In this document: one piece after another, positions 1 to 28,179 of the stretch
Position numbering within the stretch: the first letter of the stretch is position 1
Layout: the number at the start of each line of letters is the position of its first letter
Origin: a virus
Direction: 5' to 3' (one strand)
DNA: 28,179 bases
Virus record (IMG/VR): IMGVR_UViG_3300044955_000021
Coordinates: 1-28,179 of that record
Translations under genes and position numbers: made by a program
Notes under the pieces: model-generated
Databases searched by the model: none
What the model was told of the DNA's origin: nothing
The model's input: the letters and a program-made list of their open reading frames with translations, nothing else

Positions 1-41
1 GCTAGACATGAACTACGATATTTAATTTGAGGAATACTAAA

Positions 42-407
42 ATGACTAAACTAACTACACAACTAAACGAACTTAAAACTCTTAAAGCAACTTTCCCACG
101 TGGAACTGATGGGCGTGTGCAGTACACCAACGAATTCCGCCAACGTGTCGTGGAATTAGTCGAGAGTAAATCGATGGGTGTTACACAATCGCACATCCTG
201 AAGGAGCTGTCACTGGGTCAGGTTATGTTCTGTAAGTGGAGACGTAACTTCAAACAGCATGGCTATGCTGCGAAGGTGGCTGTGTCAGCGTCACGTAAAC
301 AACACACTGGTGCAGTGGCAACACTGAAGGCGAAACGTGCTGAGCTGATGAGTGAGATTGATAAGATTGATCAGGCCATCAAACTACTAGAAGAATTGGG
401 GGTGTAA
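42..407 (+). CDS. HTH protein resembling transposase OrfA DNA-binding domain
   Basis: This 121-residue protein probably binds DNA. After about 25 residues comes a stretch (YTNEFRQRVVELVES, then a helix-turn-helix up to CKWRRNF) that resembles the N-terminal helix-turn-helix of IS3/IS66-type transposase OrfA proteins. The last 35 residues are charged and heptad-like, so they probably form a coiled coil for dimerisation. An in-frame TTG lies at 27, but the ATG at 42 has GAGGAA seven bases upstream and is preferred. No catalytic transposase gene or inverted repeats flank it, so I infer a phage regulator built on the same fold and not a mobile element. It lies among early genes and is a candidate ligand for the palindromes in the downstream promoters. 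The target is unknown. Confidence 0.7.
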   Translation: MTKLTTQLNELKTLKATFPRGTDGRVQYTNEFRQRVVELVESKSMGVTQSHILKELSLGQVMFCKWRRNFKQHGYAAKVAVSASRKQHTGAVATLKAKRAELMSEIDKIDQAIKLLEELGV

Positions 408-408
408 C

Positions 409-849
409 ATGAGAGTGTTCGTATATTTCAACCTACATAAGAAGCTGTGGTCGGTGAAGGCACTGGAGGGTGACGACAAGGGCCGTGTAATCGCTCACAG
501 GGACGTTTTAACATTGGTTAACCCTACCCCAAAGGTTAGCGAGAAAGGCCGTCAGAGAGTCTTACAGGAGCGTAGGAAGAATGTGCATGCAGGTGTCGTG
601 GGTGAGTGGGAACCTGATTGGCAAGGCATAGAGGGTATTGATCTGACTGACGCATGTGCTGAGGTGACGTACAATCCCTACAAGTACAAGACATTTGTGT
701 ACAAGGGTCAGCCTAACTGGGAATGGGAAGGCGGTAAGATGGCATTGCTAGACGCTAGTGCACGGAGTGTTGTATCATTCGGTGACGACTTCTTACAGGT
801 CGCAGTTAAGAATAGACACAGCGGTTTGCTGTACGATGTATGGAAATAA
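409..849 (+). CDS. Conserved phage protein of unknown function
   Basis: This 146-residue soluble protein starts with MRVFVYFNLHKKLWSVKAL and continues through GRVIAHRD, a KVSEKGRQRV segment and a Lys/Arg-rich stretch to NVHAGVVGEW. Proteins with this N-terminal pattern are recalled as common hypothetical proteins of many tailed phages, but I know no established function. It starts one base after the preceding stop, with GGGGGTG as a strong ribosome binding site, so it is co-transcribed with the helix-turn-helix gene. No signal peptide, membrane segment or catalytic motif is visible. Its place among early genes suggests host takeover or replication support, which is only inference. Confidence 0.75.
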   Translation: MRVFVYFNLHKKLWSVKALEGDDKGRVIAHRDVLTLVNPTPKVSEKGRQRVLQERRKNVHAGVVGEWEPDWQGIEGIDLTDACAEVTYNPYKYKTFVYKGQPNWEWEGGKMALLDASARSVVSFGDDFLQVAVKNRHSGLLYDVWK

Positions 850-852
850 ATT

Positions 853-954
853 ATGGACTTTACAATATTTAACAGCGAGGGGTTTGTGTTCTGGCTAGTC
901 ACAACCCCAATCCTAATCTTTATATTCACTAAACTGTGTGATGATGAGGCGTAG
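853..954 (+). CDS. 33-residue putative membrane peptide
   Basis: This short frame opens four bases after the preceding stop and ends two bases before the next start. It encodes a single hydrophobic segment (about residues 11-26, FVFWLVTTPILIFIF) followed by a short charged tail (KLCDDEA). The snug fit between two well-supported genes and the clear membrane-helix pattern argue for a real gene. Against it, there is no obvious Shine-Dalgarno sequence and no family that I recognise. It would sit in the host inner membrane. A role in host takeover or superinfection effects would be speculation. Confidence 0.5.
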   Translation: MDFTIFNSEGFVFWLVTTPILIFIFTKLCDDEA

Positions 955-956
955 TT

Positions 957-1241
957 ATGGGTAAATTAGTTGTAACACCAGAGATGCTAGACAGGCTGAG
1001 ACATCTACTAGAGGAGACTGATCTGAGTGTCGACGCAATATCAACAGAGATTGGTATGGCACGATCAACAGTCAATCAACGTGGTGTCAGCATGGGCATT
1101 GACATGAAGGCTAGGTTCAATAGAATCAGAGGTAAGAAGCTGAGCAGGGACAAGGACAGGTTGAAGAACCCCTTGTCTAAGGTTCCTGACAGTATGACTG
1201 GTGACGGTATGTCCCTTGAGTGGCTAAGCAAGAGGTGGTGA
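957..1241 (+). CDS. Small helix-turn-helix protein
   Basis: This 94-residue protein is probably DNA-binding. Residues 6-46 read as a helix-turn-helix: two helices around LDRLRHLLEETDLSVDAI, then EIGMARSTVNQRG as turn and recognition helix. The region after it is rich in Lys and Arg (RIRGKKLSRDKDRLK), as expected for a DNA-contacting extension. GAGG at 946-949 precedes the ATG at a suitable distance. It is the second predicted DNA-binding protein within the first 1.2 kb and is an alternative candidate for the repressor or activator that acts on the palindromic promoter elements at about 2.2, 6.1 and 20.8 kb. Exact family unknown. Confidence 0.65.
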   Translation: MGKLVVTPEMLDRLRHLLEETDLSVDAISTEIGMARSTVNQRGVSMGIDMKARFNRIRGKKLSRDKDRLKNPLSKVPDSMTGDGMSLEWLSKRW

Positions 1242-1243
1242 TT

Positions 1244-1519
1244 ATGAACTTTGAAGAATGGTGGAACGTGTCAGGCGCAAGCGTGATACACAAAGAACCT
1301 AAAGATGCCGCTAGAGACGCTTGGCAATCCGCCTATATGCAAGCCAGTGCAGAGATGAGAGACTACATTATTGATGATGTAGACTATGCGGAACAAGATG
1401 CTGTACTAGAAGTTGATGGAGTTAACTTATACTTTCAATTTGAAAAACAAGCTACTCTAAAAGAAGCAGTAAAGTATTTCAAAAGAGAACTGAATAAGCT
1501 GAGGAAGAGTGATGGCTAA
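1244..1519 (+). CDS. FEEWW-motif phage protein
   Basis: This 91-residue soluble protein begins MNFEEWWNVSG. The N-terminal FEEWW signature followed by an Asp/Ala/Tyr-rich amphipathic helix (RDAWQSAYMQA) recurs in the gene at 10012-10218, so the two appear to be paralogues of a small phage family without known function. The frame is open from 1220, but the ATG at 1244 follows AGAGGTGG directly and sits where the family signature starts, so it is chosen. It overlaps the next gene by 8 bases, indicating translational coupling. The C-terminal part is Lys-rich (KYFKRELNKLRK). No enzymatic motif is seen. Confidence 0.65.
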   Translation: MNFEEWWNVSGASVIHKEPKDAARDAWQSAYMQASAEMRDYIIDDVDYAEQDAVLEVDGVNLYFQFEKQATLKEAVKYFKRELNKLRKSDG

Positions 1520-1949
1520 GGTGAGAAAGAAATACAACAAGGTTAAACAGCTAACACGTGTAGCAGATCACGTCATGAAGAATGTATACATTGTATACAC
1601 AGACAGCCTGAAGGGGTGTGTCTTCTACGATAGGAAGGGTGAGTACATCATCAAGCCTAACGATCTCATGATTGCATCAGCTTCACGACCACACAAATGG
1701 TCAGTGTTTATTGCTGCATTTGGCAGAACACTAGTAGATGAGTACTTCAAGGGTGAACAAATCTTTACCCCGTCTCGCTACTACCACGAAGACTTGGTTG
1801 ATGTGCTTGAGAAGGAACACAAGAAGGTGATAGACTCTGTACCACAACATCAACTATGTGGTGTTGGTTGGGTAGCTTCACTGCATGGAGAGGACATCTC
1901 CGAACAGGAAGCAGGAAAGATATTTGAACAAGTGGAGGCATGGAACTGA
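1512..1949 (+). CDS. Conserved phage hypothetical protein
   Basis: This 145-residue protein begins MAKVRKKYNKVKQ and contains HKWSVFIAAFGR, DLVDVLEKEHK and, near the end, GEDISEQEAGKIF. I recall this combination as a conserved hypothetical protein in podoviruses and related phages that lies near the replication genes. No function is established to my knowledge. The upstream GTG at 1509 is in frame, but the ATG at 1512 has GAGGAAGAG just before it and is the better start. It overlaps the preceding gene by 8 bases and its TGA overlaps the next ATG. The very basic N-terminus could contact nucleic acid (inference). Confidence 0.7.
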   Translation: MAKVRKKYNKVKQLTRVADHVMKNVYIVYTDSLKGCVFYDRKGEYIIKPNDLMIASASRPHKWSVFIAAFGRTLVDEYFKGEQIFTPSRYYHEDLVDVLEKEHKKVIDSVPQHQLCGVGWVASLHGEDISEQEAGKIFEQVEAWN

Positions 1950-2161
1950 TGCACTGTATAACTTGTAACGCTGAACTATCAGACTTTGAAGCAACAAGAA
2001 AGGATGCTAATACATTAGAACATCTTGATATGTGCAACGCTTGTATAGCAGGAGCAGGTATCACGACACTAGATCGAATGGATTTAGCTGATGATAATGA
2101 CCTACAATACTTTGACACGACAGAAGATTCGTGGAAGTACGATAACCTACTTGATGTTTAA
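1949..2161 (+). CDS. Small CxxC protein, possible zinc ribbon
   Basis: This 70-residue acidic protein begins MHCITCNAEL and has a second Cys pair in MCNACIAG. The CxxC...CxxC pattern (Cys 3, 6, about 31 and 34) suggests one bound zinc ion. The rest is Asp-rich with no recognised fold. An ATG at 1940 is also in frame, but GGAGG lies only one base before it and ten bases before the ATG at 1949, which also overlaps the preceding stop as TGATG. The gene closes the first operon segment, and the promoter for the replication genes starts inside its last codons. Confidence 0.65.
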   Translation: MHCITCNAELSDFEATRKDANTLEHLDMCNACIAGAGITTLDRMDLADDNDLQYFDTTEDSWKYDNLLDV

Positions 2162-2179
2162 TAACTTTTATGGTAAAAT
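2151..2179 (+). promoter_or_regulatory. Sigma70-like extended -10 promoter for the replication operon
   Basis: The -35 box is TTGATG at 2151-2156, followed by a 17-base spacer and the -10 box TAAAAT at 2174-2179. The -10 is preceded by TGG, giving an extended -10. Transcription would start near 2186 and lead to the gene at 2253. An inverted repeat, TTTTA-TGG-TAAAA (2166-2178), covers the end of the spacer and the -10 box, so a protein bound there would block polymerase. A promoter of this kind points to host RNA polymerase. Confidence 0.6.
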
Positions 2180-2181
2180 CT

Positions 2182-2198
2182 GCTCTACTATATAGAGC
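2182..2198 (+). promoter_or_regulatory. Palindrome at start site (GCTCTA-CTATA-TAGAGC)
   Basis: A perfect 6-5-6 inverted repeat covers the predicted transcription start. It includes CTACTATATAGA (2185-2196), which recurs exactly at 20797-20808 beside the tail operon promoter and as TACTATTTAG near 6095. It could be an operator or a 5' hairpin that protects the mRNA. It is not followed by a T run, so it is not a typical terminator. Confidence 0.5.
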
Positions 2199-2252
2199 GA
2201 AGTTACCAACAACAAATATCATTATTAATGATAAACAAAAAGGATAACTGAG

Positions 2253-2540
2253 ATGAGCTATATAGATACAACTCCATCTAAACAGTTCTGTTTAGAACAG
2301 CAAGACTTCGATGATTATGATTACTATGAGGCACATAAACATTACACGCTGTGTGATGCTGCTCATGTCCTTGATCAGTTCGGTGTCTTAGAATTTCTAC
2401 GTGGTGTCACGCCACTGATGAAACATCCCCGTGAACAACATGTCCTAACTCAATTACAACTGATAGCTGAGAAATACGAACACGTCTTGTTAAAGATGGA
2501 CCGTGCTGATCGTGCCTTGTATGAGGTGAAGCGTGGCTGA
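2253..2540 (+). CDS. Hypothetical protein, first gene of the replication operon
   Basis: This 95-residue protein begins MSYIDTTPSKQF. It has an acidic, Tyr/Asp-rich patch (DFDDYDYYEAHKHY) followed by helical segments. No family, signal peptide or membrane helix is recognised. AAAAGGA nine bases before the ATG is a strong ribosome binding site, and the predicted promoter lies about 75 bases upstream. It overlaps the primase-helicase gene by eight bases, so the two are translationally coupled and it may assist primase or replisome loading. That role is inference from position alone. Confidence 0.7.
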   Translation: MSYIDTTPSKQFCLEQQDFDDYDYYEAHKHYTLCDAAHVLDQFGVLEFLRGVTPLMKHPREQHVLTQLQLIAEKYEHVLLKMDRADRALYEVKRG

Positions 2541-4137
2541 GTGGGCTAAGACACATCTACCCTGTGAAGACTGTGGCAGTAGCGATGGTCTATCAATCAA
2601 CACTGATGGTTGGTCTACATGTTTTGTATGTGATACACGCAAGCAAGTAGATGGTAACTATCAACCAAAGGAGAGAATGCAAGTGAGCACTCCGCTAAAT
2701 ACAAACGTCATCGATATGCTGACGCACAAGCAATACCGTACAATAACCGACAGGAATATTAGCCGTGAAACATGTGAGAAGTACCGCTGTTTCGTTGATG
2801 GTGAGGACATCATCTTCGGATACACCAACACCGAGGGAGCTATTTGCGCTACCAAGACCCGCTACCCTACCAAGGATTTCAGGGTTGAGGGTGACTGGAA
2901 GACGGCAGGGTTATACGGGCAGTCACTGTTCAATGCAGGAGGCAAGTTCGTAACGATAGTAGAGGGTGAACTAGATGCACTGGCTGCTTATCAGATGCTT
3001 GGTTCTAAGTGGCCTGTCGTGTCCATCAAGTCTGGTGCTAGTGGCGCACTCAAGGATTGTAAGGCACAGTATGAATGGCTATCTTCCTATGACAACATCG
3101 TTATATGTTTCGATGCTGATGAGGCAGGACAGAAAGCAGCAAACCAAGTGAGTGAACTGTTCGGTGCAAAGGCTAGACTGATGCGCCATGTCCAAGGCAA
3201 GAAGGATGCCTGTGATTACCAACGTGTGCGTGCAGGTAAAGAGTTCAGTGATGCTTGGTGGGCAGCAGAGCAGTATGTACCTGATGGTATCATCCAAGGC
3301 AGCACGCTACTCGATGAGGTGATGAAGCCTATCCCACCTAGTGACTGTGACTATCCGTGGGCTGACCTTAACAAGCTAACCTACGGCATACGCAAAGGTG
3401 AGTTGGTCACTGTCACGGCAGGCTCTGGTCTGGGTAAAAGTCAGGTGTTGCGTGAAGTGGTGTGGCACATCTTGAACAAGACAGAGGATGACAACATCGG
3501 CTTGATGTTCCTTGAAGAAGGTGTCCGTAAGACATCACTATCAATCATGTCACTGGCAGCTAACAAACCATTGCACCTCCCAGACAGTGACGCAACAGAT
3601 GAGGAAAAGATAGATGCTTTTGACCGTACACTGGGCACTGGTCGCCTGTACTTGTTTGATCACTTTGGTAGCACTAGCGTGGATAACATTATCAACCGAG
3701 TTCGCTACTTGGCTAAGGGCCTTGGCTGCGGTTACATTTTCTTGGACCATATTTCTATTGTGGTCAGTGCTCAAGCTAGTGGAGATGAGCGTAAGGCTAT
3801 AGACGAAATCATGACACGACTACGTATGCTTGTTCAGGAGACTGGTGTTGCATTGATTGTTGTGTCCCACCTTAAACGACCTGATGGGAAAGGACATGAA
3901 GAAGGAGCAGCTACGAGCCTTGCACAACTCCGTGGTTCTGGTGCTATTGCTCAACTATCTGATATGGTTCTTGGTCTTGAGCGTAATGGTCAGGCTGAAG
4001 ATGTAGAAGAACGTAATACAACGTATGTACGTGTACTGAAGAACCGATTCAGTGGCGTGACTGGTCCTGCAGGTAGGTTGTTGTACAATCACCACACTGG
4101 TAGGATGACTGAACGTAGAGATGAGGATGACTTATAA
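2533..4137 (+). CDS. DNA primase-helicase (T7 gp4-like)
   Basis: This bifunctional replisome protein lays RNA primers and unwinds DNA ahead of the polymerase. At 534 residues it is close to T7 gp4 (566). An N-terminal zinc ribbon (Cys 11, 14, 30, 33) is the primase template reader. The TOPRIM domain follows, with the acidic motifs VEGELDAL (143-150) and CFDADEAG (192-199). The RecA-like DnaB-type helicase has Walker A GSGLGKS (297-303), Walker B FLDH (403-406), SHLKRP (445-450) and a QLRGSGAIAQLSD motif (465-477). A possible Arg finger lies near NRF (504-506). The start is GTG at 2533, with GAGGTGAAG just upstream, and it overlaps the previous gene by 8 bases. The stop overlaps the next ATG (TAATG). 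All catalytic motifs are intact. Confidence 0.95.
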   Translation: MAEWAKTHLPCEDCGSSDGLSINTDGWSTCFVCDTRKQVDGNYQPKERMQVSTPLNTNVIDMLTHKQYRTITDRNISRETCEKYRCFVDGEDIIFGYTNTEGAICATKTRYPTKDFRVEGDWKTAGLYGQSLFNAGGKFVTIVEGELDALAAYQMLGSKWPVVSIKSGASGALKDCKAQYEWLSSYDNIVICFDADEAGQKAANQVSELFGAKARLMRHVQGKKDACDYQRVRAGKEFSDAWWAAEQYVPDGIIQGSTLLDEVMKPIPPSDCDYPWADLNKLTYGIRKGELVTVTAGSGLGKSQVLREVVWHILNKTEDDNIGLMFLEEGVRKTSLSIMSLAANKPLHLPDSDATDEEKIDAFDRTLGTGRLYLFDHFGSTSVDNIINRVRYLAKGLGCGYIFLDHISIVVSAQASGDERKAIDEIMTRLRMLVQETGVALIVVSHLKRPDGKGHEEGAATSLAQLRGSGAIAQLSDMVLGLERNGQAEDVEERNTTYVRVLKNRFSGVTGPAGRLLYNHHTGRMTERRDEDDL

Positions 4138-4424
4138 TGAACGGTAAATGGACTAAAGAAAACTTTGAAGTGTTTCATGCCGAGCACCCAGAGATTTATT
4201 CACAGTTCTGTAAGTTTGCTAAGCAAGCTGCACAGTTTAAGAAAAAGTATTCAGCTAAGGCAATCTTTCACCGAGTACGATGGGAGACTATGGTCACAGG
4301 TGAAGGTGACTACAAGATTGACGATGGTTGGATAAGCCACTATGCACGTAAGTTTTTAGAAGATCATCCACAGCATACAGGATTCTTTGAGACCCGTGTT
4401 AGAAAGGATACATACCACTCATGA
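4137..4424 (+). CDS. Small conserved phage protein between helicase and polymerase
   Basis: This 95-residue basic protein contains HPEIYSQFCKFAKQA, then KAIFHRVRWET, a YKIDDGWISHYARKF segment and HTGFFETR. I recall this order of motifs in small phage and prophage proteins without established function. The pattern of aromatic and basic residues suggests nucleic-acid or protein binding, which is inference. It is coupled at both ends: TAATG with the primase-helicase and ATGA with DNA polymerase. It is therefore made together with the replisome. No catalytic motif, signal peptide or membrane helix is visible. Confidence 0.7.
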   Translation: MNGKWTKENFEVFHAEHPEIYSQFCKFAKQAAQFKKKYSAKAIFHRVRWETMVTGEGDYKIDDGWISHYARKFLEDHPQHTGFFETRVRKDTYHS

Positions 4425-6061
4425 TTTATATAGACATCGAAACTAACTTAGCACATACTAAGATATGGTGTGCAGTCACAATGAAAGGATGGGAAACTAA
4501 AGTGTGGACCAAGCCTGATGGATTGCAACAGTACCTGAAGGGTGAACAAGTATGTGCTCATAATCTGATTGGCTTCGATGCTCCTGTTCTACGTAAGGTT
4601 TGGGATGTACAGATTCCTGTTAGTAAAGCTGTTGACACTCTTGTCATGTCACGTCTAATGAACCCACAGATCGAGGGTGGTCACTCACTCAAGGCATGGG
4701 GCAAGCGACTAGGCAATGACAAGATGGACTTCGATACTGAAGACTTTGACGGTGGCTTAACTGATGAGATGATTGAGTATTGTAAACGTGACGTAGAAGT
4801 ACTGGCTCAGTTGCATGGCTTCCTTGAGACACAGTTCAAGCAGTGGGATAATCCTAAGCAACCACTAGAACTGGAACACAGAGTAGCTATGTACATGGCA
4901 CAGCAGGAGAGCAATGGCTTCATGCTCAACCAACGCTTATGTTCTGAACTGTTAGCTGAGATGCGCCAACGTATGCTTGATATAACCATTGAACTACAGG
5001 AAGTCTTTCCTCCTCTTGTCCACGAACGATGGTCAGAGAAGACAGGTAAGCGCCTGAAGGATAAGGTTGAAGAGTTTAACGTAGGCTCACGTAAGCAGAT
5101 AGCTTCGCGACTACAGTCATTAGGTGTTGAGTTCAAGAAGAAGACAGAGAAGGGCAACATCATCGTTGACGAATCCGTACTGAAAGGAATCAACCGACCT
5201 GAAGCACAACTCATTGCTGAGTACCTGATGCTACAGAAACGTGTTGGTATGCTTGATAGTTGGATGGATCACTGCAAGGATGATGGACGTGTACACGGAC
5301 GTGTCATAAGCAACGGTGCTGTGACAGGACGTATGACACATCAGAGTCCCAACATGGGACAAATCACTAGTGTTAAATCAGAGTATGGCAAGGAGAGTAG
5401 ACAGTGTTGGGTTGTACCTGAAGGCTACAAGCTAGTTGGTACTGACCTGTCAGGTATTGAGTTACGCTGTCTTGCCCACTACATGAGAGATGAGAAGTAT
5501 ACCAATGAACTACTTGAAGGTGATATACATACGGCTAACCAGCAAGCTGCTGGTTTGGAAACTAGAGATCAAGCTAAGACGTTTATCTACGCGCTCCTCT
5601 ATGGAGCAGGACCTGCCAAAATCGGGGCAATTGTTGGTGGATCAGCTAACCAAGGGAAGGTTCTTATAGATAAGTTTATGCGTAACATGCCATCAATACG
5701 CAAGCTGATGGAGAAGGTGAAGAAGTTTGCATCCAAGGGTTATGTCCCTGCACTGGACGGCAGACGCATCATCATCCGTTCTGATCATGCAGCATTGAAC
5801 AGTCTGCTACAGTCAGCCGGAGCTGTCATTGCTAAGCAGTGGTGTGTCGAGGCGCATAAGCTATTGAAGAAGAACAAGATTGAATATAAACAAGTGGCCT
5901 TCGTTCACGATGAGATTCAGCTAGAGGTTAGAGAAGACCAAGCTGAGCGGGCTGCACAACTTATGGTTCAGGCTGCTGCTCTTGCAGGTAAGGCTTTGAA
6001 CTTCCGTGTACCAGTAGACGCTGAAGCAAAGATCGGCAACAACTGGTATGAAACCCACTAA
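4421..6061 (+). CDS. DNA polymerase, family A, with 3'-5' proofreading exonuclease
   Basis: This replicative polymerase has 546 residues, shorter than T7 DNA polymerase (704). Exonuclease motifs are present: DIE (Asp5, Glu7), AHNLIGFDAP (Asp53) and YCKRD (Tyr120, Asp124), so proofreading should be active. Polymerase motif A is DLSGIELR (342-349), motif B is RDQAKTFIYALLYG (382-395) and motif C is HDE (496-498). The residue equivalent to E. coli Pol I Phe762 is Tyr390, as in T7 (Tyr526), a state linked in the literature to virulent phages. No clear thioredoxin-binding insertion can be defined by eye, so the processivity partner is unknown. It overlaps the preceding gene by ATGA and is the last gene before the second promoter. 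Confidence 0.95.
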   Translation: MIYIDIETNLAHTKIWCAVTMKGWETKVWTKPDGLQQYLKGEQVCAHNLIGFDAPVLRKVWDVQIPVSKAVDTLVMSRLMNPQIEGGHSLKAWGKRLGNDKMDFDTEDFDGGLTDEMIEYCKRDVEVLAQLHGFLETQFKQWDNPKQPLELEHRVAMYMAQQESNGFMLNQRLCSELLAEMRQRMLDITIELQEVFPPLVHERWSEKTGKRLKDKVEEFNVGSRKQIASRLQSLGVEFKKKTEKGNIIVDESVLKGINRPEAQLIAEYLMLQKRVGMLDSWMDHCKDDGRVHGRVISNGAVTGRMTHQSPNMGQITSVKSEYGKESRQCWVVPEGYKLVGTDLSGIELRCLAHYMRDEKYTNELLEGDIHTANQQAAGLETRDQAKTFIYALLYGAGPAKIGAIVGGSANQGKVLIDKFMRNMPSIRKLMEKVKKFASKGYVPALDGRRIIIRSDHAALNSLLQSAGAVIAKQWCVEAHKLLKKNKIEYKQVAFVHDEIQLEVREDQAERAAQLMVQAAALAGKALNFRVPVDAEAKIGNNWYETH

Positions 6062-6070
6062 AAATAATAC

Positions 6071-6100
6071 TTGACAAGCACTGTAACTATACAGTACTAT
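6071..6100 (+). promoter_or_regulatory. Sigma70-like promoter before ssDNA-binding protein
   Basis: A consensus -35 box TTGACA (6071-6076) is followed after 18 bases by TACTAT (6095-6100) as the -10. It lies just after the polymerase stop and about 30 bases before the SSB start. The spacer carries a palindrome (6080-6095), so the promoter is likely controlled by a bound protein. The -10 also forms part of TACTATTTAG, a motif shared with the other two promoters. Confidence 0.6.
6080..6095. promoter_or_regulatory. Palindromic operator candidate ACTGTAACTATACAGT
   Basis: This is a perfect 6-4-6 inverted repeat placed between the -35 and -10 boxes. It matches 12 of 16 positions of the palindrome ACTTTTACTAAAAAGT at 20821-20836, which occupies the same place in the tail promoter. 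The halves look like a LexA box (CTGT...ACAG), but six bases separate them where the enterobacterial box has eight. A phage-encoded regulator is therefore more likely than LexA. Confidence 0.5.
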
Positions 6101-6130
6101 TTAGCTGTACCTAATCAAAGGAGAATACAC

Positions 6131-6532
6131 ATGAAAAAATTACAAGACGTAGAACTTTACTGGGCATCAGTTCACACTCCGAACTCAATGTCTAACAAAT
6201 ACCAAGTCAACCTAACTAACCTGTCGCCTGAGCGCATCCAGTGGTTTGAAGACAATGGTTTGGAAGTTCGTACAAAAGAAAACCAACCAGAGATGGGAAC
6301 TTACTACACTGCTAAGTCTAACTACCCAATCGTTGTACTAGACGAAGACGGTGATTTGACTGAGGAAGAAGTAGGTAATGGTTCACGTGCTGACATCTTG
6401 TTCACTCTATACGAAGGCAAGAATAAGTTCGGACCATACAAAGGGTTGAGCATTAAGAAAATCAAACTCACTGAGCACGTTCGTTACGACAAGGATGAAC
6501 TTGCTGAAGATGATGTAGAAGAAGTTCTATAA
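6131..6532 (+). CDS. Single-stranded DNA-binding protein
   Basis: This 133-residue protein coats ssDNA at the replication fork and in recombination. It has beta-strand-rich OB-fold-like sequence (VELYWASVHTPN, then NKYQVNLTNLS, YYTAKSNYPIVVLD, ADILFTLYEG) and a strongly acidic end (residues 120-132, DKDELAEDDVEEV), which in T7 gp2.5-type proteins recruits polymerase and helicase. The open frame runs from 6071, but that start overlaps the promoter. The ATG at 6131 has AAAGGAG seven bases upstream. It sits between polymerase and exonuclease, and its stop overlaps the exonuclease start (TAATG). The separate promoter fits the need for high amounts of this protein. Confidence 0.85.
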   Translation: MKKLQDVELYWASVHTPNSMSNKYQVNLTNLSPERIQWFEDNGLEVRTKENQPEMGTYYTAKSNYPIVVLDEDGDLTEEEVGNGSRADILFTLYEGKNKFGPYKGLSIKKIKLTEHVRYDKDELAEDDVEEVL

Positions 6533-7290
6533 TGCAGATTGCTCTGATAGACGGGGACATGCTCTGCTATCGCATTGGCTTCGCTTGCGACAATGAAGAC
6601 GTAAGCGTTGCCACTAAGACGATGGACAAGTTTATGGACGACCTTATACTCAAGTTGCCTGTGACAGAATGGGAAGTCTTTCTTACAGGGAAAGGTAATT
6701 TCCGAAATGATTACGCAGTAACAGTTCCGTATAAAGGCAACCGTGCTAAACTTAAAAAGCCTGTTCACCTGCAAGCACTGCGAACCCACCTAGTTGAGGA
6801 ATGGGCAGCAGACATGGCAGAGGGACAGGAAGCAGACGACTCCATCTCTATCAGAGCAACAACGCTAGGTGACGATGGTATTATAGTGAGCCTTGACAAA
6901 GACTTTGATCAGGTACAGGGTTGGCACTATAACTTTGTTAAGGATGACTTATACTACGTCACTGCTGAAGAGGGGTTGCTCAATTTCTACATGCAATTCT
7001 TAACTGGTGATCGGATAGATAACATTGTCGGTGTCAAAGGCATCGGCCCTGTGAAAGCAAATAAACTTTTAACCTTAGCAGAGGGGGACGAAGAACAAAT
7101 GTTTTCAATCTGTGTCGAGCACCTTGGTTATGATAGAGCAGTAGAGAATGGGCGACTCCTCTACCTTAGACGACAGGAGAATGAACTATGGAACCCACCA
7201 ACGAAGGCAACATCTTCAAGTACAGTTTCTTCTACGAACACGACAACGGAGATGACTCCACCGTGTACAAAGCAAGAAGCATGTTCTTAG
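6532..7290 (+). CDS. 5'-3' exonuclease (T7 gp6/FEN family)
   Basis: This nuclease probably degrades host DNA and removes RNA primers, as T7 gp6 does. Metal-binding motifs of the family are present: LIDGDM (Asp7, Asp9), EADDSI (Glu100, Asp102, Asp103) and LDKDFDQ (Asp122-Asp126). A helix-3-turn-helix follows, with TGDRIDNIVGVKGIGP at 158-173. The recognisable domain ends near LRRQENELW (Trp220). The last 32 residues are Ser/Thr-rich low complexity and coincide with a 103-base overlap with the next gene, so this tail is probably a by-product of overprinting or of a lost stop. It starts by TAATG overlap with SSB. Confidence 0.9.
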   Translation: MQIALIDGDMLCYRIGFACDNEDVSVATKTMDKFMDDLILKLPVTEWEVFLTGKGNFRNDYAVTVPYKGNRAKLKKPVHLQALRTHLVEEWAADMAEGQEADDSISIRATTLGDDGIIVSLDKDFDQVQGWHYNFVKDDLYYVTAEEGLLNFYMQFLTGDRIDNIVGVKGIGPVKANKLLTLAEGDEEQMFSICVEHLGYDRAVENGRLLYLRRQENELWNPPTKATSSSTVSSTNTTTEMTPPCTKQEACS

Positions 7291-7424
7291 ATGATGTGTT
7301 GAAAGACTTTGCATCATTCCTGCATGATGATCGTGTTGGCTTTGTAAACTCAATTACATTCACCATCCATGGTGGAGAGAATGGAGATGTTACATTCACA
7401 TGCAAGCCCCAAAGCGTGGAGTAA
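7188..7424 (+). CDS. Small hypothetical protein overlapping the exonuclease
   Basis: This 78-residue acidic protein begins MEPTNEGNIFKYSFFYEHDN and ends with a beta-rich segment (ITFTIHGGENGDVTFTCKP). AGGAG at 7175-7179 stands eight bases before its ATG, supporting this start although it lies 103 bases inside the exonuclease frame. Its composition is that of a normal folded protein, while the exonuclease frame over the same bases is Ser/Thr low complexity. I conclude that the overlap is selected for this frame. Its 3' end overlaps the HNH gene by 25 bases. No family is recognised. Confidence 0.7.
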   Translation: MEPTNEGNIFKYSFFYEHDNGDDSTVYKARSMFLDDVLKDFASFLHDDRVGFVNSITFTIHGGENGDVTFTCKPQSVE

Positions 7425-7771
7425 AATGTAGAGCAGGAGATACTTGGACAGAGTCTAGGTATTTTCAGTTCATACGTACAGCATTACGTGGAGCGTTCTC
7501 TCGCTACCCTGTCAAGTATCAAGTATTGCAGGAAGCAAAGAGGATTGTTAGTGGTCAGCGTCATAAGTACGAACACCAATGCGCCTCATGTAAAGACTGG
7601 TTCAAAGCGAAGGAAGTTCAAGTAGATCACATCAAACCGGCAGGGTCACTGAAGTGCTACGATGATCTTCCTTCTTTTGTATCTAATCTGTTCTGTGAGA
7701 AAGACAACCTTCAAGTGCTATGTAAGCCTTGCCATAAGGCTAAGACAGCAGAGGAGCGTAAGAAGAAATGA
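7400..7771 (+). CDS. HNH endonuclease of phage replication cluster
   Basis: This 123-residue nuclease has two zinc knuckles, CASC (Cys61, Cys64) and CKPC (Cys108, Cys111), framing the HNH core: VDHIKP (Asp76, His77), DNLQVLC (Asn103) and the final His112. Its N-terminus (TWTESRYFQFIRTALR, then RYPVKYQVLQEAKR) is recalled from free-standing HNH proteins in the replication region of many phages. It occupies a position where T7-like phages need an endonuclease for host DNA breakdown or branch resolution, so I infer a metabolic role and not a homing role. It overlaps its upstream neighbour by 25 bases and the phosphoesterase by ATGA. Junction specificity cannot be judged from sequence. Confidence 0.85.
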   Translation: MQAPKRGVKCRAGDTWTESRYFQFIRTALRGAFSRYPVKYQVLQEAKRIVSGQRHKYEHQCASCKDWFKAKEVQVDHIKPAGSLKCYDDLPSFVSNLFCEKDNLQVLCKPCHKAKTAEERKKK

Positions 7772-8529
7772 AGCACATGGTAATTCCTGATACTCAGGTT
7801 AAACCTAACGGCAGTGTAGATCACCTGCGATGGGCAGGAGAGTATGCTGCTGAGAAGAAGCCTGATGTAATCATACACCTTGGTGATCATTGGGACATGC
7901 CTTCTCTGTCTGTCTACGATGTAGGCAAAAAGAGTTTTGAGGGTAGACGTTATGCTGATGACATACAGGCAGGACTGAAAGGGATGGCAGCATTCCTAGC
8001 TCCTATCCGTGCTGAGCAGCAGCGCCTACGACTTAACAAGAAGAAGCGTTGGAACCCACGTCTTGTGTTTATCATCGGTAATCATGAACAGCGTATTGAA
8101 CGTGCTATTGAATCTGATGCTAAGCTAGAAGGACTGATCGGGTACAAGGACTTACAGCTAGATAAGCTAGGTTGGGAGACACATGACTTTCTTGCACCTG
8201 TGGTTGTTGATGGGATTTGTTATAGCCATTACTTTACTAGTGGAGTTATGGGCAGACCCGTAAGCAGCGCAAAGCTACTGATTCAAAAGAAGATGATGTC
8301 CTGTGTGATGGGACACGTACAAGACAGAGAGATTGCCTATGCACGTAAAGCAGATGGTAGTCATGTCACTGGATTGTTTGCAGGTATCTTCTACGTACAT
8401 GATGAAGACTACCTAACCCCACAAACTAACGGCAGTTGGTCAGGCATCTGGATGTTCCATGATGTTAATGACGGTGCATTCCATGAACAACCAATCAGCA
8501 TAGAATCCCTACGGAGGAAGTATGGCTAA
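7768..8529 (+). CDS. Calcineurin-like metallophosphoesterase
   Basis: This 253-residue protein has the metal-ligand blocks of the calcineurin-like superfamily: PDTQ (Asp8; Gln10 replaces the usual His), GDHWD (39-43), GNHEQ (104-108), a YSH block (His154) and GHVQ (182-185, Gln in place of the last His). Replacement of two His ligands by Gln is recurrent in phage members as I recall. The substrate is unknown; nucleotides, DNA ends or phosphoproteins are possible. It is coupled by ATGA to the HNH gene and overlaps the DUF3310-type gene by eight bases, so it belongs to the nucleic-acid metabolism operon. Activity is likely but unproven. Confidence 0.85.
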   Translation: MKHMVIPDTQVKPNGSVDHLRWAGEYAAEKKPDVIIHLGDHWDMPSLSVYDVGKKSFEGRRYADDIQAGLKGMAAFLAPIRAEQQRLRLNKKKRWNPRLVFIIGNHEQRIERAIESDAKLEGLIGYKDLQLDKLGWETHDFLAPVVVDGICYSHYFTSGVMGRPVSSAKLLIQKKMMSCVMGHVQDREIAYARKADGSHVTGLFAGIFYVHDEDYLTPQTNGSWSGIWMFHDVNDGAFHEQPISIESLRRKYG

Positions 8530-8806
8530 GTTCCCTTACACAGAGAAGTACGTAGAGAAGGACGCATTTGAAGACATCGTGGATGATCCTGCATTCTTCC
8601 CTGACTACACGCAGATAGGCGGTGATCACTATCAGAAAGAGATTCAACCATGGGAATACATGGAAGCCATCATGACTGAGGAACAGTTCACTGGCTACCT
8701 ATGGGGCAACATCATCAAGTACATGTCACGTTGGCAGGAGAAGGGAGGCAAGCAAGACTTAGAGAAGGCGCACCATTACCTTGCTAAGATGCTTGATCAC
8801 GTATGA
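8522..8806 (+). CDS. DUF3310-type phage protein
   Basis: This 94-residue protein carries the signature of the DUF3310 family: GGDHY (33-37), IQPWEYMEAI, FTGYLWGNIIKYMSRW and a GGKQDLEKAHHYL segment. The family is widespread in phages near nucleotide-metabolism genes. No biochemical function is established to my knowledge. The paired His and Trp residues suggest a ligand- or nucleotide-binding helical bundle (inference). GGAGG lies four bases before the ATG. It overlaps the phosphoesterase by eight bases and the next gene by ATGA, and a MazG-like gene follows shortly, in keeping with a role in nucleotide pools. Confidence 0.85.
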   Translation: MAKFPYTEKYVEKDAFEDIVDDPAFFPDYTQIGGDHYQKEIQPWEYMEAIMTEEQFTGYLWGNIIKYMSRWQEKGGKQDLEKAHHYLAKMLDHV

Positions 8807-9009
8807 CATTCTTAGAACTTTGTGATAGATTAAAACAATTAGATGAAGTGCTTCTATTGGAAGTTCTTGAGATTAACAGCGGTCAGATCGTAGACCGTTT
8901 CCAAGATGTAGTTGAAGACAAACGTGACTACCTTGAGGAAGACTTAGAATTAGACGATGTGTTCAGTGACGATGCTGAGTACGAACAAGGAAAAGAAGAT
9001 GAGTATTAA
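8803..9009 (+). CDS. Small acidic hypothetical protein
   Basis: This 68-residue protein begins MTFLELCDRLKQLDEVLLLEVLEI and has a strongly acidic second half (EDLELDDVFSDDAEYEQGKEDE). The Leu-rich amphipathic N-terminus suggests a short helical domain. Very acidic small phage proteins sometimes mimic DNA or bind host enzymes, but nothing here shows that directly. It is coupled by ATGA to the DUF3310-type gene and overlaps the MazG-like gene by 11 bases. No family recognised. Confidence 0.65.
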   Translation: MTFLELCDRLKQLDEVLLLEVLEINSGQIVDRFQDVVEDKRDYLEEDLELDDVFSDDAEYEQGKEDEY

Positions 9010-9307
9010 TATGGAACAGTTGGTATTGGGTTGGGCACAGGATCGTGGCATCCTTGCAGCAGGTACTATCGCAGGACAGCTAGACAAGTTGGCTGAAGAG
9101 CACAACGAACTGGTTGATGCTATTGCTGCTGATAACCGTGCAGAGATCATTGATGCTATTGGTGATATGCAAGTGGTGTTGATTATTCTGGCTCATCTAC
9201 AAGGCATCTCAGCCTATGAGTCATTGTGTCAGGCATACGGTGTGATCGCTAAGCGTACAGGTAAGATGGTTGATGGGGTATTCGTTAAAGACAGCGATGC
9301 TGCATGA
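8999..9307 (+). CDS. MazG-like nucleotide pyrophosphohydrolase
   Basis: This 102-residue protein resembles the single-domain MazG/all-alpha NTP pyrophosphohydrolase group, which cleaves NTPs to NMP and pyrophosphate and, in phages, is thought to adjust nucleotide or ppGpp pools. The metal-binding motif EEHNE (33-37) is followed by a helix with AEIIDAIGD (Glu49, Asp52, Asp56), matching the EExxE...ExxD pattern. The conserved tail KRTGKMVDGVFVK follows. An upstream frame exists to 8957, but the ATG at 8999 has AAGGAA at the right distance. Its TGA overlaps the start of the next small gene (ATGA). Confidence 0.8.
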   Translation: MSINMEQLVLGWAQDRGILAAGTIAGQLDKLAEEHNELVDAIAADNRAEIIDAIGDMQVVLIILAHLQGISAYESLCQAYGVIAKRTGKMVDGVFVKDSDAA

Positions 9308-9468
9308 ACAACTCACGATGTACTAAGTGCGGATATGTAGGGTCTATGATCCTGCTGTCCTCCATTGATAAGAGGATGTGTCCTGACTGCAAACACTATA
9401 ACAAGTGGACACTTAAACCGAAACAGAAGTCAGTATTAATAGAGGGTAAGACTGGTGATCAACTTTAG
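9304..9468 (+). CDS. 54-residue zinc-ribbon protein
   Basis: This short frame is joined by ATGA to the MazG-like gene and encodes MNNSRCTKCGYVG, then MCPDCKHYNKW. Two CxxC knuckles (Cys6, Cys9, Cys26, Cys29) indicate a single zinc ribbon, followed by a Lys-rich tail. Such mini-proteins can bind nucleic acid or RNA polymerase, but the role here is unknown. Its end overlaps the next gene by 14 bases. The strict coupling and the clear zinc pattern make it a convincing gene despite its size. Confidence 0.7.
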   Translation: MNNSRCTKCGYVGSMILLSSIDKRMCPDCKHYNKWTLKPKQKSVLIEGKTGDQL

Positions 9469-9625
9469 TAAAGAAGATTTGATTGTAATCTTTGAAGCAC
9501 TTGAAGAGAAGGGCGGAGAAGCTGAACTGATGGACGCTATTGCTAATGAGCTAGAGATCATGGAACTAGCCGAAGTAGAGTTTGATGAAGATGATGGCTG
9601 TGCAGGTGGTGCTTGTAAGCTATGA
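9455..9625 (+). CDS. 56-residue acidic protein with Cys-rich tail (GTG start)
   Basis: The frame starts with GTG at 9455, about seven bases after GAGGG, and reads INFSKEDLIVIFEALEEKGG onward. It is helical and very acidic (MELAEVEFDEDDG) and ends CAGGACKL, where two Cys residues spaced CxxxxC could bind metal. It overlaps its upstream neighbour by 14 bases and the next gene by ATGA. No family recognised. The non-ATG start lowers certainty, but the fit within the coupled chain supports expression. Confidence 0.6.
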   Translation: MINFSKEDLIVIFEALEEKGGEAELMDAIANELEIMELAEVEFDEDDGCAGGACKL

Positions 9626-9741
9626 TCATCACACGTGTAGACGGCTTCACCTATAAGGTTATGCACAATGGTGTAGCTGTCTTCACTGGTTCATATTCTA
9701 TGTGCAAGCATTATGTCCGTACACATTACGAAGACTTATAA
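9622..9741 (+). CDS. 39-residue small protein
   Basis: The frame starts with ATG overlapping the preceding TGA and encodes MIITRVDGFTYKVMHNGVAV, then FTGSYSMCKHYVRTHYEDL. It looks like a small beta-hairpin domain with a basic, aromatic tail. After the TAA at 9739 the same frame stays open for 33 more codons, through the repeat at 9761-9800, to a TGA that overlaps the next start. The gene may once have been longer, or the stop may be read through at times. Function unknown. Confidence 0.5.
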   Translation: MIITRVDGFTYKVMHNGVAVFTGSYSMCKHYVRTHYEDL

Positions 9742-9760
9742 GGTGCAGAATACTACTCAT

Positions 9761-9800
9761 TATGGCACAATATGGCACATTATGAGCAGAATATGGCACA
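9761..9800. repeat. Tandem ~10-bp repeats TATGGCACAN
   Basis: Four copies begin at 9761, 9771, 9781 (diverged, TATGAGCAGA) and 9792. The 10-11 base period is about one helical turn, so a protein could bind along one face. This is one of the few gaps between + strand genes. The same bases can be read as codons for a repeated NMAHY peptide (from ATG 9772 to TGA 9843), so binding site and coding repeat are both possible. Confidence 0.55.
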
Positions 9801-9843
9801 CTACGTTGTCAATCAAATTAAGCAGAATGTGAGAGACAAATGA
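9772..9843 (+). CDS. Possible 23-residue leader peptide across the repeats
   Basis: From ATG 9772 the frame reads MAHYEQNMAHYVVNQIKQ, then NVRDK and TGA, and this stop overlaps the next ATG at 9840 (ATGA), the same coupling used all along this operon. That makes a coupling leader or the remnant 3' end of the preceding gene plausible. No clear Shine-Dalgarno sequence precedes it. It may equally be non-coding DNA holding binding sites. Confidence 0.3.
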   Translation: MAHYEQNMAHYVVNQIKQNVRDK

Positions 9844-10022
9844 AAGTTATAGATGAAATAGAACACGAAGACGGTAGTGCTACGTACACCTTCGACCTAA
9901 CAGAACAAGAACGTATCATCATGACACAGCAAGGCATCCTCTGGTCTATCATTGCAGGTGCTACTGGTGTCACGCCTGAGCAAGTCTTTAGGGAATACAT
10001 GGAGAAGAAGGATGACATTTGA
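9840..10022 (+). CDS. Small hypothetical protein (DGSATYTFDL motif)
   Basis: This 60-residue protein begins MKVIDEIEHEDGSATYTFDL and continues with a helical stretch (QGILWSIIAGATGVTPEQVF). The HEDGSATYTFD start is recalled from other phage small proteins of unknown function. It follows the tandem repeats and overlaps the FEEWW gene by eleven bases. The hydrophobic patch IIAGATG is too short and too polar at its ends for a sure membrane segment. No function can be given. Confidence 0.65.
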   Translation: MKVIDEIEHEDGSATYTFDLTEQERIIMTQQGILWSIIAGATGVTPEQVFREYMEKKDDI

Positions 10023-10218
10023 AGAATGGTGGAAGGCTGACATAATCATGCGAAGATCAGATGTTAGGTCAAGGTATAGTAAAGCTAAAGACGCATACGA
10101 AGCAGGAATACAAGAGGGTATCCAACGTATGTATAGACTGTACGACATCTGCCCTCAATGTAGGTTGCCAAATGGTCAACACAAGATGGACTGCCATCAT
10201 CTGTATCAGAAGGATTGA
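10012..10218 (+). CDS. FEEWW-motif protein with Cys/His cluster
   Basis: This 68-residue protein begins MTFEEWWKADIIMRR and continues with SKAKDAYEAGIQEGIQRMY, an arrangement shared with the gene at 1244-1519 (FEEWW, then a DA-rich helix). It adds a C-terminal CPQCRLPNG...CHH motif that could bind zinc. The ATG at 10012 is chosen because the shared signature begins there and it overlaps the preceding gene's end. Small FEEWW proteins occur in several copies in some phages as I recall. Their role is unknown. Confidence 0.65.
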   Translation: MTFEEWWKADIIMRRSDVRSRYSKAKDAYEAGIQEGIQRMYRLYDICPQCRLPNGQHKMDCHHLYQKD

Positions 10219-10222
10219 ACGG

Positions 10223-10408
10223 ATGTCTAAGTTCTACTGGAAGCTGAAGGCTGGTGGGGCATTCAAGCCTATGAAGTATCAGATAACTCACATTGTAACA
10301 AATCTGAATCGTAAACGAACTAAGCTGATCTCTGGACGGCTTAAAACATACCCTAGCAACAAGTGGGGTTATGGATACTGGATTAATAAACACAGGAACA
10401 AACGATGA
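10223..10408 (+). CDS. Small basic hypothetical protein
   Basis: This 61-residue protein begins MSKFYWKLKAGGAFKPMKY and is strongly basic (NLNRKRTKLISGRLK, ending INKHRNKR), suggesting nucleic-acid binding. The frame is open further upstream to 10061, but that part overlaps the preceding gene. The ATG at 10223 comes four bases after that gene's stop with AAGGA in front. It ends by ATGA overlap with the next gene. No family recognised. Confidence 0.6.
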   Translation: MSKFYWKLKAGGAFKPMKYQITHIVTNLNRKRTKLISGRLKTYPSNKWGYGYWINKHRNKR

Positions 10409-10623
10409 GCGACTACACTAGCTTCGACATTGTACTAACAGAACTGTACGGCAGCATGAAGGACAGTAGCGATACATTCCTAGAAGAACTAGAAACATGC
10501 CAAGACCCTGCTGAACTACTAGCCTTGATGAATGAATACGTCATGTTCTTACAGCATGCAACCTACCTAATGACAGACAGCATGATGACATCACGTCCGG
10601 CTAACAAGGAGGATTTACATTGA
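10405..10623 (+). CDS. Small acidic hypothetical protein
   Basis: This 72-residue helical protein begins MSDYTSFDIVLTELYGSMKD and contains FLEELETCQDPAELLALMNEY, then a Met/Thr-rich end. No membrane segment or known motif is visible. It is coupled by ATGA to its upstream neighbour. Its 3' end contains AAGGAGG (10606-10612), which is the ribosome binding site of the next gene and explains the constrained ending KEDLH. No function can be given. Confidence 0.65.
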   Translation: MSDYTSFDIVLTELYGSMKDSSDTFLEELETCQDPAELLALMNEYVMFLQHATYLMTDSMMTSRPANKEDLH

Positions 10624-10799
10624 TTCAGTTAACGTATGAAGCAGTTTTTATTATTGGGGCTGTGTTTGGATTGGGATTGTACTTGACGTGGAATAAAGCG
10701 GAAGCGTCTGGATATGAACAGGGATACGGTGACGCTTGCTATGACGTAGCCAAAGGAAACATCACCGTATCTCTTACACCTCCTAGTGAAATGGACTAG
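10620..10799 (+). CDS. 59-residue membrane peptide, TTG start, end of + strand genes
   Basis: The TTG at 10620 overlaps the preceding stop as TTGA and has a perfect AAGGAGG (10606-10612) seven bases upstream, which decides the start. The product has one N-terminal membrane helix (about residues 6-24, YEAVFIIGAVFGLGLYLTW) followed by a short soluble domain (ASGYEQGYGDACYDVAKGN). It resembles the general plan of small phage inner-membrane proteins such as accessory lysis or superinfection-exclusion factors, but no family is recognised. It is the last + strand gene and ends 17 bases before the convergent virion gene. Confidence 0.65.
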   Translation: MIQLTYEAVFIIGAVFGLGLYLTWNKAEASGYEQGYGDACYDVAKGNITVSLTPPSEMD

Positions 10800-10802
10800 C
10801 TC

Positions 10803-10817
10803 GACAGTTTACCTGTC
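10803..10817. terminator. Weak hairpin at convergent gene junction
   Basis: GACAG-TTTAC-CTGTC forms a 5-bp stem exactly between the two converging operons. Neither strand has a following T run, so it is a poor intrinsic terminator. It overlaps the stop codon of the - strand gene. It is the only structure I see that could separate the operons here. Confidence 0.25.
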
Positions 10818-11109
10818 ACCACTTCACCTTGTCTGCCCAGTAAGCAGCACTCATCTTACCTTTCTTGATGTTCTTAGAATGACGGGCCTTGAATGAGGCT
10901 CGCTTCTTCTTCATCTTCTCAGACTCTCCTGCCTTAGGCTTACCTGCTGTCTTGGCTCCTTGCTCACCGAAGCGGATGGTCTTGACCTGATCACCTTCCT
11001 TCGCCACCACAACGTGTGACTTGGTTGGGTGATTCGGTGTACGCTTTGGTTTGTTGTAGCCTGAGACGCCTGCTCTTTCAAGTCTGCTATCCTTTTTCTT
11101 AGTTGCCAT
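10816..11109 (-). CDS. Small basic virion-cluster protein (DUF6321-like)
   Basis: This 97-residue protein is very rich in Lys and Arg and has the pattern RLERAGVSGYNKPKRTPNHP, then SHVVVAKEGDQVKTIRFGEQG, a FKARHSKNIKKGKMSAAYWA block and a final KVKW. I recall this from the DUF6321 family of phage proteins; the family number is from memory. It is the last gene of the internal virion protein operon, two bases after the preceding stop with GGAG upstream. A small basic protein in this position may be packaged with DNA (inference). Confidence 0.75.
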   Translation of the reverse strand: MATKKKDSRLERAGVSGYNKPKRTPNHPTKSHVVVAKEGDQVKTIRFGEQGAKTAGKPKAGESEKMKKKRASFKARHSKNIKKGKMSAAYWADKVKW

Positions 11110-11111
11110 GC

Positions 11112-13259
11112 TTACTCCTCAAGTCTATCGACTAGACCCTTCTTAATCATTTCACTATTGTAGAACTTACGCGCCACCTCTGGGTCTTGACTACGTAACT
11201 GGTAGAAGTAACGCTTCATTGCCTTACGTTTTAAGCTATTGATGCGTTTCTCCAATGCCACTTTCTGTCTGGCTTTAGGTAGACGTTGGAACCCTTCAGC
11301 CTGTACAAATCTTTCCAATGGAGCTGTAATGGTTTCTGCTACTTGCTTACGGTATGCTGATAATTGTTCACCAGTTAACCCAACACCACGCAGCTTATCA
11401 CTCGGTCTAACTTTCGTAATACCTAAGTCATAGATAGCACGTTGCAATGGTGTACGCTGAGTATCGTCAGTGACACCTACACTGGTAAGTTCCTTCATAG
11501 TGCCACCTTCACGTGCACTACCGTACAGTCCATACTCTTCTGGAAGTAGGTTACGAAGACCAGGAATACGCTGTTGTATCTTCTCACCTATATTAGTAGC
11601 TTGACGTTCCTTGTCATCTGTTAGCCGAGCAATCTGAGCACCTAGTGCAGGAGTAGCCTGACGTGCTGCGATAGTAGCAGTCTGCTCAATATCTAACTCA
11701 AGCGCAGCTGCCATCATATCGTGGAAGTTTTTCATGAATGTCTTATCCATGACAGCAGTCTTCATGCCTAACATTCCCACCTGTAGTGCCTCAAGTGCTG
11801 ACTTATCAGGATTAGGATTGTCAAAGTATTCAGCGCCTGTACGCTTTAACTCAACAGCTAACTGCATTACAGTAGCGATTGGTTCAACCCTACCATATTC
11901 ATACCATGTATCACCGATCTTAATGGCACGTTCTGGAATACCTGCATCCTTCCATGCTTCACGTTCTTGTGGATTACGTGCTGATCCAGTGATGCTGTCA
12001 CTGTCAGCCATAGCCATAATACCTGCGAAGTATGTAAAGCCAATCATCTGACGTGCTTGCATCTGTTCCCATGACAAGTCGTAGTATGCACCACGTTTAG
12101 TCAGGTCAGGAATCTCAGTACCTTGCTTCATCTTAGGACCAAGAACTTTCTTGAGAATAGGCGCAGCAGCAGGGAAGTAACTGAATGCTTCCTTACTGAT
12201 GTTCCATGGGGTCTTCATGAATGGTACGAATAGACGCATGACAGGGTGTTTCTTAACTGTGTCATGTGCCTGTAGAGGTAGGCCAGTTAGACGCTCCTGA
12301 AACATTTCACGTAACGCATACTCTTTTACAGATTCGTATGGCTGAATGTCACCGATGTCCCCACCAAACGTCTTACCTAGCTTAGCCTCCAACGTAGCCA
12401 ATACTTGCTTTGCATCACCCTTCCATGAATCTTCCATCAAGTCATTCATGTACTTCTGATACAACTCTTCGTAATCACCCTTACCTTCTTTAGCTTCATT
12501 ACGTGCCAACTTACTAGCCATCTGACCAATCTTGTAGGTACGGAATAAACTCTTACCGAACTCATCGATTGCTACAGTAACTTTAGTAGGTACTTGTATG
12601 TACTTAGTGATAGGCCCAGTAAATACGTTACGCATTACGTCATAGCTATCATTAATATAAGCAGCAATCTCATCATCAGTTGCCGTTATATTCTGATCAT
12701 CTAACTCTTTACGTACATCGCTTACCTTACGACCTGTAGCATCAGAGATGGCCTGAGCTTTGTTAGTCAGGATAAGGTCCACTACTTTCTGACGGGCTAC
12801 CTTGTCACTGACGTTAAGGCGTATAGCAATATCACCAATCGTAGCGTTGTAGTCAAGAGGATAGCCACTATCAAAGCCTTGCTTCATCATGAAGATAGCA
12901 GTCTTGAAGTTCTCCACTGCTGACTTGTAGCCATGAAGAATATCAGTGTATGCTACATCTTCACCTTTACGCTTACGAATCCCTACCTCAATCAGGTCAT
13001 TGATAGGGGTCTGGAATGCTTTGAACAGTACGGACGCAGCGTTGGCAACAGGAGTACCAAGCCCAGAAAGCATACTGTTAATGCTGTAGCTTACAGCCTT
13101 ATCCATGACACTTGGCTTAGGGGCTCCCATCTTACCCATCTGAGCATCAATTAAATCAGCCTTTCTTGCAGGATCAACAGAAGGTAACACCATATTCACG
13201 GCATTTTTAATCTTCTCTAATGCAACCTGACAGGCTTCTGTTAGTATAGCCATTAGCAT
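11112..13259 (-). CDS. Large internal virion protein (715 aa)
   Basis: This protein probably belongs to the internal core ejected into the host with the DNA, as T7 gp15/gp16 are. It is mostly helical, with Lys/Arg-rich stretches and segments such as RLFVPFMKTPWNISKEAF and MIGFTYFAGIMAMADSDS that I recall from large phage internal or polyvalent proteins. A moderately hydrophobic N-terminal third (GLGTPVANAASVLFKAF) could insert into membrane during ejection. No lytic transglycosylase motif is evident. Two in-frame starts exist: the ATG at 13259 and the ATG at 13253, which overlaps the preceding stop (TAATG); GGAG lies 4 and 10 bases ahead of them, so the choice is open. Confidence 0.75.
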   Translation of the reverse strand: MLMAILTEACQVALEKIKNAVNMVLPSVDPARKADLIDAQMGKMGAPKPSVMDKAVSYSINSMLSGLGTPVANAASVLFKAFQTPINDLIEVGIRKRKGEDVAYTDILHGYKSAVENFKTAIFMMKQGFDSGYPLDYNATIGDIAIRLNVSDKVARQKVVDLILTNKAQAISDATGRKVSDVRKELDDQNITATDDEIAAYINDSYDVMRNVFTGPITKYIQVPTKVTVAIDEFGKSLFRTYKIGQMASKLARNEAKEGKGDYEELYQKYMNDLMEDSWKGDAKQVLATLEAKLGKTFGGDIGDIQPYESVKEYALREMFQERLTGLPLQAHDTVKKHPVMRLFVPFMKTPWNISKEAFSYFPAAAPILKKVLGPKMKQGTEIPDLTKRGAYYDLSWEQMQARQMIGFTYFAGIMAMADSDSITGSARNPQEREAWKDAGIPERAIKIGDTWYEYGRVEPIATVMQLAVELKRTGAEYFDNPNPDKSALEALQVGMLGMKTAVMDKTFMKNFHDMMAAALELDIEQTATIAARQATPALGAQIARLTDDKERQATNIGEKIQQRIPGLRNLLPEEYGLYGSAREGGTMKELTSVGVTDDTQRTPLQRAIYDLGITKVRPSDKLRGVGLTGEQLSAYRKQVAETITAPLERFVQAEGFQRLPKARQKVALEKRINSLKRKAMKRYFYQLRSQDPEVARKFYNSEMIKKGLVDRLEE

Positions 13260-15562
13260 TCAACTCCAAAGTAAAGTTTACTTATTGTACGTGCACGTGC
13301 CAACTGTTGCATCTGAGCCTTCTTCATTTTGTTAGCAAGTTTAAACGCATTCAACGCAGCAGATGTATTCTTTTTGTCCTGTGCTTCAATACGCTCAAGG
13401 TTACGCATAACGTCCATTGCTTTACGTAGCTGAGAATCTTCTTGCATCTCACCTAACACTTCAATGTCCTTAGCTGTTGCCCTGCCACTCTTCTCCATAC
13501 GTCTGAAAACATCCTGAAGTTTAATCAAGTTGTCAGAAGCTATAGCATAAATACGTGACGCAACAATTTTGTTAGCCGGACTCATTATACCACTACTGTT
13601 CTCAAATTCATCAGCCAACCAAGCAGCAGCATCCTTGTAGTTACCTTCATCAATCTCAGCTTCTACAAAGCGTTGCTTATCTTCAGCAGCATCCAACATA
13701 TTCTTGAAGGTAAAGTTACCCTCTACGTCATCCGCATTGAATATATTATCATCCTGCTTCTCCATGAACGCTTGCTGTTTAGCCTGACGTTGAGTCATCT
13801 CTGCACGTGACTTAACATTAGATGGCTTAGGATCACCTAAGTTACGTGCTTCTTTGGTACGTAAGTCTAATGTAGCAGCATCAGCAGCAGAGGTAGGCTG
13901 AGCAAGAATGTTAGGACGTGCAGAACCTACAGACTTATCTGTGAATGCAGGTTGTTGTAGACTCTCTAGTGTAGACTGTTGATCAGGACGTAGCGATACA
14001 GGCTTTCCTTCAAGAACATCAAATAGCTGATCAGGATCAAGATTAGGATTCTGTTCACGTATTTGTTTTACATTAGCATCAACAGCCGTAGCTTGCCCTG
14101 TGTACTCAGCCCACAAGCGTGATTTAAGATTATCAGAAATAGCCGAACCCATTCGACCACCCATCTGACCCAACGCCTCAGTGCTAGACTCCTGCTTAGG
14201 AGCTACTGTAGGCTGCTCTACAGGCTGTTTAGCAGATACTTGCTGTGGTACTACTGGTTCTTCTTTACGAGGCGTTAGGGGGACTTCTAGTTCGCCTAGC
14301 AACTCTTTCTCACGAGCTGCCATATCAGCAGTAACCTTACCCTTCTTAACCTGAACCAACTCTTTAGCTGCTAGACGACGATCATTGTACACGTCACGCT
14401 TAGTTGTCAGTTGGTCAACATCTTCAGCTAGAGTAGCACGTCTAGTCTCAAGGGTCTTGATGCGCTCTGCTGATGCTTTCTTCTCACCCTGCATAATCTT
14501 TTTGATTTCTGCATTAGTGGCGTACATCTTATTACGTAAAGATTTAAGGCGCTTGTTCAAGTCTTCCATTGATTCGCCAAGACTCTCACCAAACGTAGAC
14601 TTTAACCTAGCGTTTAGCTCAGCAATCTTCTCTTCACGTACACGAGCTTTAACCTCATCTACCTGCTCAACCTTACGTGCTTCAGCAAACTCATCCCCTA
14701 CTTTACGGATTCGTTCTAACTCTAACTCTTTGCCTACATCTTTAATAGACTGTACATCAGCATCTTTAGCTTCTTGGATTTGACGTTCAGCAGCAAAGTC
14801 ATCGCCTACCTGACGAATCCTTTCCAACTCCAACTCATTACCAATATCTTTAATACCTTGTACGTCAGCAGCTTTACGTTCAGTTTCAGTTAAGGTTCGA
14901 CCTGCCGTATCTAATACTTCATTCAATGCTTGTAGTTCTGATGACTTCATCTCATCAAGAATAGCTTGAATCTCTGTGTCAGTCTTTGCACCTGCAAGTT
15001 TACCTAACGTACCACGAAGAGCACCAAAGCCACCACTACCAAGAGCACTGTACATAATGTTATCAAGTGTACTCTCACCGTAGTCTTCACGCTCAGGAGC
15101 TAGTGCACCGAACAAAGCACCTACAGCAGTGTCTTTCTTAATGGCTTCCCATAAGTAACTTTTACTGTCAAGCAACGGACCGAACACTTTCTTCAGCATC
15201 TTAATTTTTGAGAAAGGCGTAGGCAGTACGTTGGTTGGATCACCTGCACCACCTGCTAAACCGCCAAAGAAAGAAGCGTATGGATTAGTACGTTGATAGA
15301 CAAGGTTCATGAAGTCTTGCTCAAGCGTAGTTGTGCGCTGATCAGATACAGCTTCAGCCATACCACGAATAGTTTCAGAACCTATGCGCTTAGCTGATTC
15401 ACTGAATGCAGGTAGTTCAATGCCCTGTTCCTGAACAGCTTCAGCTACTACATCCGCTAAGTAGTTATTTACACGGGTGTTGATTTCAGCTTGATCGTCC
15501 CCGACAAACAACTCATCGGGAACTGGAACTTGACCTGCAATAGGATGATTTATAATTGGCAT
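13253..15562 (-). CDS. Large internal virion protein with coiled coil and 36-residue repeat (769 aa)
   Basis: The N-terminal 200 residues include PIAGQVPVPDELF and Gly-rich patches (FFGGLAGGAGDP). Residues about 230-420 form a long charged coiled coil that contains two tandem 36-residue repeats (232-267 and 268-303). A Pro/Gln-rich linker follows (VVPQQVSAKQPVEQPTVAP), then a helical C-terminal region with an EDKQRFVEAEIDEGNYKDAA segment. The architecture and position fit an internal core or DNA-ejection protein. It starts ten bases after the previous stop with AAGGGGC upstream. No enzymatic domain is recognised. Confidence 0.75.
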   Translation of the reverse strand: MPIINHPIAGQVPVPDELFVGDDQAEINTRVNNYLADVVAEAVQEQGIELPAFSESAKRIGSETIRGMAEAVSDQRTTTLEQDFMNLVYQRTNPYASFFGGLAGGAGDPTNVLPTPFSKIKMLKKVFGPLLDSKSYLWEAIKKDTAVGALFGALAPEREDYGESTLDNIMYSALGSGGFGALRGTLGKLAGAKTDTEIQAILDEMKSSELQALNEVLDTAGRTLTETERKAADVQGIKDIGNELELERIRQVGDDFAAERQIQEAKDADVQSIKDVGKELELERIRKVGDEFAEARKVEQVDEVKARVREEKIAELNARLKSTFGESLGESMEDLNKRLKSLRNKMYATNAEIKKIMQGEKKASAERIKTLETRRATLAEDVDQLTTKRDVYNDRRLAAKELVQVKKGKVTADMAAREKELLGELEVPLTPRKEEPVVPQQVSAKQPVEQPTVAPKQESSTEALGQMGGRMGSAISDNLKSRLWAEYTGQATAVDANVKQIREQNPNLDPDQLFDVLEGKPVSLRPDQQSTLESLQQPAFTDKSVGSARPNILAQPTSAADAATLDLRTKEARNLGDPKPSNVKSRAEMTQRQAKQQAFMEKQDDNIFNADDVEGNFTFKNMLDAAEDKQRFVEAEIDEGNYKDAAAWLADEFENSSGIMSPANKIVASRIYAIASDNLIKLQDVFRRMEKSGRATAKDIEVLGEMQEDSQLRKAMDVMRNLERIEAQDKKNTSAALNAFKLANKMKKAQMQQLARARTISKLYFGVEC
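14654..14869 (-). repeat. Tandem 108-bp coding repeat (2 copies)
   Basis: Two in-frame copies encode ADVQ(G/S)IKD(I/V)G(N/K)ELELERIR and continue to VGD(D/E)FA. They differ at about a third of the residues and also at third codon positions, so the duplication is old and maintained. It lengthens the predicted coiled coil of the internal virion protein. Confidence 0.85.
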
Positions 15563-15571
15563 GATAGCCCC

Positions 15572-16273
15572 TTACTTATCTTGGATTGCAAAAGGATTAG
15601 TTTCGTTCTCGCCTTGAATGCGCTGCTTCTCTAATCCTTTTAAGTATGCCTCTACATTTTTAGCAATAGCAGCTTTATCTATAGTACCGCCACCGCCTTG
15701 TCCTGCAGGCTGATTAGGAGAGTAAGGTGTACCGTCAAGGTTACGGAATTCACCAGTAACTTCATTGTACAGTTTACGAACTGACACAGTATTGCCCATA
15801 GCGTCCGTAGTTGAACCAATAATAACAGGTTTAAACTGACCTTCTTCTGCAACCCTAACCTTAGCCTCAGTCAAGCGTTTCTGTAAGCCTTCTTCTCTAC
15901 GTTTCTGAGCAGCTTCAAGCATTTGCATAGCTTCTTTTGAATAGCCCAAATCGTTTAGTTTTTTAGCAAAGTAAGTTAAGTTTTCAGGAGTATCTAAACT
16001 AAACTCCCCATCGCTCATTGCTACAGTTTCATCAAATAGGTTTTTAATGTCCTGAGCTTTAGCTTCTTCACGAGTCTTAAGACCAAACATACCGCCTAGT
16101 CCTTCAGCCATCATAGCACCAGTAGCGCCACCACCTGCAGCAACCTGACCAAGAAGATCAGACATAGAGCCACCCATGTTAGAGATGGCTTGACGTTGTT
16201 TCATCAAATCATTAATACGCTCATCACGAAAAGAGTTAGGGTCTGCAAACATCCCTGCAATTGTATTAGCCAT
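15572..16273 (-). CDS. Internal virion protein (233 aa)
   Basis: This protein begins MANTIAGMFADPNSFRDERI and has a Gly/Ala/Met-rich stretch (LGQVAAGGGATGAMMAEGLGG) that could be membrane-active, then a helical region (KEAMQMLEAAQKRREEGLQK) and a Pro/Gly linker (PNQPAGQGGGG). It resembles the small Ala/Gly-rich ejection proteins encoded next to large internal virion proteins in podoviruses. It lies between the 256- and 769-residue genes with a GGGTGAGAT ribosome binding site. Exact family not recognised; assignment rests on composition and position. Confidence 0.65.
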   Translation of the reverse strand: MANTIAGMFADPNSFRDERINDLMKQRQAISNMGGSMSDLLGQVAAGGGATGAMMAEGLGGMFGLKTREEAKAQDIKNLFDETVAMSDGEFSLDTPENLTYFAKKLNDLGYSKEAMQMLEAAQKRREEGLQKRLTEAKVRVAEEGQFKPVIIGSTTDAMGNTVSVRKLYNEVTGEFRNLDGTPYSPNQPAGQGGGGTIDKAAIAKNVEAYLKGLEKQRIQGENETNPFAIQDK

Positions 16274-16285
16274 TATATCTCACCC

Positions 16286-17056
16286 TTACTTATTGTACTG
16301 CATCAGGCCAAGACCAAGCTGACCCATCATGTTACTAGAGCCTAGACCTGCTGCTAAGTTAGCCTGAGCTGCGCCTAGCCCACCTTGTAATAGAGCGTTA
16401 GCCTGTGCACTGCCTGCTGAGCTACCATAACCACCAAATGTACCGCCAAGTTCAAGAGGAGTAAGACCAAGCTGTTCGATACCGACACCAGTCTGGAACA
16501 GACCAGTACCACGAGCGATAGACTGATCAAGTTCTGTCTGTGCTTGTGCACGAGCCTGTTGAGCTAGAGCCTGATCAGCTTGTGAACGTGCTTGGTTAAG
16601 GCCAAAGACGTCAGGCTGTACCATGCCAGTACCTGCACCTGCGCCAGCACCAGCCATACGCATACCTAGACGACCAGAGCCAAACAAGTCCTGTTGCATT
16701 GCTAGGTTTTCTTGCTGACGAGAAGGAGCCATCATAGCTTGCATCTCATCGTAGTACTGCTGTGCATTAGCTGTAGTGTCCATAGACTGTGGTAATGCTT
16801 GTGCACCCATAGTCATCATCTGGTCACGCCATGCAGCTAGAGCAGGGTCTAGTTCGTATCCTGCTGTTTTAGCATCAGCATCAAAGTACGATGTACCTAG
16901 ACCAGTTGTAACACTGTATGGTTTAAATGCTGCTGCGTCTGCTGCAATCTTAGCTGCTTCTAGCTGAGATGCTGCTGCTTGTTTTGCTGCTTTGTTAGCA
17001 GATGACTGACCAATTAAGCCAAGACCACCTGCAAGCAATCCCATTCCCAAATCCAT
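16286..17056 (-). CDS. Ala/Gly/Gln-rich internal virion protein (256 aa)
   Basis: The N-terminus (MDLGMGLLAGGLGLIGQSSA) is a hydrophobic Gly-rich segment followed by an Ala/Lys helix (NKAAKQAAASQLEAAKIAAD). A Met/Gln/Gly-rich body follows (RLGMRMAGAGAGAGTGM; QANALLQGGLGAAQANLAAG). This is the layout of T7 gp14-like or P22-type ejection proteins, which form a channel in the outer membrane. AGAGGAA precedes the ATG. It heads the internal virion cluster after the fibre genes. The function is inferred from composition and order. Confidence 0.65.
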   Translation of the reverse strand: MDLGMGLLAGGLGLIGQSSANKAAKQAAASQLEAAKIAADAAAFKPYSVTTGLGTSYFDADAKTAGYELDPALAAWRDQMMTMGAQALPQSMDTTANAQQYYDEMQAMMAPSRQQENLAMQQDLFGSGRLGMRMAGAGAGAGTGMVQPDVFGLNQARSQADQALAQQARAQAQTELDQSIARGTGLFQTGVGIEQLGLTPLELGGTFGGYGSSAGSAQANALLQGGLGAAQANLAAGLGSSNMMGQLGLGLMQYNK

Positions 17057-17071
17057 TATGTATTCCTCTAA

Positions 17072-18184
17072 TTAACTTGTAAAAGTACGCAAACCATCGC
17101 CCTGACTAGGGGCTACGGTCATACTACCGGCCTGTACATTGTAGTAGTGGCCATTATCTGATTCACTTGTAATCCTAATTTCAGTACCTACTTCAAGGTA
17201 AACATCAAGTGTAGATGAGCCACCAAAAGAACACACGTTAGTTCCCTTCAGTACACCATCTTGATATATCTTCTGTGTCGTGTTTCCTATACTACCGTAA
17301 GCAGTGCTATTACTAACAGTAAAGCGGTACGTCCCTGAGTACTTATTCGTAAACCTCAGATCAACTGGACCTTTCTCAAAGGCACGGTAGTAAAGAATCT
17401 GATCAACACCAGTGAGACAGTAACCGTGGAAAGGCCAAGACCCAGTGTATGTTTCTGTAACACCTATCCAAGTACGGTCGCCCCACGTCACACTGGTAGA
17501 GTAATCACTTATCTCTGCCGCAGTGTAATCAACATAGTATTCACTTGTTCTATTGTAGAAGTTAGAAATAGCAATAGGACCAGACTGAGGAATCTCTTCG
17601 TTAGCACCAGTAGATAGATCTCGGTTATCACCTGTACTACTTGTCACACGGATTTCGTGAGCATTGTAGTTGCCGATAGTATTCATGCTGGCATAAATGC
17701 GAATAGTAGCTGGCCCAGAAAGAGTGAACGTATGACTACCTCCATTGCCAAACTGAGCTATTTGCTGTCCATCGACATAAACAGTAGTAGATCGTGTAGC
17801 TCCTGTGTTGTAGCCTATTTCTTTTACAGTGTACTCACCAGCTTGATCCAATGTGAATGTACTATCACACCAACCTGTGCCAGAAGTCCATGCTTGATCA
17901 GTCCAGAAACGATGGGCGTAGAACCACGCGGCATTGTTAATCTGTGTGGGTAGGATACCGTTTCCGTTTTCGTAGTAGCGCCAGAATACACCGCCACCAT
18001 CCCATCCAGTTGTGCCGTTTAATGATCTTGTGTAAGAGACATTGGAAGCAGTTCCGACTATTTCCTGTGTACCTGATACATACGGGCCATTACGATAGTA
18101 TTCATTTAACCCAATAGGATTAGACCCTCCAAACTCAGTCTGGATGTCGCCTAAGCTAATTGCTCCAGATGCTTGTAAAGTCAT
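17072..18184 (-). CDS. Tail fibre-type protein with two beta-sandwich domains (370 aa)
   Basis: The N-terminus (MTLQASGAISLGDIQTEFGG, then SNPIGLNEYYRNG) is a widely used phage adaptor module that attaches distal proteins to the tail. It is followed by two domains rich in beta strands, each ending in a Thr/Ser/Gly-rich edge (AGEYTVKEIGYNTG...YVDGQQIAQFGNGG; SGTYRFTVSNSTAYG...YQDGVLKGT). A second adaptor-like piece, GPIAISNFYN, separates them. Such modules often bind surface sugars. It is coupled to the preceding gene by TAATG. A virion decoration role is possible instead of a receptor-binding one. Confidence 0.7.
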   Translation of the reverse strand: MTLQASGAISLGDIQTEFGGSNPIGLNEYYRNGPYVSGTQEIVGTASNVSYTRSLNGTTGWDGGGVFWRYYENGNGILPTQINNAAWFYAHRFWTDQAWTSGTGWCDSTFTLDQAGEYTVKEIGYNTGATRSTTVYVDGQQIAQFGNGGSHTFTLSGPATIRIYASMNTIGNYNAHEIRVTSSTGDNRDLSTGANEEIPQSGPIAISNFYNRTSEYYVDYTAAEISDYSTSVTWGDRTWIGVTETYTGSWPFHGYCLTGVDQILYYRAFEKGPVDLRFTNKYSGTYRFTVSNSTAYGSIGNTTQKIYQDGVLKGTNVCSFGGSSTLDVYLEVGTEIRITSESDNGHYYNVQAGSMTVAPSQGDGLRTFTS

Positions 18185-18621
18185 TACATTGTACCGTATG
18201 CTGTGATGTTACCAGTAACCGTTAAGTTACCTGCGTTGTCTAGTTTAAAGATGTTTGTCCCGTTGTATGCAATGTTAAGTACTAATGCACCATCGTCTTC
18301 AAACGTCCAGTTACCCATCTCAACAGAGTTAATAACAATGTCGGCTGCAGGGTTATTGATACCAGAGGATACTGCATTCGCTGCAGCAGTCTGTACAAAC
18401 GCTGTAGTAGCTAACTGCGTGGTAGCAGTGCCTGCGACTGCTGTAGGAGCCGTAGGAGTTCCTGATAGAGCAGGAGAGTCTGTATTCGCCTTAGTTGCTA
18501 TAGCCGTTTCAATGGCCTCAAACTCATCGTCAATCTCTGTACCCTTGACAATCTTTGCAGCATTGCCTGAAGGAAGAGTATCCTTCGATGCAAAGTCAGT
18601 TAGTTTAGTGTAGTTAGACAT
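18184..18621 (-). CDS. Short tail fibre/adaptor protein (145 aa)
   Basis: It begins MSNYTKLTDFASKDTLPSGN, with KIVKGTEIDDEFEAIETAIA following, a common N-terminal anchor of podoviral fibre proteins. The motif SGTPTAPTAVAGTATTQLA leading to TTAFV is typical of fibre shafts. The C-terminal part (WTFEDDGALVLNIAYNGTN, then LTVTGNITAYGTM) is a beta-rich tip similar to fibre repeats. It is coupled by TAATG at both ends, between the tail nozzle gene and the 370-residue fibre gene. It may be an adaptor that joins fibre to nozzle (inference). Confidence 0.75.
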   Translation of the reverse strand: MSNYTKLTDFASKDTLPSGNAAKIVKGTEIDDEFEAIETAIATKANTDSPALSGTPTAPTAVAGTATTQLATTAFVQTAAANAVSSGINNPAADIVINSVEMGNWTFEDDGALVLNIAYNGTNIFKLDNAGNLTVTGNITAYGTM

Positions 18622-20141
18622 TAGTATACCCGTCCTTCTTTAGTGTAGATGTCTAGCTTCTGAATAGATAGCTGACTTCCGTTAATCGTTGCTTCAAACC
18701 CTACCTGTAATACACCGCCTGATCCACCGACAGGAGCACGTACTGTGTCTGACAATGTACCAACTGTGTACTCAGCAGTTGTGTTGTACTCTGCTACGCC
18801 ATACTCAGCGTTAGACTGTGTGGCAATCTCAATAGGAAATGAACGGTAGCTGTCGTCATAGTCATAACCAACTTTAAGTACGATGTCCTGACCAGAACCA
18901 CCAATCAATGTGGTAGACAGACGCTTCAAGAACTTCTGTTTAGTCGAATCACCAAAGTCAAAGTAGTTGGTATAATACTTGATCGTGTAACTACTACCGT
19001 TATCACTGTACCCGTAGTAACGTGACATACCATCAATACCAGTAAAGTACAGTGTATTGTTAGCTTCAATCATGTTTGTCTGTACTTGGTTATCCCATAC
19101 CGTTACACGTGCTGACCCATCCTGTAGCATAGAGCGTGTATCAAAACAGTAGATACGTTGGTATTCAGGGATCAGTAACAAGTAAAATGCTTCTGATGCT
19201 GAGTAGACACTCTTTACTTCTGTTGGATCAGAGTTTAGAACAGAACGTACCAACTCATCACGTATGTTCTTTGACAAGTCACGCATTGGCTGTGACTTCT
19301 CTTGAATCAAACGACCTAGTGAACGCAAGCCATCTTTAGCTAGGAACAGAATGTCAACACCAGTGTTCTGTACACTGTCACGTGAAATACAACCTACACC
19401 ATTAATAACCTCTACTAGTTCCATAGTGGAAGGGTCTAGTGTAGATGATCCTGAACCGTAAATAACTACGTTGTCCTTACAGAAGATTATGAGACGACCT
19501 GCATGTGCACCCAGTGCTACAATCTCATCGTTACCATTAACAAGTACAGATGATAGGTCAATGCTACCTGACGTGCCTGAGTTCCAGTTCGTACCGTCTA
19601 GTAGGTCAGACCAGTACACCGTTGTTTTATTCGTCTCAGTATCTGCTGCCCACAATCTACCGTATGCTGATAGAACAGTATTAGCACTAGGAGGAACACC
19701 ATGTCCGGCATCCTCTAAATCCTCTAACGTACCAGTAGTAGGCTGGAAGTAAATAGGCTTGTAGTTACGATCAAACAAGAATGCTGCATCGTTCAGCGTA
19801 GCTGCTTGCCAGTTAGTACCACTAATTGTATTATCACCGCTGTACGTGACAGAAGTTAGAGTAGAGCCGTCTACAATGTAGAAGCCTGTATCAGACCATG
19901 CACCAAAGTAACGTGTACCATTGATGTCAATAAACTCATGAGCACCTAGTAGGTTTACACCTGTGTGCCCTTGTGTTAATAGCTGCCAACCTTTACGTGC
20001 ACCAAGACGACCATACTTATCTATGACACAGTTGTCTGCTTGCAGCGCAAAACCAGCAGCGAGAGTAATAGAACTCTCCTGAGTGTTGAGTCCGAAGAAT
20101 CCCGGAGCTGCAATACTTGCTGACTGTAGTGGTTTAGCCAT
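18621..20141 (-). CDS. Tail nozzle-type structural protein (506 aa)
   Basis: The protein begins MAKPLQSASIAAPGFFGLNT and has the motif FALQADNCVIDKYGRLGARK, a start I recall from marine podovirus tail proteins. The body is a long run of beta-strand segments (TRYFGAWSDTGFYIVDG; KPIYFQPTTGTLEDLEDAG; RLWAADTETNKTTVYWSDLL), consistent with a beta-propeller-like nozzle as in T7 gp12 or P22 gp10. It directly follows the adaptor gene (TAATG coupling), the usual adaptor-nozzle order. Family assignment is by motif memory and context. Confidence 0.75.
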   Translation of the reverse strand: MAKPLQSASIAAPGFFGLNTQESSITLAAGFALQADNCVIDKYGRLGARKGWQLLTQGHTGVNLLGAHEFIDINGTRYFGAWSDTGFYIVDGSTLTSVTYSGDNTISGTNWQAATLNDAAFLFDRNYKPIYFQPTTGTLEDLEDAGHGVPPSANTVLSAYGRLWAADTETNKTTVYWSDLLDGTNWNSGTSGSIDLSSVLVNGNDEIVALGAHAGRLIIFCKDNVVIYGSGSSTLDPSTMELVEVINGVGCISRDSVQNTGVDILFLAKDGLRSLGRLIQEKSQPMRDLSKNIRDELVRSVLNSDPTEVKSVYSASEAFYLLLIPEYQRIYCFDTRSMLQDGSARVTVWDNQVQTNMIEANNTLYFTGIDGMSRYYGYSDNGSSYTIKYYTNYFDFGDSTKQKFLKRLSTTLIGGSGQDIVLKVGYDYDDSYRSFPIEIATQSNAEYGVAEYNTTAEYTVGTLSDTVRAPVGGSGGVLQVGFEATINGSQLSIQKLDIYTKEGRVY

Positions 20142-20788
20142 TATACTTCCTGCCAGATTAGTTCTTCAGGGTGTTTGATTGCATCAAGACTAATCGCATC
20201 ATTCAAAGAACGTGTTGCCGTCATGTATGCAGAGGATGCTGCAACACCACCATCTTCACCACGCTCTTCAATAGCCTTAGCATATGCGAGCATCAATACA
20301 GGCTGAGTAGGTACGTTACATACATCAGCATCTGCATCCATCTCTTGCTCACGTTGAATGACATTAAAGCGTAATGTCTCGACAGCATCAGGAATAGGGT
20401 AGACATCAACGATTGTGTCACCGTCATTATCCACACCATTAAAAGAATAAAACATAGGGGAGCCAGTTTCAGGACTAGTCAATAGAAATTGTTTAGTCAT
20501 CCACTTTGCTTCTTTATACTGTAAGTAATTATCCTCTGTGTCATTAAGAACTTCTAACACCTTGATGTTGTTCTGCGAACCAGTCAGGACATAAGAGAAT
20601 ACAGAGGGAGTAGTTGTAGCGGTAATTGTTGTACGTAATGCACTCCAATCCCAACTATCTTCTACTTCTCGTTTAGCATCATTAATCAGGATACCAATTA
20701 ATGAAGAATAAGAGTTTTCATTTACTGAAGAAACCTGACGTTCTCTAAGTCGCTTCAGTATGTTGTTTACCATTTGAAGGTATGTCAT
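20141..20788 (-). CDS. Tail adaptor protein (T7 gp11/P22 gp4-like)
   Basis: This 215-residue protein should form the ring between portal and nozzle. The N-terminal half is helical (MVNNILKRLRERQV; LIGILINDAKREVEDSWDWS), as in gp4/gp11 adaptors. A beta-rich insertion (TTTPSVFSYVLTG) and a C-terminal helical bundle follow (PVLMLAYAKAIEERGEDGG). It is the first gene after the - strand promoter at 20811-20839, has AGGAAAC before the ATG, and is coupled to the nozzle gene by TAATG. Confidence 0.8.
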   Translation of the reverse strand: MTYLQMVNNILKRLRERQVSSVNENSYSSLIGILINDAKREVEDSWDWSALRTTITATTTPSVFSYVLTGSQNNIKVLEVLNDTEDNYLQYKEAKWMTKQFLLTSPETGSPMFYSFNGVDNDGDTIVDVYPIPDAVETLRFNVIQREQEMDADADVCNVPTQPVLMLAYAKAIEERGEDGGVAASSAYMTATRSLNDAISLDAIKHPEELIWQEV

Positions 20789-20796
20789 GTTGTTTC

Positions 20797-20808
20797 CTAC
20801 TATATAGA
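20797..20808. promoter_or_regulatory. Shared 12-bp element CTACTATATAGA (opposite orientation)
   Basis: An exact copy of 2185-2196 lies at the predicted transcription start of the tail operon. Its core CTATATAG is palindromic. Finding the same 12 bases at the start sites of two divergent operon classes suggests a shared regulator. Confidence 0.5.
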
Positions 20809-20810
20809 TG

Positions 20811-20839
20811 AGGGTAGCATACTTTTACTAAAAAGTCAA
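20811..20839 (-). promoter_or_regulatory. Sigma70-like promoter for the tail/internal virion operon
   Basis: On the - strand, TTGACT (20839-20834) is followed by a 17-base spacer and TACCCT (20816-20811), preceded by TGC as an extended -10. The promoter lies in the 58-base gap before the adaptor gene, one of the two longest gaps on this strand. The -10 is poor (3 of 6), so activation by a factor is possible. Confidence 0.55.
20821..20836. promoter_or_regulatory. Palindromic operator candidate ACTTTTACTAAAAAGT
   Basis: This 6-4-6 inverted repeat sits between the -35 and -10 boxes and overlaps the -35. It matches the repeat at 6080-6095 at 12 of 16 positions, including the central ACTA. It could also act as a short AT-rich hairpin after the upstream gene, but without GC pairs it would be weak. 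Confidence 0.5.
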
Positions 20840-20846
20840 GCATTAT

Positions 20847-21761
20847 TTAATAGGTGTCATCACCGCCAAAACTATCCCAGTCGTTACCTGAACCATCTGC
20901 TGTCACGCCAGTCCAGCCACCGTAATCAGAACCACCTGTGTAACTGCCTGTGCTATCTGAGTAGTAACCTGAATCGCCGCCTGAAATACTACCTGAGTTA
21001 AGCTGATTAAGTGTGTCCATCATGCCCATTGTCCGCTGTAGCTGAGCTTCAGGAGAAGTAGGTAGTTGAGGTAGTCCCATAGGTACAGCATTTACTTCTG
21101 GATTTAAATAGTTATATGTGCGAGGCTGTGCACGTCTCATGGCTTCAGCAGGAGTAAGCGTAGTAATGTAATTGCCCATACCAAACATATTTTCAATAAT
21201 ATTGTTAGTAGGGTCTGTCGCCATCCCGCCTATAGATATGTGATACTCTCTGTCATTTAAGTTTCTTGTACCAATAGAGTCTTCTGTTCCCTTAAACCAT
21301 GTACCAGAGCGTTGATCTTCAGGAATACCTGCAGCTTCCTGTGCAGCTTTAATAGCTTGACTATCATTGTATGCAATACCTGCTCCTGCAAGTAACCCTA
21401 AAGGTCCGGGAAGCATTGCTGCAATAGTTTTAGCAGTATCACTAGCTAACCCAAAATTATTACCGGCAGTTCTTACTACTGGTTTAGTTTCAGGCATATC
21501 TTCATAGTTACCGCCACTGCTCACACGAACACATGCACCGTTACGTAACTCATAGCCCGGAGGACAGTTCTGTTGAACTTCACCTAGAGGAGCAGATGTA
21601 ACCTCTTCAGCAGCAGGTGTGTCAAGCATACCGCCACCGCCTAGAACACCTGAAGCACGCTGACTAGCAAGACGCATCATGTAATCATACATTGACTCTT
21701 CAGGGTTACGTGAAAAGGCATTATCATATGTAACGCCTGTGTATTGTGGCAAATCAGCCAT
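20847..21761 (-). CDS. Putative virion protein with CPPGYELRNGACV motif (304 aa)
   Basis: The N-terminal region (EESMYDYMMRLASQRASGVL) is followed by a short Cys-bounded motif, CPPGYELRNGACV (Cys66, Cys77), which recalls a small disulfide loop. A hydrophobic Gly/Ala segment (PGPLGLLAGAGIAY, about 112-125) may be membrane-active. The last 50 residues are low complexity, rich in Gly, Ser, Tyr and Asp. It is coupled by TAATG to the lipoprotein gene and is the last gene before the tail promoter. A structural or ejection role is inferred; the family is not recognised. Confidence 0.6.
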   Translation of the reverse strand: MADLPQYTGVTYDNAFSRNPEESMYDYMMRLASQRASGVLGGGGMLDTPAAEEVTSAPLGEVQQNCPPGYELRNGACVRVSSGGNYEDMPETKPVVRTAGNNFGLASDTAKTIAAMLPGPLGLLAGAGIAYNDSQAIKAAQEAAGIPEDQRSGTWFKGTEDSIGTRNLNDREYHISIGGMATDPTNNIIENMFGMGNYITTLTPAEAMRRAQPRTYNYLNPEVNAVPMGLPQLPTSPEAQLQRTMGMMDTLNQLNSGSISGGDSGYYSDSTGSYTGGSDYGGWTGVTADGSGNDWDSFGGDDTY

Positions 21762-22069
21762 TACTGTGTCCTCCCAAGCAGTCTGTCAATGAAGTAGAGC
21801 AGACCCTTAAATATTTCTTGTGGTGATGGTAACAACCACCCTAGTATTAATAGTATCATGACCCAAGGTGGTATGTCTTGTATTGTATTCTGAACCACAG
21901 ACTGAGCATTGATAGATTCTGTTGACTGATTGGCAACTATCTGCTGTGTATTCTCTGCACCTACCTGAGCGTTAGCGTTGACATCTGTACCACCACCAAA
22001 AGGTAGCAAGTCAAGAGCACTACATCCTTGCAATAAAAGCACTGTACATATTAATACTACTACTTTCAT
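21761..22069 (-). CDS. Lipoprotein with C-terminal membrane helix, candidate unimolecular spanin
   Basis: The 102-residue protein begins MKVVVLICTVLLLQGCSALD, a lipoprotein signal with Cys16 as lipidation site (Gln at -2 is unusual). A 45-residue Asn/Gln/Val-rich stretch follows (VNANAQVGAENTQQIVANQS), then a membrane helix (about 67-80, PPWVMILLILGWLL) and a basic amphipathic end. An outer-membrane lipid anchor plus a C-terminal inner-membrane helix is the layout of unimolecular spanins such as T1 gp11, which fuse the two membranes during lysis. It follows two small membrane genes (ATGA coupling). The short ectodomain is a caution; it may instead be a virion or exclusion lipoprotein. Confidence 0.55.
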   Translation of the reverse strand: MKVVVLICTVLLLQGCSALDLLPFGGGTDVNANAQVGAENTQQIVANQSTESINAQSVVQNTIQDIPPWVMILLILGWLLPSPQEIFKGLLYFIDRLLGRTQ

Positions 22070-22263
22070 TTTGTACTCGCATCAGCAGCTAGTCGCCATT
22101 CAAGTTCTTTAATAGACAGTCGCATTTCTGCAATGTCTGCTTGGTTGGCATACTTGTACATGACAGTTTCCATTTGGAGCTGTATGTCGTTAAGTGTCTT
22201 GAAGTTCCATGCTACTAGAGCAAAGAGTAGTCCTATAACACCCTGTAGTATTTTCTGTTCCAC
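22066..22263 (-). CDS. Small membrane protein, holin-like candidate (GTG start)
   Basis: This 65-residue protein has one N-terminal hydrophobic helix (about residues 5-20, ILQGVIGLLFALVAWN) followed by a charged helical domain (EMRLSIKELEWRLAAD). The start is GTG, with AGGTAGGG just upstream. A single N-terminal membrane helix with a cytoplasmic or periplasmic coiled coil is compatible with a class III holin, pinholin or antiholin, but no family is certain. It lies between another small membrane protein and the lipoprotein, all overlapping or closely spaced, which makes a lysis role likely. Confidence 0.55.
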   Translation of the reverse strand: MEQKILQGVIGLLFALVAWNFKTLNDIQLQMETVMYKYANQADIAEMRLSIKELEWRLAADASTK

Positions 22264-22267
22264 AGCC

Positions 22268-22495
22268 CTACCTCACAAACCAAGCGAGTAGACCAACCCC
22301 AGCCGTAACAACAATCCAGAAGATACGTTCGTAAGGTTTATGTACGTCTTCTTCCAGACCATCCATACGTATTTCTAGGCGGTCTACACGTTTGTTGTTG
22401 GAGATGAGCTGTTCTTCTACCCGAACAATCTTAGTGACAGCATCAGTTAGCTTATCAATCTTTTGTTCAAGTCTGTCGAAACGTGACTCATCCAT
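22268..22495 (-). CDS. Coiled coil plus C-terminal membrane helix, holin/XhlA-like
   Basis: This 75-residue protein is a long coiled coil (SRFDRLEQKIDKLTDAVTKI, then LEIRMDGLEEDVH) ending in a single membrane helix (about 58-72, IFWIVVTAGVGLLAWF) and a final Arg. This layout matches hemolysin XhlA-type and similar phage proteins that assist holins. GGAGG in the gap precedes the ATG. Together with the next two genes it forms a compact group of membrane proteins within the tail region. No endolysin is seen beside them, so the lysis role remains inference. Confidence 0.55.
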   Translation of the reverse strand: MDESRFDRLEQKIDKLTDAVTKIVRVEEQLISNNKRVDRLEIRMDGLEEDVHKPYERIFWIVVTAGVGLLAWFVR

Positions 22496-22500
22496 TGGTG

Positions 22501-22713
22501 TTAACCCTCCGCAGAAGCCTCAGCAATCGTTAGCTCACCAGCTTCAACCTGTCGCATAATCTCAGCATAGTGACGGTTAGCCGGGTCTAGTGGTACTGTA
22601 GCAGGGTTGCCATCAATAGTAGCTTCTACTCCTATGATTTCTCCACTAGAAGTGCCGTCCATATTAATACCTACAACATATTTTGCATTTGTAATATTCA
22701 TAGTATCAATCAT
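22501..22713 (-). CDS. Small fibre-associated protein (NITNAKYV motif)
   Basis: This 70-residue protein carries MNITNAKYVVGINMDG, then IIGVEATIDGNPATVPLDPA and NRHYAEIMRQVEAGEL. I recall this small protein type, with VPLDxANRHYAEI, as common immediately after tail fibre genes in marine phages. Its function is not established; a chaperone or tip component is possible. It is coupled to the preceding fibre gene by ATGA. An internal ATG (22701) in front of NITNAKY is an alternative start. Confidence 0.7.
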   Translation of the reverse strand: MIDTMNITNAKYVVGINMDGTSSGEIIGVEATIDGNPATVPLDPANRHYAEIMRQVEAGELTIAEASAEG

Positions 22714-23831
22714 AGTTCTGCATCCACCTCTATTGCGTGTTCCCCATTATATATGTCAGATATATAAAAGAAGTTGTTTGATTGGAACAGTACAGCATCT
22801 ATTGTTGGATTGTAAGTCGGAGTTGCATTTGACCATGACCCATCTACAAGAGTAATAGTAGGACGGACTCTCTTTCTAACCTTGTATTGGTGAGGGGCCC
22901 AACAGTTAGTAAAGTTATTAAGCGGCATACTCCATATATCTGCATATGAAGATTGACCACTCCAATGCCCCATAGTCTCAAAGTAACGCTGACATAGCGC
23001 CAACTCTTCACCATAGCTACGGTGTTCAAATGGAGTTGCTACAGAGCCTAGTTCTAGCTGTACATTGTTGAAGGCTACCCACTCTCCAGATATTTCCCAA
23101 AACTTGTAGTCGGAAGCTCTAGTTAGAGTAGCCGTACCCGGTACGTTATATACGCCATTTAGGTTTGTGTCATCAGATATTGTTGCTGCTTCAGAGCCTG
23201 ACCCATAACAGAAGTAAAGCTCAATAGACTTATCAGCAGTCTCACCAGTATCTCCACCAGACTCTTGCGTCAGAAAATCTGAAGGTATTGTTGTTGTTAT
23301 CTCAACTTTTTGTGAGCTTCCAGCCCCAACATAGTCCCATGAGTAGATAGTAAATGTATCATCATGGGGATACCCAAACGCCACAGAGTACTGGCCGTTA
23401 GTCTTAGCTCTAAAGTTAAAGCTAAGTGTAACTGTAGAGTTTGGTAGCATTAGACCGTCTCTATATTCTACCATAGTTACTAGAGTACGGAATATTGCTG
23501 TAGTTCCGTTGTAACCTGTATTAATATCCACACGAGCCCAATTTGCCCCATCAACAACTTCTTTAGAAGATGTACTTCTACCAACAGTAGAGTTACCTAT
23601 AGAAATATTACCTAAACGAAAACGGTCAGGAACAACCTGATATATCGGGTAAGTTGCTAGGTCTGTTACATCCGTAATCCGGTCTTGGTCGCCTCGTTGC
23701 CAAATACGGAAGTCACCATTCATAATCAGATTCCTACGACCAACATAAGGAACTCTATCAACTGGTAGAGTCCCTGTAGTCAATGCAGAGGCAGACCCTT
23801 GAAAGTCTGCTAAGTCTCGTGCCTTGCTCAT
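22710..23831 (-). CDS. Tail fibre protein with NLIMNGDFRIWQRG module (373 aa)
   Basis: A short N-terminal attachment segment (MSKARDLADFQGSASALTTG, then TLPVDRVPYVG) leads to RRNLIMNGDFRIWQRGD, a signature recalled from many phage fibre proteins in front of a carbohydrate-binding-type beta-sandwich. The middle is rich in beta strands (VTLSFNFRAKTNGQYSVAFG; WEISGEWVAFNNVQLELGSV) and ends FEHRSYGEELALCQRYFE, which is also typical of this fibre class. It is coupled to the neighbours by ATGA at both ends. It probably contacts the host surface; the receptor is unknown. Confidence 0.8.
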   Translation of the reverse strand: MSKARDLADFQGSASALTTGTLPVDRVPYVGRRNLIMNGDFRIWQRGDQDRITDVTDLATYPIYQVVPDRFRLGNISIGNSTVGRSTSSKEVVDGANWARVDINTGYNGTTAIFRTLVTMVEYRDGLMLPNSTVTLSFNFRAKTNGQYSVAFGYPHDDTFTIYSWDYVGAGSSQKVEITTTIPSDFLTQESGGDTGETADKSIELYFCYGSGSEAATISDDTNLNGVYNVPGTATLTRASDYKFWEISGEWVAFNNVQLELGSVATPFEHRSYGEELALCQRYFETMGHWSGQSSYADIWSMPLNNFTNCWAPHQYKVRKRVRPTITLVDGSWSNATPTYNPTIDAVLFQSNNFFYISDIYNGEHAIEVDAEL

Positions 23832-24370
23832 GCCGCTACCTCCGTAATAATAATCTCAGAAGACGCACTCTCTTTGCCAGCACTAGCTCCGCCAGCACAC
23901 CGTCCAGTCCACACTGTTTTGTTGTAGTTAGTGTCAGTAAAGTTAATCAAGAGCTTAACTGTTACAGATGTTCCTGCTGGAATACTGCTTTCATACAAAG
24001 TGCTGAAAGAGGTCATATCTGGAGTAGAGGCGGTGTCTGTGTATGTGTAGGTAGACCCAGCACACATTAAACCTTCCCACATCTCAGTGCCTTTTCTGTT
24101 AATAATAGTACCATTAACTTCTAGGTTAAAAACTGAGTTATAGAACTCACCGCTTTCAATCTCTCCCATCCATCTAACATCAATTTTAAATTTAGAGTTT
24201 GCACCTTTAGTCGTAAAAGTTTTTGTTAGGTTGGCAATCTGAACAGGTACATAAGTAACGCCAGACTGAACGTACTCACCAGTGTCTAGTACATTTACAA
24301 TCTGTAATACTTCACCAGACTCAGGTGTACGGCCTGTAATAGTACCGTCACCGCTTAATGATAAAGCCAT
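23828..24370 (-). CDS. Small fibre-tip protein, paralogue 3 (180 aa)
   Basis: It begins MALSLSGDGTITGRTPESGE, then VLQIVNVLDTGEYV and beta-rich segments (KTFTTKGANSKFKIDVRWMG; IPAGTSVTVKLLINFTDTN), ending SSEIIITEVAA. The layout (short leader, VLQI/VLQV strand, NSKF-type strand, xxEV/EI end) is shared with the genes at 24771 and 25740, so these are probably related tip or decoration proteins that may be swapped to alter host range. AGGAGG precedes the ATG. No chaperone or enzyme motif. Distant from any family I can name. Confidence 0.7.
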   Translation of the reverse strand: MALSLSGDGTITGRTPESGEVLQIVNVLDTGEYVQSGVTYVPVQIANLTKTFTTKGANSKFKIDVRWMGEIESGEFYNSVFNLEVNGTIINRKGTEMWEGLMCAGSTYTYTDTASTPDMTSFSTLYESSIPAGTSVTVKLLINFTDTNYNKTVWTGRCAGGASAGKESASSEIIITEVAA

Positions 24371-24380
24371 AAGAAACCTC

Positions 24381-24758
24381 CTATGGCTTCACAGGCCACA
24401 CAACATCATCAAGACTTGTGTAGCTGTTAGTGATGTCACGTAGAGCCTGACGGTAAGCTGTCTGCTCCTGAGTCATAGTCAAGTCAGACGATGCCCACCA
24501 ATCAGTCTCAGCGATAAGACGGTCACGTTCTGCACGTAGTAGACGTAGAGGTTCTGCCGCTTCTAGTTCAGCCGCTTTAGCAAATACGTCAGCGACATTG
24601 AAACCCCAATCAGCAGGGTCAGTTGACTCAATAGCAGTGCCGTTAGAGTCTGCTCCAATAACTTTGGAGAACATTGTAAGAAACTCTGCTTCAGTTGTTG
24701 GAGTACCACGTAGTACCCATTCACTGATGCCAAGTTCTGTGAGTGCTTGTGTAATCAT
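24381..24758 (-). CDS. Tail fibre assembly chaperone-like protein
   Basis: This 125-residue protein has the C-terminal signature LRAERDRLIAETDWWASSDL, then TMTQEQTAYRQALRDI and a WPVKP end, which I recall from the phage tail assembly chaperone family (Phage_tail_APC, PF16778). Its N-terminus (ALTELGISEWVLRGTPTTEA) is a small helical domain. It lies between two fibre-tip genes with AAGGAA upstream. Such proteins help fold or trimerise fibres and are not expected in the virion. The family call is strong; the partner fibre is inferred from proximity. Confidence 0.8.
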   Translation of the reverse strand: MITQALTELGISEWVLRGTPTTEAEFLTMFSKVIGADSNGTAIESTDPADWGFNVADVFAKAAELEAAEPLRLLRAERDRLIAETDWWASSDLTMTQEQTAYRQALRDITNSYTSLDDVVWPVKP

Positions 24759-24770
24759 TTGTGATATTCC

Positions 24771-25265
24771 TTATTGAGCGATTTCGTAAACGGTTAACAT
24801 TGAAGTAGTATTTCCATAGTTAAACTGGTTTGCATTTGCTGTAAGACCCTGATACTGAATTTCATAAGTAATGGGAGCAGTGGTGCTAGGAGTATCCATG
24901 TACTGCTCTGTTTCTTTAACCATCACGTTAGCAGTGTACATAGCATTAGCCATTCCTGTTGCGTCAGTCCATACAGCAGAACCGTTACGCATTACCCTAG
25001 ACCTGTAACCAGTCCATGTTCCATAAGAATCTAGGTATGCTTGCTGTGTCCATACTAATAGAAACTTACTATTATTAAGTTTTGGCGTCAGAGTAATGCT
25101 AAGGTTAGATGTATTCCAGTTAGTGTCAGCATAAGACATGGCTATACTATATGTAGTGTGTTGTACCTGAACAACACTACCAGCTACATCAATCCCCAAG
25201 TCTGCCGCAGTAGGCGTAGAACCATCAGGTTTCTGGAGGGTATCAACCTTAAGAATTGAAGCCAT
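24771..25265 (-). CDS. Small fibre-tip protein, paralogue 2 (164 aa)
   Basis: It begins MASILKVDTLQKPDGSTPTA, a common N-terminal motif of phage fibre proteins, then VVQVQHTTYSIAMSY and beta-rich sequence (NLSITLTPKLNNSKFLLVWT) with the end MLTVYEIAQ. The strand order and end match the 201-residue gene upstream (VLQVQTAQY...NITP...FLTVMEVEQ), so the two are paralogues. Its first 17 bases overlap the end of the HNH gene inserted between them. The role is probably receptor contact or tip decoration. Confidence 0.75.
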   Translation of the reverse strand: MASILKVDTLQKPDGSTPTAADLGIDVAGSVVQVQHTTYSIAMSYADTNWNTSNLSITLTPKLNNSKFLLVWTQQAYLDSYGTWTGYRSRVMRNGSAVWTDATGMANAMYTANVMVKETEQYMDTPSTTAPITYEIQYQGLTANANQFNYGNTTSMLTVYEIAQ

Positions 25266-25740
25266 AGTTTACCTCCAGTTTATTCTTCTTGCTAAGGTTT
25301 AAATAAGCAGGTAGTAGCTGTAGATTCCACCATACGTGTAAGCCACACACAGTATCACCCTGAAGCGGTACAATGTGGTCTACATGATGTTCTATACCAG
25401 TTGCTTTGCTACGCTCGTCACGCATCTCATACACCCAGTTAATAACATCTAGGTCATCTTCAGATAACCATTTAGGTGTAGCGTTAAGTTTAACAGCATT
25501 ACGTTTAGCTACGTAGCCTACCCATTTATGTTTGTTTTCAGCGTAGTAGTCATCCATAAGAGTTTTAATCTTCTCTGGGTTACTACGTTGGTATTTCTTT
25601 ACATCCTGCTTACGACACTCTACGCACTTATGGTCGTATGTCTGACGTTCAGCAACATGGCCACGCTTACAAGCAACACCAGTGAAGTAACGGTTTAAGC
25701 CTTTAGAGATAGCTTCAAGGCGGTTGAGTATACTAGCCAT
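25249..25740 (-). CDS. HNH homing-type endonuclease inserted in fibre genes
   Basis: This 163-residue nuclease has an N-terminal zinc-binding segment (YFTGVACKRGHVAERQT, then CVEC; Cys24, His28, Cys39, Cys42) and the HNH core EHHVDHIVPL (Asp121, His122), NLQLLP (Asn139) and NLSKKNK. It is typical of free-standing phage homing endonucleases and has no role in fibre assembly. Its ATG overlaps the stop of the 201-residue fibre gene and its last 17 bases overlap the start of the next fibre gene. It begins MASIL, the same five residues as that next gene, as if insertion copied the start. Probably a mobile intergenic element. Confidence 0.85.
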   Translation of the reverse strand: MASILNRLEAISKGLNRYFTGVACKRGHVAERQTYDHKCVECRKQDVKKYQRSNPEKIKTLMDDYYAENKHKWVGYVAKRNAVKLNATPKWLSEDDLDVINWVYEMRDERSKATGIEHHVDHIVPLQGDTVCGLHVWWNLQLLPAYLNLSKKNKLEVNYGFNS

Positions 25741-26318
25741 TATTGTTCCACCTCCATTACCGTTAAGAATGTAGGGGTTACTAGCTGTTCAGTAGTGCTT
25801 CCTGTCCATGATGTGCGTCCTACTGTAACTGTAGTATCTCCACTAGACTGAACTTTCCGTACTGCTATCAACTGCTGTGAAGACTGCCCATGTAACCACG
25901 GGACAGTGAATGTTCCATTTACGCTAGAGTTGTTGCCCTCAAAACCCCCGTTGTCTGTCCCAGAAGGGTTAAATGTCATTTGTCCAGAAGAACCCCACGC
26001 AGTACCCATTAGCGAAGGGATATTAGCACCATTAGAACGGACACGAAGACCCCAATCTCCACTATCTGTAGATATACCCATAGAGGAACAAAATGTTATT
26101 AAGAACAATGAAGTAGATTTTACGGGTGTAATATTAAGACTAATAATATCCCAGTCTCCACTAGCGGAAATAATACCGTTATACTGTGCGGTCTGTACTT
26201 GAAGTACCTTACCCATGTTGCCACTGGACGGAATAGTCACCGTCTCTGTGCTTGTGCCATCTTCAGGAGACAGGATTAACTGTCCCCCAGATGGTTTATT
26301 TAATGCAATATTTGCCAT
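25740..26318 (-). CDS. Small fibre-tip protein, paralogue 1 (192 aa)
   Basis: The protein begins MANIALNKPSGGQLILSPED, then TSTETVTIPSSG, a known fibre N-terminal module, followed by VLQVQTAQYNGIISASGDWD and a beta-rich domain ending FLTVMEVEQ. The frame is open to 26345, but the ATG at 26318 starts the conserved module and is preceded by GGTGG, while the earlier start would overlap the fibre gene. It is a paralogue of the genes at 24771 and 23828. It sits right after the long fibre and could cap it. Confidence 0.75.
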   Translation of the reverse strand: MANIALNKPSGGQLILSPEDGTSTETVTIPSSGNMGKVLQVQTAQYNGIISASGDWDIISLNITPVKSTSLFLITFCSSMGISTDSGDWGLRVRSNGANIPSLMGTAWGSSGQMTFNPSGTDNGGFEGNNSSVNGTFTVPWLHGQSSQQLIAVRKVQSSGDTTVTVGRTSWTGSTTEQLVTPTFLTVMEVEQ

Positions 26319-26319
26319 G

Positions 26320-27774
26320 TTATACCACCGTCCAAGTTGAACCATCAGGAATAGTTACGGTCACGCCATCAGCAATAGTTACTGGGCCGAATGTACCTGC
26401 ATTCTTTCCTGAAGTGATTGTGTAGTTTGAAGAGATGGTCTGTGAGTTTTCCCAGAAGATGCCTTCTTTAGCACCAGCTTCTAAAGGCTGACCACCCTGA
26501 GTGAATGTTGTAGCGTCTACGTTGCCTGACACACTAATGTTACTTTGGAATGTACCACCAGCACTTGCACTAACTGTATCAGCTACTTGAAAACTACCAA
26601 AGGCAAGGATGTTAAGTTCATCACCTACTGTTGCACCTGACGTTAATGTAACGGCAGTAGAGGTAGATGTATAATCTGCTCCACTCTCCAGTACAACACC
26701 ATTAAGGATTACAATCTCTGTTCCTACAGTTAACGCTAGTACGTTAGTATTATCATCAGCACCAGTAAACACTGTCTGTCCTGCTGTAGCAGTATAGAAG
26801 TATTTATTGAACGCAGCAACCTGAGCAGACGCAGCAGCAATCCAACTACTACCGTCCCATATCTTCATGACAGTATCAGTAGTGTTAAAGTATAGAGCAC
26901 CTGTTACTAAGGGGTTGCCATCATTATCTACGCTAGGGTCAGAGGCTTTAGCACCTAAGTAACGATCATCAAAGTTATCAAGAGATGCTGCTGCAGCTGC
27001 TGCGCTGTTTGCTGCTGATGTTGCAGAGGCTGCCGAAGCAGTTGCTGAGTTAGCAGAGGCTGTAGCCGAGGACGCAGCATTGCTTTCACTTGTTGATGCT
27101 GCTGAGGCTGACGTAGAGGCTGCTGTAGCCGAATCATCTGCTTTAGCTGCGTAGTGCAATGCAGAATAACCAGATATACCTACTAATGGGCCTGTCTGTA
27201 CGCTGTACTGACTGTCTTCTGGATGCGATGCAAATGTCTTTGCTGCATTTGCTGCTGTTTTAGCAGACCAGTAAGAGAACTCTCCATCTGCCACAAAGTC
27301 AGTGCTTGATGCCCATTCTTGAGCTTTAGCTTCTGATGTAGCTGCGTCGTTAGCACTAGCATTTGCTGCAATAGCACTATTACTTGCATTAGTTTCTGCT
27401 GTCTCTGCTCCAGTTTGAGCAGCTAATGCTGCAGCCACAGCATTAGCTACATCCTGCGTATCACCATAAATAGCAAGTGTATTTTGATAAGATGTTTCTG
27501 ATGCAGTTGCTGAGTTAGATGAGGCTGTAGCGGAGTTAGCTGCTGCTGTTGCGCTATTGGCTGAATTAGTTTCTGATGTAGCTGCATTAGTAGCAGACGT
27601 ACTAGCAGATGAGGCTGAAGAAGCTGCATTAGTTTCTGAGGTACTAGCAGCAGAAGCAGAAGAAGCTGCATCAGTGGCAGACTGTGCAGCTTCTTGGGCA
27701 TTAATAGTTATTTCATCTAAGGCTGCGGTATCCGATGTAGTGCCGGAACCCCCTAAACCACGATAGATTGCCAT
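26320..27774 (-). CDS. Long tail fibre protein with Ala/Ser coiled-coil shaft (484 aa)
   Basis: A short anchor (MAIYRGLGGSGTTSDTAALD) leads into about 250 residues of degenerate Ala/Ser/Thr/Asn repeats (for example SASAASTSETNAASSASSAS) that form a trimeric coiled-coil-like shaft. A module with ALYFNTTDTVMKIWDGSSW follows, then beta-rich sequence and the common end GPVTIADGVTVTIPDGSTW-TVV. The repeats make short antisense frames that are not genes. AGGAG precedes the ATG. It is the first gene after the capsid terminator and is probably the main adhesin shaft. Confidence 0.85.
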   Translation of the reverse strand: MAIYRGLGGSGTTSDTAALDEITINAQEAAQSATDAASSASAASTSETNAASSASSASTSATNAATSETNSANSATAAANSATASSNSATASETSYQNTLAIYGDTQDVANAVAAALAAQTGAETAETNASNSAIAANASANDAATSEAKAQEWASSTDFVADGEFSYWSAKTAANAAKTFASHPEDSQYSVQTGPLVGISGYSALHYAAKADDSATAASTSASAASTSESNAASSATASANSATASAASATSAANSAAAAAASLDNFDDRYLGAKASDPSVDNDGNPLVTGALYFNTTDTVMKIWDGSSWIAAASAQVAAFNKYFYTATAGQTVFTGADDNTNVLALTVGTEIVILNGVVLESGADYTSTSTAVTLTSGATVGDELNILAFGSFQVADTVSASAGGTFQSNISVSGNVDATTFTQGGQPLEAGAKEGIFWENSQTISSNYTITSGKNAGTFGPVTIADGVTVTIPDGSTWTVV

Positions 27775-27830
27775 GTATACAATCTCCTATAAGATTCTTT
27801 GCGATGGACTCTAGGGACAAAGCCCATTGG

Positions 27831-27867
27831 AAAGGAAGCGAGATAGCCTCCGAAGAAGCTACCTCGC
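27831..27867 (-). terminator. Intrinsic terminator with UUCG loop after major capsid gene
   Basis: On the - strand, a 13-bp stem (27867-27855 paired with 27850-27838, two G-T wobbles) is closed by C-TTCG-G, an exceptionally stable tetraloop, and followed by TTCCTTT. It lies 10 bases after the capsid stop. The T tract is interrupted, so partial readthrough into the fibre operon is likely, which would set a high capsid-to-fibre ratio. Confidence 0.75.
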
Positions 27868-27876
27868 CAAGTCAGC

Positions 27877-28179
27877 TTATGCTGGTAGTACTAGACCGAT
27901 ACCGTTCTCTGCACGGATAGTGTCGATACCGTAGATAGTATCAGACGTGAACAGAGTTGATAGGTATTCTTGCTTGTACTGAGTCTGTGAACGAACGCCC
28001 TGCTGTTCAGCGAAGACGATTGCATCTTTGTGCATTAGAAGACCTAGCTTGTTAACGCCAGATTCTAGTTCAGGACAGTTAGTAGAAACAACTACTGGGA
28101 TACCGTATAGAGTACCGATCTGACCTTTGATGACACCTGCGCCACCGAAGTCAGAAGACATGTAACGGTCGATACCACG
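27877..28179 (-). CDS. Major capsid protein, C-terminal part (runs off the window)
   Basis: The last 100 residues are present; the start lies beyond the right edge. The sequence RYMSSDFGGAGVIKGQIGTL, then YGIPVVVSTNCPEL, a KLGLLMHKDAIVFAEQQGVR segment and a TIYGIDTIRAENGIGLVLPA end has the G-x-I-YG-x-PVVxS pattern and MHxxAI segment typical of HK97-fold capsid proteins of podoviruses. A stable terminator follows directly. I recognise the fold-level pattern only. It would be the most abundant late protein. Confidence 0.8.
   Translation of the reverse strand, partial: RGIDRYMSSDFGGAGVIKGQIGTLYGIPVVVSTNCPELESGVNKLGLLMHKDAIVFAEQQGVRSQTQYKQEYLSTLFTSDTIYGIDTIRAENGIGLVLPA

What the first reader, a model, noticed from the sequence alone, without database searches (positions are those of the whole stretch)
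25249..25756. HNH gene fits exactly between two fibre paralogues and copies the next start
The nuclease gene begins by TAATG overlap with the upstream fibre gene and ends by a 17-base overlap with the downstream one. Its N-terminus MASIL(N) equals the downstream MASIL(K), with 12 of 17 bases shared. Insertion may have duplicated the target start codon region, so that the nuclease took over the original ribosome binding site and the fibre gene got a new one. A homing nuclease here could also spread the flanking host-range genes.
Basis: partly seen in the sequence, partly recalled or inferred. Interest (0 to 1): 0.5.

Follow-up and report, generated by a model that had tools for sequence, protein, structure and literature searches.

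The report
Nuclease that steals a gene's start
A small virus gene for a predicted DNA-cutting enzyme has landed on the first codons of a tail-fibre gene, uses that gene's own start signal, and carries a reworded copy of those codons so the fibre gene stays whole; the same pattern is seen in several other phages.

Summary
Two related contigs lack the nuclease. In both, the fibre gene begins TAATGGCTAGTATACTCAAAGTAGAT. The nuclease's first 17 bases are exactly this start, so the nuclease copy is the original and the fibre's copy is the new one. The window's 495-base fibre gene differs from the empty-site gene at 8 bases: 7 lie in the first 21, and all 8 are synonymous. The fibre has a new ribosome-binding sequence inside the nuclease gene. 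Of 80 related nuclease ORFs, only L001, the same nuclease at the same site, contains MASIL.

The pattern recurs. With one fixed 42-base cap, 6 of 9 nuclease-bearing versus nuclease-free comparisons show an altered cap on an otherwise similar gene; 0 of 6 nuclease-free controls do. In 4 of those 6 the nuclease also sits at the original start position behind the original GGAGG or upstream sequence. A second nuclease in two relatives carries an altered 3' gene end.

I read this as a homing unit made of a nuclease plus a recoded end of its target gene. That the cap prevents self-cutting is inferred; no cutting was tested. Closest known: yeast WHO elements and fungal mitochondrial mobile ORFs.

The parts
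25249..25740 (-). nuclease gene, 163 aa, predicted HNH/endonuclease VII-like
   Evidence: phrog_1035 'endonuclease VII' E=2.6e-24; conserved C24, C39, C42, D121, H122, N139, N148 in a 20-sequence alignment; AlphaFold mean pLDDT 84.7, pTM 0.50; best viral structure matches are HNH proteins
25724..25740 (-). captured original start of the fibre gene, ATGGCTAGTATACTCAA, now the nuclease's first codons
   Evidence: 17 of 17 bases equal to the fibre start in nuclease-free L083 and L082
25751..25755 (-). GGAGG, original ribosome-binding sequence, now ahead of the nuclease
   Evidence: GGAGG at the same distance from the start codon in window, L083, L082, L090, L095 and L001
25245..25265 (-). recoded cap: first 7 codons of the fibre gene, same amino acids, 7 bases changed
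   Evidence: codon comparison with L083, no amino-acid change
25272..25276 (-). GGAGG, new ribosome-binding sequence of the fibre gene, inside the nuclease's 3' coding end
   Evidence: sequence
24771..25265 (-). downstream fibre gene
   Evidence: 8 of 495 bases differ from nuclease-free L083, 7 of them in the first 21; weak match to tail fibre phrog_6942
25740..26345 (-). upstream fibre paralogue; likely start at 26318 (MANIALNKPSGG)
   Evidence: ORF; related genes in L083 and L084; no family match

Best explanation
The nuclease gene is a free-standing homing-type element that inserted after the 17th base of the fibre gene. It now uses that gene's start codon, first codons and ribosome-binding sequence. 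The unit that moved is the nuclease plus a recoded copy of the fibre's first codons with a new ribosome-binding sequence, so both genes are made. Shown: order of events (empty-site alleles), capture of the start, recoding, and the same cap pattern elsewhere. Inferred: that the nuclease cuts the uninvaded gene start, that the recoded cap (together with interruption of the site) protects the carrier, and that donor-templated repair moves nuclease and cap together. The cap probably came from another phage's version of the gene rather than by mutation in place, since it swaps a serine codon AGT for TCA and natural alleles with TCA exist.
For: Empty alleles L083 and L082. Fibre gene 8/495 differences, 7 in the first 21 bases, all synonymous. 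L001: 96% identical nuclease, same arrangement. L095 start resembles the cap, 18 of 21 bases. Other phages at a fixed 42-base cap, occupied versus empty (cap; rest): window/L083 7/42; 1/453. SP8/JenK1 dpdA 12/42; 41/558. FritzHoffmann/ChristophMerian dpdA 12/42; 26/558. JG012/PAJD-1 dpdA 8/42; 5/558. ESCO3/9g clamp 15/42; 14/558. FoX1/FoX3 primase 13/42; 46/558. Six empty/empty controls: 0/42 in four, 1/42 in two. Start position: SP8 shares 129 unbroken bases upstream and 7 from the start with JenK1; ESCO3 shares 137 and 6 with ChristophMerian; JG012 37 of 40 upstream bases with PAJD-1, GGAGG kept. The ESCO3 nuclease matches a different family (HNH_3, phrog_99). Mirror case: nuclease 2 in L084 and L090 has a 126-base altered 3' end of the long fibre gene (48 of 126 bases differ from the window, then 0 of 63).
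Against: No cutting, mobility or immunity was tested. 3 of 9 pairs lack a clear cap excess: Vibrio D69/D181 (7/42 v 26/294, P 0.1) and Klebsiella RCIP0112 and TUMS_K1 against VLC3 (8/42 v 27/174; 1/42 v 10/174), and these three show no start capture. FritzHoffmann and FoX1 keep roughly the start position but not the original upstream bases. The caps in SP8 and FoX1 include amino-acid changes, so recoding is not purely synonymous. In T4, characterised free-standing nucleases cut hundreds to thousands of bases from their gene (PMC2988022 passages), unlike the site inferred here. Caps in the first analysis were set by eye; one search used one fixed length, but the pairs were not a random sample.
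Confidence: 0.72

Rival explanations
1. Loss rather than gain: the ancestor carried the nuclease and L083 and L082 lost it by recombination between the two similar starts.
For: The two starts are similar (12 of 17) and could recombine; only two empty sites with the same start are known, both from one sample series.
Against: A crossover between the two starts would leave AAG GTT at codons 6-7 if it fell at or before base 17; L083 and L082 read AAA GTA. Deletion would thus need further changes. L090 and L095 are also empty at this site with other codons, and Nonagvirus empty alleles far outnumber occupied ones (8 empty v 4 occupied of the 12 records read at the dpdA site).
Confidence: 0.06
2. 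The nuclease did take over the start, but the altered cap is only a leftover of recombination with a diverged donor (co-conversion), with no role in protection from cutting.
For: Natural alleles differ in these codons, and caps in SP8 and FoX1 carry amino-acid changes. Co-conversion around homing sites is established (PMC2988022 passages).
Against: In nuclease-free pairs this end of the gene is the most conserved part (0 or 1 of 42), so a neutral donor would not be expected to be most diverged exactly there; the divergence stops within 21 to 168 bases.
Confidence: 0.25
3. The MASIL match is chance or a common start motif, and the nuclease is an ordinary gene between two fibre genes.
For: 12 of 17 or better occurs in 6 of 528 start pairs; MASILKVD is a recurrent fibre start; related nucleases often begin M-EIISR, loosely similar.
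Against: 17 of 17 match to the empty-site start, plus L001/L082 34-base identity across the junction; MASIL is in 1 of 80 related nuclease ORFs, the same-site L001.
Confidence: 0.02

Closest known systems
WHO elements of Torulaspora and Lachancea yeasts (PMC7282813; abstract and sections 10 and 13 read)
   Same: Homing unit is a nuclease gene plus a resistance-conferring end of the target gene; homing replaces one end of the target gene and leaves it functional.
   Different: Replaces the 3' end of FBA1 and leaves a gene fragment; LAGLIDADG-type protein with zinc finger (recalled for the class); nuclease transcribed on its own. Here the 5' end is replaced, no fragment remains, and the nuclease takes over the target's start codon. 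Cleavage was shown there, not here.
Mobile ORFs in Glomus mitochondria (PMC3630166; abstract and passages seen)
   Same: Endonuclease ORF carries a new end of atp6, atp9, cox2 or nad3 and makes a hybrid gene.
   Different: C-terminal ends in a eukaryotic organelle; GIY-YIG or LAGLIDADG enzymes; no start capture described in the passages seen.
Free-standing HNH and GIY-YIG homing nucleases of T4-like phages (PMC2988022; passages seen)
   Same: Intron-less, between genes, translational overlap such as mobE UAAUGA with nrdA.
   Different: Described cut sites lie hundreds to thousands of bases away; the passages seen describe no captured start or recoded gene end.
F-CphI, endonuclease VII-type homing nuclease of cyanophage S-PM2 (PMC6083498; abstract and passages seen)
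   Same: Endonuclease VII-like chemistry in a free-standing phage homing nuclease.
   Different: Self-protection comes from an intron in psbA, not from a recoded gene end; the DHHRN residues were not shown for the window protein.
Engineered home-and-rescue drive in Drosophila (PMC7968924; abstract and passages seen)
   Same: Nuclease unit placed at the end of a gene with a recoded rescue copy.
   Different: Artificial, CRISPR-based, 3' end; named only as an analogy.

Membership tests
HNH / endonuclease VII-like nuclease | Sequence match to a curated family | tested here: met
   phrog_1035 'endonuclease VII' E=2.6e-24. Pfam HNH only 11.5 bits, below its 21.4 cut-off; no NCBIfam match.
HNH / endonuclease VII-like nuclease | Conserved metal and catalytic residues | tested here: met
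   C39 and C42 invariant; C24, H28, H119, D121, H122, H135, N139, N148 in at least 90% of 20 sequences. The catalytic role is inferred from family knowledge.
HNH / endonuclease VII-like nuclease | Beta-beta-alpha metal fold | tested here: inconclusive
   Model has strands 118-122 and 140-144 and helix 145-151, but no PDB match with E below 0.001; 21 viral predicted structures match at E 0.001 or less, several named HNH, mostly with TM-score below 0.5. No related solved structure by sequence.
Free-standing homing element | Present in some alleles and absent in close relatives at the same site | tested here: met
   Window and L001 occupied; L083, L082, L090, L095 empty.
Free-standing homing element | Cuts the uninvaded allele and is copied into it | not testable with these tools
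   Needs an enzyme assay and a mixed infection.
WHO-type element (nuclease plus replaced gene end) | Target gene end differs from the uninvaded allele while the rest matches | tested here: met
   7/42 v 1/453 in the window; 6 of 9 pairs overall.
WHO-type element (nuclease plus replaced gene end) | Duplicate target fragment left on the far side as a second homology arm | tested here: not met
   Only 17 bases of the original start remain, as the nuclease's own first codons; no longer fragment in the junction sequence.
WHO-type element (nuclease plus replaced gene end) | Resistance of the replaced end to cleavage | not testable with these tools
   Needs an enzyme assay.

The most novel reading that the evidence does not exclude
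A general class of phage homing unit: an intron-less nuclease that cuts a conserved gene end, takes over that gene's start or stop signals, and travels with a recoded 'rescue' cap that restores the gene and blocks re-cutting. It has arisen with at least two nuclease families and at tail-fibre, dpdA, clamp and primase genes, and shows up as a sharp patch of divergence at one gene end next to a nuclease.
Probability: 0.5. Interest if true: 0.75.

Novelty: new variant of a known kind. Interest (0 to 1): 0.62.

Why it matters
It answers how an intron-less nuclease gene can sit at a gene's start without breaking the gene or cutting its own genome: it reuses the gene's start and supplies a reworded one. 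The signature is simple enough to scan for across phage genomes. It also points to a testable cut site for each nuclease (the uninvaded gene end), which is usually unknown. Annotation follows too: a patch of odd codons at a gene end beside a nuclease is part of the mobile unit, and start codons there should be called with care.

Tried and rejected
Chance similarity of the two starts: rejected by the empty alleles. L085 as a further allele: rejected, unrelated gene with the same 17-mer. A general rule that nuclease starts copy the next gene's start in the same genome: not seen. In one search I compared nuclease start with downstream start for the distinct sequences among 80 loci; apart from L001 (five residues) no convincing shared N-terminus appeared (best nucleotide counts 14-15 of 24, some from unlikely TTG starts). 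This is expected if the new start is recoded, and means empty relatives are needed. Klebsiella RCIP0112 and TUMS_K1 against VLC3: no capture, no cap. Vibrio D69 against D181: weak; the D69 nuclease reading frame has an in-frame stop near its N-terminus; left as it is. Fetched but not compared with an empty relative: Shewanella SppYZU01 (L097), Salmonella TU03 (L099), Klebsiella RCIP0036 (L118). PDB fold search: nothing useful. Third nuclease of the window (7400-7771): the neighbouring gene was not found in 5 related contigs. Literature: ten searches run or attempted in the held open-access library (one search was an error); none of the listings or passages I saw describes start capture with a recoded cap in phages. 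Subscription papers are not held, so this is not proof of absence.

Full report
What is there. On the minus strand a 163-residue nuclease gene (25249-25740) lies between two fibre-like genes. Its ATG overlaps the stop of the upstream gene by one base (TAATG) and its 3' end overlaps the downstream gene by 17 bases. The two starts share 12 of 17 bases and the residues MASIL. Among 528 pairs of gene starts in the window, 6 reach 12 of 17 or more, so that alone proves little.

Empty sites. Two contigs of one sample series, L083 and L082, have both fibre genes and no nuclease. Their junction reads GGAGGTAGCGGCATAATGGCTAGTATACTCAAAGTAGATACCCTCCAG. The window nuclease begins with the first 17 bases of that fibre gene exactly; the window fibre does not (14 of 21 bases). 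L001, with a 96% identical nuclease, shares 34 unbroken bases across the junction with empty L082. The original start is therefore the nuclease's, and the fibre's start is the newcomer. Two more empty sites, L090 and L095, carry other codons for MASILKVD.

The recoded cap. The window fibre gene and the L083 fibre gene differ at 8 of 495 bases; 7 are in the first 21, none changes an amino acid. The serine codon changes from AGT to TCA, which single mutations do not reach synonymously; L095 shows that TCA alleles exist in related phages, and its start matches the cap at 18 of 21 bases. The fibre now has its own GGAGG eleven bases ahead of its ATG, inside the nuclease's last codons. A simple deletion running from the nuclease start into the fibre start would not give the AAA GTA seen in the empty alleles, so insertion is the better direction.

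The protein. The best family match is phrog_1035, labelled endonuclease VII (E=2.6e-24); Pfam and NCBIfam do not reach their cut-offs. Cysteines and an HxDH...N...N pattern are conserved in 20 relatives. An AlphaFold model (mean pLDDT 84.7, pTM 0.50) finds viral HNH proteins but nothing useful in the PDB. Relatives begin M-EIISR or similar; of 80 ORFs examined, only L001 contains MASIL.

Is it general? I took named phages with related nucleases and looked for close relatives without them. With the same 42-base cap for every pair, differences in cap and rest were: window/L083 7/42 and 1/453; SP8/JenK1 dpdA 12/42 and 41/558; FritzHoffmann/ChristophMerian dpdA 12/42 and 26/558; JG012/PAJD-1 dpdA 8/42 and 5/558; ESCO3/9g clamp 15/42 and 14/558; FoX1/FoX3 primase 13/42 and 46/558; D69/D181 tail 7/42 and 26/294; RCIP0112/VLC3 8/42 and 27/174; TUMS_K1/VLC3 1/42 and 10/174. 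The first six have one-sided P of 1e-4 or less; the last three do not. Six nuclease-free pairs gave 0/42 four times and 1/42 twice. The pairs are not independent (two share the dpdA site in Nonagvirus, though their nucleases share only 92 of 162 residues), were not drawn at random, and the P values assume independent sites. In SP8 most of the difference extends to about 168 bases, so its 'rest' includes part of the cap.

Start capture in those pairs. SP8 shares 129 unbroken bases upstream and 7 from the start codon with JenK1. ESCO3, whose nuclease belongs to another family (HNH_3, phrog_99), shares 137 and 6 with ChristophMerian. JG012 shares 37 of 40 upstream bases including GGAGG with PAJD-1, with the start codon at the same place. 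FritzHoffmann and FoX1 have their starts at about the same place with different upstream bases. The Klebsiella and Vibrio pairs show no capture.

A mirror image. In L001/L084 and L090 another nuclease (Pfam Endonuclease_7, E=1.2e-22) sits at the 3' end of the long fibre gene. The last 126 bases of that gene differ from the window at 48 positions in each, then 63 bases are identical; L084 and L090 differ from each other at 5 of those 126. In L084 the nuclease's last codons and stop (ACGGTGGTATAAC) are the fibre gene's original end. This is one gene cassette with an altered 5' cap at one nuclease and an altered 3' cap at the other.

Mechanism proposed. The nuclease cuts the end of the uninvaded gene; repair from a carrier copies nuclease and recoded cap together; the nuclease is expressed from the gene's own start signal; the cap restores the gene and, I infer, can no longer be cut. 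Steps shown by sequence: insertion at the start, capture, recoding. Steps inferred: cutting, protection, movement as a unit. Spread of flanking fibre domains by the nuclease remains possible but unproven: variable domains differ on both sides among alleles, and the upstream ones differ between L083 and L082 too, which have no nuclease. Window and L083 share the whole downstream variable domain (129 of 129 residues) and not the upstream one (41 of 120).

Place among known systems. WHO elements in yeasts (PMC7282813; abstract and two sections read) and mobile ORFs in Glomus mitochondria (PMC3630166; abstract and passages) replace a 3' gene end with one carried by the nuclease element. T4 free-standing nucleases (PMC2988022; passages) are described as cutting far from their insertion. 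F-CphI (PMC6083498; abstract and passages) is protected by an intron. A paper on nuclease genes at exchange boundaries in phages (PMC10448857; outline, abstract and passages) reports nucleases near essential genes; 'start codon' and 'recognition site' do not occur in its main text. I therefore call this a new variant of a known kind.

Noticed in passing
window 7400-7771 (+): Another HNH nuclease gene (Pfam HNH E=1.7e-5, phrog_1985); its end overlaps the start of the next gene (7768) by 4 bases (ATGA). Possibly a further case; no close relative found.
   Followed up: partly
L001 2029-2466; L090 1986-2420: Endonuclease_7-family nuclease at the 3' end of the long fibre gene with a 126-base altered 3' cap; the L001 copy ends in the fibre gene's original stop region.
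   Followed up: yes
window 24771-26345; L083, L082, L090, L095, L001: Fibre paralogues with near-constant N-termini and swapped C-terminal domains, joined by a conserved junction block, in nuclease-free alleles too.
   Followed up: partly
L112 3258-3797 (Escherichia phage ESCO3): HNH_3 nuclease on the start of the sliding-clamp gene; the clamp now starts with GTG and has a recoded cap.
   Followed up: yes
L119 1501-2070 (Vibrio phage D69): Related nuclease with an in-frame stop near its N-terminus, between a collar fibre and a tail gene whose start reads MASINFP (MTINFP in D181).
   Followed up: partly
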